Source of the DNA: Pirellulales bacterium | GTDB lineage: Bacteria > Planctomycetota > Planctomycetia > Pirellulales > Thermoguttaceae | Assembly (NCBI GenBank): GCA_016931075.1 | Contig: JAFGFF010000440.1 | Span: forward strand, 1 to 64,000 | Length of the DNA: 64,000 nucleotides | Direction: 5' to 3' | Shown here: positions 1 to 64,000 of the stretch, piece after piece | Layout of the letters: the number at the start of each line of letters is the position of its first letter | Numbering within the stretch: the first letter of the stretch is position 1 | Position numbers and translations under genes: made by a program | Notes under the pieces: generated by a model | Seen by the model: the letters and a program-made list of their open reading frames with translations, nothing else | Databases searched by the model: none | What the model was told of the DNA's origin: nothing

Positions 1-2
1 AG

Positions 3-1850
3 ACCGCGTTGAGCCGGATGCTCGGCCCGGCGGTCATTTCCGACGTGGCCCTGATCGGAACCGACATGTTCCAGCGCGAAGGGGCGGCGATGGGCCTGCT
101 CTTCGAAGCTCGAAATACGTTCCTGCTCAACCGGGACCTGACCGCCCAACGGGCCGAGCGGCTCAAGGCCAAGGACGGCGTGAAGGAAGAAACGCTGACG
201 CTAGCGGGTAAAAAGGTTTCCTACATCTGGACACCCGACGGAACGGTCCGCTCCTACTATGCCGTGGACGGCGACTATGTCTTCGTGACCACGTCGAAGA
301 CGCTGATGCGGCGGTTCCTCGAGACGGGCCAGGGCCAGGCGTCGTTGGGCGCGTCGGCCGAGTTCCGCCACGCCCGATCGGTCATGCCGATCTCGCGCGA
401 GGACACCGTCTTCGTCTATCTCTCCGACGCGTTTTTCCGCAACATGGCCGGGCCGCACTACTGGATCGAGATGGTCCGGCGGCTCCAGGCGGCGGCCGAC
501 ATCCAGCTCGTCGAATTGACCTCGTTGGCCTCGGCGGCCGAAGGCAAACCGGGCGAGACGATCCCCGAGCTGGTCGCCGGCCGGTTCCTGCCAGAAAATT
601 TCGGGCCCCGCTCGGACGGCAGCCGGGCTGTCTTCCGCGACGGCGAGGTTTACGACAGTCTCCGCGGCCGGCGCGGCAGCTTCGTGCCGATCCCCGACGT
701 GCCCGTCGAGCGAATCACCCCGAGCGAGGCCGAGGCCTACCGCCAGTTCGTCGATTTCTATCACGAAAAATGGGGCCGGCTCGATCCGATGATCATCGGC
801 CTGCGGCGCGAGGCCCTGCCGGAGAAGCAGGAACGGGTGGTCGTCGACGTCCAGGCCAACCCGTTCGCCCGACAGCACGTCGAGCGGCTCTCGCAGTGGA
901 TCGGTCCGGCCGACCAGCGGCAACTGGCCCCGATTTCGGGTGACTTGATGGTCTTGGATCTCCAACTCGTCAACCAGCGGCTGTTCGGGGCCGTGCGCGA
1001 CTTCGGACTGCCGTTCGACGTGTCGGGCGGACAGTTCACGCCCACCGGCGGACTGCGGAATATCCTGGTCGGCTACGTCGGCACCACCGGCCAACTTGGT
1101 TTCCTGAGTCTGTTGGATCGTCGCATCCCCGGCCCGCCCACGGCCCCGGGCTACGCCGGCAACCCAAACCCGGATGGAATGTGGCGCTACCGGAGCGAGA
1201 ACTTCACCGTTTTTTCGCTCCAGCCGGAAGTCTTGCGCGAGGTCTGCCCACAACTGCGCTTTGAACCGGCCAAACGACCTGCTCAGATTCGCCTGCGTGT
1301 CGGCGACGTGGCCCAAGCCCGGCTGACGCCCGCGTTGAACATGTGGGGCTATCTCCGCACGCGGCAGACCTCGCTGGGAAACCTCCGATTGATGCACGCG
1401 GTGAACCAGCAGTTGCACGTCCCGGGCCCCGACTGCCGGACCGCCGCCGAGTTGCTTTTGGATGCGAAGCTCGTCTGCCCGTTGGGTGGTCAATATGAAT
1501 ACCGCGAGCAGCCCGACGGATTGGGACGCTGGACGTCCACGGCGTTGGAAGGAACCGGACACGCGGGCCGCTTGACCCCGCAACTGCCCGAGGGCTACGC
1601 GGCCCCGCCGTTGAATTGGTTCCGGGGCCTGGAGCTGGACGCCACGATGACCGAGAAGAACCTCTCGGCCCACGCGGAGATCGTCATGCAACTGCCCGAC
1701 CGACCGCTGCATTCCCCGGAGCCTGCTGCCTCCTCGCCGGAAGGGGCGAACTCACCTCCATCCAGTCCCGACAACCCGGCCCCACCCGCCGGCGACCCGG
1801 CAAAAGGGCCCGACTGGCTCGAACAACTCTTGCCGTCCCCGGGCAAGTGA
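3..1850 (+). CDS. Conserved hypothetical protein, 5' end outside the window
   Basis: The frame is open to the left edge of the window, so the true N-terminus is missing; about 615 residues are visible. I do not recognise a named family. The protein is probably soluble or exported: no membrane helix is visible in this part, and the last 45 residues are a low-complexity Pro/Ser/Ala tail (SPEPAASSPEGANSPPSSP). Text such as YYAVDGDYVFVTTSKTLMRRFLE and VLRNILVGYVGT-like stretches suggests alternating alpha/beta modules. High GC and third-position bias fit the neighbouring high-GC genes. It could be one of the large planctomycete proteins of unknown function. A long antisense reading frame across it is a shadow. 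Function unknown; coding status is near certain. Confidence 0.8.
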   Translation, partial: TALSRMLGPAVISDVALIGTDMFQREGAAMGLLFEARNTFLLNRDLTAQRAERLKAKDGVKEETLTLAGKKVSYIWTPDGTVRSYYAVDGDYVFVTTSKTLMRRFLETGQGQASLGASAEFRHARSVMPISREDTVFVYLSDAFFRNMAGPHYWIEMVRRLQAAADIQLVELTSLASAAEGKPGETIPELVAGRFLPENFGPRSDGSRAVFRDGEVYDSLRGRRGSFVPIPDVPVERITPSEAEAYRQFVDFYHEKWGRLDPMIIGLRREALPEKQERVVVDVQANPFARQHVERLSQWIGPADQRQLAPISGDLMVLDLQLVNQRLFGAVRDFGLPFDVSGGQFTPTGGLRNILVGYVGTTGQLGFLSLLDRRIPGPPTAPGYAGNPNPDGMWRYRSENFTVFSLQPEVLREVCPQLRFEPAKRPAQIRLRVGDVAQARLTPALNMWGYLRTRQTSLGNLRLMHAVNQQLHVPGPDCRTAAELLLDAKLVCPLGGQYEYREQPDGLGRWTSTALEGTGHAGRLTPQLPEGYAAPPLNWFRGLELDATMTEKNLSAHAEIVMQLPDRPLHSPEPAASSPEGANSPPSSPDNPAPPAGDPAKGPDWLEQLLPSPGK

Positions 1851-1946
1851 GCCAGAATCAAAGGGAATAGGCCGGTCTTTCGGGAGGCCTCGATTTCGGT
1901 GAGGTCGCCGGTCAAATCTCAGCGAAGTCCCCAAGGGTTACCACCC

Positions 1947-2339
1947 ATGGTCACGCTATCGACGAACGCGCAGAAGAAAAGCACGTCTTCCCAGGCGCTG
2001 GTGGGCGCGGCGGTGCTCTTTTTAGTTCCGGGTTTTATTCGCTGGTCGCTTTGGTTCATCCCGTGGGACACGAACGACCTCATCCTGATTAGTGGAAGTG
2101 TGTTCTTTCTCGTGCTCGCCGTCTGGGCACGTTGGTCGCCGCTGTGGCCAGCGGTGATCGGTATGGTTGCCTATGGAATCTATTTCGCAAAGCAGTATCA
2201 TGACGGCATCCCCATTTGTCCCCGGTGGCAATGGATCTTCTGGATCCTAAACGCGACGATTGCCGCCGTGCTGCTTGTCGGTCTGCTGTCCGGCGTTCGG
2301 GCAACCCGACAACTACCGACATCAACCGACGATTCCTAG
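1947..2339 (+). CDS. Small hypothetical membrane protein
   Basis: About 130 residues from the ATG at 1947. An upstream in-frame start at 1899 would add 16 polar residues and lacks a better ribosome site. Three to four hydrophobic segments are visible: ALVGAAVLFLVPGFIRW, LILISGSVFFLVLAVWA, LWPAVIGMVAYGIYF and WIFWILNATIAAVLLVGLL. It should therefore sit in the inner membrane. No catalytic motif or family is recognised. It ends 12 bases before the M28 peptidase gene on the same strand, so the two may be co-transcribed, but no functional link is evident. Confidence 0.6.
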   Translation: MVTLSTNAQKKSTSSQALVGAAVLFLVPGFIRWSLWFIPWDTNDLILISGSVFFLVLAVWARWSPLWPAVIGMVAYGIYFAKQYHDGIPICPRWQWIFWILNATIAAVLLVGLLSGVRATRQLPTSTDDS

Positions 2340-2351
2340 AAGAGAACGACC

Positions 2352-3539
2352 ATGAAACGACAACCCTTGATTGGAATCCTTCTTCGCGCGGCGCTGGGCG
2401 TATTGTTCCTGACAGGCGCGTTGGCCCACGTCCAGGCCAAGGAGACCAAGACCCCGCCGACACTCAAGACACTCCAGACGGCCGAGCAGAAGGTCGCTTT
2501 CTCCTCCAAGGCGCTGATGGCCCACGTCGAGCATCTGGCCGCGCCGGCCCTGCAGGGACGTCGGGCGGGGAGCGCTTTCGAGCGGCAGGCGGCCGAGTAC
2601 CTCGCCAAGCAGCTTGAAGCCAAGGGCGTCGGGCCGTTGCCCGGCGGAAATCGGTATCAGCGATTCTCCATCGCGCAGTGGCAGCGAGGACTCCAAAGTC
2701 TCAACGTCCTGGGCTGGATCGGGCCCGAGGGGAAGAAGAACGCCGACGACCTGCTTGTTCTGGGCGCTCACCTGGACCACCTGGGCCGGGCCGACGACGG
2801 AGGCTACTATCCCGGGGCCGACGACAACGCCTCGGGCGTGGCCGTGGTGCTGGAAGTGGCCGGGGCCCTTCAGAAGAAGGCCACATCGCTCCGCCGGCCC
2901 GTGGTCGTCGTCTTCTTCGGTTCCGAAGAGATCGGCCTGATCGGCAGCCGGCAGTTCGTCCGCTCTGGCCCGCTGGCCAATGATCGCATCGCGGCCATGG
3001 TCAACGTCGACGGCGTCGGCCGGGCGATCATGGATCGGGCTGAACTCGCGCCGATCAAAAAGTTCTTCCAGATGGACACGACCAATGGCATCCTGGTCAT
3101 CGGCACGAAGGGCAGGCCCCTGTTCACCGAGTCGGTCGAGGCGGCCTGCCGCGACGCCCGGGTCGTTCCCCTGGGCACGCAGGACGTGCCCACGATGCAG
3201 GACATCTTCGAACAGCTTTCTCGAAACCGCGCGGATCATTGCTCGTTCGAGCAGGCGGGCATCCCGTCGATCTTCTTCACCTCGGGCATCTCGGATGATT
3301 ACCACCGCCCGAGCGACACGGCCGACCGACTCCTACCCGAGACGCTTGCCCGGCGCGCCCACGCCGTCTACGCGACGATCCTTGCCCTGGCCGCCGCGCC
3401 GCGCGAGAAGCTGCCGCCCCGGACCAAACCGTCAGCCGTCGAAGAACGGCCCAAGGTTTCGCCGTCGTCCATGCATCGAAGCTACGACAGCAGCACTCGT
3501 TTCCCTTCTCACCGTGGTTTTCGACGTTCTCGGCGGTGA
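2352..3539 (+). CDS. Exported M28-family zinc metallopeptidase
   Basis: A 395-residue protein with an N-terminal signal peptide (MKRQP then a hydrophobic stretch to about residue 27, AHVQA). It is predicted to act outside the cytoplasm as a di-zinc aminopeptidase of the M28 (PepQ-/Q-type carboxypeptidase) superfamily. The five expected metal ligands can be placed: H140 in GAHLDH, bridging D157 in GADDNASG, the E192/E193 pair in FFGSEEIG (base and ligand), D220 in MVNVDGVG and H318 in DDYHRPSDT. The order and spacing match the family. The last 40 residues are basic and low-complexity, outside the catalytic domain. It lies directly after a small membrane protein gene. The substrate cannot be inferred beyond peptide N-termini. 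Confidence 0.9.
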   Translation: MKRQPLIGILLRAALGVLFLTGALAHVQAKETKTPPTLKTLQTAEQKVAFSSKALMAHVEHLAAPALQGRRAGSAFERQAAEYLAKQLEAKGVGPLPGGNRYQRFSIAQWQRGLQSLNVLGWIGPEGKKNADDLLVLGAHLDHLGRADDGGYYPGADDNASGVAVVLEVAGALQKKATSLRRPVVVVFFGSEEIGLIGSRQFVRSGPLANDRIAAMVNVDGVGRAIMDRAELAPIKKFFQMDTTNGILVIGTKGRPLFTESVEAACRDARVVPLGTQDVPTMQDIFEQLSRNRADHCSFEQAGIPSIFFTSGISDDYHRPSDTADRLLPETLARRAHAVYATILALAAAPREKLPPRTKPSAVEERPKVSPSSMHRSYDSSTRFPSHRGFRRSRR

Positions 3540-4010
3540 CAAACACGTTTCAAGAACGCTTCTGAAGCCTGCCCGAAGACACCATTGTGGTGCATTAGGT
3601 CATGCACCGTTTGTCTATAAAATGCCTCCCCCGGGGCACTCCAGAGGCTCGAAAAGCCCATACGCGGGTGGACGCAAACGACAGGACCGGCGCAAGTTGA
3701 CCCCAGTCGTCATTTTTGTGTTATCTCGGCGCGAGAAGCCCGACACGCCGGAAATGTTAAGCTACCTTTGTCGGGGCGGCCTGACACTTTTACCGCGAAA
3801 TGCTCGCGGGTCGACCGGGGCGCCCTCGAAAGTAGAGCAGGACGAACGGCACGGGCCACAACTGCCGTTGACGACGCGATTTCTTTAGATTCGCGCTCTG
3901 CCACCGCGGCCCGCGATCTGGACGCCATCTGCGTCACTCTCTAGTGAATCACTGCGCGCGGCGTACGCGCCTCGCGTGACGGGGAAGGTCTTTCTTGAAG
4001 GAGGGCTCGC
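3540..4010 (+). other. Intergenic region upstream of the hydrogenase operon
   Basis: No convincing gene is present in these 471 bases. The region is more A/T-rich than its flanks. It contains a 7-bp inverted repeat at 3589-3608 (GGTGCAT, 6-base spacer, ATGCACC) followed at 3616-3621 by a TATAAA that could be a -10 element. A strong Shine-Dalgarno sequence (AAGGAGG, about 3998-4004) precedes the ATG at 4011. The promoter of the hydrogenase-chemoreceptor operon must lie here, but I could not find a clear -24/-12 sigma-54 motif. Confidence 0.5.
3589..3608. promoter_or_regulatory. Possible operator: short inverted repeat with nearby -10-like box
   Basis: GGTGCAT and ATGCACC form perfect 7-bp arms around a 6-base spacer. 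TATAAA follows 8 bases later. It lies about 50 bases after the peptidase stop and 400 bases before the hydrogenase start. It could be an operator for the downstream operon or a weak terminator hairpin for the peptidase gene. No run of T follows, which argues against a terminator. Confidence 0.25.
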
Positions 4011-5543
4011 ATGACCCGCACCGTGTCTCTCAGTCCGGTCACTCGCATCGAGGGACATCTCTCGATCCAGACCGAAACCGAACCGCTGGATGGAAACGAC
4101 GGCGCTTGCCGGGTGAAGGAGGCCCGATGCGAAGGGGAAATGTATCGAGGTTTCGAGAAGATCCTGGTCGGACGCGATCCGATGGACGCGCAGCAGATCA
4201 CGCAGCGGATCTGCGGCGTCTGCCCGGTGTCCCACGGCATCGCCTCGGTCCGTGCCCAGGAGATGGCCTACGGCATTACGCCCAGTGAAAACGGGCGGCT
4301 GCTGCAGAACCTGATCTTCGCCGCCAACCAGATCCAGTCGCATGTGCTGCATTTTTATCATTTGGCCGCGTTGGATTTCGTGGACGTGTCGGCGATTCTC
4401 CAGTATTCGGGCAATGACCGGGGGTTGATTGCCTTGCGCGATTGGGTCAAGGCGTCGATCGCGTCGGGCGAGGTGTTCCCCGCCGCGCCGTTCTTGCCGC
4501 AATGGAAGGCCGACTACGTCAAGGACGTGGACGTCAACGTCTCGCTTCTGTCGCATTACGTCGAGGCGTTGGACATCCGCCGCACTTGTCATGAAATGGG
4601 GGCCGTGTTCGGCGCGCGGCTGCCGCATTCGACGGCCCTGGTGCCCGGCGGATGCACCCAGACGCCGACGCTCGAACGGGTCCTGGCGTATTCGTCGCGG
4701 TTGAAGAAGATCTTCACGTTCGTTCGCGACGTCTACTTGCCCGACCTGGTCGAAGTGGCCAAACAATTCCCCGCCTACTTCGAGATCGGGCGGGGCTGCG
4801 GCAATTTCCTCTCGTATGGCGTGTTCGAGATGGACGCCTCGGGCAACCGGTTCATCAAGCCGGGCGCGGTGATCGACGGCCGTTGGGAGCCGTTCGAGGT
4901 GGATCGGATCCAGGAAGAGGTTCGCCATTCCCGCTATAGTTCGCCCTCTGGTTTGCATCCCTCGAAGGGCATGACCGACGCCTCGCCGGAAAAGTCCGGC
5001 GCCTACAGTTGGATCAAGGCGCCGCGCTACGGACAGCACGTGATGGAGGTCGGCCCGCTGGCGCGCGTGATGGTCAACTACCACGATCCCAGCGGGACCT
5101 GGGTGAAGAAAGAGGTTGATGCTTTCCTCAAGACGCGAAATCTCAAGCCGGAGCAGATGCTTTCCGTCCTCGGCCGGCACGTGGCGCGGGGGCTGGAGGC
5201 GATGTGGTTCGCCAAGCAGGCCGCGAAGTGGCTGGACGAGCTCCATGTCGACGAAGCGCCGGCGCGCGACTTCACCATGCCCAAGGAAGGAACAGGCGTC
5301 GGCCTGACCGAGGCCCCGCGCGGCGCGTTGGGCCACTGGCTGACGATCCGGGACTATCGCATCGCGAACTACCAGTGCGTCGTCCCCACGACGTGGAATT
5401 GTTCGCCGCGGGACGACCGGGGCCAACCGGGAGCGGTCGAACAGGCCCTGGCCGGCGCGACCATCCAGGACCCGAAACATCCGATTGAAATCGGACGCAT
5501 CGTTCGCTCGTTCGACCCGTGCCTCGCCTGCGCGGTTCACTGA
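4011..5543 (+). CDS. [NiFe]-hydrogenase large (catalytic) subunit, naturally lacking the C-terminal peptide
   Basis: A 510-residue subunit carrying the NiFe(CN)2CO active site that splits or forms H2. The N-terminal signature L1 is R66-ICGVCPVSH with C68 and C71; the C-terminal signature L2 is DPCLACAVH with C504 and C507. The overall pattern (SPVTRIEGH near the N-terminus, about 510 residues) fits group 1-type enzymes. The reading frame stops right after the histidine (H510) of L2, codons GCG GTT CAC TGA. Most group 1 precursors carry about 15 more residues there, which an endopeptidase removes after nickel insertion; sensor hydrogenases of the HoxC/HupV type are known to lack them. The strong AAGGAGG site fixes the start. 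It precedes the small-subunit gene, the reverse of the usual order. It should be exported with the small subunit by the Tat pathway. No hyp maturation genes or protease lie nearby. Confidence 0.95.
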   Translation: MTRTVSLSPVTRIEGHLSIQTETEPLDGNDGACRVKEARCEGEMYRGFEKILVGRDPMDAQQITQRICGVCPVSHGIASVRAQEMAYGITPSENGRLLQNLIFAANQIQSHVLHFYHLAALDFVDVSAILQYSGNDRGLIALRDWVKASIASGEVFPAAPFLPQWKADYVKDVDVNVSLLSHYVEALDIRRTCHEMGAVFGARLPHSTALVPGGCTQTPTLERVLAYSSRLKKIFTFVRDVYLPDLVEVAKQFPAYFEIGRGCGNFLSYGVFEMDASGNRFIKPGAVIDGRWEPFEVDRIQEEVRHSRYSSPSGLHPSKGMTDASPEKSGAYSWIKAPRYGQHVMEVGPLARVMVNYHDPSGTWVKKEVDAFLKTRNLKPEQMLSVLGRHVARGLEAMWFAKQAAKWLDELHVDEAPARDFTMPKEGTGVGLTEAPRGALGHWLTIRDYRIANYQCVVPTTWNCSPRDDRGQPGAVEQALAGATIQDPKHPIEIGRIVRSFDPCLACAVH

Positions 5544-5550
5544 AAACGTT

Positions 5551-5586
5551 CCCCTCGCCCTCGGGGAGAGGGGTTGGGGGTGAGGG
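5551..5586. repeat. Dispersed palindromic repeat, copy 1 (GGGAGAGGG/GGGTGAGGG type)
   Basis: The sequence is CCCCTCGCCCTCGGGGAGAG followed by GGGTTGGGGGTGAGGG. A CCCCTC...GAGGGG hairpin is followed by a GGGGGTGAGGG tail. It starts 7 bases after the hydrogenase large-subunit stop and lies in the 125-base gap before the small subunit, where it could form an mRNA hairpin. Related copies occur near 16320 and 61318. Confidence 0.75.
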
Positions 5587-5668
5587 CGTCGCCCAATACG
5601 CCAAGGTTCATCCCGCATGACCGAAAAACAAAAACAAACTTCCTTCGCATACTAGGGAGCCATTCGTC

Positions 5669-6628
5669 ATGGGTACGTGGAATCGAAGAGACTTTCTCAA
5701 GGCAGGCGCGAGTCTGGCGGCCGGGATGGGCCTGGGCTCCCTGCACGGCGAGGCGTTGGCCGAGGGAATCGAGGCCATCCACGCCGGAAACGCCAAGGTC
5801 CTCTGGCTGACCGCCATGTCGTGCAGCGGGTGCTCCGTGTCGTTGCTGAACACGGAGAATCCCGGGCCGGTCGAGCTGCTGACCGAGATTATTTCACTCG
5901 TTTACCATCCCGTCCTTTCCGCCGCGCAGGGAAGCACGGTCGGCGAGGTCATCGAGAAACTCACCAAGGCAGGCGGATACTACTTCGTCATCGAAGGCGC
6001 TATTCCAGCGGGCATGAGCACCGCTTGCATGTTGGAAGGCCAGCCGCTGACCAACCATCTGCCGAAGATCATTCGCAACGCCAAGGCCGTGATCGCCGCG
6101 GGCACGTGCGCGGCGTTCGGCGGCATTCCGGCGGCCGAGGGAAACCCGACCGGCGCGGTCTGCGTTCGCGACTACATGACCCAGCAGGGTCTATCGGTCG
6201 CGGGCCGCCTGGTCAATTGCCCCGGTTGCCCCACGCATCCGCAGTCGCTCATCGGCACGGTGGCCTACGTGGTCGCCAAGGGCTATCCAGCCGTTCATCC
6301 GGAGTTACTCACGCCAGACATGTACTTCCGCCATTCGGTCCACGACGAATGCCCTCGGTTCCACTATTGGGAGAAGAGCCAATTCGCCGAGAAGTTCGGC
6401 GACGAAGGATGTCTTTTCAAGCTGGGTTGTCTGGGCCCGCTGAGCCACACGCATTGTCCACGGTCGCAGTGGAACGGCGGGGCGAACTGGTGCATCCGCG
6501 CCGGGGCGCCCTGCACGGCCTGCACGAGCGAGAATTTCGCCAAGCACCGCGACTTTCCGTTCTACCGAAAGGGCGAAGCCAATCACCCGGTCAGTTACAC
6601 CGAAGCGCAAAGGGAGGGTGTCCGATGA
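5669..6628 (+). CDS. [NiFe]-hydrogenase small (electron-transfer) subunit, Tat-exported
   Basis: A 319-residue subunit with the twin-arginine motif R6-R7-DFLKAG and an Ala-rich h-region, so the folded heterodimer should be exported to the periplasm. Fe-S ligands can be placed: proximal cluster C52, C55 (SCSGCS), C147 (AGTCAAFGG) and C187 (NCPGCPTHP); distal cluster H225, C228, C248 and C254; medial cluster C263, C275, C282 and C285. C275 (NWCIRAG) occupies the place where standard group 1 enzymes have proline, so the medial cluster is predicted to be [4Fe-4S] instead of [3Fe-4S]. There is no C-terminal hydrophobic helix, so no direct membrane anchor. The stop codon overlaps the ATG of the chemoreceptor gene (ATGA). 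No cytochrome b gene follows. The product could be a soluble periplasmic uptake enzyme or a sensor. Confidence 0.95.
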   Translation: MGTWNRRDFLKAGASLAAGMGLGSLHGEALAEGIEAIHAGNAKVLWLTAMSCSGCSVSLLNTENPGPVELLTEIISLVYHPVLSAAQGSTVGEVIEKLTKAGGYYFVIEGAIPAGMSTACMLEGQPLTNHLPKIIRNAKAVIAAGTCAAFGGIPAAEGNPTGAVCVRDYMTQQGLSVAGRLVNCPGCPTHPQSLIGTVAYVVAKGYPAVHPELLTPDMYFRHSVHDECPRFHYWEKSQFAEKFGDEGCLFKLGCLGPLSHTHCPRSQWNGGANWCIRAGAPCTACTSENFAKHRDFPFYRKGEANHPVSYTEAQREGVR

Positions 6629-8322
6629 AGCGATTCAACATTCACAGCGTGGCGACGCGGATCGGCGGCGCCATCTTGGGCGTTTTCGTGCTGGCCACGC
6701 TGGTCCTTTCCGGCCTGCAGCAGTATCTCTATCAAAAGAACGTCGACGAGGTTCTTACCCACCTGCACGAGGCGACCTTGGATCTGAAACGCCAGGACGC
6801 CCGGGACGTGCTCAGCGAAGTCGAGACGGCCACTCGTGGGTCGTTGCAGCGGGGTGAGTTCGACAAGTTCATGAACTTCGCCAAGGAGCAAGGCAAACTC
6901 AAGGAAATCCGCGAGTTCTCCTTCATCGGCAGCAATCGCAAGGTCGAGCTGTCGTCCAGTCCCGGCCGGGTCGGGGCCACGCTGGCCGACGACATCTGGA
7001 AGCAGGCCGAAAACAACCACGACGCCTTCGTGATCGAGTCCGACGAGGCCTTCTCGTTCTACCGACCGATCCACGTCGACGCCGACATGCACCGGCTCTA
7101 TCCCAAACGTCCGATCGGCCAGCTCTACGGCGTGCTCTATCTGGAGTTTTCCAAGGAGAAGATCAACCAGATGGTGGCCGACGCCGAAGGGGCCTGCGCC
7201 GCGTCGACCCACAAGTCGTTCGGCATCCTGGCCGTGTTCATGCTGATCGCCTCGGCGGGCGTGATCGCCGTGGCCTGGTTCGTCTCGCGGCGGATCACCC
7301 GGCCGATCGCCGAGGGCGTCGCCTTCGCCCAGAAGATGGCCGACGGCGACCTGACCCAGACGCTGCACATCGCCGGCAAGGACGAGATCGCGCAGCTTGC
7401 CGCGGCGCTCAACACGATGGCGTCGAGCCTTCGGGCCATGTTCGGCAACGTCCGCGACGCGGCCTTCTCGCTGTCGGGGTCTTCGACCGAGTTGACGCAG
7501 ACGTCGACGCAACTGGCCGCCAGCGCTGAGGAAACGACGGCCCAATCGACCAGCGTGGCCGCCGCCGCCGAGGAGCTTTCGGCCAACATCCACAACATGG
7601 CCAACGCCACGGGACAGATGTCGGAAAACGTCCGGACGGTCGCTGCCGCGGCCGACCAGATGGCCACGAGCATCGGCGAGGTGAACGAGAACACCAACGA
7701 GGCCGCCCGGGTTGCCGGCCAGGCCAATCAGCTTGCCACCGCCAGCAACGAGCGGATCGGAGCGCTCAGCACATCGGCCGAACAGATCGGCAAGATCGTA
7801 GGCATCATCCAGGACATCGCCGAACAGACGAACCTCCTGGCCCTGAACGCCACGATCGAAGCCGCCCGGGCCGGCGACGCGGGCAAAGGCTTCGCCGTCG
7901 TCGCCACCGAGGTCAAGGACCTGGCCAAGCAGACGGCCACCGCCACCGAGGATATCGCCCAACAGGTTGACGGCAACCGGCGCCTGATCGTCGACACCGT
8001 CTCGGGCATCCGCGAAATCAGCGAGATCATCGAGCAGATCAACCGGGTTTCCGAAACGATCGCCACGGCGGTCGGCCGGCAGCGCGAGATGACCCAACAG
8101 ATCGCCCAGAACATCGCCGACACGTCGAAGATGGCCGAGTCGGTCTCCGACGGCATCGCCCAATCGGCCTCGGCCAGCCAGGAGATCAGCCGGACCGTCA
8201 CCCACGTCGACACGGCCGCGCGCCAAACGGCCGAAGGCGCCACCCAAACCCAAACCGCCGGCCGCGCCCTGGCCGGCCTGGCCGACCAGTTGCAGTCGAT
8301 CGTCGATCGGTTCCACGTGTGA
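6625..8322 (+). CDS. Methyl-accepting chemotaxis protein translationally coupled to the hydrogenase
   Basis: 565 residues starting at the ATG that overlaps the small-subunit stop (ATGA), with AGGGAGGG 6 bases upstream. TM1 is about residues 12-30, the periplasmic domain 33-197, TM2 198-221, HAMP 222-275 (RRITRPIAEGV, KDEIAQLAAALN), followed by a long coiled-coil hairpin with the conserved tip near 399-434 (IAEQTNLLALNATIEAARAG) that binds CheW and CheA. The periplasmic domain looks like a Cache-type alpha/beta fold (FSFIGSNRKVELSSS, PIGQLYGVLYLEF) and has no CxxCH haem motif. No CheR-docking pentapeptide is present at the C-terminus. Known role of the family: controls CheA kinase activity from periplasmic signals. 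Inference: its signal is the activity or redox state of the co-expressed hydrogenase. Other che genes are not in the window. Confidence 0.95.
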   Translation: MKRFNIHSVATRIGGAILGVFVLATLVLSGLQQYLYQKNVDEVLTHLHEATLDLKRQDARDVLSEVETATRGSLQRGEFDKFMNFAKEQGKLKEIREFSFIGSNRKVELSSSPGRVGATLADDIWKQAENNHDAFVIESDEAFSFYRPIHVDADMHRLYPKRPIGQLYGVLYLEFSKEKINQMVADAEGACAASTHKSFGILAVFMLIASAGVIAVAWFVSRRITRPIAEGVAFAQKMADGDLTQTLHIAGKDEIAQLAAALNTMASSLRAMFGNVRDAAFSLSGSSTELTQTSTQLAASAEETTAQSTSVAAAAEELSANIHNMANATGQMSENVRTVAAAADQMATSIGEVNENTNEAARVAGQANQLATASNERIGALSTSAEQIGKIVGIIQDIAEQTNLLALNATIEAARAGDAGKGFAVVATEVKDLAKQTATATEDIAQQVDGNRRLIVDTVSGIREISEIIEQINRVSETIATAVGRQREMTQQIAQNIADTSKMAESVSDGIAQSASASQEISRTVTHVDTAARQTAEGATQTQTAGRALAGLADQLQSIVDRFHV

Positions 8323-8360
8323 CGCCAGGGTGAATTAGCCGGCCAGCAGGCCGCCGGAGG

Positions 8361-11300
8361 TCACTTTGCCTCGAAGGGAGAAGCAGCTCCGGCGGCCCTG
8401 GTCTTCGTGCCCGGCGGCGTTGGTTTCAATGCGGCCTTAAGACTGGCGGCCAGCAGTTTTGCTTCCTCGCGGCTGGCGCAGTCCAGGGAAATCGGATTGG
8501 TGAACGAGCCGATCATGCTTGGAAAATAATCAACGACCACGTCATCCACCAGGACGGCGAACGCGCGGCCTTGGTTGGCCTTGGAGAGTGCCGCGAGTCT
8601 TTCGATTCCCGCCGTGTCAAATTGAATCACGACTTGCGGAACGCCCTTGCTGTTCGTACCCAGTGAGCACCCCGTGATGCCCCAATCGTCGCGGCGGGCG
8701 AGCATCGTTTCACTAGGCTGGTCAAATAACAGAACGTAGCGCCGCAGGTCGCGGCCCTTGACCGTTTTGGGCGGGCCGAGCATCGGATGCGGAAGATACA
8801 GCCAGCCGTCGCGCTGGGCCGTGACGGACTCCTTCGGCGCGTCGGTGGCCAACTCGAACCAAGCCGGCAAGTCGGACTCTTCTGGCTCCACCAAGCCGGC
8901 CGGATGGATCTGCCCCGTGGACACATTGCCCACCGGGATCAACTCGGGCGGGATCGTCACCTTCGTTTTCGGCGTCCCGCCCATCACCCCGAGGTCGTCG
9001 CCGCCCACAAGGCCCATCCCGCCTGGCTGGCCCAATGCGCCGTCGCCGGCGATCTTGCTAGAAACCGTTTCAGCCGCGCTGATGCGGATTTTTTGGAGTT
9101 GGGCCTTGTCGAGCGGCCGGTCGTCGGGCATGTCCACGAGAACGAAAGGAGTGGGTTTCAACTTGGTCGGTTCGACGTTCTTTTCGCGGAAGAAATACAC
9201 CGTCGCGGGAACAAGGGGCCTCGGATCGTCGGAGACGCGGATCTCCAAGAAAGTCGAATTCCATGTCCCGCCGGTCCGCTCCTCGCGGAGTTTAGCCAAG
9301 GATTGGAAAGGCTCGCGAGGGCCGTATTTCTTCAGATCGTCGAGGGCCCACTTGATGGCCGTCTTCAGATTTTCCGTGCCCTGCGGATCGTTCGGAGCGT
9401 TGTCCGGAAAGACGACTCGGAAATCCAGCCGGCGCGCGGTCGCCTGCGCGGCAAGGCCCCCGAGCCGAACCTGCTTCGCGCCGGCTTTTCGGGCGAGATA
9501 GGCAACCCGTTGGACCTCGCCGAAGGACAGCCCGGCGACGCCCTCGATCAGGACGCTCAAGTCGGGCTGCTTCTCAAGTCGTTCGGCCACGAGCTGTCGG
9601 AAGCTCTCGGCGCCGTGGATCTTGTCGTCGACGAAGATCCGGCCCTCCGTGCGAAGGAAGGCGACCAGCCGGTTGGGCTCCTGGGGCTTGGCGCGTTGAA
9701 GCCTCCAGCGGACTTCGCCCTTCCGGAGCGATTCGCTCCGTTCGTCGGCATCGCTCGGTGGTGAAAGCGTCCCGTCGAAGAACCGGATCGTCAACCGGTC
9801 GCCGTCGAGCTTATAGACGCTCTTTGTGGTGCTATTGCTCGACCAACCCACGTCGAGATGGATCGCCTTCGGCTGGGCCCGGGGATCAATCGCATAAACG
9901 ATCCGGAAAGACGAATAATCCGTGAGATCGCCGAACTGGCTGGGTTCGATGCGGATTCTGCGATGCCCATGGAAGTACCAGCCAAAGGCATCCATGGAAT
10001 CGGTCCCGATTCGCAGGCCTACCGGAGACCGTAACGCTGGCCAACTGCCTGGCTTGGTCGACTCGGGATTCTCGGGCGGGCCCTGTTCGACGGCCAACAT
10101 GTTCCATTTGCCCTGGATGGCGGTTTCGTCCGGGTGAGGCCCCTTTGTGGGAATCCATTTGAGGACGATCAACTGTTGCCCTGTTCCCAATTCGGCCCAG
10201 AACGCCTCCGGCCGCTTGGTTTTCTTATCAGTTGCGTCAACCAGGCAGATGGTCAGCCGGTCGCCTTCGAGTTTGCAGATGCCGCGCTGGAGGAACCCCG
10301 GAATGACTCGCTCGTCGTTCTGGAAGTCGATCGGCGTGGGCCGAAGGTCCGTATTGACGCGATACTCGCCCGTGCGGAACACGGTTTTAGGACCAAACAC
10401 CTTCAGTTTCGAGTCGCTGATGAGGATCTTCGTTCCCTTGACCAGTTCCTCCCGCGTGGTCGTCGCGTCGTGGCTCGCCACCAGATTGGCCCTCGAAGTC
10501 ACGTCCCCGTTGTCGGTCAGGCTGACGACCTGCCAGAGCCCCTTGAGGGCATCGCCGTCCTTGAGGGGAACGACCGCGGAAGCGACCGCCGGGTCGACCG
10601 AAGCATACGCGGGTGGTTCGAGCGGCGCGCCGATCACTCGGCCGGGCGGCGTCGGCGTCGGCCCCGTGGGCGGAATCTTCGGCGCGGACGAAGACACCCG
10701 CGTCAATTCAAGGAGCGCTTGCGCGTTCTTGCCGGTGGATGAAAACTCGGTCGGACGCGGTTTTCCCGGCTTGGGAACTGGCTCGGAAAGACACAGCCGC
10801 AAACGATTGCCGTGAAGATCGTAAATCCCGGCGACCGTCATGTCTGTGTCGATGACGATATTGATGTGCTTCGGCTTCTTCGAGGGGTCGAGCGTGTAGG
10901 AGTGGAACTCATAGCTTCCGACGGACGTATTCCACAAGCCAAGGGTCGTCGCGTCGATGAGCGCCTGGCTGCCGGCGTAGTCCTCCGCCGTGACGTCGCG
11001 TCCTTCGTGAACCGCCTTGACGACCCTCCACGTCCCGACGATCGCCTTGCTGTCCGGTTTGGCCGGCGGCTTCGTGCGCGAGAGAACCAACTCGAACTGA
11101 TTTCGCGTCAGTTCGGCGTCGAACGAGGGAGTCCGGTGGAACATCGGCGTCGACACGTCGGGATCCGGATTGGAGAATGTTCCAATGTCCGCGCGGAGCG
11201 TCAGTTGCTCCCCGTCGAGGCGGTAGACGCAGCGAAGCCCGGAGATAGAGATGCCGCTGACGCTCAGCCCGTTGAAAACTTCGGGGGGGCTCAGCGCGAT

Positions 11301-14300
11301 GGTCCCGGGCCGGCTCAGCGGGTTGATCGCGCACTCCATCGGCGGCGACGTGAACAACGGCCCGGTGAGCACGCTGACATGCTTCCCCAGCGCCAGCCCG
11401 TCGATTTCGCTCACAAGCCCCAGGCAATCTTTCTGACTTTCCGGCTCTCTCGGGTCGGGAATCCGCCCACACGTCCCGCGGACCACGTACCACCGGCCGA
11501 GTATCGCCTTTTCGTCCGGGTGAGCCTGGACGGGGCCAGTCCGGCGAAGCACGATCCGTTCGTTCGGCCTATCGTTGACTCCAGGCCGGAAACCCAGCGG
11601 CAGGCCGACGAACAGGGAGAGCGTCAGTTCGTCCCCCTGCCGTTTGCAGGCGCCCGAGAGTCGCTCCTCGTCCAACCGCGAGGGCGCGACGTCAATCCAC
11701 GTTGGCGACCTGTCGGCGTCGAGCCGATACCGCATGGCCCTGGCCGGCAAACGGTCGCTCCAGACCGTCATCCGATCTTCCGTGATGACGACCCGAGCCG
11801 CCTTGAAAACCTTTTCCGCCGTCGGCAGCGGACGGTCCGCGTCGCCCAGATCGGCCCCCGGCGTGATTTCGTAAGTTCCCAGCACATGCGACGTGCCCGC
11901 CTTGTCCGTATCGCATCGCACCACCTTCCACTCGCCCTCGATCGACGTCTCGCGCGGCGGATTGGCTTGAGCCTGCGCCGCCCCCGGCGGTCCGCCGGTC
12001 GCCGCGGAATCGCCGGCTGGCAAGGGCCGCGGGAGAAACAAAACACTCACCGGATCTGGCACGGACGGGGAAACACGTTCCAACTCGAACAGGAGGTTTC
12101 CGCCCTTTTCGTCCGACGAAAACCGGGTCGGACGAGGCTTTCCAGGCTTCGGAACGCACAGCCGCAACCGGTCGCCCTGGAGGTCGTAGATTGCCGGCGT
12201 AGCCACCGCGTTGTTGGTGATCGTGTCGATATGCTTCGGCTTTCGCGTGGGATCAAGCGAGTAAGCGGAAATTTCCCCGTCGCTGTGTCTCATGCCGTCC
12301 TTCCAGAAACGAATGATCTTCGAGTCGACGATCATGCCCGCGTCGGAAAAATCCTGAGCGGTGACGTCGCGGCCTCCGTCGAACGCCTTGACGATTTTCC
12401 ATGTTCCGACAATCGCCTCCCGGTCGGGCTTCGGCGCGCGGGTCAAGACCCATTCGTACTGGCCCTTGCTCAACGGCGCGTCGAAGGCCAAGGGCGGGCT
12501 GTCGGACGAGGCGGCTCTTCCGTCCGATGGCAAGGAGAAACGAAGCGTCAACCGGTCGTCCTGAATCCGGTAGATCCCGCTGAAGGGCCCCCCAATGCCG
12601 GTAGGAGAGTTCAGCGTGCTCAGGCCTGTCAGGGTCAGACAAAATCGGCCGGGTGCGGCCAGCGGATTGAACGCGACTCGCCCTCCGGCCAGTTCGACGA
12701 CCAGCGGCGTCGCCGGCGCGGCGGGAGTCTTGGCCGATTCCTTCTCCGCTGACGCTCCCACGGTTGACGATTCAGGGACAGGTCCGTTCATTTGGAACGT
12801 CAATCGCCCGAGCGTGATTTCCTTCACCGCGGGAAGAAATTCCTCGACGGGAAAGGTTCCTCCCCAAAAGCCGGCGTGTTTGCTCTGAGTCGGCGACAGA
12901 AGCACGCTCCACCCGTGCGAGGGCTCCTTGGAAGAAGCGAAGCTGGCTACGCGCCATTTCCCCTGGAGGGCCTTGATGTCGGGATGCACCTTGGCCGGGC
13001 CAAGACGCCGCAAGACGATCAACTCGCGCGACGAGCCCATCTCCGGCCAGAACTCGGTCGGGCGGTGTGTTTTTCCGTCCGGGCCTGCGTCGTAACTCAC
13101 GCAGAGCGTCAGCCGGTCGCCCTCGCGCTTGCAGATGCCCAGGGTCCCGTCGTAGTAGTCCAGATCGATCAGCATGGGCGAGGCATCGGGCTTGAGCCGA
13201 TATCGGGCGTTGAAAAACTGGCCGTTCTGGCTGCCCAGGACTTGGAAGGCGTCCTTGTCGATCACAATCCGGCTGCTCTTGAAAAGCTGCTCGCGCGTCG
13301 GGTTGTTGTACGTCTCGGGCATGCCTTCCATGCGATACAAGCCCAGAAATTGTGAGTAGTACGGGTTGGCCGTCTGAAGATCGACGACTTCCCACGTGCC
13401 CTCGATCGAAGTGGTCGAGTCGGGCGATCGGGACGCGTCGGTCGGAGACGGCTCGTCCGGTTTGACCGGGGCCCCTTCGCGGGAGAGGACCAACTCGTAT
13501 TGGCCCACGCGCAACGGCGCATCGAAAGCCAGCGCCTGATATAAATCGAGGAAGAGTTGGCTTCCCGCGTTTGCCACGACGAAGCGAAACGTCAACCGAT
13601 CGCCTTCGATCCGGTAGATCCCGTTCAGCGAGCCTGGTCCTGGTCCCATCCCGACGCTGAGCGAGAACCGGCCGCCAGGGACAAGCTCGAACCTTCCGGA
13701 CCGAGTCAGGGGATTCATCCTCAGGGTTCCCGCCATCAATTCGCCGGGCGACGATTTCGTCGGGGCGCTCGGAGCCTCGTCTTCCTTTTGCTTTTCCTTC
13801 TGCTTCTGCCTCTTCAACATTTTCGATTCGTTCGACGGCTCTTCCAGCGCCCCGACCATGCTGAAGGCCCGCTGATCGAAGTGGATTTCCTTCACCGAGG
13901 AAAGGTACTGATCCGTGCGCCAAGTCCCTCCCCAGAGAGGTCCAACGAATCTGCCAGGCTGGAATCCGCCCGGCTGATCAGGATCGAACTGCCCGACACT
14001 CACGCAACTTTGTTCATCGACTTCCTTGTTGCGAGTGAAACTCACGACGCGCCATTTGCCCTGGAGGGCCAACTGATCGGGATGGGTTTCGACCGGCCCG
14101 ACTCGTCGCAGGACGATCAACTCGCGAAAGGAGCCAACTTCCGGCCAAAACTCCGTCGGGCGGGACCTAACCGTGTTTTGCGTCGGCTGTTGCCATGTCG
14201 TACCGAAACAAAGCGTCAGACGGTCGCCCTCGCGTTTGCAAATGCCCAAGGTTCCGCCGTTGTAGTCGAGATCGATCAGCATCGGCGAGGCGTCGGGCTT

Positions 14301-16169
14301 GAGTCGATATTGGGTGTCGAAAAACTGGCTGTTTTCACCACCGAGGATCCGGAAAGAATCCTTGTCGATAATAACCCGAGTGTTCTTGAGAAGTTGTTCG
14401 TGTATCGGGATGCCGGGTATATGCGTCTCCGGCCTGCCCTCCACGCGATACAATCCGAAGAATTGCGAATTGCCCGGATCCGCGGTCTGGAGATCGACGA
14501 CTTCCCACATGCCTTCGATCGAGCGTGACGAGTCCGGCGAAGGCGACGCGTCGGTTGGAGTGCCTGGCGATCTTACTTCGATCCTCTCGGGACCGAATGT
14601 CATGTTCGTGCCGTTCTGGACGTTCATGGTCACCTTCTGGCCGTTGCGGTAGACGGTGATCAGGATGCCGAACGACAGGCCGATCGCGCCGAAGAAGAAG
14701 GCGGTGGCCACCAGCGCCGCGATCCATCTACGACGACCGCCCGAGGCGGACGGAAGGGGCGCCGGGGCGGGCTGGGTCGCCTCGGCTCGGCGCAACAGCC
14801 CGGGCAGGTCGTGGCCCTTCGTGTACAGTTCGAGCGCGGCGGCCACGTCGGCCGGGGTCGAGGGTCGGGCGTCGGGCGATTTCGAGAGCATCCGGTTCAA
14901 CAACGCGACCAGGCCACGCGGAAGGTCGGGCGCCGACTCGTCGATCGGCGGGACGGGCCGGTCGGCATGGGCGGCCATCTTCTCGAGCGTGCCCCGGCAG
15001 TCGGTCCGGTCGAACGGGGCCGTGCCGCACAGCAACTTGTAGAGCGTGCAGCCCAGGCTGTAGATGTCCGCCCGGATATCGACCGCCCGACTGTTGTCGG
15101 CTTGCTCCGGGGCCATGTAGTCAGCCGTGCCCATGATCTGGTTCGTCGCCGTCAGGTCGACCGGCCAGGGGGTCTCGACCTCGGCGTTGGATGGAGACGT
15201 GCTCGCGCCGTCGGACTTTGAAAGATCGGGGGGAGAACCAGCCTGATTCAGGTCGCTCTGCCCCCCGCCCGTTCCCTCGGAGATTGAAGGAGAGAGAGCG
15301 TCCTCGTCCCGGACGTCGTCCGGCTGGGGATGGGTTGTCGAGGAACGCTCACTTCGGTTCGCCTCCAAAGAGGAACGGTGATTGGGAGGATCATCTTGGT
15401 TTGTTTCAGAGGTCTTGGGAGACTCGGCCAGTCGGGCCAGGCCCAAGTCGAGGATCATGAGCTCGCCCGAGCGAGTGAGCATCAGATTCGACGGCTTGAC
15501 GTCGCGGTGGACCAGGCCGTACTGATGGGCGTAGTCCAGCCCGAGGGCCGCCTGGCGGATCAGTTCGCACGCGTCGGCCGTTCGCAGCGGGCCCACGCGT
15601 TGCGAGAGCCGGCCCAGGTCCATGCCGTCGACGTGCTCCATGACCAGCACGGGCGTGCCGTCGATCTCGCGGGCGTCGAAGGCGTGGACGATCGCCGGGT
15701 GGTCGAGCCGGCCGATGGCCTTCATCTCGCGTTCGAATCGGGCAACCGCCTGCGGGTCGTGCATCCGGTGCTTGGCGATCACCTTCAGCGCGACGATCCG
15801 GTCGAGCTTGGTGTGCAGCGCCTTGTAGACCGTGCCCATGCCGCCCCGGCCAAGCCGCGCGAGCAGCCGGTACTCGCCCAGCGTGCCCAGGGCCAGCGAT
15901 TCGGCCGTGCCCTCCGCGGGACGTCCGGCCACGGCCTTCGCCCGGGCCAGCGCCTCGTCCAGATGCGACTCGGCCGCCAGGGGATCGTCGTCATCGGCCC
16001 AACGAAGCTTCCCGACGAGCGTGTCTTCATCCTCGTCGAGCGTGGCCAACAAGGCCTGGCAGGTCGAATCGCCGTCGATCTGTTCGGCCACCCGTTCGGA
16101 ATCCTCGTCCGAGAGCCGGCCCAGTGCATAGGCCAACAGTTTCTCGCGATCGGGGGGATTGAGAGACAT
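8361..16169 (-). CDS. Giant membrane serine/threonine kinase with ten TIGR03067-like repeats and ExbD-like and SecD-like C-terminal domains
   Basis: 2602 residues from the ATG at 16169, which has AGAGGAG upstream; a start 27 bases further out is less likely. Residues 1-60 resemble an anti-sigma-type N-terminal domain without zinc ligands (LLAYALGRLSDEDSERVAE). The kinase domain is about 100-455: GRGGMG 108-113, K129, HRDVKPSN with D223, DLG 241-243 in place of DFG, and APE 353-355. An insert of about 90 Ser/Pro/Asp-rich residues (250-340) lies in the activation segment. One helix is at 482-505. Outside the membrane come ten repeats of the TIGR03067 type (xxGxWxVV ... GDRLTLC/R), then an ExbD/TolR-like segment (DDKIHGAESFRQLVAERL, SFGEVQRVAYLARKAG) and a C-terminal SecD P1-head-like segment (FDTAGIERLAALSKANQGR, SREEAKLLAASLKA). 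The ECF sigma factor gene lies just upstream on the same strand. Proposed role: signalling from envelope to transcription. Confidence 0.92.
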   Translation of the reverse strand: MSLNPPDREKLLAYALGRLSDEDSERVAEQIDGDSTCQALLATLDEDEDTLVGKLRWADDDDPLAAESHLDEALARAKAVAGRPAEGTAESLALGTLGEYRLLARLGRGGMGTVYKALHTKLDRIVALKVIAKHRMHDPQAVARFEREMKAIGRLDHPAIVHAFDAREIDGTPVLVMEHVDGMDLGRLSQRVGPLRTADACELIRQAALGLDYAHQYGLVHRDVKPSNLMLTRSGELMILDLGLARLAESPKTSETNQDDPPNHRSSLEANRSERSSTTHPQPDDVRDEDALSPSISEGTGGGQSDLNQAGSPPDLSKSDGASTSPSNAEVETPWPVDLTATNQIMGTADYMAPEQADNSRAVDIRADIYSLGCTLYKLLCGTAPFDRTDCRGTLEKMAAHADRPVPPIDESAPDLPRGLVALLNRMLSKSPDARPSTPADVAAALELYTKGHDLPGLLRRAEATQPAPAPLPSASGGRRRWIAALVATAFFFGAIGLSFGILITVYRNGQKVTMNVQNGTNMTFGPERIEVRSPGTPTDASPSPDSSRSIEGMWEVVDLQTADPGNSQFFGLYRVEGRPETHIPGIPIHEQLLKNTRVIIDKDSFRILGGENSQFFDTQYRLKPDASPMLIDLDYNGGTLGICKREGDRLTLCFGTTWQQPTQNTVRSRPTEFWPEVGSFRELIVLRRVGPVETHPDQLALQGKWRVVSFTRNKEVDEQSCVSVGQFDPDQPGGFQPGRFVGPLWGGTWRTDQYLSSVKEIHFDQRAFSMVGALEEPSNESKMLKRQKQKEKQKEDEAPSAPTKSSPGELMAGTLRMNPLTRSGRFELVPGGRFSLSVGMGPGPGSLNGIYRIEGDRLTFRFVVANAGSQLFLDLYQALAFDAPLRVGQYELVLSREGAPVKPDEPSPTDASRSPDSTTSIEGTWEVVDLQTANPYYSQFLGLYRMEGMPETYNNPTREQLFKSSRIVIDKDAFQVLGSQNGQFFNARYRLKPDASPMLIDLDYYDGTLGICKREGDRLTLCVSYDAGPDGKTHRPTEFWPEMGSSRELIVLRRLGPAKVHPDIKALQGKWRVASFASSKEPSHGWSVLLSPTQSKHAGFWGGTFPVEEFLPAVKEITLGRLTFQMNGPVPESSTVGASAEKESAKTPAAPATPLVVELAGGRVAFNPLAAPGRFCLTLTGLSTLNSPTGIGGPFSGIYRIQDDRLTLRFSLPSDGRAASSDSPPLAFDAPLSKGQYEWVLTRAPKPDREAIVGTWKIVKAFDGGRDVTAQDFSDAGMIVDSKIIRFWKDGMRHSDGEISAYSLDPTRKPKHIDTITNNAVATPAIYDLQGDRLRLCVPKPGKPRPTRFSSDEKGGNLLFELERVSPSVPDPVSVLFLPRPLPAGDSAATGGPPGAAQAQANPPRETSIEGEWKVVRCDTDKAGTSHVLGTYEITPGADLGDADRPLPTAEKVFKAARVVITEDRMTVWSDRLPARAMRYRLDADRSPTWIDVAPSRLDEERLSGACKRQGDELTLSLFVGLPLGFRPGVNDRPNERIVLRRTGPVQAHPDEKAILGRWYVVRGTCGRIPDPREPESQKDCLGLVSEIDGLALGKHVSVLTGPLFTSPPMECAINPLSRPGTIALSPPEVFNGLSVSGISISGLRCVYRLDGEQLTLRADIGTFSNPDPDVSTPMFHRTPSFDAELTRNQFELVLSRTKPPAKPDSKAIVGTWRVVKAVHEGRDVTAEDYAGSQALIDATTLGLWNTSVGSYEFHSYTLDPSKKPKHINIVIDTDMTVAGIYDLHGNRLRLCLSEPVPKPGKPRPTEFSSTGKNAQALLELTRVSSSAPKIPPTGPTPTPPGRVIGAPLEPPAYASVDPAVASAVVPLKDGDALKGLWQVVSLTDNGDVTSRANLVASHDATTTREELVKGTKILISDSKLKVFGPKTVFRTGEYRVNTDLRPTPIDFQNDERVIPGFLQRGICKLEGDRLTICLVDATDKKTKRPEAFWAELGTGQQLIVLKWIPTKGPHPDETAIQGKWNMLAVEQGPPENPESTKPGSWPALRSPVGLRIGTDSMDAFGWYFHGHRRIRIEPSQFGDLTDYSSFRIVYAIDPRAQPKAIHLDVGWSSNSTTKSVYKLDGDRLTIRFFDGTLSPPSDADERSESLRKGEVRWRLQRAKPQEPNRLVAFLRTEGRIFVDDKIHGAESFRQLVAERLEKQPDLSVLIEGVAGLSFGEVQRVAYLARKAGAKQVRLGGLAAQATARRLDFRVVFPDNAPNDPQGTENLKTAIKWALDDLKKYGPREPFQSLAKLREERTGGTWNSTFLEIRVSDDPRPLVPATVYFFREKNVEPTKLKPTPFVLVDMPDDRPLDKAQLQKIRISAAETVSSKIAGDGALGQPGGMGLVGGDDLGVMGGTPKTKVTIPPELIPVGNVSTGQIHPAGLVEPEESDLPAWFELATDAPKESVTAQRDGWLYLPHPMLGPPKTVKGRDLRRYVLLFDQPSETMLARRDDWGITGCSLGTNSKGVPQVVIQFDTAGIERLAALSKANQGRAFAVLVDDVVVDYFPSMIGSFTNPISLDCASREEAKLLAASLKAALKPTPPGTKTRAAGAASPFEAK

Positions 16170-16319
16170 GATTGTTCTCCTCTGATCGGGGGGCATTGCC
16201 GTTGGGCGCCAGGACCGGCGAACCAGGACGTTGGCGTCAGCCTGTCAGTAGAGAGAACGTCACGGGTTGACACGAGTTGGCCTTGGACTCAGTACGGGAA
16301 CTGAGAATGCCCACCTTTA

Positions 16320-16356
16320 CCCCCGGCCCCTCTCCCAGAGGGAGAGGGGAGGTGAG
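16320..16356. repeat. Dispersed palindromic repeat, copy 2
   Basis: CCCCCGGCCCCTCTCCCAGA followed by GGGAGAGGGGAGGTGAG. The CCCCTCTCCC/GGGAGAGGGG arms give a stem of about 10 bp. It touches the stop codon of the ECF sigma gene and separates it from the giant kinase gene, so it sits between two genes that are probably functionally coupled, as copy 1 does. Confidence 0.75.
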
Positions 16357-16980
16357 CTAACCCAAGAGCCCGCCGAGTTCGCGGCGGAGGCGGCGTAGGA
16401 CACGGCTTTTAGCCTTGTAGACGGCGGCCAGGGTCATGCCCAGTTCGTCGGCCACGTCGGAAGGGGGGCGGCCGTCGACCGTGGTTCGCCAAAAAGCCTC
16501 CCAAGTGCGGTTCTCGAACTCGGCCCGGACCAACTCGAGACCACGTCGCGGGAGCGACCGCTCGGCCTCGGCGATTTCGGAGGGCTCGATCGGCTCGGGC
16601 ATCTGCTCGATCTGCTGCCGAGCATCGGTGCCGCCGAACGCTTGAGGATGGCGGCCCTGGCGGCGGAAGTGGTCGCGGATCTTGTTCCGCGTGATCGTGG
16701 CCAACCAGGCCGTGAAGCTGCCTTGCCCGTTGCGGCGAAAACCTTGCACGTGCGTGGCGACCGCGGCAAACACCTCCTGAACCAGATCGGCCGTGTCCTC
16801 CGGGCCCACGCCCCAGCGTCGACACCAACGGTAGACGCTCGGACCGTACAGATCGACCAGCCGCTCCCACGCCTCGGGCCGCTGAGCTTGCACGCGTTCC
16901 AACAGGGTCGACGAGATCGAACCGGGCTGGCCACCGGGCGATCGGTCGGAGGAGGAGACGGGCTGGGGGGCGGGGACCAT
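16357..16980 (-). CDS. ECF-type RNA polymerase sigma factor (sigma-70 family)
   Basis: About 207 residues from the ATG at 16980; an upstream TTG at 16992 is possible. Sigma-2 lies around residues 30-105 (WERLVDLYGPSVYRWCRRWG, DTADLVQEVFAAV, FTAWLATITRNKIRDHFRR) and sigma-4 at the end (TVDGRPPSDVADELGMTLAAVYKAKSR). Sigma-3 is absent, as expected for ECF factors. It directs RNA polymerase to a regulon that cannot be named. It precedes the giant kinase on the same strand with 187 bases between them, and the kinase has an anti-sigma-like N-terminal segment. Planctomycetes are known for ECF factors linked to serine/threonine kinases, so kinase-controlled release or phosphorylation is likely. Confidence 0.92.
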   Translation of the reverse strand: MVPAPQPVSSSDRSPGGQPGSISSTLLERVQAQRPEAWERLVDLYGPSVYRWCRRWGVGPEDTADLVQEVFAAVATHVQGFRRNGQGSFTAWLATITRNKIRDHFRRQGRHPQAFGGTDARQQIEQMPEPIEPSEIAEAERSLPRRGLELVRAEFENRTWEAFWRTTVDGRPPSDVADELGMTLAAVYKAKSRVLRRLRRELGGLLG

Positions 16981-17183
16981 CAACACACCCAAGAATTGAG
17001 ACCGTGAGCACGTCGAGACTGCGGATTAGACTTCGGGTCTCGATCCGTTCCGTCCTCCATCCTACCAAGGCGGGGCGAAGATGGCCAGACTCGCGGGGTC
17101 GGGCGGAGAAGGCCGGGCCTTTGACTTGGGACCTCCAGGTGAGTATGGTTATCTGCTTGCGCCAGCCTGCGGAAAGAGGCTGA

Positions 17184-18215
17184 ATGGCGCCTACGTCCCA
17201 CCTCACCGCATCCCGGTCTCCAGCCGTGGTTCAAGATCTCCAGGCTATTGACGTTGCACATCGTGCCCCGCCGGTCGGCTCACTCGTTTGGGGGACCGCC
17301 TGCTGCACGGTCGCCGCGTTAGGCTACGCTTGTTCCAACGTTTGTCTCCGGAACCAGGCCACCGTGTCCGATCCCGCGTGGGTGACTTGCATCAAGGGAT
17401 CGGTTTCGATGGTGGCCATTGGTCCCTGGGTGATCTATCGATCTTGGGTGGGGCGGTCGGTGCTGCCACGGGGGCGGACGCTCGTGTTGCTGCTGTTGGG
17501 ATCGGCCTTCGCCCAATTTGGAGGAAATCTGGGTTTTCAGTACGCGCTGGGAACCGTCGGTCTGGCCGTGACCATCTCGGCCGCATTCGGCACGATGTTG
17601 GTGTCCAGCGCGATCCTGGGCCGATTGGTGTTGGTCGAAAGACTTTCTCGACAGTCCATTTTGGCCGTGACCCTTTCAGTCGGAGCCGTATGCCTGCTTG
17701 GGCTGGGCTCGGCTACGGGAAGTAAACCGGCTGTGGACGCATCGCTGGCCAAATGGCAGATCGTCCTGGGATTGGCGACCGCCTGTGTGTCGGGCGTCGC
17801 CTATGCCACCATGGCCCTGGTGATCCGCTCGGTCGTGTCTAAGTCGACCTCGACCGTGGTCGTCGTCTTTATTAGCACCACTTTAGGGGCCGTTTTCCTT
17901 GGTGCTCTGAGCCTCGCGAGGCTTGGCCCAGAGGGCATCTTGGCTACCAACTCAGGTGACTTGGGCATCATGCTCACGGCCGGCGGATTCAACCTGGTGG
18001 CCTTCCTTGCCCTGGTCAAGGGGTTACAGCTCACAACTCTCCTCCACGCCAATGTCGTCAATGCATCACAAGTCGCCCTGTGCGCCACTGCCGGTATTGC
18101 CCTTTTTGGGGAATCTGCACGACTAGCCGTCGTCGGGGGTGTAGTCCTAACGATTGTAGCGGTCGTACTGGTTGATCGGCCTGACGACGCGCGAGAAGAC
18201 GCTGCACGGGAATAG
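17184..18215 (+). CDS. EamA/DMT-superfamily transporter
   Basis: 343 residues with about ten hydrophobic helices arranged as two homologous halves: the first starts at SLVWGTACCTVAALGYACSN, the second around WQIVLGLATACVSGVAYATM. This layout is typical of drug/metabolite-transporter permeases of the inner membrane, which export small metabolites or amino acids. The substrate cannot be inferred. The first 30 residues are polar. It is divergent from the sigma factor gene across about 200 bases that must hold both promoters, and it stands alone, with a long gap after it. Confidence 0.85.
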   Translation: MAPTSHLTASRSPAVVQDLQAIDVAHRAPPVGSLVWGTACCTVAALGYACSNVCLRNQATVSDPAWVTCIKGSVSMVAIGPWVIYRSWVGRSVLPRGRTLVLLLLGSAFAQFGGNLGFQYALGTVGLAVTISAAFGTMLVSSAILGRLVLVERLSRQSILAVTLSVGAVCLLGLGSATGSKPAVDASLAKWQIVLGLATACVSGVAYATMALVIRSVVSKSTSTVVVVFISTTLGAVFLGALSLARLGPEGILATNSGDLGIMLTAGGFNLVAFLALVKGLQLTTLLHANVVNASQVALCATAGIALFGESARLAVVGGVVLTIVAVVLVDRPDDAREDAARE

Positions 18216-18969
18216 GCCGCCAGCGGTAACTACACGGTGGTGATCTTTTTACCGGTACTTATTACCACTCAGGATAGGTATATTCCAGTCCTTCGTAGCG
18301 GTATTAATCATCATCCAAATCGACTCCAATAGCATAAACACCCAGAAAGGCAACCTTCGAACCCCATCTCAATGGGGATTCCTCTGTGGTGTTCAGAGAA
18401 CTCCAGATGGATGCTGAAGCGGTGGGGTTACGACGCCTCATGCCAGCCGAACGTGGTGTGAATAGACAACAGAAATGATAGGGGCTCCGGTTCGGGCAAG
18501 ATGGCATAAACATCGACAGGATCATGGTTTAGGAAACCAGGGAAGAAGAGAGCGATCGTGTTGGCACCAGGTTTGCCCATGGTCGGTGGTGACGCGTCAG
18601 CGGCTTGACATTATGGCGCGGTTGAATCATGCTGAGAACAATAGGCTGGAGTATAAGCGGTCTACGTTTGGAGCGTCTCATCTTCCAATGATCCAATGAT
18701 CGCGCCGCGATTATTGAGCGGGAATAGACGCGACAGAAGAGGGACCGCAGCTCATTTTGATTTGCGTTCTCGCCGATCAACTCGGCCTGCCCACGGCCCC
18801 GTCACCGGGGGTGGCGGGTGTAGGGGCGGCCAGAGCCCGCCTTGTTGTTTCATCGCGCGACGGTCTTTTCAGAAAGAGAGTGGGTTTCACGCGATCGCAC
18901 GGGGGTGCGATTGACACCATCGTGGTCCTTAAAAGAAAGCGCGTCGAAACCAGCTTCGCGCGGCCAACC
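18216..18969 (+). other. Long intergenic region before the exosortase
   Basis: About 750 bases without a convincing gene, clearly more A/T-rich than the coding DNA on either side. A consensus-like -35 hexamer TTGACA is at 18605-18610, but no good -10 is at the right distance. A 73-codon antisense frame near 18304-18525 has no ribosome site or recognisable protein features. The region marks the left boundary of the exopolysaccharide locus and probably holds its main promoter or remnants of an insertion. Confidence 0.5.
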
Positions 18970-20004
18970 ATGCAGACAACGACAGCAACAGTGCCCCAAG
19001 ACCAGAAGAAGATGCCACCGGCGATGATTATCGGTGGGATCGCTTTGGTAGCGATCTTTCTTGTGGGCTATTTCGAGACATTTGTTGGTTATTTGTTTCC
19101 GCGCTGGTGGTATGAGATCGACTACAATTATTGCTTCTTCGTTCTGCCCTTTGCGATCTTTCTCGCATGGGACCGGCGCGAGATGATGGAGGATATCACG
19201 TCTGAGGGGAGTTACTGGGGTCTGATCCCAATTCTGGTGGGTGCGGGAGTATGGTGGTATGCCTCGTATGAATGCCGGCCATGGGTGGTCGCGGTTTCGA
19301 TGCTGCCGCTGATTGCAGGAATGGTGCTGTTCATTGGCGGGTGGCGCGCCGCGCATTGGTTGTGGCCTTCCGTGCTGTTTCTTGGATTTATGTTTCCACT
19401 GCCGGGTGGATTTGCCGGAAAACTTCGGCTTCAACTTCAGGAGGTTGGAACCCAGGTCAGCGTGTTCACACTTCAGACCATTGGGATTCGGGCAGTCGCC
19501 GAGGGGAACACGATTGTCACCCCTAGTGCCAAGCTCGGCGTGGTCGAGGCCTGCAGTGGTATTCGGATGTTGATGTTGTTCTTTGCTGCCTGCATCGGGG
19601 CTGCCATGTTCATTCGGCGAGACATGTTGACGCGGATTCTCATCGTGCTCAGTGCAGTTCCTATTGCGATCATCGCCAATGTAACGCGGATCACGGTGAC
19701 GGCACTTCTGTACGACATGACCAGCCCGGAGTTGGCGGAGCGTGTCTTTCACGATTTGGCCGGCTGGTTCATGATGCCATTTGCAATTGTCATTCTCTGG
19801 GGTGAGTTGGCATTGTTTGATCGGCTCTTTGCCGCTCCGGAGCGAGAGTCGCCCCTTGCGTTCAATCCGTTGATAGGCGGTGAGCCTGTCAACTCGGCTC
19901 CCGCGCGCCGTGGGGAAAAGAGGGAAACACCCCTTGCAAATCCATTGGCGGGTGATAGGTCTGCCAGTTCGGCCCCCGCGCGACGCAGGGATGGAGAACC
20001 GTAG
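18970..20004 (+). CDS. Exosortase (exosortase/archaeosortase family)
   Basis: 344 residues from the ATG at 18970; the frame is open further upstream, but those 71 residues are not exosortase-like. It has about eight membrane helices and the catalytic residues of the family: C195 in VVEACSGIRM, R240 in IANVTRIT and H261 in RVFHDLAGW. The family is a cysteine transpeptidase that processes PEP-CTERM-type surface proteins at a C-terminal sorting signal. The next genes encode an autokinase, a WecA-like enzyme and an EpsI-like protein, the usual company of exosortases in exopolysaccharide loci. The last 50 residues are an imperfect tandem duplication (PLAFNPLIGG..NSAPARR and PLANPLAGD..SSAPARR) not typical of the family. 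No protein with a clear PEP-CTERM signal is seen in the window. Confidence 0.93.
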   Translation: MQTTTATVPQDQKKMPPAMIIGGIALVAIFLVGYFETFVGYLFPRWWYEIDYNYCFFVLPFAIFLAWDRREMMEDITSEGSYWGLIPILVGAGVWWYASYECRPWVVAVSMLPLIAGMVLFIGGWRAAHWLWPSVLFLGFMFPLPGGFAGKLRLQLQEVGTQVSVFTLQTIGIRAVAEGNTIVTPSAKLGVVEACSGIRMLMLFFAACIGAAMFIRRDMLTRILIVLSAVPIAIIANVTRITVTALLYDMTSPELAERVFHDLAGWFMMPFAIVILWGELALFDRLFAAPERESPLAFNPLIGGEPVNSAPARRGEKRETPLANPLAGDRSASSAPARRRDGEP

Positions 20005-20164
20005 TAAGCGTGTTTGAATATTGCTGGTGGCGCCGGGAATCCGGTGGCAAGAGCTTATGCCAATGATTAGAGGTTCTTTTCCATGATCTTGTCGCCGGAT
20101 ACGTCTTTGTTCTGAAGACGGCGATGGCAAGACACAACCATCTCAAATTCCTGAGGAGAGGTCT

Positions 20165-22405
20165 ATGTCAATCAAAGACGAAACATCTGCATTGGAGCAC
20201 GGCACCAACGGTTCGTCGTTGATAGTGCAACGCCATTCGGCGATGGGACCAGTGGACATCGAATGGCCGAGTGCTCCGGCCTCCCAGGTGGCCGGAATGG
20301 GTGACGCGTTTGCTTATCTGCACGCAGTTCGGCGCCACTGGCTGCTGGGCTTGATGATGGGAATCGTCTGCGCTGCAGCGCTCGGCGCCATTGCCTGGGC
20401 GTTTCTCCCGCGGACATACACTGCGATGGCCTATATCCGAATTGCCATGCAGAAACCGTCGTTGACTGAAAAAGAACGGCGGATTAATCCACAAGAGTTC
20501 CAGAGTGACAAGAACACCCAAATGGTGTTGTTGAAAAGCCATCTTGTTTTGACTGAGGCGCTGCGGGACGAAACGATCAACTCGTTGCCCATGGTCGAGC
20601 AAGAGAAGCCTGACGAAGTGAAATGGCTTAGTAGTAACCTGAGAGTAGCGTTTCCCGACGATGCTGAAATCATGCAGATCAGCCTTAAGGGAGAAGACAA
20701 GGAGCAGGTTACCAAGATCGTCAACGCCGTGATCCATGCGTACAAAACGCTCGTCGTCGACAATGAGGAGAGCCAGGGCCTCGCCAATCTGGTGGAAATG
20801 AGGCGCATCCAGGATCAGAAAGCGGCCGCATTGCGAACGCACGAGGCGAGAGTCAAGATGCTGATTGAAAGCAACAATACCGCGGATCCCGAAGAGCTCC
20901 GGATGAAGCGGATGATCGAAAGCCAGAAACTGACCGATTATCGAAGGGAACTCTGGAAGGCCCAATTCAAACGCCAGGAACTCCAGGGAGAGGCGGCTGC
21001 CATTGAGGCTTCCAAGAAACGTCTGGACGGGGACGAGCAGGGAATGGTTACGGATCTCGAATTGGAGAAACTGAAACAGAGTGATCAAAAGCTTCGAGAG
21101 TGGGAACGTGCCTTGGCAGGTTTGGAACCGATGCTTCGACAGATGGAGACGGGATTGCGATCAGATGCCGACAAGAAAATATTCGGCAGCCCCAAAATGC
21201 ATAGCTATGCCGAGTCGATCAAGGCGCAGTATGACGCGCGGGTCGAGGAACTCGTGGCGATGATGAAGAGAGCCAAACGGCAGGAGTTGGAAAACTCGCT
21301 CATCGAATTGAACGCACAGATCAAGATTTTAAAAGATAGCGAAACACAGCTTGCCGATCTGATCAAGAGCCAAGACGAGGCGATCAACCAACTCGGCAAG
21401 TCGACGGTTGAGGCGATCATGGCCCAACACAATTTGGATGCGAAGAAGAAGGCCCTGGACGACGTCTCGATCAGGGTAGAACAACTCGAAGTGGAGCAGA
21501 AGTCGCGCCCGAGGATTTCGATCCAACAAGAAGCAGCTCCGCCGAAAAGCTATGACAGCCCAGAGTTGCGAATAGCATTGACTGTTCTCATCGGATTGGT
21601 CGGGCTGACACTGCCCATCGCTTTGATCGTGTTGGTTGATGTTCGAAAGCAGCGAATCAATTCCTCCGAGGAAGTCACCAAGAAGTTGGGATTGCCCGTC
21701 ATCGGTTCCGTGCCACTTATCCCGGGCAGGGCCCTCCGTCATCTGAACACCAACGCCAAGGGTGATCAACAATGGAGCGTCCGTCTGGCCGAGTCGATCG
21801 ATAGCATCGCGGCGAGGCTGCTGCGTAATGCGGCGATCGAAGGGAGCCGGGTGGTTCTGATCACCAGCGCTGTCAGCGGCGAAGGCAAGACTACTCTGGC
21901 CACCCAGGTTGCCACGAGCCTCGCCCGTGCCGGGCGGCGAACCGTGTTGGTTGATTTTGATCTCCGACGTCCGGCCGTCGATCGAGCGTTCGGCCTGCCG
22001 CTTGAGCCCGGCGTAAGCGACGCCCTGTGCGGGCAGACTGAGGTAGAGAATTTGCCTCACGAAACAGCCGCGAAGAACCTCTTCGTCGTCACGGCGGGAC
22101 GGTGCGACCGACACGCCTTGCAGGCCCTTTCCAATGGAGCCGACGAGAGGCTTTTCGACGAGCTTCGTTCGGAGTTCGAGTTCGTGATCGTCGACGGCAG
22201 TCCGATCCTGCCAGTTGCCGACTCGCGCTACGTCAGTCAGCATGTCGACACCGTCCTCCTTTCAGTGTTCCGCGATTTCAGCCGTGGTCCCAAGGTAATG
22301 GCCGCGTGTGAAATCCTCGAGTCGTTTGGTGTCGGTGACATTGAGGCCGTGGTGACCAGTTCCTCGGAGGACAGCTACGGGACCATTAGCACCGTGACAG
22401 CCTAG
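20165..22405 (+). CDS. Wzc-like chain-length determinant and tyrosine autokinase
   Basis: 746 residues. A Wzz-like region has TM1 around residues 58-78 (WLLGLMMGIVCAAALGAIAW) and TM2 around 475-495, separated by a periplasmic coiled coil of about 380 residues. The cytoplasmic BY-kinase domain has Walker A SGEGKTTLA near 572, Walker A' VDFDLRRP near 598 and Walker B VIVDGSP near 677. The C-terminus has a single tyrosine (EDSYGTIS) and no tyrosine cluster, unlike enterobacterial Wzc, so autophosphorylation may be limited. An excellent Shine-Dalgarno (GAGGAGAGG) precedes the start. It controls polymer length and export of the polysaccharide made by the neighbouring genes. It follows the exosortase by 160 bases. 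Confidence 0.93.
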   Translation: MSIKDETSALEHGTNGSSLIVQRHSAMGPVDIEWPSAPASQVAGMGDAFAYLHAVRRHWLLGLMMGIVCAAALGAIAWAFLPRTYTAMAYIRIAMQKPSLTEKERRINPQEFQSDKNTQMVLLKSHLVLTEALRDETINSLPMVEQEKPDEVKWLSSNLRVAFPDDAEIMQISLKGEDKEQVTKIVNAVIHAYKTLVVDNEESQGLANLVEMRRIQDQKAAALRTHEARVKMLIESNNTADPEELRMKRMIESQKLTDYRRELWKAQFKRQELQGEAAAIEASKKRLDGDEQGMVTDLELEKLKQSDQKLREWERALAGLEPMLRQMETGLRSDADKKIFGSPKMHSYAESIKAQYDARVEELVAMMKRAKRQELENSLIELNAQIKILKDSETQLADLIKSQDEAINQLGKSTVEAIMAQHNLDAKKKALDDVSIRVEQLEVEQKSRPRISIQQEAAPPKSYDSPELRIALTVLIGLVGLTLPIALIVLVDVRKQRINSSEEVTKKLGLPVIGSVPLIPGRALRHLNTNAKGDQQWSVRLAESIDSIAARLLRNAAIEGSRVVLITSAVSGEGKTTLATQVATSLARAGRRTVLVDFDLRRPAVDRAFGLPLEPGVSDALCGQTEVENLPHETAAKNLFVVTAGRCDRHALQALSNGADERLFDELRSEFEFVIVDGSPILPVADSRYVSQHVDTVLLSVFRDFSRGPKVMAACEILESFGVGDIEAVVTSSSEDSYGTISTVTA

Positions 22406-22530
22406 TATCGAGTTTTTCGGCCGATGGGTCGAGGAGTCGAACAAGGAATCGTTGGACTCTTCGATCCAGCAAGGTCTTGATATTTAGGTTGTTCTTCAAC
22501 GCTCACTACCGTGATAAGCCTTGGACGACC

Positions 22531-24186
22531 ATGGGATCCGAACCGACGATCTTCACGCTCGCTGTGCTGGTCAGCCTTGTCCTGACCGCGCTGATTCGTG
22601 AGATCGCGCCACGCTTCGGCCTAACGGACAATCCTGACGGTCACCGCAAGCTTCACGGTCGAGCCACGTCACTCGGGGGCGGTCTGGCTGTCTATCTAAC
22701 GACCGCGATCATTCTGGGCACACTCTGGATTGTCCCTCTGCAATGGTTCCAGAATCCATCAGACACCACGCAACCAAACCAGTCTGAGGTTGCCAAAGCA
22801 GATAGACACGCGACTGTAAACAACGAGGGAGAGGACGTCGCGTCCACCACGGTCCGAGCCAAACTGCGAGCCGGCTATCCTGGGCTGCCGGCGCTATTGT
22901 TGGCAGGACTGGTGATCGTGGTGGTCGGATTGATCGATGACAAGAAAATCCTCTCCGGCAAGCAGAAACTCGTCGGGCAAATCGTCGCCGCGTCGATTCT
23001 CATCCTGGACGGCAATGGGCTGCTTATTGAGCGGATAGAGTTCCTGGGGTATCCCATGACGTTCGGATACCTGGCCTTTCCCCTCACGTTATTCTGGCTT
23101 CTCGGGGCCATCAACTCCCTCAATCTCCTCGACGGGATCGATGGACTGGCGACTATGCTGGGCATCATCCTCAGTTGCACCATCGCCGCCATGTCGGTTG
23201 TGACGGGGAACCATGGCGTGGCCATCATCGCCATGGTATTCGCCGCCAGCCTGATGGGATTCATGCGGTTCAACTACCCGCCGGCCACGATCTTTCTCGG
23301 GGACGCCGGTAGTATGCTCATTGGCTTGGTGGTCGGCGCCCTGGCCATCCGCGGATCGCTCAAGGCGTCAGGCGCCGTCCTATTGGCCGCGCCGCTTGTC
23401 GTCTGGACCCTCCCGATTCTCGACTCCGTCGCCGCGGTTCTCCGCCGTAAGTTAACTGGACGAAGCATCTATGCCACCGATCGAGGACACCTGCACCACC
23501 GGCTCCTGAATCTTCTAGGCAACAACCGCAGAGTGTTAACCTGGGTGGCCATCTGCTGTACTGTCCTTTCAGTCGCGACAGTAATTGGGCTGCATCTCGA
23601 AGACGATCGGATCATGCTGCTGACTTGCCTCGCCGTTGTTCTGATCTTCATAACGACGGGGATCTTTGGCCGTGTCGAACTACTTTTGGTTAGCACGCGG
23701 CTGCGGCGAGTGGGGCACACGCTGATTTGGCCATTTATGCGAGGATCCCGTGGGATCTGGAAGTCCAGCATTCGTCTTCAGGGTTCACAGAAGTGGGATT
23801 TGCTCTGGGCGGCTTTCATTGAATCGGCCGAGAAGCTGTCACTGACCGAGGTCCGACTCGACGTCAACATGCCTACCGTGCACGAGGCATACCACGCAGT
23901 CTGGGAATGTCCACGACGAAGCAAAGAAAGTGTCTGTTGGCACGTGGAAGTCCCTCTTGTCGCCAGCGGCCGTTCGATAGGACAAGTGCGGATCTCGGGC
24001 GAGCGAAACGGTCAGTCCGCTTGCCTGGATATTCAGCACCTCATGGAACTTATTGAACCATTCGAAGCCCGAATGCAGATGCTCGATGCATCGCCGGATG
24101 CTTTTTCGAAGAATGGGGAAGAAAATTCAGCAACAGGGCACATGGACTTGCCGGTCTCGCAAAAGACCGTCTCGTCGCAAAGTTGA
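22531..24186 (+). CDS. WecA/TagO-like undecaprenyl-phosphate sugar-1-phosphate transferase with a C-terminal extension
   Basis: 551 residues from the ATG at 22531 (MGSEPTIF); a start at 22477 would add 18 residues. It has about eleven helices and the MraY/WecA signatures: DDKKILSGKQKLVGQ, NLLDGIDGLA, FLGDAGSM and the DRGHLHHRLL motif. The role is to transfer a HexNAc- or hexose-1-phosphate from a UDP-sugar to undecaprenyl phosphate, the first committed step of polysaccharide assembly. The family is usually 320-360 residues; here about 190 soluble residues follow the last helix, and the loop after the second helix holds about 40 extra polar residues. It is well placed between the autokinase and the EpsI-like gene. 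Confidence 0.9.
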   Translation: MGSEPTIFTLAVLVSLVLTALIREIAPRFGLTDNPDGHRKLHGRATSLGGGLAVYLTTAIILGTLWIVPLQWFQNPSDTTQPNQSEVAKADRHATVNNEGEDVASTTVRAKLRAGYPGLPALLLAGLVIVVVGLIDDKKILSGKQKLVGQIVAASILILDGNGLLIERIEFLGYPMTFGYLAFPLTLFWLLGAINSLNLLDGIDGLATMLGIILSCTIAAMSVVTGNHGVAIIAMVFAASLMGFMRFNYPPATIFLGDAGSMLIGLVVGALAIRGSLKASGAVLLAAPLVVWTLPILDSVAAVLRRKLTGRSIYATDRGHLHHRLLNLLGNNRRVLTWVAICCTVLSVATVIGLHLEDDRIMLLTCLAVVLIFITTGIFGRVELLLVSTRLRRVGHTLIWPFMRGSRGIWKSSIRLQGSQKWDLLWAAFIESAEKLSLTEVRLDVNMPTVHEAYHAVWECPRRSKESVCWHVEVPLVASGRSIGQVRISGERNGQSACLDIQHLMELIEPFEARMQMLDASPDAFSKNGEENSATGHMDLPVSQKTVSSQS

Positions 24187-24312
24187 CACCCCCGGGCATT
24201 TTCCCTTTAGCACTGTACTGATGGCTGAAGGAAATGACTGGGAGACCGCGGAAGAAATCGGATGTATCCATAGTGATCATCTTAACTTCAAGAGTCAAGG
24301 ATAGTGAATTCC

Positions 24313-25050
24313 ATGGTTAGGTTCTCTACTGGACGGATCTTGGCTGCGGCGGTCCTTATGGCCGTTGTGTACGGCGTTACCGTGCTCATGGGGCAAATAA
24401 GCGGCGTCTCTAAGTCCGTTGCGATGCCAAAGATCAGCATCACGACCATGCCGAAGGAGTTTGGCGACTGGAAAGGAGAAGACCGAGAGGTTGGGGCTCG
24501 TGAGTTCCACGCCATCGGAGCGACGAAGGTCGTCTCTCGCGAGTACCGGAATTCGGCGGGTGAGGTGATTGTCGTGCATATCGCGACTTTTGGAGACTAC
24601 TGGCGGTTGACACCCCACTCGCCCTTGGTTTGTTATCCATCCAACGGCTTCACGAAGAGCGGGGAGCGTGTTGTCGAGCTGCCCAATTCTGATGGGTGTC
24701 GCGTGGATCTGGTCGAGTTCAGCAAAAAGAAACGGACCAATCTTGTCGCCTTCTGGTATCAATTCGGAGATCAAGTATTTCTTAATGACGAAGAGTTGTC
24801 AGAAGCCCAACGGGCCTATCGAGGTGTCGGCGAATCATGGCCCTCGATCATCAAGGTCCTCTTGGACTCAAGCCAACCCCATCCCAAACAGTTCGAGCCG
24901 GAGTTCCTCGAGTTTGCCAGCCAAATACGGATGTGGTCCAAGGACCTTCAAGAAGGTCGGACGAATCTTAATAAGGCTGATGCGAATGGAGTCGATGATA
25001 CTGGCAATCCAAAATCGGCCGAACAGGCCAACGGTCCTTCGGCTTCCTGA
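24313..25050 (+). CDS. EpsI-like exosortase-associated protein (DUF3485)
   Basis: About 245 residues; the start is uncertain (ATG 24313, or GTG 24304 closer to an AAGG). It has one N-terminal helix (ILAAAVLMAVVYGVTVLM) and then a periplasmic domain with the typical text FGDWKGEDREV, VVHIATFGDYWRLTPHSPLVCYP and AFWYQFGDQ. In many bacteria this domain is a separate protein or is fused to the exosortase. The exact role is unknown but is tied to exosortase/exopolysaccharide systems. The HSPLVCYPS cysteine is the family's conserved one. The C-terminal 35 residues are polar and variable. Confidence 0.85.
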   Translation: MVRFSTGRILAAAVLMAVVYGVTVLMGQISGVSKSVAMPKISITTMPKEFGDWKGEDREVGAREFHAIGATKVVSREYRNSAGEVIVVHIATFGDYWRLTPHSPLVCYPSNGFTKSGERVVELPNSDGCRVDLVEFSKKKRTNLVAFWYQFGDQVFLNDEELSEAQRAYRGVGESWPSIIKVLLDSSQPHPKQFEPEFLEFASQIRMWSKDLQEGRTNLNKADANGVDDTGNPKSAEQANGPSAS

Positions 25051-25161
25051 AGGAGCCTCACTCTCTTCCATCCGAGTCGTATTCCGTTGCGGTCATGCGG
25101 GAACCACAATGGGCGGCGTGAGGTCTGTTGTGTTGTGATCCCGGTATAGTCGGATACATCC

Positions 25162-26358
25162 GTGAACAAGTCCCCGATACGAGTGTCCGTGGTTTTCGGA
25201 ACACGCCCCGAAGCGATTAAGCTGTGCCCGTTGGTGCTAGCACTTGCGGAATGCCCCGGGCTGCAACCTCACGTCTGCGTGACCGGCCAGCATCGGGAGA
25301 TGCTCGATCAAGTGCTCGACGTCTTCGGCATTGTTCCAGACGTGGATCTCAATTTGATGCGACCCGATCAAACACTGGCCGGGTTTACCTCGCGCGCGAT
25401 CGCCACGATCGATGAATACTACGAGGCAAGCCGTCCTGATCTTGTTCTCGTCCAGGGTGATACGACGACGGTCTTTTGTGCCGCTTTGTGCGCTTTCTAT
25501 CGAGATATTCCGGTGGGACACGTTGAGGCGGGGCTGCGAACCTTCAATAAGCGATCCCCGTTCCCCGAAGAAATCAATCGTGTGTTAGCCTCGCGAGTGA
25601 CCGACCTGCATTTCGCTCCGACGGAGACCGCCCGACAGAACCTACTCCGTGAAGCGGTGCCGGACGAGCGGATTTTTGTCACGGGCAACACCGTGATCGA
25701 CGCCTTGCTGTTCGCCGTCGACCGCGTACGTGCCAATCCACCGTCAATCGATGGATTGCCCGATCCTCTCCAGCCCGGCCAGGCCGCCGGAGGACACGAT
25801 AGTCCGCCCGTGGTCTTGATCACAGGACATCGCCGCGAGAACTTCGGCGCCGGTTTCGAAAACATCTGCCAGGCGATTGTCACCCTGGCCAAACGGTTTC
25901 CCGATACCCACTTCGTCTATCCCGTCCACCTGAATCCCCATGTTCGGGAGCCGGTAAAACGCATTTTGGGCACGAATTCATCCGCAAAGGGCCACCACCG
26001 AAATATCCATCTCATCGAACCGTTGAGCTACCTGCCCTTCGTCGCCATGATGGATCGCGCCATGCTCCTGCTGACCGATTCGGGCGGCGTCCAGGAAGAG
26101 GCGCCCAGCCTCGGCAAACCGGTCCTCGTCATGCGAGACACGACCGAACGCCCTGAAGCCGTCGAGATGGGCACCGTCAAGCTGGTCGGCACCAACACCG
26201 ACGCCATCGTCGACAACACCGCAACTCTCCTGACCAACCCGGATGCCTACACCACCATGGCCAATGCCGTCAATCCCTACGGCGACGGTCATGCTTGCGA
26301 ACGAATCGTTAAGGCATGCAGGCGGTTTTTTCCTGATGGACCGGGAGAGGACAAGTGA
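25162..26358 (+). CDS. wecB: UDP-GlcNAc 2-epimerase (non-hydrolysing), copy 1
   Basis: 398 residues from a GTG start. Converts UDP-GlcNAc to UDP-ManNAc in the cytoplasm. Motifs: GTRPEAIK near the N-terminus, QGDTTTVF, HVEAGLRT, FPEEINR, GHRRENFG and TDSGGVQEEAPSLGKPVLV. The family length is about 370-390; a short insert lies around residues 196-210. The stop overlaps the GTG start of the flippase gene (GTGA). A second, rather different epimerase is encoded at 45324. Confidence 0.95.
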   Translation: MNKSPIRVSVVFGTRPEAIKLCPLVLALAECPGLQPHVCVTGQHREMLDQVLDVFGIVPDVDLNLMRPDQTLAGFTSRAIATIDEYYEASRPDLVLVQGDTTTVFCAALCAFYRDIPVGHVEAGLRTFNKRSPFPEEINRVLASRVTDLHFAPTETARQNLLREAVPDERIFVTGNTVIDALLFAVDRVRANPPSIDGLPDPLQPGQAAGGHDSPPVVLITGHRRENFGAGFENICQAIVTLAKRFPDTHFVYPVHLNPHVREPVKRILGTNSSAKGHHRNIHLIEPLSYLPFVAMMDRAMLLLTDSGGVQEEAPSLGKPVLVMRDTTERPEAVEMGTVKLVGTNTDAIVDNTATLLTNPDAYTTMANAVNPYGDGHACERIVKACRRFFPDGPGEDK

Positions 26359-27737
26359 GCATCAAGTCACTCGCAACCACGTATTGCCCATCCTTCTTGC
26401 GGCCTGTGCTCGACCGCATTGAGAACTCGCCGATTGGTCGCCGGTTGGCAAAGGGAGTTTTTTGGACGATTGCCGGAACGGTGATCTCTCGCGGTCTCAT
26501 GCTTGTCGCCTCAGTGTTTGTCGCACGAATCCTCGGCGCGGTGACCTTTGGTGAATACGGCATCGTTCGCAATACGGTTGGCATGCTTGGAGTCTTCGCG
26601 GGGCTTGGCCTGAGCCTGACCGCTACGAAACACGTCGCCGAGTTTCGCCGTACCGATCCCCAACGCGCTGGGCGTGTCGTCGGCCTTTCGTGGTTTGTCG
26701 CTATTGTGACCGGTGGCCTGATGTCATTGGGACTCTTGGTGTTCGCTCCCTGGTTGGCAGAGCACACCCTGAATGCGCCGCACCTGTCCACCGTACTACG
26801 TATCGCATCTTTGATCTTACTGATCGAATCACTCAACGGCGCCCAAACCGGCGCACTGTCTGGATTTGAGGCGTTCAAGATCATTGCTCGCGTGAACCTT
26901 CTCACTGGTTTGGCTTCATTTCCCATTTTGGTTGGCGCGACATACTACGGAGGCCTCAAGGGAGCGGTATGGGGGCTGACGATTAGCTTGTCGTTCAATT
27001 GGCTTCTCAACCACCTAGCAGTTCGCAAGGAAGCCCGGCGTCACGGCGTACCTCTTTCTTTCACACACTGCCTTCGGGAATGGAGCATTCTCTGGAGATT
27101 CAGTCTGCCCGCGTTTCTTGCCGGCACGTTGGCCCAGCCGGTGTATTGGGCATGCATGACACTACTCGCCAATCAACCCAATGGCTACGAAGAGCTTGGC
27201 GTCTTCAGTGCGGCGAACCAATGGTATGCCACGCTCTTGTTCCTGCCGGCCATGCTTGGGCGAGTAGCCGTCCCGATCGTCTCCGACCAGATAGGTCAAC
27301 GCAACTCCGAACAGTCGATCAGAGCACTGGCTCTGACTCTGAAACTGAATCTATTGAGTACGGCGCCGCTCGTGATCGCGGGATGCCTTGCCAGTCCCTG
27401 GATCATGCCTCTCTACGGCCAGCCGTTCGCTGACGGTTGGCCCACCATGGTGGCTCTGCTGTTGTGCGTGTTGGCGAAAGCGGTGATCTCCCCCGTTGGA
27501 GTACTGGTCACATCGACAGGGAGGATGTGGCTTGGGTTCCTGACAAATGGCCTGTGGGCGGTGACAATCATCGCCGCCACATTATTGCTTATCGATTACG
27601 GGTCTTTTGGCGTTGCCATCGCCAGGCTAATCAGCTTCGTATTGTCCGCCGTGTGCAACGGCTTTGTCGCTCTCTGGTTGGTCCAGCTCTTGCGTCAAGA
27701 AGAAGCAACTGTTTTGTGCGATTCAAAAACATGTTAG
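26355..27737 (+). CDS. Wzx-type polysaccharide flippase (MOP superfamily)
   Basis: 460 residues with 12-14 hydrophobic helices and no other domain. The first part (GVFWTIAGTVISRGLMLVAS, ARILGAVTFGEYGIVRN) is characteristic of oligosaccharide-lipid flippases, which move undecaprenyl-linked repeat units across the inner membrane. The GTG start overlaps the epimerase stop by four bases, and the 3' end overlaps the next gene by seven bases, so the three genes are translationally coupled. From about the end of this gene the DNA becomes more A/T-rich. Confidence 0.92.
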   Translation: MSIKSLATTYCPSFLRPVLDRIENSPIGRRLAKGVFWTIAGTVISRGLMLVASVFVARILGAVTFGEYGIVRNTVGMLGVFAGLGLSLTATKHVAEFRRTDPQRAGRVVGLSWFVAIVTGGLMSLGLLVFAPWLAEHTLNAPHLSTVLRIASLILLIESLNGAQTGALSGFEAFKIIARVNLLTGLASFPILVGATYYGGLKGAVWGLTISLSFNWLLNHLAVRKEARRHGVPLSFTHCLREWSILWRFSLPAFLAGTLAQPVYWACMTLLANQPNGYEELGVFSAANQWYATLLFLPAMLGRVAVPIVSDQIGQRNSEQSIRALALTLKLNLLSTAPLVIAGCLASPWIMPLYGQPFADGWPTMVALLLCVLAKAVISPVGVLVTSTGRMWLGFLTNGLWAVTIIAATLLLIDYGSFGVAIARLISFVLSAVCNGFVALWLVQLLRQEEATVLCDSKTC

Positions 27738-28408
27738 GGCTTGCCACTGCGAGGACAACCTTATCCCTTATGGACATCGTGGTGAAGAAGACATCCACAA
27801 TGCCGGTCTTTCAAAGACTCCGACGCATGTTTACGGTGAAGCGGTACAATGTGTCCTGTATCAGTGGTCCTTCCGACATCATCGATATACCGCTAACCTG
27901 TCCTATTGCCCTCGAGGAAGTCAATTCATACAATGTGCATAATGTCACCGATTTCCAACCCGACAAGCATTCCAACTTGTTTGAAAAGTCCTTGAGAGAA
28001 GGGCAATGCGGCGTATACGCGGTCGACAACTCGGTGGTATGTGGGCATGCATGGGCTGTGGTCTGCCGGAACGAATCGGGAAGATCAATCGGATACTACC
28101 GGCTTCGCGCTGGAGAGGCGATGATTCACTATTGTGAAGTGGAACCATCTCATCGGGGACGCGCCATCTATCCGGCCATGCTGTGCTCTCTGTGCAAACG
28201 ACTTCTCGGTAAAGAAAAGATGACCAAGGTCTTCGTCAATACCGAGCTCGACAACGCTCCCGCGTTGAGAAGCATTGTAAAGGTGGGATTTACTACCGTG
28301 GGCAACTACGTCTTCGTGCTATTCCGCGGAAGACTGGTGTACAAGAGAAGGTTGGCCGACCTGGGCCCCCCAAGCGGAATTGGAGATGCGTCATCTCGTC
28401 AGGCATAG
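27731..28408 (+). CDS. GNAT-like N-acetyltransferase
   Basis: About 225 residues if translation begins at the ATG at 27731, overlapping the flippase stop; the ATG at 27770 is an alternative. The middle and C-terminal part has a GNAT fold pattern: GYYRLRAGEAMIHYCEVEPS, then RGRAIYPAMLCSLCKRLL in the acetyl-CoA-binding position, then NTELDNAPALRSIVKVGF. The Q/RxxGxG/A loop is degenerate (HRGRAI), so activity is uncertain. Probable role: acetylation of a sugar amine or carrier in polysaccharide synthesis. It is followed by 156 bases with nothing recognisable. Confidence 0.75.
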   Translation: MLGLATARTTLSLMDIVVKKTSTMPVFQRLRRMFTVKRYNVSCISGPSDIIDIPLTCPIALEEVNSYNVHNVTDFQPDKHSNLFEKSLREGQCGVYAVDNSVVCGHAWAVVCRNESGRSIGYYRLRAGEAMIHYCEVEPSHRGRAIYPAMLCSLCKRLLGKEKMTKVFVNTELDNAPALRSIVKVGFTTVGNYVFVLFRGRLVYKRRLADLGPPSGIGDASSRQA

Positions 28409-28564
28409 TGGAATGAGATGCACACGAATTCCCATCTCGGCCAGGCGACCGGGGCAACTGATTCTATTGAATTTGAATTCGTTGACGAGAGGCCGAAACA
28501 GCGTTTCGGGCGTCCCGGTTTTGCGGCAACGTAACGTCGAACCGTTGACCACGAACAGTCCTCG

Positions 28565-29689
28565 ATGAAAGCACATGCCGTAACCAACGTCGAGTCATTT
28601 CGGGCACTGCGAGGCCAGTGGAATGACCTGCTGGAACGGAGCGGGCATGATACGCCCTGCCTGCGATGGGAGTGGATGTTCTCCTGTTATGAATGTCTCT
28701 GCCTAGGCCAGCGACTGTTTCTGGTGTTGGTTGAAGATGACGAAGGACATTTGAAGGGGATTGCGCCGTTCGTGCTACGGGAAGAGAGAATCGTCCTCAG
28801 GAGGGTGTTCCTGGAATTCCTTGGCCAACGGTATTCGCATCACTTGGGCGTGATTGCGCATCCCGATGACCAAGACGCCGTGTGTCTCGCGGTGTGTGAC
28901 TATGTCTTCGAAAACCGAAAACAATGGAACGCCGTCAAGCTCGCCAATGCGTCCAGTGACGGCATGTTCCGTAGGCGCCTTAGGGACTGCTGCGGGAGCA
29001 ATGGCTATCTCCGAAGGGAGCGAGTCAGCAATCCGTGCAAAGTGGTCCAGCTCACGGGAAGCTTCGACGAGTTCCTTTCTTCGCTGGAAGGACAGTTCAG
29101 GAAGAAACTGAGGTATTCGCTCGGGCGTCTGGAAAGAGAGCACCGTGTCGAGTTGATAATGCCAAAAGATGAAGATACTTTCTCCTTGATCTGGAACCGG
29201 TTTCTTGAATTGCACCAAGGGGCGATCAAGGACAAGGGATCGCAAACAGTATTATTGGACCCGCGGTACCAGCGATTTTACCGATCGGTGGCTCATAGCG
29301 CCTTCTTGGAAGGCACTCTTGCCCTCGTGGCGATGCAGCTGGATGGCCAGATCGCGGCCGTGAAATTCGCCGTGGTGCGAAACAAGACCTGCTTCTTCCT
29401 GAACAGTGGATATCAGCGAGTACCTCACTTCAGCCTCTATCTTCTGTCAACGGTGCTATGCATCAAGATGTTGATGGAACGCGGGATCAAACGCTTTGAC
29501 TTCATGGGAGGCGGTGGAGGAGGAGGCTATAAGGAGAAGCTGGGAGGGCAGCCCTGTGACGGTCTTTCCATCATGTGTTACCCGCGAATCGTTTTCATCG
29601 AAACTGCCGGGAAAAGAGTATTCGCGATAGTGAGCCGGACGATCCTGCGAGTAGCAAGGCGTTGTGGAATTGGAGGAGCGATCCATTGA
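28565..29689 (+). CDS. FemAB/CelD-like acyltransferase (GNAT_6)
   Basis: 374 residues. N-terminal half: FRALRGQWNDLLERSG and LRWEWMFSCYE, typical of CelD/BcsL-type proteins. C-terminal half: FRKKLRYSLGRLERE, a GNAT_6 core with QLDGQIAAVKFAVV, and FDFMG followed by seven glycines and YKEKLGG. In the family this last site is normally short (DF..G...YK). Proteins of this type accompany exosortase loci in proteobacteria and are thought to transfer acyl or aminoacyl groups to a polysaccharide or lipid intermediate. Its stop overlaps the start of the deacetylase gene (TTGA). Confidence 0.85.
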   Translation: MKAHAVTNVESFRALRGQWNDLLERSGHDTPCLRWEWMFSCYECLCLGQRLFLVLVEDDEGHLKGIAPFVLREERIVLRRVFLEFLGQRYSHHLGVIAHPDDQDAVCLAVCDYVFENRKQWNAVKLANASSDGMFRRRLRDCCGSNGYLRRERVSNPCKVVQLTGSFDEFLSSLEGQFRKKLRYSLGRLEREHRVELIMPKDEDTFSLIWNRFLELHQGAIKDKGSQTVLLDPRYQRFYRSVAHSAFLEGTLALVAMQLDGQIAAVKFAVVRNKTCFFLNSGYQRVPHFSLYLLSTVLCIKMLMERGIKRFDFMGGGGGGGYKEKLGGQPCDGLSIMCYPRIVFIETAGKRVFAIVSRTILRVARRCGIGGAIH

Positions 29690-31362
29690 AGAAGCTGCCT
29701 ATTGCTGTCGGAAGGCATCCGAGTTCATCCTATGCCGCGCAGGTGCTGGAACAACTCGGAATCACCTCCCTACCCGTGGAGACTATCCAAGAAGGCGTTG
29801 CCATGGGCCTGAGGGTGTTTCTTTGGAGCGGGTTCTACGAACAGGGTGACGCGTCATGTCTGTCGAATATTCGCGTGGCCGTCATCACGGACAACTGCGC
29901 GTCATTAACCGGTTTGCGAGATCATGATGACGTCGAAGGAAGATCCTACTACTTCAATCTTCCGAGCACATCTCCGTTTGGAGCGCGGAGCTTCTACGCA
30001 AACCTTCCGGTTGTCGGCCAACCTGGACACTTGTTCGGAGCGTGCCATGACTGGCACGACCAGGAAATGCCGCTTTCGGGAATCGCGGTCAGAGAGGAAC
30101 CTGGCCGCTTTACCATTTCTCTTCCCTGGGATATCTGTGGCTACGAGCAAGGCGTGGAATGGACATATCGTCCGTACTGCTTCCCGACCATCGGCAAACC
30201 GTTTGTGGAAATCGGACCCTCGCTGGATACGGGGGCGTTCCGCCGCTTACTCCTGGAAATGCTTCGTCATTGCTTCAAATGGGCCGGACTCCCTCTGATT
30301 CGCGTTTCTTCCTTCTACCAAGATAAACAGTACTTCTCCTTTCGCATCGATGCGGATGGTTTCACGCAATCGAGCACGGAAGCCGCCTTACGCGTAGCAG
30401 AGAAGACCGGGCTACGGTTCACGTGGTTCTTGGACATGAGCTGTTGGGGAAAACATCGCGAGTACGTCGCGAGACTCCAGAAACAAGGTCAGGACGTTCA
30501 GCTTCATTGCTTCAGGCACATGACGTATTCGTCACAAAAAGTCAACGCGATCAATATCCGCAAGGGCCTCAAGGAGCTACGAAAGAACAACGTTATCCCC
30601 GATGCAATTGTCAGTCCCCTAGGGTACAACTACCGGGGATTCTCCGAGGCGATAAGAAAAAACGGATTCGTGTTTTCTTCCGAATTCGGATATGCCGTAG
30701 ACGACCTTCCATCATGGCCTTGGAACGACAGGAGTTATCCACTTCAAGTCCCTGTACACCCAGCTTGCTCGGGAGTGTTCTCTCAAGCCGGGTTCTCATG
30801 CGAGGAGCAATTTTCGCACCTTGCTGACACGATTCAAAAACAGTGTGACATGGACGGCATCTGCGTGTTCTACGACCACCCAATCGGAGGTCTGGAGACA
30901 CACGAATCGAACTACAGGAGTTTGTTTGACCAGTTGATATGCAGCCCCTATGAATACATCTGCCTGTCTGACTACTGCCGTGCGTGGCTCCAACGACCAG
31001 TGAATCCTACAATCCTGTTTGCCGAGGGACGCGTTTGGGTGGACGGTTTCCAGAACAACGGCTTTCGGCTCGAACAGATCGTTGAGCAACCGGGCACGCT
31101 GATCCTGTGGGCAGACACTCCTGTGCCTCAGGTGACTCTACCGGCGAGAGACCATGGGTTTCAATACGCTGACGAGAAGATCCAGGCAATCGCGAACGAC
31201 AAAACTTCATCGAGATTCGGGCAGAGTGATATTACAAGGTTCGGCTGGTATGCGAGAGAGGTCCACCACGCACTGACAAGGGTGCCTGGCTACTCTCGGT
31301 TTCGCCGTTCACTTTGTCAGGTTCGATGGTTACGTGCAATGATAAACAGCGTGCAATTATGA
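29686..31362 (+). CDS. NodB-like polysaccharide deacetylase protein
   Basis: 558 residues from a TTG start at 29686, chosen because GGAGGAG lies 8 bases upstream and the TTGA overlaps the previous stop; longer upstream readings overlap the acyltransferase. The deacetylase core is around residues 205-400: FRIDADGF near 219 supplies the metal-binding Asp pair, and QLHCFRHMTYS near 271 supplies histidines; DAIVSPLGYNYRG and FGYAVDD follow. It should remove acetyl groups from a polymer or precursor. The N-terminal 190 residues and C-terminal 120 residues are extra domains that I do not recognise. No signal peptide is visible, which suggests a cytoplasmic substrate or an unusual export route. Confidence 0.85.
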   Translation: MKKLPIAVGRHPSSSYAAQVLEQLGITSLPVETIQEGVAMGLRVFLWSGFYEQGDASCLSNIRVAVITDNCASLTGLRDHDDVEGRSYYFNLPSTSPFGARSFYANLPVVGQPGHLFGACHDWHDQEMPLSGIAVREEPGRFTISLPWDICGYEQGVEWTYRPYCFPTIGKPFVEIGPSLDTGAFRRLLLEMLRHCFKWAGLPLIRVSSFYQDKQYFSFRIDADGFTQSSTEAALRVAEKTGLRFTWFLDMSCWGKHREYVARLQKQGQDVQLHCFRHMTYSSQKVNAINIRKGLKELRKNNVIPDAIVSPLGYNYRGFSEAIRKNGFVFSSEFGYAVDDLPSWPWNDRSYPLQVPVHPACSGVFSQAGFSCEEQFSHLADTIQKQCDMDGICVFYDHPIGGLETHESNYRSLFDQLICSPYEYICLSDYCRAWLQRPVNPTILFAEGRVWVDGFQNNGFRLEQIVEQPGTLILWADTPVPQVTLPARDHGFQYADEKIQAIANDKTSSRFGQSDITRFGWYAREVHHALTRVPGYSRFRRSLCQVRWLRAMINSVQL

Positions 31363-31493
31363 AATTGAAGATATATGCCCATTCAGGCAAACGCGTTCCG
31401 GAGATACCGCAGAAAGCCCATCAACCGATGGCAATCCTGCGTGGGCTATTGCGTGGTCATATGACGGTAACACCCAATATCATCTTGAAGTAG
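31359..31493 (+). CDS. Small coupled ORF of 44 codons, function unknown
   Basis: The ATG at 31359 overlaps the stop of the deacetylase gene (ATGA) and opens 44 codons, beginning MKLKIYAHSG and ending MTVTPNIILK before TAG. The product would be basic and soluble. It is too short for family assignment. It may be a genuine small protein or the remaining N-terminus of a decayed gene: the next 240 bases hold another short frame at 31557 that begins MNFPSVSVTVRNE, reminiscent of the start of a GT2 glycosyltransferase. Confidence 0.35.
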   Translation: MKLKIYAHSGKRVPEIPQKAHQPMAILRGLLRGHMTVTPNIILK

Positions 31494-31734
31494 GCCAATT
31501 TTATTGAGACCCGGGAGACTTTCTCTTGCGACAAGACGGCGTTTCGATCTGGGTGTATGAACTTCCCGTCAGTTAGTGTAACCGTTAGGAACGAACCCCA
31601 CGGAATCGTGAACAAGCAGGTTCAGACTGCAAATCCCGCACTTGTGGACCCTGATAGCGTAGAATAGCAGGAGCCGACTTTTGGTCGATTACCTCGGGTT
31701 TTTCGTGGGCGGGAAGGCTGACAAGGTTACCACT
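31494..31734 (+). other. Gap with possible gene remnants
   Basis: No intact gene. A 36-codon frame at 31557-31667 begins with residues resembling a GT2 glycosyltransferase N-terminus and then stops. With the small ORF before it, this suggests decay of one or more genes between the deacetylase and the next glycosyltransferase. No inverted repeats or transposase signs are seen. Confidence 0.3.
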
Positions 31735-32904
31735 ATGAGAATTCTCGTTGCAACCGCGTTCGCCGTGCCTCACGAAGGTGGTTTGAGTACTCATGTGGAG
31801 CTTCTCTGTCATGGTCTGAGAGCGAATGGCCACGAGGTCTTGCTATTGGAAGGGCGGAGTTTTCAATCCTCGCTGATTTGTCGTGTTTGGCGCCGGCTGC
31901 GCCAACACGTGTGCCCGGCTACATCCGCACGTCTCATTGCCAATTCCCACGGATTGCTGAGAAGAGCGCAGGGCATAGGCCAACGGACATATGATACTTT
32001 TCATCCGGATGTGATTCATTGTCACGATCCTTCCGCCTCGCTCGCAATGTCACGCGTGGCGGAAGGCCGCGTACCCGTGGTCGAGACGGTTCATGGTCCT
32101 GCCTTGTATGAGATCAAGATGCACCGAGGCGCGGGGTACGAAGAGTTCTACCGAGAAATCAGCCGAATCGAAGAAAAAGCGTTTTCTGGAGCGTCATTCC
32201 TTCTTCCGGTTGATACGGGGCAGGCGGAGATTCTCCAGCGGGACTACCATGTTCCGGCGTCGAAGATGGATGTCGTCTTCAACTGCGTCGACGTTGAGGA
32301 GGTTCGCGAGTTGAGCCGACGGAAACCAGAATGGGACATTCCGGATTCCTACTTCCTTGTGCCGCGTCGTTTGGTTGAAAAAACAGGCGTCCGCTACGCG
32401 ATTGAGGCAATGACATTTCTGGAGCCGCAGTCCGTTCGCCTTCTCGTGGCGGGCGATGGAGTGCAGCGCCACGAATTGGAAATGTACGCGAGAGAGTTGG
32501 GGGTTCAGGACCGTGTAGTGTTCCTGGGCAATGTGCCACGCCGAAAGTTGATGCCCTTATTCTCTAGGGCGATCGGCGTGCTTGTTCCCTCCGTTCCAGC
32601 AAGTGGCGTTGTCGAGGCAACCTCTTTGGCCGTCACGGAAGCCATGGCGGCAGGCACCGTTCCCATTGCGTCAGCTATCGGGGGATTGGCGGAGTTGATT
32701 GAGGACGGAAAGACTGGTTTTCTGGTCCCGCCGGGAGATGCTCGCGGTCTTGCGTCCGCAATGCGTAAGATCATGGAGGGAGAAGTCCGTTTAGGATTGA
32801 TCGAGAGTGGCTGCAAGGCAGTAGAAGAAAAGTACGACATTGCCCGATGGATTGACAGGATTGAAGGCCATTACAGACGGTTAGTCGGCGAGTTGCAATC
32901 GTAG
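31735..32904 (+). CDS. GT4 glycosyltransferase
   Basis: 389 residues from the ATG at 31735 (MRILVATAFAVPHEGGLSTH), the natural GT4 start; the frame is open 54 bases upstream. The N-terminal Rossmann lobe has the donor-side GGLSTHVE loop. The C-terminal lobe has DVVFNCVDVEEV, VPRRLVEKTGVRYAIEAM and VEATSLAVTEAMAAGTVPIAS, which carries the E-x7-E motif that contacts the nucleotide sugar. It is a cytoplasmic, membrane-associated retaining transferase that builds the repeat unit. The sugar specificity cannot be read. Confidence 0.92.
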   Translation: MRILVATAFAVPHEGGLSTHVELLCHGLRANGHEVLLLEGRSFQSSLICRVWRRLRQHVCPATSARLIANSHGLLRRAQGIGQRTYDTFHPDVIHCHDPSASLAMSRVAEGRVPVVETVHGPALYEIKMHRGAGYEEFYREISRIEEKAFSGASFLLPVDTGQAEILQRDYHVPASKMDVVFNCVDVEEVRELSRRKPEWDIPDSYFLVPRRLVEKTGVRYAIEAMTFLEPQSVRLLVAGDGVQRHELEMYARELGVQDRVVFLGNVPRRKLMPLFSRAIGVLVPSVPASGVVEATSLAVTEAMAAGTVPIASAIGGLAELIEDGKTGFLVPPGDARGLASAMRKIMEGEVRLGLIESGCKAVEEKYDIARWIDRIEGHYRRLVGELQS

Positions 32905-33005
32905 GCTCCACCATGTTCTGCTGGGCTGGGATTGCCAGACTTCCTCGAAAGCGCCACGGCATAATTCGAAGCTGGAATCAAACACTATAGCATCGGCGAT
33001 TTCCC

Positions 33006-34301
33006 ATGGAATTGACCATCATCTATATTGGACTTGGGACACTCATCATCCTTGCGGTGGCAAAACCGCGATGGGCGATGTTGGCATACATCGTATCGCT
33101 CGGGTGGACCCCGGCCGGGATTGCCCAGAACCTTTATGGGCGGCTTGATTTCGAAGACATTATCCTGTTCATCATGTCTCTGGCTGGTCTGCGGGTGCTC
33201 GTTACGTCGCCACGGAAATGCTGGACCCCGCTCACCAAAATCCTCCTGGCGTATTGGGTGTTCACGCTCATCGGAAACTACCTTGGGTACTCGAAGGATC
33301 CGTTTCTCGCCGATACCATCGGGCGCCAGATGGCAAAGGACGTCTGCCTGCTTTTGCTATTTAGTGGCATGAGCGGATGCCTGCGAGACGGGACTTTTTT
33401 CAGAAGAGCAGCCATCGCAACTCTCATCGCGACGATTGGAGTTGCATTATCCGTGTATGTCGGCCGCTTCGCTCCAACTCTACCGATAGTCCGCTACTGG
33501 GCTGTTAAGGTGCTCGTCGGCGATCGTAGCGTCGGCATGTTCGTCACCCCGTATTTGTCTGGCGTGTACCTCGCGACCGGGATCGGCCTCCTCGTGGCGT
33601 ATTTCATCTATTCGAAGGCGCTGTGGCAGAAAATTGTGTCGGGCTGTGCGACTCTGGCCTTCGGGTTTGCGCTGCTTCTCGGTCAGTCCCGCTCCAATTA
33701 CCTTGCCGTTGCCATTGTACTGCTTGCGGGAACCTTCACGCGAATCCGAAACCTCGTCTGGGGGATGCTCCTGGTGGGCGTCATCCTTGTTGCCATTATC
33801 TCCGATACGTCTCTAATGGAACGCTTGATAGGCCGATTCGAGTCCAGAAGTTACACAACACTCGGGGGACGAACGCTCTCCTGGAAAAGTTGGATTGAAA
33901 CATTTGACGGCACCACCTGGATATTCGGAAACGGAATCCAGTATTCCATCGACCGGTCGGGGATTGGATCGCACAGCTGCTATTTGGATGCGTGGGCTGA
34001 CGGTGGTCTCGGTGCGCTAATCGCCTTTCTTGCCTTCTGGCCAGTAGTGTTCCATACGTGGAAACGCATCCCCACATGCTCATTGCGCGATCGAGACAAG
34101 ATCGCCGGATACGGTTTCTGCTGGTGCTCGATCGCATTATTGGTTTCTTCGATGATGATCGGATTCACTTCCGACACCTACTATCGGACCATCGTGACAC
34201 TGGTCCTTGCTATGGGAACAGCTCCTTGCTTGATGGCCTCGTCCATTCCTGCTCACATGATGTTGCGATACCGCGTCGCTCCGAAGACCGCACTACAATA
34301 G
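33006..34301 (+). CDS. Candidate Wzy polymerase / O-antigen ligase-family membrane protein
   Basis: 431 residues with about ten to twelve helices. A large extracytoplasmic loop lies around residues 275-320 (SYTTLGGRTLSWKSWIETF, GNGIQYSID). The GGRxxxW pattern in that loop is typical of the WaaL/Wzy ligase-polymerase superfamily. Its probable role is to polymerise undecaprenyl-linked repeat units at the periplasmic face. It is the only Wzy candidate in the locus. It is flanked by glycosyltransferases on both sides. Confidence 0.8.
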   Translation: MELTIIYIGLGTLIILAVAKPRWAMLAYIVSLGWTPAGIAQNLYGRLDFEDIILFIMSLAGLRVLVTSPRKCWTPLTKILLAYWVFTLIGNYLGYSKDPFLADTIGRQMAKDVCLLLLFSGMSGCLRDGTFFRRAAIATLIATIGVALSVYVGRFAPTLPIVRYWAVKVLVGDRSVGMFVTPYLSGVYLATGIGLLVAYFIYSKALWQKIVSGCATLAFGFALLLGQSRSNYLAVAIVLLAGTFTRIRNLVWGMLLVGVILVAIISDTSLMERLIGRFESRSYTTLGGRTLSWKSWIETFDGTTWIFGNGIQYSIDRSGIGSHSCYLDAWADGGLGALIAFLAFWPVVFHTWKRIPTCSLRDRDKIAGYGFCWCSIALLVSSMMIGFTSDTYYRTIVTLVLAMGTAPCLMASSIPAHMMLRYRVAPKTALQ

Positions 34302-34314
34302 GACGCCCTTGCAC

Positions 34315-35517
34315 ATGGCCACATCTCCGTCGCGAGAGCAGTCAACGATACGTGTTCTCTTCGTGGTAGATCACGAAGGGATACACGGCGGTGACGTTCA
34401 GGCCGTTGAGATGATCGTCCGATATGGGACCGAGCGTGGCATCAAAGTCGCGGCTATTACGCCTCACGCCGAGGATCAGAGTGCAATCGCGTTGAAGAAC
34501 GCGGGCGCGGAAGTGTTTTCATTCGGACGCCCGTTTCTTTACTCCACTTCCAAGCCATTCAGATCGCTGGACGCTATTTTCAATTTCTCCCGAAGTCTGA
34601 AGAAAGTTATTGATGCATGCAATCCCCACATCATCGAGACCAATCATGCAACGGCGGAGACATTCACGTCCTTTGGACAATTACTTATCGGGAACTCAGT
34701 TCCAAGGATATTCTGCCAACGATGCAACCTGAATGCCTATCACGGGGTGAGTGGCACAACCTTGCGATTGGCCTTACGCTCCGTAAAAGCAGTTGTATCG
34801 GTATCGCCATATTCTGTTCGAGAGTACTCCCGACTACTCAGGGTTCCGCCCAACAGACTTCTACACATCCCTGACTGCGTGGAATCCCACCGTTTTTCCC
34901 ATGCTTCAACGAACGAGTGCGAGAGTAACGCACTGCGGGAAAAATGGTGCGGAGGATCGGCCGATATCCTCGTGGGGATTCTGGGACACATCTCGCCGAA
35001 TAAAAATACAGCACTCTTGGTTGAAGCGGCACGCATTCTCAGCAAACGCTTCAATAACGTGCGTTTCATCATCATGGGCAGATGCGGGATTAGCGCCGCG
35101 GAATACCATCAGCGGCTCCTCGACACGGTGAGTGAATGCGGTTTAGGGGATCGAGTCATATTCACGGGTTTCATCGACAAATACACGGCTATTCCCGCAC
35201 TGGATATTGTTGTATCGCTGTCGCAAAACGAGGGATTTGGCATGAGCGTCATCGAGGCTGGTGCGTGCGGCAAGCCTGTAATCGCCACGCGCTCGGGTGG
35301 TCCGGACTACATTATTCAGGATGGAATAAATGGGTTCTTGATACCAAGAAACGATATTGATATGCTTGTGAGACATCTTGCATCCTTATTTACAGATCAT
35401 GATTTACGCGTCAGAATGGGAGAAAAGGGAAAGGAAATTGTGGAAAACCATTACAATCCCGTTGCCAACATTGAACGGCGCATCGAGTTATATAGAGACT
35501 TGTTGAAGAAATACTAA
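34315..35517 (+). CDS. GT4 glycosyltransferase
   Basis: About 400 residues; ATG 34315 is preferred over the TTG at 34309. N-terminal lobe: IRVLFVVDHEGIHGGDVQAVEM. C-terminal lobe: VGILGHISPNKNTALLVEAA, FIIMGRCGISAAEY and LSQNEGFGMSVIEAGACGKPVIAT with an intact E-x7-E, then GGPDYIIQDGINGFLIP. This is a typical retaining transferase for polysaccharide repeat-unit assembly. Thirteen bases separate it from the polymerase candidate. Confidence 0.92.
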   Translation: MATSPSREQSTIRVLFVVDHEGIHGGDVQAVEMIVRYGTERGIKVAAITPHAEDQSAIALKNAGAEVFSFGRPFLYSTSKPFRSLDAIFNFSRSLKKVIDACNPHIIETNHATAETFTSFGQLLIGNSVPRIFCQRCNLNAYHGVSGTTLRLALRSVKAVVSVSPYSVREYSRLLRVPPNRLLHIPDCVESHRFSHASTNECESNALREKWCGGSADILVGILGHISPNKNTALLVEAARILSKRFNNVRFIIMGRCGISAAEYHQRLLDTVSECGLGDRVIFTGFIDKYTAIPALDIVVSLSQNEGFGMSVIEAGACGKPVIATRSGGPDYIIQDGINGFLIPRNDIDMLVRHLASLFTDHDLRVRMGEKGKEIVENHYNPVANIERRIELYRDLLKKY

Positions 35518-35732
35518 GATGTATTGCGCCATGGAGATGGCAGTAGTCACAATAAACCACAAGCCGAACATGAATGGCATTCTGACTGTGGATGCCCGCG
35601 GATTACGTGGTCCATGATACACATCATGTATATACATTATTGAGGGACTTAGCATCTGGTCGGTTGTGCCTTTGTGTCGCCTCATGCATTAGTAACCAGG
35701 CAAAATGACACCGGTATTAGTAGAGTGATAAA

Positions 35733-36887
35733 ATGAGGTCGGTTCGGGTGCAAATTGTTCAGCCAGTTATTCCCGCATATCGAGTTGGGCTGTTTCGACA
35801 GCTTGCCTCGCACGACGGTCTGCTGGTAAGGCTATGCGCCAGTAGAACTTGTCCCGATACAAAAAATCTCTGCTCCGTCGAAACAGAAAGTAGCTATGCG
35901 AGCTTGGATCACCCATGCACCGGATTGCTGGGCAACCGGTTTCTGTGGCAACACCATTTGCAGCTCGACCCGGAAATGGGGAAAGGTGATGTTTTGGTTC
36001 TTTGTGGAAGTATCCGATTCCTGAGCAACATACCCCTGATATGGGCGGCCTGGAGAAGGGGGGTGGGCGTTGTGTGGTGGGGCCACGGATTTTCCAAACG
36101 ACGAAACCGCGTCAAGGACATGATCAATCGTGTGATCGTGCGATTCGTGGCTGCCCGATTGCTGTACACGGACCAGGAACTGGAAGAGTACAAGAAGCTC
36201 GGATGCCCCAGCGACAAACTCTTCGCGACAAACAACGCCATTGACGAAATACCGATTCAGGAAGCCATCGCGACTTGGCAGGGAAGGCGTCTGGACGACT
36301 TTCAAGAACGAGAGGGTCTTTCGGGACATCACACTTTACTTTTCTGCGGGAGGCGAACCAACTCCGTGGATCTGGAGATTGTGCTTGCGTCAATGGCGCG
36401 GCTAAAGCGGTTTGGCAAGATGACGCGCTTCGTGATCATCGGACCACGTGACGAAAATGGCGCCCTCATGAAGAGAGCGAACGAACTCGGTGTCAGCGAG
36501 GACGTTCGACAACTAGGAGCCATGTTTGATCAACAAGAAATGGCGCCCTGGTTCTTATCGGCAAGTTGCCTAGTATTTCCGGGGCCTATCGGACTTTCGC
36601 TCATCCATGCCTTCTTCTATGGTCTGCCCGCCATCGTGGCTGACTGCAAGCATGGGCCGGAGATCGCCGCGCTCCATCATGGGCAAAACGGGTTCTTTTA
36701 TAAAGATGGCGACGAGGTGGATTTGGCGACAAAATTATTAGCGATTATTGATGATCCAGAATGTCGACGGCGATTATCGACCAACGCATTGCGCACAGTT
36801 AAGGAAGATTACAGCATGGAAAGCATGGTCCGCAGATTTGTCTCGACCATTGAGGCCGCATCACGAAGAATGCTGGGAAGGTCGTAG
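35733..36887 (+). CDS. GT4-like glycosyltransferase with altered acidic motif
   Basis: 384 residues. The C-terminal lobe is recognisable: HTLLFCGRRTNSVDLEIVLASMARL, RFVIIGPRDENGALMKRA, then FPGPIGLSLIHAFFYGLPAIVAD and GPEIAALHHGQNGFFYKDGD. In the position of the E-x7-E motif both glutamates are replaced (GPIGLSLIHAF). The family still contains such variants, but donor binding may differ. The N-terminal part (PVIPAYRVGLFRQL, VWWGHGFSKRRNRVKD) looks like the PIPAYR/FxxL class of transferases acting on deoxy-sugars. A 215-base A/T-rich gap with no gene precedes it. Confidence 0.85.
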   Translation: MRSVRVQIVQPVIPAYRVGLFRQLASHDGLLVRLCASRTCPDTKNLCSVETESSYASLDHPCTGLLGNRFLWQHHLQLDPEMGKGDVLVLCGSIRFLSNIPLIWAAWRRGVGVVWWGHGFSKRRNRVKDMINRVIVRFVAARLLYTDQELEEYKKLGCPSDKLFATNNAIDEIPIQEAIATWQGRRLDDFQEREGLSGHHTLLFCGRRTNSVDLEIVLASMARLKRFGKMTRFVIIGPRDENGALMKRANELGVSEDVRQLGAMFDQQEMAPWFLSASCLVFPGPIGLSLIHAFFYGLPAIVADCKHGPEIAALHHGQNGFFYKDGDEVDLATKLLAIIDDPECRRRLSTNALRTVKEDYSMESMVRRFVSTIEAASRRMLGRS

Positions 36888-37113
36888 CGCCTTTCTTTCA
36901 GGCGGACAACGGGATACGCGAAGATTGTTCCCGCCATAATGAAATGTTGAACGCATTGCTTGATGCTTTAGAATAATGAGACAACCTGTGGTCGAATCAT
37001 GATCCTCGCGAATTCACCAGAAGCATCACCATTCACTGGCCGGAGACGATTCCCGTCGCGTGGCGCGAGGGGGTGCCACCCGCCAAGAACGACTGGCAAG
37101 AGGCTACTATTAC

Positions 37114-38256
37114 ATGGCAAAGACCTTGCTCATTGACGTGCAGGCAATCCACGCGCATTCCGCGGGGGCGCTGACCTACGTTCGGGGGATGCTGGACGGT
37201 TTGTCCCACGTCGAACATGATTACCGCATAGTTCTTGTTTGCCACCAGGATATCCTGGACTTATTCCCCAGGCATGTTTATTCCGGAGTGCTAGCCATTC
37301 CCGTCAGATCGCGAGCCTTGTTCCAGCGCATGTTGTATTCGGTCTGGCTTCATCGCAGAATCGAAAAGGAATACAGCGATGGTGATGCCATCTACTGGGC
37401 GCCTCTCAACATGGGGGTTGTATCGCGTTTCAGTCGCATTAAGACCGTCGTGACAATTCATGATTTCCTGGCATTCCAATATCCTGAATGCGTGGGTTGG
37501 CGTCGCCGGCCGTTTCGGAGAAGAGGAGTCGTTCGCGCGATCAAGTGCGCCGACGCGATAGTCTGTATATCCGACTTCACAAAACAGCAGTTGTATTTGC
37601 TCTTCAAGGATGGAATCACGAACAAGAAGGTATGCCGCATCTACCTCGGAGGCAAAGATATCAGCCTCGATAGGGAACGGGCACATCCCATTCTGCAAGA
37701 AGGCGAGTCGTTCTTGCTCTTCGTCGGTGTTGGCGGGAAGAATAAGAATCTCCCCTTCCTGGTTGCCTGCTTCGATCGTCTTCGACGAGAGTATGCTTAT
37801 TTGGGAAAACTGTATATCGTTGGGCAGTCCGGCCAGGACAAGGACTTGATTCGGGCCATTGGCGATCTGCGCCTAGAGCAACATGTACGGCAATTGGGTT
37901 TCGTGGACGATGCCGAATTGCCCTCACTCTACCGTGCATGCGACGCATTCGTCTTCCCCAGCTACTACGAAGGCTTTGGTCTGCCCGCCCTCGAGGCAAG
38001 TCGCTACGGCGCAAGAGTCTGTGCGTCGGACGCAGCGTCATTGGGCGAAATTGCCCCTCTTTGCAACGCTCATTGCGCCAATCCGTTTGACGAATATGAA
38101 TTCACTCAAGCCATGCATGAGACAGTCAATTCAGCCAGACCTCCGGAGCTGGAGGCTGAATGCTTCAATTGGGAGAATGCCGCTCACCAGTTGTTGGAAA
38201 TATGCAATGCCCTGTTTGTGTCGAAACATGTAAGATCAAGAGGCGGCACGTCGTGA
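37114..38256 (+). CDS. GT4 glycosyltransferase
   Basis: 380 residues from the ATG at 37114 (MAKTLLIDVQAIH); earlier in-frame starts give an unrelated N-terminus. Features: TVVTIHDFLAFQYPE and FLLFVGVGGKNKNLPFLVACFDRL, LGFVDDAELPSLYRACDAFVFPSYYEGFGLPALEA with intact E-x7-E, close to mannosyltransferase-type GT4 enzymes. It is preceded by a 226-base gap in which I see nothing. Probable role: sugar addition to the repeat unit. Confidence 0.92.
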   Translation: MAKTLLIDVQAIHAHSAGALTYVRGMLDGLSHVEHDYRIVLVCHQDILDLFPRHVYSGVLAIPVRSRALFQRMLYSVWLHRRIEKEYSDGDAIYWAPLNMGVVSRFSRIKTVVTIHDFLAFQYPECVGWRRRPFRRRGVVRAIKCADAIVCISDFTKQQLYLLFKDGITNKKVCRIYLGGKDISLDRERAHPILQEGESFLLFVGVGGKNKNLPFLVACFDRLRREYAYLGKLYIVGQSGQDKDLIRAIGDLRLEQHVRQLGFVDDAELPSLYRACDAFVFPSYYEGFGLPALEASRYGARVCASDAASLGEIAPLCNAHCANPFDEYEFTQAMHETVNSARPPELEAECFNWENAAHQLLEICNALFVSKHVRSRGGTS

Positions 38257-38333
38257 GATGCACTGCTTCCGCAAAGACCTTTAGCATTGCCATGTACTGA
38301 ACGCCTTTCATGGGAAGGCAGTGATGGCATGCG

Positions 38334-38367
38334 TTGGGATAATGTGGAGGTTGGGATAATGTGGAGA
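38334..38367 (+). repeat. Two tandem 17-bp units
   Basis: TTGGGATAATGTGGAGG and TTGGGATAATGTGGAGA lie head to tail with one mismatch, about 70 bases before the CapK-like gene. The unit could be a paired regulator-binding site or a chance duplication in A/T-rich DNA. Confidence 0.6.
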
Positions 38368-38437
38368 CTGCTTGACGGCGATGTCACAGTCATTGAGGGA
38401 GGATTTTCTCGTGGGCATCAAAAAGCGGAAGGGATAA

Positions 38438-39880
38438 TTGGACGTCAAGGATATGTTTACACTTTTCCGAAAACTGTACGAATCACTTCCTGACGTTGCC
38501 AAAATGCCGATCAACTGGATACCCTTCCGGTGGATCGCCGGTCGGCACTATCGGGATACGATGGCGCGGGCCGCATGTTTCGAGAGCACCTCGCGGAAGG
38601 AGATATTATCATACCAGGAGAATGTTCTCGGACGGATGCTCACATATGCCTGTGATCAGGTGCCTGCCTATCGCCCGCTTCGATCAACTGTTGAACGCTT
38701 GCGTGCTCTGGAAGCGATTAAAGCTTTCCCATTTATTGACAAGAAGGATATTCAACAAGACCCGCAACGCTACTTATCTCGTGATTTTAGACATATGCCT
38801 CACTATGAAGTCACGACAGGCGGAACGTCCGGCAATCAATTTACATTCTATCTGGACGACCATTCTCACGCAGTAGAGATGGGATTCATGCACCGACAGT
38901 GGATGCGTGTGGGTTACACGACGCGATGTCGAAAGGCGACATTCCGAGGAGTCAATTTTCCAGCAGCCACACGAGGAAAGTACTGGCAAATCAACCCCAT
39001 CTACAATGAGTTGCAATTTTCGCCGTTCCACATGAACGACCGGACACTACCCGATTACCTTGACCGAATACGTGCCTGGCGTCCACAATACCTGCACGGA
39101 TATCCATCGGCATTGTCACTATTGGCCAGATGGATTTTGGCCGAGAGAATCTCAAAAGAATCATTGCAAATTCGGGCCGTGCTTTTGGCGTCAGAAGCAG
39201 TGTCTCCGGAACAACGCATCTCGATCGAGACCGCCTTCTCGGCTCGTGCTTTCTCCTGGTATGGCCACAGCGAACGCTTAATCTTGGCAGGAGAGTGCGA
39301 GAAGACGACCACCTACCATCACATTCCGGACTACGGCCTATTGGAAATCGTCGACGACAAAGGAAACGTACTTACTGAGAATGGGGCTGTTGGGGAGTTG
39401 GTCGGAACCACATTTTGGAACCGCTGCCAACCGTTGATCCGCTACCGAACTGAAGACCGTGCCCGGAAGCTTGATCCCAGTTGCCAGTGCGGCAGAAACT
39501 TCGACCGATTCGATGAGGTAGAAGGGCGGTGGAAACAAGAATACGTTATTGGAATACAAGGGTCGAAAATCTCACCCGCTGCTTTGAACATGCATGGTCC
39601 GATGTTCAATAACGTGGTGCGATATCAGTATTATCAGAAGCAGGCAGGAGTGCTTGAGTTGCGAGTAATGACACGGCCGGAATTCGGCCCCTCAGACATG
39701 GAATCACTTGAACAAGCCTATCGAAACAAGGTGGGTGACGAACTTTCTATTATCATTCGGCCGGTTGATGATATTCCGCTGACTGCCCGAGGTAAACTTA
39801 AGCGCCTTATCCAGGAAATCCCAACTGGCAACATGGCTTATGGGGAATCTTCTGAAGTTCACGAAAGATCAGTTCCATGA
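38438..39880 (+). CDS. CapK/PaaK-like adenylate-forming enzyme
   Basis: About 480 residues; TTG 38438 has GGAAGGG upstream, and ATG 38453 is an alternative. It belongs to the AMP-binding superfamily close to phenylacetate-CoA ligase and CapK: the phosphate loop is TTGGTSGNQF near residue 129, followed by YLHGYPSALSLLARW, WYGHSERLILAGECE, the C-terminal hinge TEDRARKLD and the catalytic lysine region RGKLKRLIQ. CapK-like proteins occur in capsule and exopolysaccharide clusters, where they probably activate a carboxylic acid for transfer to the polymer. Its stop overlaps the next start (ATGA). It is the last gene of the A/T-rich stretch. Confidence 0.85.
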   Translation: MDVKDMFTLFRKLYESLPDVAKMPINWIPFRWIAGRHYRDTMARAACFESTSRKEILSYQENVLGRMLTYACDQVPAYRPLRSTVERLRALEAIKAFPFIDKKDIQQDPQRYLSRDFRHMPHYEVTTGGTSGNQFTFYLDDHSHAVEMGFMHRQWMRVGYTTRCRKATFRGVNFPAATRGKYWQINPIYNELQFSPFHMNDRTLPDYLDRIRAWRPQYLHGYPSALSLLARWILAERISKESLQIRAVLLASEAVSPEQRISIETAFSARAFSWYGHSERLILAGECEKTTTYHHIPDYGLLEIVDDKGNVLTENGAVGELVGTTFWNRCQPLIRYRTEDRARKLDPSCQCGRNFDRFDEVEGRWKQEYVIGIQGSKISPAALNMHGPMFNNVVRYQYYQKQAGVLELRVMTRPEFGPSDMESLEQAYRNKVGDELSIIIRPVDDIPLTARGKLKRLIQEIPTGNMAYGESSEVHERSVP

Positions 39881-42063
39881 AACAACTCCTCCAGAACCTC
39901 AAGTCCGGGAAGATTTCCGTCGAGGACGTCCCTCGGCCGGCCCTTTTCCCAGAGGGGATTCTCGTCCGAACGCGGCGTTCGCTCATCTCGGCCGGGACGG
40001 AACGGATGATGCTCCAGTTGGGCAAGAAGAGCCTGTGGGGCAAGGCCAAGGAACGGCCCGATCTGGTCAAGAAGGTGCTCGACAAGGTCCGCCGCGACGG
40101 GTTCCTGGCCACGTTCAAGACAGTTCGCGACAAGCTCGATAGTGATATGCCGCTGGGCTACAGCAATTGCGGCGAGGTGATCGAGGTCGGCGCTCGGGCA
40201 AGGCGGTTCGAGGTCGGCCAGCGCGTTGCCTGTGCGGGAGCGAAGTATGCCAACCATGCCGAAGTCAACTACATCCCCAGGTTGTTGGCCGTGCCCGTGC
40301 CCGAGAACGTCAGCTATGAAGCGGCTGCGTACGGTACGGTCGGAACGATCGCCTTGCAAGGCGTCCGATTGGCCGACATGCGGGTGGGTGAAGTTGCCGT
40401 GGTGATGGGTTTGGGACTCATCGGGCAACTGACCGTGCCGATTGTAAAAGCATCCGGTTGTCGAGTGGTCGCATTAGACGTCTCACCGGATCGCGTTCGG
40501 CTGGCGGCTGAGCATGGGGCCGATCTGGCCTTGACGCTCGAGGGTGATCGCACCGAACGACAGGTGCTCGATTTCACTCGGGGACGTGGCGCCGATGCGA
40601 TCCTCATCACGGCTGCCACCAGCAGCAATGAACCGGTTGAACAGGCGGCACGGCTTGCCCGCGATCGGGCACGCGTGATCATGGTCGGCGTCACCGGGAT
40701 GGACATCCCACGCAAACCCTACTTTGAAAAAGAACTGACATTCATGGTTTCTCGCTCCTATGGTCCGGGCCGATATGACTCGGAGTACGAAGAGCGGGGG
40801 CATGACTACCCGATCGGCTACGTTCGCTGGACCGAAAACCGCAATATCGAGGCATTTCTGGATCTAGTGGCCTCCGGCGCGGTTCGGCCCGAGGTGTTGA
40901 CAACCCACCGCTTCCCAATCACCGAGGCGGAGAAGGCGTTCGAGTTGATTCTCGACAACACGGAGCCATATCTGGGGGTCATGCTTGAATATCCCGATTC
41001 CCCCGGTGGTCCGGCGGCCGAGGAAACGACCCGAATTGAGTTGGTCAAGACGACACGGCCGCTCAAAGCGGTCGATCGGGTCGGCGTGTCACTGGTGGGG
41101 GCGGGCGGTTTCGCCCGATCCTTCCACCTGCCTAATCTGGCGCGTCAATCGCATGTCGTGCTGCGCGGGGTGGTCGACGCGTCGGGCGTGGCGGCCAAAT
41201 CATCGGCCAAGAAATTCGGGTTTGACTTCTGTTCGTCGTCGGAGGACGAGGTGCTCGGAGACGACCGAACCGACACGGTGTTCTTGACCACGCCCCATAC
41301 GCTGCACGCCGATGGTGTCTGCCGCGTGTTGGCGGCTGGCAAGGCGGCCTTTGTTGAAAAGCCCTTGGCCCTGAACATCGAGGGGCTCCGCAAGATCCGC
41401 AAGACGTTGGCCGAGCACCCCGGCAGCTTGATGGTCGGGTTCAACCGCCGTTTCGCGCCATTGGCCGTTGAGATGAAAGAGTTTTTGACCGGGCGGGGAC
41501 CGCTGAATGTGCAGTATCGCTGTAACGCTGGCCGGCCGCCGCAAGACCACTGGATCGGCAACCCGTCCGAAGGCGGACGCATCCTGGGCGAAGCGTGCCA
41601 CTTCTTCGATTTCTTCGCCTATCTCACCGGGGCAGCGCCAGTGAGCGTGTTCGCGGTCGCGCCATCGACCGAATCGGCGGACGATGCGGCGGTGACGATC
41701 AGCCATGCCGACGGCTCGGTGTGCCAGTTGGTCTACACGGCCGCCGGTCCGGCTTCCTACGGCAAGGAACGCGTCGAAGCGTTCGCCGGCGGCGTGGCGG
41801 CCGTGCTGGAGGATTTTCGACGGCTGGAACTGCATGGCGAGACCCAACGGCACAAGCCTCGCAAGCTGATGCAAGGCGACAAGGGCCACGCTCAAGAGAT
41901 TACCGCTTGGATCGAGTCGCTCCGGCAAGGAATCGAATCGCCCATCAGCACGGCGTCGCTCTTTGACACAACCCTGGTAAGTATCGCCACGCTGGCCAGT
42001 ATCCAATGCGGCGAACCTGTCGCAATGGACGCCCTTCGCAAGGAAGTGGAACGTGACGAGTAG
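39877..42063 (+). CDS. Fusion of an MDR-type dehydrogenase and a Gfo/Idh/MocA oxidoreductase
   Basis: 728 residues in two enzyme domains. Residues 1-375 form a medium-chain dehydrogenase (SAGTERMML, GYSNCGEVIEVG, VVMGLGLIGQ as the NAD-binding turn). Residues 405-725 form a Gfo/Idh/MocA domain (VSLVGAGGFARSFH, HTLHADGVCRVLAAG, FVEKPLAL with the EKP lysine, ACHFFDFFAYLTG). Such bi-domain proteins are often found in exopolysaccharide clusters beside heparinase-like lyases and are thought to oxidise or epimerise a sugar. Both active-site regions look intact. The start overlaps the CapK-like stop. GC content returns here to the host level. Confidence 0.93.
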   Translation: MKQLLQNLKSGKISVEDVPRPALFPEGILVRTRRSLISAGTERMMLQLGKKSLWGKAKERPDLVKKVLDKVRRDGFLATFKTVRDKLDSDMPLGYSNCGEVIEVGARARRFEVGQRVACAGAKYANHAEVNYIPRLLAVPVPENVSYEAAAYGTVGTIALQGVRLADMRVGEVAVVMGLGLIGQLTVPIVKASGCRVVALDVSPDRVRLAAEHGADLALTLEGDRTERQVLDFTRGRGADAILITAATSSNEPVEQAARLARDRARVIMVGVTGMDIPRKPYFEKELTFMVSRSYGPGRYDSEYEERGHDYPIGYVRWTENRNIEAFLDLVASGAVRPEVLTTHRFPITEAEKAFELILDNTEPYLGVMLEYPDSPGGPAAEETTRIELVKTTRPLKAVDRVGVSLVGAGGFARSFHLPNLARQSHVVLRGVVDASGVAAKSSAKKFGFDFCSSSEDEVLGDDRTDTVFLTTPHTLHADGVCRVLAAGKAAFVEKPLALNIEGLRKIRKTLAEHPGSLMVGFNRRFAPLAVEMKEFLTGRGPLNVQYRCNAGRPPQDHWIGNPSEGGRILGEACHFFDFFAYLTGAAPVSVFAVAPSTESADDAAVTISHADGSVCQLVYTAAGPASYGKERVEAFAGGVAAVLEDFRRLELHGETQRHKPRKLMQGDKGHAQEITAWIESLRQGIESPISTASLFDTTLVSIATLASIQCGEPVAMDALRKEVERDE

Positions 42064-42191
42064 ACCGGGTGACGCGATTCGTCGCTACAAGGAAGCATAG
42101 TCAGATGTGTGCCACTGGCTTTGCCGGTGCTGGTGTTCCCAAAAAGCCAATGGCACCCAGTGATCTATGGCACCTCGAAATCGAGTACCTG

Positions 42192-43955
42192 ATGGATTTG
42201 CGACACCTTGCTCGAACCGTCCGCACCCTCCGCCATTTGCGACTCTCGCAGATGTGGTGGAGGTTGTGCTATCGGGTCGAGCAAAGCAGGCCACCTGGGC
42301 TGATTCGAGCGCCGGTAGGATTGGTCGTCAAGACTGACTTCCCCGAGGTACCACTCGTCGGGCATCGGGCGGAGGATGTCCAGTCCGAACTGGTTGAACA
42401 GCTTCAGCAAGGCACTTTCTCGTGTCTAGGACAAAGTCGACAGCTTGGGCGAAAAAAAACGGACTGGCTCTTGGGCGAAAGGGGCAACGATCGTCTCTGG
42501 GTCATCACGCTCCATTATCACCAATGGGTATGGAAACTGGCGGCGCTGATCCAGCAGGGTGGCCCGACTGCCGAGCTAGCCAACTCGCTCTTGCGGCACT
42601 ACCTGGCCGACTGGATTGGCCGATGCGATCTGATCGCGCCAGGCAGCCGGGCACTCGCGTGGAACGCCTACGCCATCGCGACGCGACTCGGCTGGTGGTG
42701 CCGGCTCTATCACCTGCTCGGTGAATCAGGGCGGACTGAGTGGGGCCCCCTCGAAGGGAAATTCCTCGAAAGCTTATGGCGTCAAGCTGCCTATCTGCAT
42801 GGGCATTTGGAATGGGACCTTCGGGCCAACCATTTGTTGCGCGACGCGGTGGGTTTGGCCTGGGCGGGCAGGTTCTTCGACAACCCCGAGGCTCGCCGGT
42901 GGCTTGACACGGCTACTCGGCTGGCAGTTGAACAGGCGGCCGAACAGGTCCTGCCCGATGGGGGACATTTCGAACGCTCGCCCATGTATCACCTCCACGT
43001 CATGGAGGACTTCCTGACGCTGGCGTTCCTCCTAGAGGATGAATCTGCCCGAGAGACAATGCGACAGACCTGGCTACGGATGGCAGAACTGGCGAAGTGG
43101 GCCCGGCACCCGGACGGCCAGATCCCGCTGCTGAACGATGCGGCCCTGAACGGAGCCTGTCGACCCGACATGATGCTAGCCGAGGGCCGCGCGGCCCTAG
43201 GGCAAGCCTGGACCGACACACCGGCCGTCGGCGGCCGGCTTTTTCCCGACTTCGGCCTGGCCGTTTGGCACGGAGACCCGTGGAGCGTCTTCTTTGACGT
43301 GGGCTCGGTCGGGGTCGACTATCAGCCGGGCCACGCCCATGCCGACACGTTGACCTTCGAGGCGTCCTACCGGGGCCGACGGCTGTTTGTTGACCCGGGC
43401 ACGTACTGCTACGATAATAACAAGATTCGGCGGTACGACCGTGGCACGGCGGCCCACAACACGGTCTGCTTGGACGGTGTCGATTCGAGCGAGGTGTGGC
43501 ACATTTTTCGCGTGGGACGACGGGCGCGTTCGCGAAACGTCGAGGTGAAGGTGGGCAACGATCGGTTCTCGGCAATCGCCGCGCACTCGGGCTACCGTGG
43601 CCTGACGGGCAGGCCGAGCCATCAGCGAACAATCGAGGCCGTGAATGCCGACGGACTGACACTGCTCGACCAACTCGACGGCCAGGGCCGCCACGAAGTG
43701 TCGGAAGGACTGCTGGTTGCGCCCTCCTGGCAAGTCGAGCCCCTGGAACAGGGTTGGCGTCTGCGACACGGAGACGACTGCGTACGGGTTTGGGTGACCA
43801 ACGCCGTGGGTCCGCTGACGCTGGAGTACATCGACGCGGCCTATCACCCGGCGTTCGGCGTCGAGGAGTCCACACGGCGTCTGACCTGGCATGGAATGCT
43901 TGATTTGCCTTGCCAGATTGTTGTCCATGTTCAGCCAGATCCTAGCCACGCATGA
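42192..43955 (+). CDS. Heparinase II/III-family polysaccharide lyase-like protein
   Basis: About 587 residues from the ATG at 42192, where family similarity starts (RTVRTLRHLRLSQMWWRLCYRV); an ATG at 42105 has a better ribosome site (AAGGAA) and would add 29 residues. An N-terminal alpha/alpha toroid (residues 60-330) is followed by a beta-sandwich with the conserved GHAHADTLTFEASYRGR and FVDPGTYCYDNNK, then HNTVCLDGVDSSEVW. The family cleaves uronate-containing polymers by beta-elimination. No signal peptide is evident, although members of exopolysaccharide loci normally act outside or in the periplasm. It lies between the bi-domain oxidoreductase and a glycosyltransferase, overlapping the latter by four bases. 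Confidence 0.9.
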   Translation: MDLRHLARTVRTLRHLRLSQMWWRLCYRVEQSRPPGLIRAPVGLVVKTDFPEVPLVGHRAEDVQSELVEQLQQGTFSCLGQSRQLGRKKTDWLLGERGNDRLWVITLHYHQWVWKLAALIQQGGPTAELANSLLRHYLADWIGRCDLIAPGSRALAWNAYAIATRLGWWCRLYHLLGESGRTEWGPLEGKFLESLWRQAAYLHGHLEWDLRANHLLRDAVGLAWAGRFFDNPEARRWLDTATRLAVEQAAEQVLPDGGHFERSPMYHLHVMEDFLTLAFLLEDESARETMRQTWLRMAELAKWARHPDGQIPLLNDAALNGACRPDMMLAEGRAALGQAWTDTPAVGGRLFPDFGLAVWHGDPWSVFFDVGSVGVDYQPGHAHADTLTFEASYRGRRLFVDPGTYCYDNNKIRRYDRGTAAHNTVCLDGVDSSEVWHIFRVGRRARSRNVEVKVGNDRFSAIAAHSGYRGLTGRPSHQRTIEAVNADGLTLLDQLDGQGRHEVSEGLLVAPSWQVEPLEQGWRLRHGDDCVRVWVTNAVGPLTLEYIDAAYHPAFGVEESTRRLTWHGMLDLPCQIVVHVQPDPSHA

Positions 43956-45229
43956 AAATCCTCTACGTCTCCCAGTACTTTCCTCCCGAGATGGGCGCGC
44001 CCTCGGCCCGGGTGTACGACCTGGCCAAGAATTGGGCACGCCAGGGACATGAAGTCACCGTATTAACCGCGTTTGCCCATCATCCGGTGGGCATCAAGGC
44101 GCCGGAAGATCGCCGTGTCATTACACGCCGGGAGACGGTCGACGGGATAGACGTGGTTCGGGCGTACGTGTATGCGGCGCCGAACAAAGGCATTGCGCGT
44201 CGGCTGATCTCCTATGCCTCGTTCATGATGTCGTCGATATGTATCGGGCTTGTTCGCACGCGTCAGCCGGACGTCGTGATTGCCACGTCGCCTCAATTGC
44301 TATGTGGACTTGGCGGCTATGTGCTGGCAAGGCTGAAGCGATGCCCGTTCATTTTTGAAGTCCGCGACCTGTGGCCCGAGTCGATCCTCGCCACCGAGGT
44401 GGTCAAGCGAGAAAACTTTTTCATCCGAGGCCTCAAGGCGGTTGCTCGTTTCTTGTACAAGCATTGCGACCGGATCGTCACCGTTGGTGAAGGGTACGCT
44501 CAGAGCATTCACGAATTGTACGGGATCGATCGCCAAAAGATGAGCATTGTTCACAATGGGATCGACGTGGGGCTCTTCCAGCCGGGGCCACGCGATAACG
44601 ACGTACGACGTCAATGGAAATGGGAGAACAAGTTCACCGCGCTGTATTTGGGCACCCACGGTTCGGCTCACGCCCTGGAGAGAGTCTTGGAGGCTGCTCG
44701 GACTATGCGTGACGACCCGACGAAGCTTTTCGTATTCGTCGGTGAAGGCGCCGAAAAAGAACGACTGAAACAGTTGGCGGCCGAATGGGAACTCCCCAAT
44801 ACCCAGTTCGTCGATCAGCAACCGCGAGAAAAGGTAGTCGAGTTCTACGCCGCCTGTGACGTGGGCATTGTCTGCCTGCGAAACAGCCCTCGATTTCGCG
44901 AGGTGCTCCCGTCCAAAATATTCGAGTATTTCGGAATGGAACGCCCCGTGGTGCTCAGCGTGGCGGGTGAGGCCGCCAGGCTCGTGAATCAGGCCCAAGC
45001 TGGCGTGTGCATCCCACCCGAGGACGTTCAGGCCATGGCTGATGCGGTCAACGAGCTGGCTCGCGATCCAGACCGGCTTCATGCAATGGGCCAACGCGGT
45101 CGAGCATTCGCTCAAGAGCACTTCGACAGGGCCGAGTTGGCTGCCAAGTACATTCGCATCCTCGAAGCCGTGGTCGCCGGGACGATCCCAGACGAATCGG
45201 GAGTTGGCGAAGCCCCAACGGCCGAGTAG
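43952..45229 (+). CDS. WbuB-like GT4 glycosyltransferase
   Basis: 425 residues, start overlapping the lyase stop (ATGA). N-terminal MKILYVSQYFPPEMGAPSARVYDLAKNWA is the classic start of WbuB-type amino-sugar transferases. FEVRDLWPESI, VTVGEGYAQSI, HNGIDVGLF and EVLPSKIFEYFGMERPVVLS (E-x7-E type site) follow. Enzymes of this group often add N-acetylfucosamine. The following epimerase gene would supply UDP-ManNAc or a related precursor. Confidence 0.93.
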   Translation: MKILYVSQYFPPEMGAPSARVYDLAKNWARQGHEVTVLTAFAHHPVGIKAPEDRRVITRRETVDGIDVVRAYVYAAPNKGIARRLISYASFMMSSICIGLVRTRQPDVVIATSPQLLCGLGGYVLARLKRCPFIFEVRDLWPESILATEVVKRENFFIRGLKAVARFLYKHCDRIVTVGEGYAQSIHELYGIDRQKMSIVHNGIDVGLFQPGPRDNDVRRQWKWENKFTALYLGTHGSAHALERVLEAARTMRDDPTKLFVFVGEGAEKERLKQLAAEWELPNTQFVDQQPREKVVEFYAACDVGIVCLRNSPRFREVLPSKIFEYFGMERPVVLSVAGEAARLVNQAQAGVCIPPEDVQAMADAVNELARDPDRLHAMGQRGRAFAQEHFDRAELAAKYIRILEAVVAGTIPDESGVGEAPTAE

Positions 45230-45323
45230 AATCGAGAGACGCAAATTCCCAACTATGACCGGCAGACGTTGAAAATATTTCCCGAGCAAGCACTCGACCC
45301 AATTAGAAGAAAGAGATCACAAC

Positions 45324-46442
45324 GTGGCATTAAGGCTTGCTTGCATCGTCGGGGCCCGACCCAACTTCATGAAGATGGCGCCGCTGCTCCACGCCTTGGC
45401 GCCGTATCCGGACGTCGAGGCCGTGCTGGTTCACACGGGCCAGCACTACGACAAGAATCTGTCGGATGTCTTCTTCGAGGAACTCGATATGAAGCGGCCG
45501 GACATCAGCCTCGAGGTCGGCTCCGGCAAGCACGGCCAGCAGACGGCCAAGGTGCTCGAGCGATTCGAAGAGGTCTTAGAGAACGCGGCGGCCGAGGGCA
45601 AGCCCTTTGATCGGGTGGTCGTGGTGGGAGACGTCAACTCGACGATGGCCACGACGCTGGCCGCGGTGAAGTTAGGCGTGCCGGTTGCCCACGTCGAGGC
45701 CGGCCTGCGCAGCTTCGACCGCACCATGCCCGAGGAAATCAATCGTATCCTGACCGACTCGGTCGCCGACCTGTTGCTGGTTTCCGAGCCGGCGGGCATG
45801 GAGAACCTGCGGAACGAGGGTCATCCAGAGGAGGAGCTTCGTTTGGTTGGCAATGTGATGATCGACACATTAGTCAGGCTCTTGCCCAAAGCACGGTCTC
45901 GCGATACATTGACACGACACGGCGTGCGGCCTGGCGGATACGGCGTGGTGACGTTGCATCGACCTGCCAACGTCGACCAGCCCGAGACGCTGGGCCCGAT
46001 GCTGGACGTCCTGGTCGAGACCTCCGCCTCGCTTCCGTTGGTCTTCCCGATTCACCCTAGAACCCGGGAGCGCATTCGCCGGTTCGGGCTGGCCGAGAAG
46101 CTGGACGTGGCCAAGGGGATTTTTCAGGCCGAGCCGTTGGGTTACCTGGATTTTCTCGCCCTGACTTCCCAGGCGAAGGTGATCGTGACCGATTCGGGCG
46201 GGTTGCAGGAGGAATCGACCGTGCTGGGGATCCCGTGCCTGACGGCCCGCCCCAACACCGAGCGGCCCATCACGGTCGACCAGGGAACCAGCACGCTGGT
46301 CGGCAGCGACGCGACTCAGCTTCAGGCGTGCCTGAAAGCCGTGCTGGACGGATCGTACAAGCAGGGAACGTGTCCCGAGTTGTGGGACGGCCAGGCGGCC
46401 GGGCGGATCGCCAAGGAACTGGTCGAGCACGCCGGGCGGTGA
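45324..46442 (+). CDS. wecB: UDP-GlcNAc 2-epimerase (non-hydrolysing), copy 2
   Basis: 372 residues from GTG. Motifs: GARPNFMKMAPLL, VVVGDVNSTMA, HVEAGLRSFDRTMPEEINR, TLHRPANVD and TDSGGLQEESTVLGIPCLTARPNTERP. It differs clearly from the copy at 25162 (GARPN against GTRPE, DVNST against DTTT, HRPANVD against HRRENF), so it is an older paralogue or a separate acquisition, perhaps acting on a different UDP-sugar. Composition is host-like, unlike the A/T-rich middle of the locus. Confidence 0.93.
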   Translation: MALRLACIVGARPNFMKMAPLLHALAPYPDVEAVLVHTGQHYDKNLSDVFFEELDMKRPDISLEVGSGKHGQQTAKVLERFEEVLENAAAEGKPFDRVVVVGDVNSTMATTLAAVKLGVPVAHVEAGLRSFDRTMPEEINRILTDSVADLLLVSEPAGMENLRNEGHPEEELRLVGNVMIDTLVRLLPKARSRDTLTRHGVRPGGYGVVTLHRPANVDQPETLGPMLDVLVETSASLPLVFPIHPRTRERIRRFGLAEKLDVAKGIFQAEPLGYLDFLALTSQAKVIVTDSGGLQEESTVLGIPCLTARPNTERPITVDQGTSTLVGSDATQLQACLKAVLDGSYKQGTCPELWDGQAAGRIAKELVEHAGR

Positions 46443-46455
46443 GGAAGACCGCGAA

Positions 46456-47016
46456 ATGGAAGAAGCGTTCGATCCTTATCGAAAATGGTTGGGCATTCCC
46501 GCCGAGGAGCAGCCGCCCGATCATTATCGCCTTCTGGCGATCGAGCGGTTCGAGGACGATCCGGACGTGATCCTCAACGCGGCCGACGCCCGAATGGGAC
46601 ACCTGAAGACGTTTCAAGCAGGTCGCAACGCGGAACATTCACAACGGCTTTTAAACGAAATCGCAACGGCCAAGTTGTGTTTGCTCAATCCATCGGAAAA
46701 GGCGGCCTATGACGAGCAGCTTCGTCATCGCCTTGCCCAGCAACAGGCGCCGCCGCCCCCGATCACTACAACACCGCCAAGCTTGACACTTCCGGAAGAC
46801 GGCGTGCCCTTGGTGGACGCCCATGGGCCCATGCACCGGGTCCTCGCTCGATCACCCGCCTCGCGCCGGAGACGTCAAGTGACGTGGCTTGTCGTCTTGG
46901 TGCTTGTTACTGGGATTCTGGCCGGGATTGCGTTTCAGCTCGTGACTCGGCAAAATACCCGGCCGCGGCCGGAGAACCACTCGACGCCCCGCAGTGGACT
47001 GGAGAAGTCCGATTGA
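46456..47016 (+). CDS. Membrane protein with J-like domain (planctomycete WLGIP..EQPP type)
   Basis: 186 residues. Residues 1-95 form the module [20 protein letters not shown], then [14 protein letters not shown] and [25 protein letters not shown], a distant DnaJ-like fold seen in many planctomycete proteins but without the HPD motif needed to activate Hsp70. A proline-rich linker follows, then one helix near 140-160 ([20 protein letters not shown]). It probably mediates protein binding at the membrane. It starts 13 bases after the epimerase and runs into the region of the rmlA start, so it is probably in the same transcript. Confidence 0.8.
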
Positions 47017-47062
47017 CCGGAATGGCCCCGACCGTCGCCCGACGGGCCAAGGAGATCCGACC

Positions 47063-47947
47063 GTGGCTCAGGAACACTATTTTCCCAAGGGCATCATCCT
47101 GGCCGGCGGCTCGGGCACGCGGTTGCACCCGATCACCTTGGCTGTTAGCAAGCAGCTCCTGCCGGTCTACGACAAACCGATGGTCTACTATCCGCTGTCG
47201 GTTCTCATGCTGGCGGGAATCCGCGACATCTTGCTGATCTCGACGCCGCGGGACATCGGGGGCTTTGAGCGACTTCTGGGAGACGGCAGCACCTTGGGCA
47301 TCTCGATCCGCTATGCGGTCCAGCCCAAGCCGGAAGGACTGGCACAGGCGCTGTTGATCGGCCGGGAGTTCGTCGGATCGGACCATGTCGCGTTGATCCT
47401 AGGCGACAACATTTTCTACGGGCATGGTTTTCAGAGAGTGCTCGACGCGGCCACGAGCCGGGAGGTCGGAGCCACTACGTTTGCCTATCCGGTCCGTGAT
47501 CCTCAACGTTACGGAGTCATCGAACTCGGTCCCCAGAGCCAAGCGGTTTCCATTGAAGAGAAGCCGGCCACGCCTCGGTCTAATCTGGTGGTAACGGGGC
47601 TTTATTTCTACGACAACCGGGCGATCGACGTAGCCGCCAGATTGACTCCCTCCGCCCGGGGTGAGTTGGAGATCACCGACGTCAATCGGACATACCTCGA
47701 TTGGGGCCAACTCCACGTCGAGCAGCTCGGGCGGGGATTCGCTTGGCTGGACACGGGCACGGAGTCCTCGCTCCTCGAGGCGGCCAACTACGTCCGGACG
47801 ATTGAAGAGCGCCAGGGGCTCAAGATCGCCTGCCTGGAGGAGGTTGCCCATCACAAGGGCTTCATCTCGGACTCGCAGCTCGAAGCCCTGGCGGCTCGAT
47901 ACGGCAACAATTACGGCCAGTACCTGCTGAGCCTGTTGAGCTGGTAA
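47063..47947 (+). CDS. rmlA: Glucose-1-phosphate thymidylyltransferase
   Basis: 294 residues from the GTG at 47063, chosen for AAGGAGA 7 bases upstream and the family length (about 290); the frame is open further upstream but overlaps the J-like gene. It makes dTDP-glucose from dTTP and glucose-1-phosphate. Motifs: [14 protein letters not shown] (residues 10-23), [31 protein letters not shown] and WLDTGT. The rest of the dTDP-rhamnose pathway (rmlB, rmlC, rmlD) is not in the window. It ends the sugar locus. Confidence 0.96.
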
Positions 47948-48143
47948 CCAGCGCCAGATGGGCATAGGTGTCTGCTGACTACCGCGGCTTGCCGCCTTGT
48001 CTGTCGATAGAATCCCTACGATCCATGTACAGAGACCGGAAGAGGCCCGCTAAACGCTCCCCCAGAAGAGCGGGAGGTAGCCTGTCGACTTGGGTCCATG
48101 GTAAAATGAGTCAATTACCCTTGTCTTACTCGAAGGTGTGTCC

Positions 48144-51100
48144 ATGAGAGCCATCAACGTTCGTTTCCTGACCATCCTTGTCGTGTGTGGCGTGGTGCTG
48201 GCCGTGGGGGTGTACTTTCTGCACGACTTTCAAGTCCGTCGCCAGGCAAAAGCCGAACTCCAGGCAGCTCAGGATGCGAAGGAAGCGGGCCCGGAACGCT
48301 ATGAAGACGCATTTCGTTTCTACAGTCGCTATCTACGAATCAACCCGAAGGACACGGATGCGCGTGAAGAACTCGGTCTACTTTGTATTGCCCCGGAAGT
48401 CGGCCAGTATGAGGATGGATGCGTGCTTCTTGAGGAGGTGGTTCGTCAAGATAGCGGACGATCGAAGGCGAGACGCGAATTGGTCAAACTGTACATGAGA
48501 CGTGGAATCTCGCACCTGCGCCAAGCCGAGGAGCACCTGAAAGTGCTTCTGAAGGAAAGCCCAGATGACGCCGAGCTTCTTGTCTGGCGAGGCCAGTGCC
48601 ATCGGGGAAGAGATCAAGTCGCGGAAGCCGAAGAGTGTTTCAAATCGGCAATCGACAAGGCCCCGAAGTCACTTGATGCCTATCTGGCCATGGCGAGCCT
48701 CCTTGGCAGTCAACCAGATCGCGAAAAAGAGGCCGAGGGATGGATCGACAAGATGGTCGAGAACAATCCGACCTCAGCCGACGCATATTCCAGACGCGGC
48801 AGATACAGGAGTAACAACCAGAGGCTTGACGAGGCAGAGAAAGACGCTCAAGAATCGCTTAAATTGGATCCCGACAACGAACAAGCCCTCTCGTTGGCCG
48901 CCAGGTGCGCCGTGGCGCGCAATGATTGCGACGCGGCTCGGAAATACGCTGCACGCCTGCTCGAAACATATCCGAGGAATGTGGAGAGCTACCATGCGCT
49001 GAGCGTTGTTGAGAACCTCGAATCACATCCCGAGAAGGCGTTGGAATGGCTCGATAAAGGAATCACCGCAACCAGATATCCGTATCTTCTTTGGGAGAAG
49101 GGAATGTTGCTGGTTTCCCTGAAACGGACCGATGAAGCGGAGAAGACTCTGGAGAAACTGGAGCAATACACGCATTTCAACTCCGACCTTCGGGGACATC
49201 TCGAAGCGATGATAAGCTACTTACGTGGGGATTGGGCGAAAGCCGTTGAGAAGTTCGAGGAAGTGCGCCCCGGTTTAAGTCAACTCCCGGGAAGGAAAGG
49301 GCTGGTGGATACGGGCCATCTTGCCGCGATCGAGTGTTACCGAAGACTTGGCAGGACGGAACTGGCCAAGCAGGCGCGTAAGAAAGCCGAAGAGACGGGA
49401 GCTGCCTCCGCTCCCCGCAATCCAATGGTCGCCATCGTTGGTTTGATTGCCGATGGAAAAATTGATCAAGCAATTGCCGTGTGCCGGGCTGTTTTGGCAT
49501 CGGAAGATCCTCCCCCAGCGACTAACCTTCTCCTGGCGCAAGCCCTGATGACGAAGAACCTCCGAATCAAGGATCCCGCGAGTCGTCAATGGGCCGAAGT
49601 CGAAGCGGCATTCAGCGAAGCTGCCAAGGCGATGCCCGACAGCCTTGAAGTGATACTTGGACAGTCCAGCCTTCTTGTGGCACAGGGACGTCGAGACGAG
49701 GTCCCGAAGCATTTGCGGAGCGCCATCGGAACTCAACAGAAACGCCGGGCGAGATGGTCTGCCCTGATTAACTCGATCGAACAGGAAAGCGATACTGCGC
49801 GTGCCGCGGCACTGTTGGACGCATCACTGGTTGGATGGGCCAAGGACAACGCTGGGATAACTCGCGCCAAGGAACTCCTGGAAGCAGGAGACCGCGAACA
49901 AGCTCTCAAGACATTGGCGGCAAGGCGAGACTTTGAAACCAATGCCTGGAAAGCCTGGGAAATGCTCTATCAGTTGGCCGCGCAGGACAAGGAATGGGAT
50001 CAGGCCAGCGCCCTACTAGATGAAGCACAGCAGGATTGTGGTGATACGGTTTCTTTACGTCTTGCCAGGGCTGCCCTTGCTTTGGCCAAGGATCGCAAGA
50101 GCGCGTCCGAGACCATCAAGAGACTTCGAGGAAACACGGACAAGTTCTCACAGCAGCAACGCATCTCGCTTTGGCACAAGCTTGCTCAAGCTACCATTGT
50201 GGCTGCGGATCTTCCCCTGGCACTCGATTTGCAGCGTCAGGCCGCCGCTGCCGATTCGACCGACCTCGAACAGCAAGAGCAATGGTTTGTCGTTGCCGCC
50301 CGCGCCGACGATGACGAAGCCATGCAACAAGCCCTGAACGAGATTGCCCGAATCGACCTGAAAGGTCCTTCCTGGCATTATCACAGTGCTTTGCGGCTTT
50401 GCAAAAAGGCGGAAGAGAAAGGCAAAACAAAGGGTGAAAGCGAGATCCTCTGGCGCGAGGCTCTTGATCACGTGTCGCGAGCTCGTACGGCACGGCCGCA
50501 ATGGGCAATCTTGCCACGTCTGGCAGGATTGATCCACGAACGACTCGGCGAGGAGAAGGACGCGATCGCTAATCTGCAGGAAGCAATCAACCTGGGGGAT
50601 CGAGATCTGGGGGGCATCAATACGCTGGCGGAACTTCTGCGCAAAGCGGGGCGCATGCAGGAGTGGAGGCAAGTGCTCAAGTTAGTCGAAGGCGGGAAAA
50701 CTGTCCTTTCACCATCGGCGCTTGCGAATCGGGCGGAGGACAGTTTGCGAACCGGTGATTATGACTCGGCGGAGGCCGACTATGGTTTGGCCGTTGAACG
50801 ACTTCGCCAGCTAATCGCCAAATCGGAAGATTTTCGCCAGCATCGGGAGTTTGCGAGGTATCTCCTCCAATACGGCAAGTTGGCACTGCGACGAAAGGAC
50901 AAAACGGAGGCGGACGCGCGAATGCGCGAAGCGGAAACCGCGCTGCGTCGAGCCGCGAAATTGGAACCAAATGATCCGCTCTCGTGGGCACTGTTGATCG
51001 AAGCCGCCCGGCTCCGGGAAGCTGATTCATCAAGCATCAATGCTATCCTGGATGAAATCCGAAAAACCGTCTCACCAGAGAAAAAGGCGCTTATTCTGGG

Positions 51101-52667
51101 GCAATCGTACGCACAACTCCAACGCATCGCTGAAGCAGAGCAACAGTACCTGGCCGCCCTGGCGCAATCGAAAAATGATCCTGTCATCGTGCGCAACGTA
51201 GCCCAGTTCTATCTGCTCAACAAGAATCCCAAAATGAAGGAAAAGGCGGATCCACTGCTCCGCATGATCATCGCCAGCGACGACCCAGCGCATAAAAACC
51301 ATGTCGCCTGGGCGCGCTTCGAGTTGGCGCTGTTGCTGGCCCGAAGCGGTTCTTACGAAGACCTGAAATCGGCGCTCGAATTGCTCGATAAGAACCTTGC
51401 CCTCCATCCCGACTCCGAGGATGAACTTCGGCTGAAGGCTCAATTACTGGTCCGAGTTGCCGGGCGAAAGGAGAGGCAAGAGGCCCTTGACATCTTCACT
51501 CACCTGGCAGAGCGACCCAATGCCGAACCCGAGGACTGTTTCAATCTGGCTAGGCTTCTCGAAGCCGACAACCGGTGGAGCGATGCGTCGGAACAGTTGC
51601 GCCGCGTGTTGGGGGCCCCACGTGTGCCGACCAATTGGATGGTCTTTATCATTGGCGCCAAAACCCGCCACCAGGAGTTGCTCGACGCACAAGCAGACTA
51701 TGACCGGCTGGAGAAACAGATTGGGTCCGATCACCGCGTGGCGGTTGCGCTCCGCGCGAACCTCATGGCGGCGCGCGGAAGACATGCCGAGGCGATCCGT
51801 ACATTGAACGCATTCATCGAGAAGCCGAGTACCGATACGCCGAATCGTACGGATCGAATGCAGATTGTGGCGGAACAGCTTGAAAGCATTGCGGCGAATA
51901 TTTCGGATCCAAATCGCAAGGAGGCGGCAGCCCCCTACCTGACTGAGGTCGAGAAGCACCTTCGCACGCTGGCTGCAATCGATCCCAACCAGGAGATGCG
52001 GCTTGTCGCGTTCCTGGGGCGCTCGCATCGTCTCGAAGAAGCCCTGCAGCTCATCGAAAAGGCATGGGAGAAAGGCAAACCCTTGGCCGTGGCCGGCAAT
52101 GTCGCCGCCTTGCTGTTGCAGGACGATCCGTCCGAGGAACAGATTCAACGAATGGAAACCATCCTCCAGGACGCGATCCAGCGCCATGGAGAAGACGTGC
52201 ACCTGCTGCTCGCGATGGCCCAGTTGCGGGCCGTTCAACGACGTTACGACGACGCCGAGGACTACTACCGTCGTGTAATCGAAAAGGATCCGAAGAACGG
52301 CTTGGCCATGAACAACCTGGCCGTCTTCCTCGCCCTCCGGCAGACCAAGTTGGACGAGGCGCTCGACTTCATTAACCAGGCCATTCGGATTCGCGGCCCG
52401 CAAGACCACCTGCTCGATTCGCGGGCAAGCGTCTACATCGCGCGCGGTCAATGGAAGGAAGCCATCGCCGACATGGACGTGGCCATTCAATCCAGTTCCA
52501 CGGGCATCCGCCATTTCCACCGCGCCCAAGCGCTCTTCGGCGACGGCCAGAAGAGCGAAGCCGCCGCCGAGTTGAGCAAGGCCGAGTCGCTCGGACTGAC
52601 CGCCGAGAAGCTGCAACCTCTCGAGCGACCCGCCTATCGTGAACTGAAGAAACAGCTTCAGGAGTAG
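48144..52667 (+). CDS. Very large membrane-anchored TPR protein
   Basis: 1508 residues from the ATG at 48144, with AAGG upstream; GTG 48138 is possible. One N-terminal helix (FLTILVVCGVVLAVGVYFLHDF) is followed by a continuous alpha-helical solenoid of tetratricopeptide units, for example AEECFKSAIDKAPKSLDAYLAMASLLG near the start and AEDYYRRVIEKDPKNGLAMNNLAVFLAL near the end. TPR arrays hold protein partners together. Very large anchored TPR proteins of this kind accompany exosortase/PEP-CTERM polysaccharide systems. It is followed after 32 bases by a serine/threonine kinase gene whose C-terminal part also has TPR-like text. Probable role: envelope scaffold linked to the polysaccharide locus or to the kinase. 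Confidence 0.88.
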   Translation: MRAINVRFLTILVVCGVVLAVGVYFLHDFQVRRQAKAELQAAQDAKEAGPERYEDAFRFYSRYLRINPKDTDAREELGLLCIAPEVGQYEDGCVLLEEVVRQDSGRSKARRELVKLYMRRGISHLRQAEEHLKVLLKESPDDAELLVWRGQCHRGRDQVAEAEECFKSAIDKAPKSLDAYLAMASLLGSQPDREKEAEGWIDKMVENNPTSADAYSRRGRYRSNNQRLDEAEKDAQESLKLDPDNEQALSLAARCAVARNDCDAARKYAARLLETYPRNVESYHALSVVENLESHPEKALEWLDKGITATRYPYLLWEKGMLLVSLKRTDEAEKTLEKLEQYTHFNSDLRGHLEAMISYLRGDWAKAVEKFEEVRPGLSQLPGRKGLVDTGHLAAIECYRRLGRTELAKQARKKAEETGAASAPRNPMVAIVGLIADGKIDQAIAVCRAVLASEDPPPATNLLLAQALMTKNLRIKDPASRQWAEVEAAFSEAAKAMPDSLEVILGQSSLLVAQGRRDEVPKHLRSAIGTQQKRRARWSALINSIEQESDTARAAALLDASLVGWAKDNAGITRAKELLEAGDREQALKTLAARRDFETNAWKAWEMLYQLAAQDKEWDQASALLDEAQQDCGDTVSLRLARAALALAKDRKSASETIKRLRGNTDKFSQQQRISLWHKLAQATIVAADLPLALDLQRQAAAADSTDLEQQEQWFVVAARADDDEAMQQALNEIARIDLKGPSWHYHSALRLCKKAEEKGKTKGESEILWREALDHVSRARTARPQWAILPRLAGLIHERLGEEKDAIANLQEAINLGDRDLGGINTLAELLRKAGRMQEWRQVLKLVEGGKTVLSPSALANRAEDSLRTGDYDSAEADYGLAVERLRQLIAKSEDFRQHREFARYLLQYGKLALRRKDKTEADARMREAETALRRAAKLEPNDPLSWALLIEAARLREADSSSINAILDEIRKTVSPEKKALILGQSYAQLQRIAEAEQQYLAALAQSKNDPVIVRNVAQFYLLNKNPKMKEKADPLLRMIIASDDPAHKNHVAWARFELALLLARSGSYEDLKSALELLDKNLALHPDSEDELRLKAQLLVRVAGRKERQEALDIFTHLAERPNAEPEDCFNLARLLEADNRWSDASEQLRRVLGAPRVPTNWMVFIIGAKTRHQELLDAQADYDRLEKQIGSDHRVAVALRANLMAARGRHAEAIRTLNAFIEKPSTDTPNRTDRMQIVAEQLESIAANISDPNRKEAAAPYLTEVEKHLRTLAAIDPNQEMRLVAFLGRSHRLEEALQLIEKAWEKGKPLAVAGNVAALLLQDDPSEEQIQRMETILQDAIQRHGEDVHLLLAMAQLRAVQRRYDDAEDYYRRVIEKDPKNGLAMNNLAVFLALRQTKLDEALDFINQAIRIRGPQDHLLDSRASVYIARGQWKEAIADMDVAIQSSSTGIRHFHRAQALFGDGQKSEAAAELSKAESLGLTAEKLQPLERPAYRELKKQLQE

Positions 52668-52699
52668 ATCCGGCCGCGACACGGCGATCACGCCCGACC

Positions 52700-54241
52700 A
52701 TGACTACCCCTCCCGACCGCTCCCCCGAACCGTCCGCGGCCGACGACTTGCCCCGCCGGCAACTGGGCGACTATCGGCTCGTCCGGCGTCTTGGACAAGG
52801 GGCCATGGCCGAAGTCTATCTGGCCGAGCAACTCTCGCTGAATCGCAAAGTCGCCCTGAAAATCCTCCGGCGCGAGCTGGTCGACGATCAAACCTACGTG
52901 CAGCGCTTCCGGCGCGAAGCGGAAGCAGCCGCCTCGCTCGTTCACGCCAACATCGTCCAGATTCACGAGGTCGGCGTTCTCGACGACACCTACTTCATCG
53001 CACAAGAGTACGTCGAGGGATACAATCTTCGCCATTGGATCGGCCGCAACGAGAAGCCCGACCTGCCTCATGCCCTGAGCATCATTCGACAAGTCGCCGC
53101 GGCCTTGGCCAAGGCGGCCGCCCACGGCATCGTTCACCGCGATATTAAGCCCGAGAATATCCTCCTCACTCGCCATGGAGAGGTAAAAGTCGCCGATTTC
53201 GGCCTGGCCCGCGGCCCACGTCAAAGCGACGCGGTCGAACTCACCCGGGTGGGAATCACGCTGGGCACACCCCTGTACATGAGCCCCGAGCAGGTCGAGG
53301 GCAAGCCCCTCGACCCGCGAAGCGACCTCTACTCGCTCGGCGTGACTTGCTATCACCTGCTCAGCGGCGCGCCTCCCTTCTCGGGGCAGACGCCCCTGAG
53401 CGTGGCCGTACAGCATCTCAAGAAGGAACCGGTCCCCCTGGCCAGCGTCCGGAGCGACCTGCCAGAGGAACTCTGCCGCATCGTTCATAAGATGCTGGCC
53501 AAGGACCCGAAAGACCGCTATCAGTCGGCCCGGCAGCTCCTGACCGAGCTGCGCCAACTCCAAACCCAGGTCCTGGGCGACCACTGGCCCGAGAACCTGC
53601 CCGGCTGGGACACAGTCGGCCTGGACCACGCCGCCGGCGACATGATCCAAGCGACCCAGCGGATCCAATCGCTCATGGAGACGGCCTCCCGGTCAAATCC
53701 CCGCCGACTGAGCCGATCGTTTTGGGCCGTTTCGGCCGCGGTGGTTTTGTGTCTTGGGGGGCTGGCCGCCTGGTTCTTCTTGCGTCCGGCGACCCTGATC
53801 GCCCCCGGCGTTCCCTCGGCTAGCCGAACGGTGCCCCAGATGCAAAACGCATCGCTCCAGACCATCTACGCGAGCAGGGCGGGCACCGAAGAGGCCTGGC
53901 AGGCGGTGATCGACAACTTCCCCGGTCAAGAGAATTTCGTTCGCCGTGCCCGCCAGCAACTCGCCCGCATCTATCTCGACAACAAGGACTACACCCACGC
54001 ACTGGCTGCATTCGAGGAACTGGCTAATCTCAGTCCGGCCGACGTCGAGTTTCGTGCGTTCGGTTATGCTGGCCAGGCCGTCATCTTCGCTCTCCAAGGC
54101 AAGAATGACGCCTCGATCGAGATGCTCACTCGGCTCAACGAACTGCCCAGCGACGCCCTGAAGGATGAGTCCCTCATTGCCGCCATCGAGGCCATTGCCC
54201 GACAGAACGGCGATTCCCACTCGCCGACCGGTGACAACTGA
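52700..54241 (+). CDS. PknB-type serine/threonine protein kinase
   Basis: 513 residues. Kinase domain about 24-290: LGQGAMAEVYLAE (glycine loop), K54 in VALKIL, VHRDIKPENIL, VADFGLARG, GTPLYMSPEQ. All catalytic elements are intact, including DFG. One helix follows near 338-357 (FWAVSAAVVLCLGGLAAWFFL). The outer C-terminal domain (375-510) has helical repeats (ARQQLARIYLDNKDYTHALAAFEELANL) that look like one or two TPR units. It sits 32 bases after the 1508-residue TPR protein gene, so the two products may interact. This is the usual bacterial transmembrane sensor kinase layout. Confidence 0.95.
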   Translation: MTTPPDRSPEPSAADDLPRRQLGDYRLVRRLGQGAMAEVYLAEQLSLNRKVALKILRRELVDDQTYVQRFRREAEAAASLVHANIVQIHEVGVLDDTYFIAQEYVEGYNLRHWIGRNEKPDLPHALSIIRQVAAALAKAAAHGIVHRDIKPENILLTRHGEVKVADFGLARGPRQSDAVELTRVGITLGTPLYMSPEQVEGKPLDPRSDLYSLGVTCYHLLSGAPPFSGQTPLSVAVQHLKKEPVPLASVRSDLPEELCRIVHKMLAKDPKDRYQSARQLLTELRQLQTQVLGDHWPENLPGWDTVGLDHAAGDMIQATQRIQSLMETASRSNPRRLSRSFWAVSAAVVLCLGGLAAWFFLRPATLIAPGVPSASRTVPQMQNASLQTIYASRAGTEEAWQAVIDNFPGQENFVRRARQQLARIYLDNKDYTHALAAFEELANLSPADVEFRAFGYAGQAVIFALQGKNDASIEMLTRLNELPSDALKDESLIAAIEAIARQNGDSHSPTGDN

Positions 54242-54280
54242 AGCCAGGGCTTGTGCCTTGCGGGCTGAAGGCCCAGCCGT

Positions 54281-54979
54281 TCACGCTGAACCCGCTGCCA
54301 GCGAATACCAGTCAGGCATAGGGACGAAGCGGCGGCTTTGCCAAGCCATCTCGGCTAGGATCGGGATCGAAACATGGCGGGCGATCTCCGAGGCGTTCGT
54401 CGAGCGGCTGGTGTCATCCGGCCGGGGCGCCGGGTCATTCAGAACGATGCCGGCTACCAGCAACTTCGGATGATGATGCTCCGCGGCCAGCAGAGTCTGC
54501 AACGTGTGGTTGATCGTGCCCAGGACGTTTAGGGAAACGACGATCAGGGGAAATCCAAAATCGGCGGCCAGGTCGGCCACGTAGAGCGTGTCGCCCAGGG
54601 GACACATCAGCCCGCCGATCCCTTCGACCAAGATCACGTCCGACGTGTCGCGCCACGGTTCGAGCCCGCTGCACAAGAGTTCCGGATCGAGCTGTCGGCC
54701 TTCGGCCTCGGCGGCCAGGTGCGGGGCCAGGGGGGCCTCGAAGCATTGAGGGCAGACCTGTTCCAGCGTGCCGGGCCGGCCGGCCGCTTCCCACAGGGCA
54801 ACCGCGTCGTCGGCCACGAGCCGCCCGTCGACCCGACGACACCCGCTGGCCGCCGGCTTGTAGACGCCCACACGGTGGCCCTCCTCGCGAAGCGACTGGG
54901 CGATCATCGCCGCCACGTACGTCTTGCCGACCTCGGTGTCGGTCCCCGTGATGAACAGGCCGGGGGGGTGATGTATCAT
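54281..54979 (-). CDS. bioD: Dethiobiotin synthetase
   Basis: 232 residues. ATP-dependent closure of the ureido ring of dethiobiotin from diaminopelargonate, the step before BioB. The P-loop is GTDTEVGKT, with KPAASGCRR, LVEGIGGLMCPLGDTLYVAD and ADFGFPLIVV in the expected order. Length is normal for the family. No other bio gene is adjacent. It is convergent with the kinase gene, about 40 bases apart. Confidence 0.94.
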   Translation of the reverse strand: MIHHPPGLFITGTDTEVGKTYVAAMIAQSLREEGHRVGVYKPAASGCRRVDGRLVADDAVALWEAAGRPGTLEQVCPQCFEAPLAPHLAAEAEGRQLDPELLCSGLEPWRDTSDVILVEGIGGLMCPLGDTLYVADLAADFGFPLIVVSLNVLGTINHTLQTLLAAEHHHPKLLVAGIVLNDPAPRPDDTSRSTNASEIARHVSIPILAEMAWQSRRFVPMPDWYSLAAGSA

Positions 54980-55027
54980 CGGTACTCAAGTTCCTGATCA
55001 GAGCATGTCCGGCTCGAACATTCAATA

Positions 55028-55113
55028 ACGGGGTGCCACTGCTGGCTTGTCCAGCAGTGTGAATCTACCTTCCCGTAAAACCACTGCTGGACAAGCCAGC
55101 AGTGGCACCCCGT
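55028..55113. repeat. Perfect 32-bp inverted repeat with 22-bp spacer
   Basis: The left arm 55028-55059 and the right arm 55082-55113 are exact reverse complements over 32 bases; the core is GGGGTGCCACTGCTGGCTTG. Each arm is itself a small palindrome: CACTGCTGG, loop CTTGT, CCAGCAGTG. The pair could fold into two hairpins or one long one. It lies between bioD and a DUF1080 gene, both on the minus strand, and just after the stop of the latter. It may be a REP/MITE-like element or a terminator. Confidence 0.85.
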
Positions 55114-55117
55114 CATA

Positions 55118-57565
55118 TCATGGCGAGTCGGACTCCTGCTCGGCTTGCGACTGGGGCTGCTCGTAATAGAACACCAACCGGTCGGGCAACGTCTTGCGAT
55201 CGGCCACCAGTTCGAGCGACTTCTGGAAGTCGACCGGCGCCAAGCACAAATAACGCCACGCCAGGCCGTTTCGGTTGCCGCTGAGGCAGCGTCGATAATC
55301 CTTGCCTGACCGACCCAGGAACGTCGCCATGCGCGGATCCTTCCACCCCAGTGCGGCCTTGGCGTCGATCTGAAGCCGCTGAATGCCCGGCAGACCGGAC
55401 TCGGGCGACTCAAGGACCAGGCCGACCCAACGACCGGGCCCTTCGAGGTGGAAGAGCGTGTCAGTATCCTCCGAGGCCGGCAGGAAGACGCCTCGCAGGC
55501 GCGCTCGGGCGGCGATTTCCGTGCGGTTCTCGGCAGTGTTCTTTTCGGCGACCTGCTCGACGGATAGCTCGACGCTCACATTTTCGATCGGCCGATCGCC
55601 CCGATTGGTGGCCGAGATGACAATCCCGCGACCAAAAGGCATGGCCAGCAGATTGGCCAGGCCGTTGCGTTGGATCAGGACAAAGTTGAAGTAGTTGCGT
55701 CCCTGGGCCAGGCCGGGGAACCAGAATCGAGCCGGGGCCGAAACGGCCGGTTCCGATTGGCCGTCGACGGTGGTCGAGAGCCAGAGGTCCTTGTTTTCGA
55801 GCACCTTCTGGTCGGCCCGCAGCTTCACCCAACGGACCAAGCCCGCCCCGTCGACCTGGGCGAGCACTTCAGTCTTGCCCGGGGCGAGCGTCTTCGCGGC
55901 CGGGCAGACTCGCAGCGCGGGATCGTGCTCTCGGTGGACGCCCCAGCGGACGACCTGCTGCCGGTAGCGCGCCGGTCCGCGCCATCCGCGAGGGAGGCAC
56001 GTCCAAGGATCAGTGAACGTCGTCACCGGCAGGTCCATCGGGAAACGGAGCGCATCGATCCGCCAGCGGCCTCGTTTGGCCCCGTGAAGGACGATCCGCA
56101 ACGACTTTTTGTAGGGCAAGTACGTCAGCACGGGCGACCGGTCGTCGCACAACGGCGTCACGTGGCACCACAGCTCGCCGGGTGGGCACTCGATCCGAGG
56201 GCGTTTCTCGCCGTCGAAGTAGAAGGCGATTTTCTCGCCGCCACCCACGTAGGCCAGCCGGATGACCGCCCCGGGCCCGACCAGGTCGGCCACCATCGTC
56301 TCGCCGGCCGGCTTGTCACCGATCGTCCAATTCAGCACGGTGGATTGGACGCCGTCATCCCGTGAAAGCGTCTCGGAGTTCATGAGCCGGTCGACGACGA
56401 GCGTGGCGGCCTCCGGCGGTTTGGGCGTAAGCCAGGCGTCCAGGCCCGTGCCGGGGGGCGCTTCGAGAATCCGCAGGTTTCGCATCCGGACCCAAGCACC
56501 GTGATCCTGGGGCCCGATCCAACCTCGGCGGCCGCGGTGTTTTAGCTCGGGGTGGTGCAGCGTGTTGTACTGCTGGACCAGTTCACCGTTGACCCAGGCG
56601 GAGACCATCCATCCGTCGGCCTTGATGACCACGCGGTTCCATTGGCCCGGCTTGTCGGCCCGGCCCAGGGGCAGGACGTTCCCATAGATAGTCATTTGGG
56701 AATGTTCATCGGGCCGGTTGTTTACCCAAGGGCGGTCAAGTATTTGTAACTCCATGCCGTCGCCCGAAGGCCAGCCGTCTCGGGGCGTTCGGATGGCCAT
56801 GCCTGAGTTGCCACGCGAGCGGACTTTATACTCGAACGACAGCGTGAAGTTCTCGTATTCCTTTTTGGTGCGGAGAAACTGGCCTCCGCCGGGCTTGAGG
56901 ACCAGTTCGCCCTGCTCGACGCGCCAGGCCTTCTTGTTGCCCGTGGTCCACCACTGGGATAGGTCCTTTTCATTGAACACGGGCACGCCGGTCGGCTCGG
57001 CCCCGCGCAGATCGGCCACGGTGGCCTCGCCCTCGACCACGGCCAGTCCCAGCCCGAATCGCCGAGCGTCTGGCAGATCGACCGCATAAAGCTTCCGGCC
57101 GTCGACCGCGACGCTCAATGTGTCGTTCGCTCGCCGGATCGTGGCCGTGTGTATTGATTTGCCCGTGGCTGGAGCGATCTTCACGCCCGGGTGGAGCGTT
57201 TTCTTGCCGTCGGTGAGCGTTCCGCACGGTCCGTCTTCGCGAAACAGCAGCCGAAAGCCGGGTCCTCGGGGCACCTCGGGCAAATCGACGGCCAGGACGC
57301 CGCCTGGCCCGACCGACCACTCGAATCGCAGTTCCACCGGCCCAGCCGAGAAGCCGGACAACAACGGGCTGGCTCCCTTCGCGCCGTGCAGTCGGCCTTC
57401 CTTCATCGTCCAGCCCGACGGTAGCGTCGCGCTATGGTCCCACCCGGCCAACGAATCGGGCCGCATCAGCTTCACGCCGAAGGGTTCAGCTGTGACTCCG
57501 GGCTGAGTGAGAAGGAGAGCGAGAATCACACAACCAACAAACGACCGAAATGGAGCATTCATCAT
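55118..57565 (-). CDS. Exported DUF1080 (3-keto-disaccharide hydrolase-like) multidomain protein
   Basis: About 815 residues; ATG at 57565 or 57562. An N-terminal signal peptide (VGCVILALLLTQPGVTAEP) is followed by two concanavalin-like DUF1080 segments: one at about 25-200 that looks partial, and a full one at about 200-375 with KEYENFTLSFEYKVRSRGNSG, DGWPSGDGMELQILD and LPLGRADKPGQWNRVVI. A C-terminal half of about 430 residues contains a DUF2961-like text (VADLVGPGAVIRLAYVG, IAFYFDGEKRPRIE). Role: binding or hydrolysis of a sugar outside the cytoplasm; DUF1080 is linked to 3-keto-disaccharide hydrolysis. A perfect inverted repeat follows its stop. Confidence 0.82.
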   Translation of the reverse strand: MMNAPFRSFVGCVILALLLTQPGVTAEPFGVKLMRPDSLAGWDHSATLPSGWTMKEGRLHGAKGASPLLSGFSAGPVELRFEWSVGPGGVLAVDLPEVPRGPGFRLLFREDGPCGTLTDGKKTLHPGVKIAPATGKSIHTATIRRANDTLSVAVDGRKLYAVDLPDARRFGLGLAVVEGEATVADLRGAEPTGVPVFNEKDLSQWWTTGNKKAWRVEQGELVLKPGGGQFLRTKKEYENFTLSFEYKVRSRGNSGMAIRTPRDGWPSGDGMELQILDRPWVNNRPDEHSQMTIYGNVLPLGRADKPGQWNRVVIKADGWMVSAWVNGELVQQYNTLHHPELKHRGRRGWIGPQDHGAWVRMRNLRILEAPPGTGLDAWLTPKPPEAATLVVDRLMNSETLSRDDGVQSTVLNWTIGDKPAGETMVADLVGPGAVIRLAYVGGGEKIAFYFDGEKRPRIECPPGELWCHVTPLCDDRSPVLTYLPYKKSLRIVLHGAKRGRWRIDALRFPMDLPVTTFTDPWTCLPRGWRGPARYRQQVVRWGVHREHDPALRVCPAAKTLAPGKTEVLAQVDGAGLVRWVKLRADQKVLENKDLWLSTTVDGQSEPAVSAPARFWFPGLAQGRNYFNFVLIQRNGLANLLAMPFGRGIVISATNRGDRPIENVSVELSVEQVAEKNTAENRTEIAARARLRGVFLPASEDTDTLFHLEGPGRWVGLVLESPESGLPGIQRLQIDAKAALGWKDPRMATFLGRSGKDYRRCLSGNRNGLAWRYLCLAPVDFQKSLELVADRKTLPDRLVFYYEQPQSQAEQESDSP

Positions 57566-57620
57566 CGTGGGCACGGTAAGGAAGGGTGGGATTGGAAGGA
57601 AGGCAAACGCCGACGGCCGA

Positions 57621-58550
57621 TTAGAGTTCCAAGAACTCTTCGACCGCCTCGCGCATCACGGCCAGGTCGGCTTCGACGCCCGTCCAGAAACGGATATTCA
57701 ACGCGGTCTGGCGGCTGAGGATCTCGACGCCGTCGATCGTCGGGCAGCCATGCTCCTTGGCCTGGCCCAACAGCCAGGTGCCCGGCGGATCGATCGTCGT
57801 GTCAATCACAAGTGTATCTTTAGTCAGGTGAGTCAAGTCCAGCGGCAATCGGGCGGCCGGATCGTTCTCCAACGCTGAAGTCGCGTGGACCAACAGATCG
57901 GTGCCCGTCGGCACGATGAACGGTTCGTCCCACTCGGCGCAGTCGACCTCGATTTCGAGTTCCTCGTCCAACAGCTCGCCCAGGTCGACGGCCTGGGGGA
58001 AGGTCCGGTTGACGATCGTCAGGTGGGCCAGCCCGGCCAAGGCCAGTTCGACCGCGATCGCCCGGGCCATCCGTCCGGCGCCTAGCACCACGGCCCGGCG
58101 TCCCGACGGTTTGATCCGCTGGCCGATCGCCCCTACGGCCGCCTTGCCCTCGGTGTTTTCGCCCAATAGGCCCTCTTCGTCGCGCAGCAGGAGGTTGACC
58201 ACACGGATCAGCCCGGCCGCCTGGGACGTCCGCTCGAGCAGCGGGACGATCGTCTGCTTGTGCGGCGGTCCGATGTTTCCCCCCGCGAATCCCATCGCCC
58301 GCATTCCCCGAACCGCATCGGCCAGGTCATCCGGCGCGACCTCCAGCGAAAGATAGCGCCAGTCCAAGCCGTGGTGAGCAAAAGCCTTTTCGGTCATGTA
58401 CTGCGTCGGATTGCCTCCGACTGGATGACCGAGCAGCGCGAGGATCGGCTGGAGTGAGGAACTGGACACGAGCGGGGCCACTCCCGGTCCGTCGGCCAAG
58501 GCAAGAGACCACCCCCGTGGAAGTCCCCCACTTGGCTCATATCCGGTCAT
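57621..58550 (-). CDS. AroE-fold dehydrogenase lacking canonical shikimate-site residues
   Basis: About 309 residues from the ATG at 58550. The fold is that of shikimate dehydrogenase: an N-terminal substrate domain, then the NAD(P) domain (VVLGAGRMARAIAVELALAGLAHLTIVNRT) and the C-terminal FWTGVEADL. The catalytic lysine is kept (K98 in GPPHKQT). Several canonical residues are not: the usual GxPxxHSxSP serine pair is GHPVGGNPTQ, NVTxPHK is NIGPPHK, and the catalytic aspartate of NTDG is glutamate (E134 in ENTEGKAAV). So it probably acts on another hydroxy-acid, or with changed kinetics. It is encoded downstream of an orphan kinase-type membrane domain. Confidence 0.85.
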   Translation of the reverse strand: MTGYEPSGGLPRGWSLALADGPGVAPLVSSSSLQPILALLGHPVGGNPTQYMTEKAFAHHGLDWRYLSLEVAPDDLADAVRGMRAMGFAGGNIGPPHKQTIVPLLERTSQAAGLIRVVNLLLRDEEGLLGENTEGKAAVGAIGQRIKPSGRRAVVLGAGRMARAIAVELALAGLAHLTIVNRTFPQAVDLGELLDEELEIEVDCAEWDEPFIVPTGTDLLVHATSALENDPAARLPLDLTHLTKDTLVIDTTIDPPGTWLLGQAKEHGCPTIDGVEILSRQTALNIRFWTGVEADLAVMREAVEEFLEL

Positions 58551-58658
58551 TGTCGTGCCGAATCGCCCAAAATGCAACGTGTCCCCCCGGGAGTGCGGTG
58601 GGCGGGCAGGAAGGCCCGAGGTCCAAGCGACAAGAGCATCGGACAAGAGACAACCATG

Positions 58659-59087
58659 TCACGGCCCCGCCGAGCGCCCCTGGAAAACAGACCGTCTTGG
58701 CAGGGACCGGTAGGTTCCGTAGACCAGTAATCCGGCAACCAGAACTACCGTGAAGTTGCTGGCCGGCGCGTACCAAGCGGACACGGGTTCGGGCAAGTGC
58801 AGCCACGTGGGCAACAGGCTGTCGCACTGCGCGACCAACACCAACCCCAGGCCGAACACGCCTCCAACGAGGATGTCGCGTCCCAGCAGCGTGTCTCCCA
58901 AACGCCCTTGGAGGAGACGAGTCCAGGTAATCAGGGTCCGCGGCCACCAACGTCGGACATAGGGCTCCATCGCCAAATACCAGATCCACACGGCGACCGC
59001 GGAAAGCGTGGCGGCGGCCAACCCCTGATAGAGCGACAACGCTTCTTCCGATAGTAGAGGACTGTGCCGCTGCCGTGACCGAGGCAT
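58659..59087 (-). CDS. Orphan membrane domain of serine/threonine-kinase type, possible remnant
   Basis: 142 residues with four hydrophobic segments. The text [38 protein letters not shown] and [13 protein letters not shown] is the pattern found in the C-terminal membrane region of many planctomycete serine/threonine kinases. Here it is a stand-alone frame with no kinase domain upstream; the uvrB start is only 140 bases away on the other strand. It may be the remaining 3' end of a kinase gene lost by rearrangement, or a free-standing adaptor. No ribosome site is obvious. Confidence 0.55.
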
Positions 59088-59227
59088 GCCAATTTCCCTC
59101 TACTTGCCTGCGCGGGCCGGACAGCCGTCGTTTTGTCGGCGGGCAAATAACAAGGGCTCGCCCGACCGGACCCGGTGGCGTACAATACGGGGATAGGCGT
59201 CCCGAACTCGCCCGGACCACACGTGCC

Positions 59228-61309
<2,082 letters not shown>

Positions 61310-61317
61310 TTTCAAAC

Positions 61318-61355
61318 CTCCCCTCTCCCTTTAGGAGAGGGGCCGGGGGTGAGGG
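61318..61355. repeat. Dispersed palindromic repeat, copy 3
   Basis: CTCCCCTCTCCCTTTAGGAG followed by AGGGGCCGGGGGTGAGGG, in the same orientation as copy 1. The CCCCTCTCC/GGAGAGGGG stem is 9 bp with a CTTTA loop. It starts 9 bases after the uvrB stop and may act as its terminator hairpin. Confidence 0.75.
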
Positions 61356-61393
61356 CAGGAAGCAGTGGCTAGTGGTTAGTGACCAGACAGAAC

Positions 61394-62035
61394 ATGAAAC
61401 AGGTTGCAGAGCCGAGCGCCATGGAAATGACAACGACGCTGACCGACGGGCAGATCGAGATCCGCCCGTGCCGTCCAGAAGACGCCGAGGCGATTTGCGA
61501 GGCTGTCCGTGAATCGATCGCCGAGGTGTCTCCTTGGGCGCCGTGGTGTTCGCCCGACTACGATTTGCCCCAGTGTCGCGAATGGCTCGAAGGGCGTTCC
61601 GAAGCGTGGGCGGCGGGCGAGGAATATGATTTCGAGATCCGTGACGTCGAGACCGGATGCCTGCTCGGGGGATGCGGGCTGAATCAAGTCAACCGCACGT
61701 TCAACTTCGCGAATCTTGGATACTGGGTTCGCACGAGCCGTGTCGGTCAAGGCGTCGCTGCCCGTGCGGCGCGGCTGGTCGCTCGGTTTGGATTCGAACA
61801 GATTGGTTTCACTCGCCTTGAGATCGTCGTGTCGGTCGGAAACCAGGCCAGTCAACGCGTCGCCGATAAAGTTGGCGCCACGAAAGAAGGGCGTGCGAGA
61901 AATCGTTATGCGATTCACGGCCGCATCGAAGACGCGTTCGTGTTCTCCCTCGTGCCGGAAGATTTTCAGATCGAGTCCCGTATCTCCCAAACAACCCAGA
62001 GCCGCCGGGATTCCGACGCAAGAGAGGGTTCTTGA
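61394..62035 (+). CDS. GNAT N-acetyltransferase (RimJ/RimL-like)
   Basis: About 213 residues from ATG 61394; ATG 61421 and GTG 61379 are alternatives. Text typical of RimJ/RimL-type acetyltransferases: IEIRPCRPEDAEAICEAVRE, CGLNQVNRTFNFANLGYWV, RVGQGVAARAARLVARFGF as the acetyl-CoA loop, and NQASQRVADKVGATKEG. It would acetylate a protein N-terminus, an amine or a small molecule. The stop is 1 base before the GTG start of the next gene, so the two are coupled, perhaps only by position. Confidence 0.9.
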   Translation: MKQVAEPSAMEMTTTLTDGQIEIRPCRPEDAEAICEAVRESIAEVSPWAPWCSPDYDLPQCREWLEGRSEAWAAGEEYDFEIRDVETGCLLGGCGLNQVNRTFNFANLGYWVRTSRVGQGVAARAARLVARFGFEQIGFTRLEIVVSVGNQASQRVADKVGATKEGRARNRYAIHGRIEDAFVFSLVPEDFQIESRISQTTQSRRDSDAREGS

Positions 62036-62036
62036 C

Positions 62037-63482
62037 GTGGACAATGGTGTAGTGGATCGCTCAAGTTCATCCCGACGAATCGCCGTGGTCGGCGCGGGCA
62101 TTGCCGGGCTGGCGGCCGCGCATCGGTTGGTTGAGTTGGATCCACGGGCCAATGTGACGCTGTTCGAGCGGGCCGGGCGGTTGGGGGGCGTGCTGCATAC
62201 AGTGCACGAGGCTGGGTTTCAGGTCGAGCAGAGCGCCGACAATTTTATTACCACGGTTCCGTTTGGATTGGAATTGTGCCGGAGGTTGGGGCTCACTGAA
62301 CAGTTGGTCCAGACCAACCCGGCGTATCGCCGGACGTACGTCGTTCGCCGTGGCCGGTTGCACACGCTGCCCGACGGATTTCTGATGATGGCCCCGACGC
62401 GACTCTGGCCGTTGGCGCTGACGCCGATTCTCAGCCCGATGGGAAAACTTCGCGCGGCCTTGGAATACTTCATTCCGCCCCGGCGTGACGAGGGCGACGA
62501 GAGCATGGCCGGTTTCGTCCGACGCCGGTTGGGGCGCGAGGCATTCGACCGGCTGGTCGAGCCGCTGGTCAGTGCCGTTTACGCGGCTGACCTCGAGCGG
62601 CTTTCGGTCGACGCCACTCTGTCTCGCTTTCGTGACATGGAACGCGAGCACGGCAGCTTGATCCGGGCGATGCGCCGCCAGATGGCCCAGCGCCGCCGTG
62701 CCCATCGTGGACACAGTCGAGAGACATCGGAGAGCGGGGCCCGATACAGCATGTTCGTCACGCTGCGCGACGGCCTGTCGAGCCTGGTCGACGCCCTGGC
62801 TGCCCGCTTGCCGGCCGGATCGATCCGGTTGGAGACGCCCGTCGAACGACTTGCCCCCGGAATGGAAGGCGGATGGACGCTTTCGTTGCCTGGCGGGAGC
62901 GAAACGTTCGACGCGGTGATCCTGGCGACACCGTCCTACGTGGCCGGTGAGTTGGTAGGGCCGGTGGACGGCGAGTTGGGCCGGAGTCTCTCTTCGATCG
63001 AGCACTCGGGCACGGCGATTGTGTCGGTCGGATTCGAGAGCCGGCAGATCGCCCAGCCGATCCATGGCATGGGCGCGGTCGTTCCGGCGGTCGAGCGGAG
63101 CCCGATCTTGGCGGTCAGCTTCAGCAGCCATAAGTACGTCCACCGGGCCCCCGAGGGCAAACAGGTTTTCCGCGTTTTTGTCGGCGGCGCCCGGGCGCCG
63201 GAAATGGCCGAGCTGTCAGACGGGGAACTCGTGCCGATCGTGCTCAAGGAACTGAAATCGCTGCTCGGGATCTCGGGCGAGCCGATCTACGTCAACGTGG
63301 CGCACTGGCCACGAACGATGCCCCAGTATCACGTGGGCCATTTGGACGCGGTCACGCGGATCCGGAGCCTCGTTGCCACCCATCCCGGTCTGGAACTAGC
63401 CGGCAACGCCTATCAGGGCGTGGGCCTGCCCGACTGCATCCATTCGGGCGAACAGGCTGCCGAGCGGGTGCTGGCTCAATAG
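62037..63482 (+). CDS. hemY: Protoporphyrinogen oxidase (oxygen-dependent type)
   Basis: 481 residues from the GTG at 62037 with AGAGAGG upstream; the long frame before it overlaps the acetyltransferase and is a shadow. FAD-dependent six-electron oxidation of protoporphyrinogen IX in haem synthesis. Motifs: the dinucleotide fold VVGAGIAGLAAAHRLVE, ERAGRLGGVLHT, QVEQSADNFIT, PLVSAVYAADLERLS and a C-terminal FAD-binding LAGNAYQGVGLPDCIHSGEQAA. Length and order fit HemY/HemG-type oxidases. The 3' end overlaps a convergent receptor gene by 7 bases. Confidence 0.95.
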   Translation: MDNGVVDRSSSSRRIAVVGAGIAGLAAAHRLVELDPRANVTLFERAGRLGGVLHTVHEAGFQVEQSADNFITTVPFGLELCRRLGLTEQLVQTNPAYRRTYVVRRGRLHTLPDGFLMMAPTRLWPLALTPILSPMGKLRAALEYFIPPRRDEGDESMAGFVRRRLGREAFDRLVEPLVSAVYAADLERLSVDATLSRFRDMEREHGSLIRAMRRQMAQRRRAHRGHSRETSESGARYSMFVTLRDGLSSLVDALAARLPAGSIRLETPVERLAPGMEGGWTLSLPGGSETFDAVILATPSYVAGELVGPVDGELGRSLSSIEHSGTAIVSVGFESRQIAQPIHGMGAVVPAVERSPILAVSFSSHKYVHRAPEGKQVFRVFVGGARAPEMAELSDGELVPIVLKELKSLLGISGEPIYVNVAHWPRTMPQYHVGHLDAVTRIRSLVATHPGLELAGNAYQGVGLPDCIHSGEQAAERVLAQ

Positions 63483-64000
63483 GCCATGCTGAACCCGCCG
63501 TAGAACGTCCGGCCGGGCTCGGCGGGCAGAGAGTTGACCAACTCCTGTTCAAACTCCGGATGGTCGATCCGCTCGTTCAGCAAGTTTTGGATCATGAACT
63601 GCAGCCGCATCGACCGGCCGGTACGCCAATGGAACCGGCGGTCCAAATCGAGGGTCGTATTGAGGCTCATCAGGTGGTAGGCGGTGGGCACGGGATTCAC
63701 AACGGCGGCGGTGGTGCTGGACGCCGGAGTGCCGAAGTAACAGTCGAACAGCCCGACATTCAGGCCGCGGTTGTCATCGTATGCTAGCCCCATCTTGGCC
63801 ATCCAGTTGGGCACCAGGGTCGTATTGTGGACACCGTCACGAACGTTGTCCTGATAGGTCACCGAGCCGAGCCACCGCAGATGCTTGGAAAACCGCCACT
63901 GGTTTTCCAGTTCCACCCCCTGGAATTTCATCACGCCGGAGTTCTGATAGGTCTGCGGCGCCACGCCAACTCGGGTGACGATGCCGAAGAAGTCGCTATG
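63476..64000 (-). CDS. TonB-dependent receptor, C-terminal part (continues beyond the window)
   Basis: About 174 residues are visible and the frame is open to the right window edge. Beta-barrel strands alternate with loops: VELENQWRFSKHLRWLGSVTY, YHLMSLNTTLDLDRRFHWRT, MRLQFMIQNLLNERIDHPEF. It ends in GRTFYGGFSMAY with the terminal aromatic residue typical of outer-membrane barrels. TonB receptors import large substrates such as siderophores or glycans. The substrate cannot be inferred. It implies an outer membrane in this organism. Confidence 0.85.
   Translation of the reverse strand, partial: HSDFFGIVTRVGVAPQTYQNSGVMKFQGVELENQWRFSKHLRWLGSVTYQDNVRDGVHNTTLVPNWMAKMGLAYDDNRGLNVGLFDCYFGTPASSTTAAVVNPVPTAYHLMSLNTTLDLDRRFHWRTGRSMRLQFMIQNLLNERIDHPEFEQELVNSLPAEPGRTFYGGFSMAY

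Follow-up and report, generated by a model that had tools for sequence, protein, structure and literature searches.

The window analysed here, a 64,000-nucleotide stretch of a Pirellulales genome, encodes a 2602-residue protein in which an anti-sigma-like domain, a Ser/Thr protein kinase domain and one membrane helix are followed by ten TIGR03067-type modules, a homologue of the ExbD periplasmic domain and a homologue of the SecD P1 head. This protein is probably a single-pass envelope-sensing kinase that controls the ECF sigma factor encoded next to it, with the borrowed domains serving as binding modules. Sigma-linked sensor kinases are a known planctomycete family, in which this ectodomain combination represents a new arrangement. 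A first-pass annotation of the window had described one polypeptide of this length joining a kinase, a helix, ten repeats and two tail segments, and profile searches bore that description out.

The gene occupies a single open frame of 2611 codons on the reverse strand (window 8361-16196), and its ATG at 16169 stands just behind AGAGGAGAA, giving a product of 2602 aa in agreement with the earlier reading. The features of the kinase and its neighbouring sigma gene are collected in Table 1. An Rfam scan of window 5000-19000 returned no match. Loci and genomes of relatives are cited below by our own handles (L and G numbers).

Table 1. Features of the kinase gene and the sigma factor gene upstream of it, in window coordinates; residues refer to the kinase product.
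Feature	Residues	Position	Strand	Basis
ECF sigma factor gene, directly upstream of kinase		16357..16992	-	Sigma70_r2, TIGR02937
Transmembrane Ser/Thr kinase, whole gene	2602 aa	8361..16169	-	ORF, translation, hydropathy
Anti-sigma (zf-HC2-like) N-terminal domain	5-81	15927..16157	-	NF052375, alignment
Protein kinase domain	98-448	14826..15878	-	PF00069 E=2.6e-47
Ser/Thr/Asp-rich insert in activation segment, 96 aa	250-345	15135..15422	-	
Single transmembrane helix	486-504	14658..14714	-	hydropathy 2.26, next best 1.36
TIGR03067 module R1, type A		14085..14537	-	E=3.1e-6
TIGR03067-like module R2, type B, low-complexity insert		13425..14084	-	E=2.9e-4
TIGR03067 module R3, type A, 66% identical to R1		12987..13424	-	E=1e-7
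TIGR03067-like module R4, type B, resembles R2		12429..12986	-	E=0.012
TIGR03067 module R5, type C, with proline-rich linker		11961..12431	-	E=6.4e-16
TIGR03067 module R6, type A		11523..11957	-	E=3.8e-7
TIGR03067-like module R7, type B		11061..11522	-	scores to R2/R4/R10
TIGR03067 module R8, type C, with proline-rich linker		10566..11060	-	E=2.5e-17
TIGR03067 module R9, type A		10137..10562	-	E=8.9e-11
TIGR03067 module R10, type B		9681..10136	-	E=2.1e-7
ExbD/TolR periplasmic-domain homologue, no transmembrane part	2161-2236	9462..9689	-	PF02472
RLDFRVV, counterpart of LEFR(I/L) strand before SecD P1 head		9408..9428	-	alignments
Linker, weakly predicted alpha/beta part and Gly-rich stretch	2255-2440	8850..9407	-	
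SecD P1-head homologue	2441-2582	8424..8849	-	PF22599, PDB profile, Foldseek

Within the cytoplasmic half, residues 11-81 match the NF052375 anti-sigma factor model weakly (E=8.9e-5). The H-x3-C-x2-C motif of this domain reads Q..D..C in the window protein, with H replaced by Q, the first C by D and the last C kept. Most sampled relatives retain the zinc ligands in a motif of the HLESCPDC type, and the alignment shows it unaltered in several of them, L193 and L088 included; a zf-HC2 domain is detected in L088 and L193. In the sub-group of the window protein and L087, the His and the first Cys (window residues 25-40) are missing. With these zinc ligands lost, the window domain is at most a putative sigma binder. 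The catalytic motifs of the kinase appear intact by inspection (GRGGMG, K129, HRD, DLG and APE); DLG stands where the Hanks-type motif is DFG, and the VAIK lysine, HRD and APE are all present. Ser and Thr account for 26 of the 96 residues of the activation-segment insert, which is far shorter in L087.

The sigma gene product matches Sigma70_r2 (E=5.9e-17) and TIGR02937 (E=8.3e-23), and the pairing with the kinase recurs: ECF sigma homologues of 38-79% identity occur at 14 other related kinase loci, directly upstream of the kinase in 13 of them. At L100 the homologue lies ~8 kb from the kinase; one further distant match was found in L116, and an ECF sigma fragment precedes the L193 kinase. Most homologues share a Ser/Thr run N-terminal to region 2, which, judged from sequence, could be a phosphosite. 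Region 2.2 of the window sigma is acidic (DTADLVQEVF). For Ser/Thr kinases encoded beside the sigma factors of planctomycete groups ECF59/61/62/217, a role as activators has been proposed; phosphorylation and activation of the sigma factor by the kinase have been demonstrated for the ECF43 pairs EcfP/PknT and EcfK/PknS (PMC8999054, PMC13147305). Sigma and kinase are encoded together in the ECF43 pairs, as they are in the window; however, ECF43 sigmas lack the acidic DAED motif, whereas the window sigma has DTAD. ECF43-type activation was set aside on this ground: the EcfP mechanism, in which phosphate stands in for the missing acid, does not simply transfer to a sigma factor that retains DTAD.

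The gene and domain plan is otherwise that of the planctomycete ECF-linked Ser/Thr kinases (ECF59/61/62/217-type; the WD40, TPR and SUMF1 kinases of PMC11032199): an anti-sigma-like N-terminus, a Hanks-type kinase, one helix, a large and variable extracytoplasmic part and an ECF gene directly upstream. The accessory domains of such kinases are predicted to be periplasmic across Planctomycetota (PMC11032199). What differs is the ectodomain, which in the window consists of TIGR03067 pairs together with ExbD-like and SecD-head-like domains; the names TIGR03067, ExbD and SecD-head are absent as accessory names from the survey's main text. Within the main texts searched, no report of ExbD and SecD combined with a kinase in planctomycetes was found.

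Several other elements lie around the sigma-kinase pair. The gap between the two genes holds a dispersed palindrome, CCCTCTCCC-N3-GGGAGAGGG (window 16328-16348), whose core has 168 copies in the genome with one mismatch allowed and none for the reversed control; peptides resembling a repeat of this kind (PLPSGEGPGVR) occur within the L193 and L088 frames. An exosortase (EpsH) gene is found nearby at 18757-20004. On the other side, a methyl-accepting chemotaxis protein (HAMP+MCP, 5677-8322), its end convergent to the kinase, overlaps the frame of a NiFe hydrogenase small subunit gene at 5669-6628.

The extracytoplasmic half is dominated by the TIGR03067 modules. The whole protein matches the TIGR03067 model with E=9.7e-77 and 254 bits, against a curated cut-off of 40.15 bits. 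Taken singly, nine of the ten modules match (E 2.5e-17 to 0.012); R5, R8 and R9 exceed the cut-off on their own, six others fall below it, and R7, with no direct match, joins through its similarity to R2, R4 and R10 (local scores 95-97, compared with a best of 53 among 300 shuffles). The ten motif starts listed at the first pass are located at residues 554, 705, 925, 1071, 1256, 1413, 1559, 1713, 1878 and 2021, and the count of ten stands. Pairwise scores separate type A (R1, R3, R6, R9), type B (R2, R4, R7, R10) and type C (R5, R8). Along the chain the types run A B A B C A B C A B, which may be read as cassettes AB ABC ABC AB; R1 and R3 are 66% identical, R5 and R8 48%. The protein differs from the TIGR03067 proteins whose model it matches in having ten copies in tandem, drawn from three subtypes. 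The predicted structure of one A-B pair (pTM 0.68) is mostly beta, and its closest Foldseek matches are the fatty-acid-binding barrels of the calycins (FABP/lipocalin), a likeness that amounts to a weak barrel match (E=3.8e-3, prob 0.99, target TM ~0.4-0.5). Lipocalin_4 scores above its cut-off in L118. The literature searched contained no paper on TIGR03067. Two other TIGR03067 proteins of the source genome (L025:4672-7691 and L026:5505-6839) look secreted by eye, their TIGR03067 part being followed by what looks like a TolB-like beta-propeller region.

Beyond the modules, the tail contains real homologues of the soluble parts of ExbD and SecD, matched separately from TIGR03067 and by independent routes. 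For the ExbD/TolR-like segment proposed at the first pass, PF02472, a PDB profile search, hhalign and Foldseek agree. The PF02472 match (E=5e-4, 20.5 bits) lies under the curated cut-off of 25.4, as does the ExbD match of L118; hhalign against 20 real ExbD domains from the host family gave 96.5% probability, covering the whole fold at 24% identity. The SecD P1-head-like segment is likewise upheld by PF22599 (SecDF_P1_head, residues 2501-2579, E=9.7e-5, 22.7 bits; 28.5 bits in the genome frame search, above the cut-off of 27), the PDB profile search and Foldseek. A profile built from the window tail together with three relatives retrieved SecD (5xan 3.6e-12, 3aqo 8.2e-9) and ExbD (7ajq 0.0021, 8pek 0.0034) from the PDB sequences. 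The tail model, weak overall (mean pLDDT 53), notably so beyond the ExbD and SecD domains, and better in its ExbD part (~70-89), gave the ExbD periplasmic domain 8pek (7.9e-5) and SecDF P1 3aqo (9.9e-5, rmsd 1.5) at the top Foldseek ranks. Profile, PDB-sequence and fold searches together rule out that the segments are TIGR03067 variants. The ExbD-like segment sits just ahead of the LEFR strand, the place of the P1 base in SecD; its reading as a diverged P1 base was rejected, that comparison reaching 47% and matching the LEFR strand only, versus 96.5% for ExbD.

Fold and profile follow the ExbD/TolR periplasmic domain (8pek, 8p9r, 5by4) over its whole length, but the window domain sits inside a kinase and lacks the N-terminal helix that bears the proton-site Asp; it is a homologous domain, not an ExbD. 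By hydropathy no membrane helix precedes it, the one helix of the protein being located near the kinase. The second segment resembles the SecD P1 head (3aqo, 5xan) in fold, profile and the LEFR-type strand before it; unlike SecD, the window protein has no P1-base match, and the six-helix transmembrane channel is absent. ExbD is part of the Ton motor and the SecD head part of the Sec export pump. The first-pass annotation had emphasized this origin in proton-driven machines: the homology holds, yet it extends to soluble periplasmic parts only, and since the proton-carrying helices of both proteins are missing, no proton-driven function is implied.

A search of 100 related genomes for the tail located it in six others; a genome contig scan with the tail as query found no relative, and the kinase half was used as query instead. 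In another genus, L118/L019 encodes a kinase, a helix, DUF1559 and two successive units of A-B, ExbD-like domain, linker and SecD head, with the linker conserved in order. The order A-B/ExbD/linker/SecD is kept across genera at ~25-33% identity, and its presence in a second genus means that the cassette is no one-off fusion. L087/L020 has a kinase, a helix, DUF11, A-B and a SecD head, with no ExbD. In L021, L022 and L023 the SecD head is carried by PEGA proteins that lack a kinase. Of 119 family genomes, only two, the window genome and G005, contain the fused ExbD-like module. Reading of the sequences also placed the SecD head in a DUF1080-like protein and in small proteins that are probably secreted; L074 and L064 have a SecD-head module beside DUF1559, L074 with an M56/BlaR-like peptidase region as well. 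The segments had been called unusual on a kinase; with SecD-head modules scattered among planctomycete secreted and sensor proteins, they are less isolated than that.

With an A-B pair as query against 397 genomes of the order, the strong matches were the window, L087, L118, G035 (the same gene as L088), G039 (L193) and G002 (L194). L193:1136-5953 (-) is a sigma-type kinase that combines two A-B pairs with an HlyD/MFP adaptor domain (HlyD_D23 at 37.6 bits, against a cut-off of 30); L194:747-2858 (+), a gene cut at the contig start, has A-B and an HlyD/MFP efflux-adaptor-like domain; L088 has a kinase, two A-B pairs and LRRs. In the kinase tree, all five TIGR03067 kinases fall into a single group (support 92/95), inside which L118, the window and L087 fall together (85/64). 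Four of the five bear a piece of an envelope machine: ExbD and SecD in the window and, twice, in L118, SecD alone in L087, and HlyD/MFP in L193. For eight other sampled sister kinases, Pfam lists WD40, LRR or laminin-G in the ectodomain, or lists nothing there, and ExbD, SecD or MFP pieces occur in none of the eight. This clustering of the A-B pair kinases, with an envelope-machine piece in most of them, is new.

Taken together, a model for the window kinase emerges, in which kinase activity, sigma control and ligand sensing are inferred steps. The extracytoplasmic half, ~2100 residues long, would read an envelope signal. The lipocalin-like TIGR03067 pairs may act as ligand- or protein-binding barrels, and the ExbD-like and SecD-head-like domains at the far end as extra modules able to bind a peptide strand or a polypeptide. 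Such contacts would alter the oligomeric state, or the strain across the single helix, and so switch the kinase; the cytoplasmic half, anti-sigma-like domain and kinase together, would then control the sigma factor encoded just upstream, which would be released, phosphorylated or both. The E. coli ExbD domain recruits the TonB strand at its dimer groove (PMC10907165) and ExbD touches peptidoglycan transiently (PMC10771500); by analogy, a strand- or wall-binding role for the window domain is a guess. The SecD P1 head is discussed together with exported chains in two reports (PMC11470409, PMC7793623).

An unlikely alternative is that the borrowed domains act as bait. They would be replicas of envelope parts that the cell itself uses (ExbD, SecD head, MFP adaptor, pseudopilin-like DUF1559), carried in the ectodomain so that whatever binds, jams or attacks the real machine is sensed, or surfaces by which the kinase docks on the Ton/Tol or Sec machine at work and senses what state it is in. 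The contrast between the TIGR03067 kinases and their sampled sisters fits this, as do the recruitment of the TonB strand by real ExbD (PMC10907165) and the discussion of the SecD P1 head with exported chains (PMC11470409, PMC7793623). The sample is small, however, being five related proteins; non-kinase proteins also contain SecD heads and DUF1559, which may be no more than abundant planctomycete modules, and the divergence from true ExbD is large, unlike a recent decoy. Somewhat less probable still is an extension to the whole kinase group, by which ExbD, SecD head, HlyD/MFP and pseudopilin-like DUF1559 would serve as baits that can replace one another on a common lipocalin-like scaffold, reporting machine state or attack to a dedicated sigma factor. 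If true, bait kinases would be a bacterial counterpart of integrated-decoy receptors, a subject on which the literature search found loosely related papers only.

We think it improbable that the ectodomain serves chiefly as a surface structure for adhesion or spacing, with the ExbD and SecD ends as inert fusion leftovers: it is very long and repetitive, and the identities within types A and C point to growth by cassette duplication, but the retention of the cassette order between genera suggests that a folded unit is maintained, and the sigma-kinase synteny speaks for signalling. That the gene is a metagenome assembly chimaera or fusion artefact, a reading invited by the MAG-like source assembly (6.06 Mb, 491 contigs, the window being positions 1-64000 of one contig) and by relatives that are likewise Pirellulales or Planctomycetia MAGs, is close to refuted: the ORF contains no exact DNA repeat of at least 20 nt, which makes repeat collapse unlikely, third-position GC is high over its entire length and codon-position GC even throughout, and the same domain joins recur in an independent genome (L118), with a partial set in L087.

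Planctomycetes possess many membrane kinases linked to sigma factors, for which, to our knowledge, hardly any input has been described. For the envelope-sensing kinase favoured here, the ectodomain includes domains, the ExbD-like and SecD-head-like ones, that have relatives with solved structures and known partners, and its input can therefore be guessed and tested. The TIGR03067 kinase group shows how a sensor ectodomain is assembled, with envelope-machine modules swapped onto a common scaffold.
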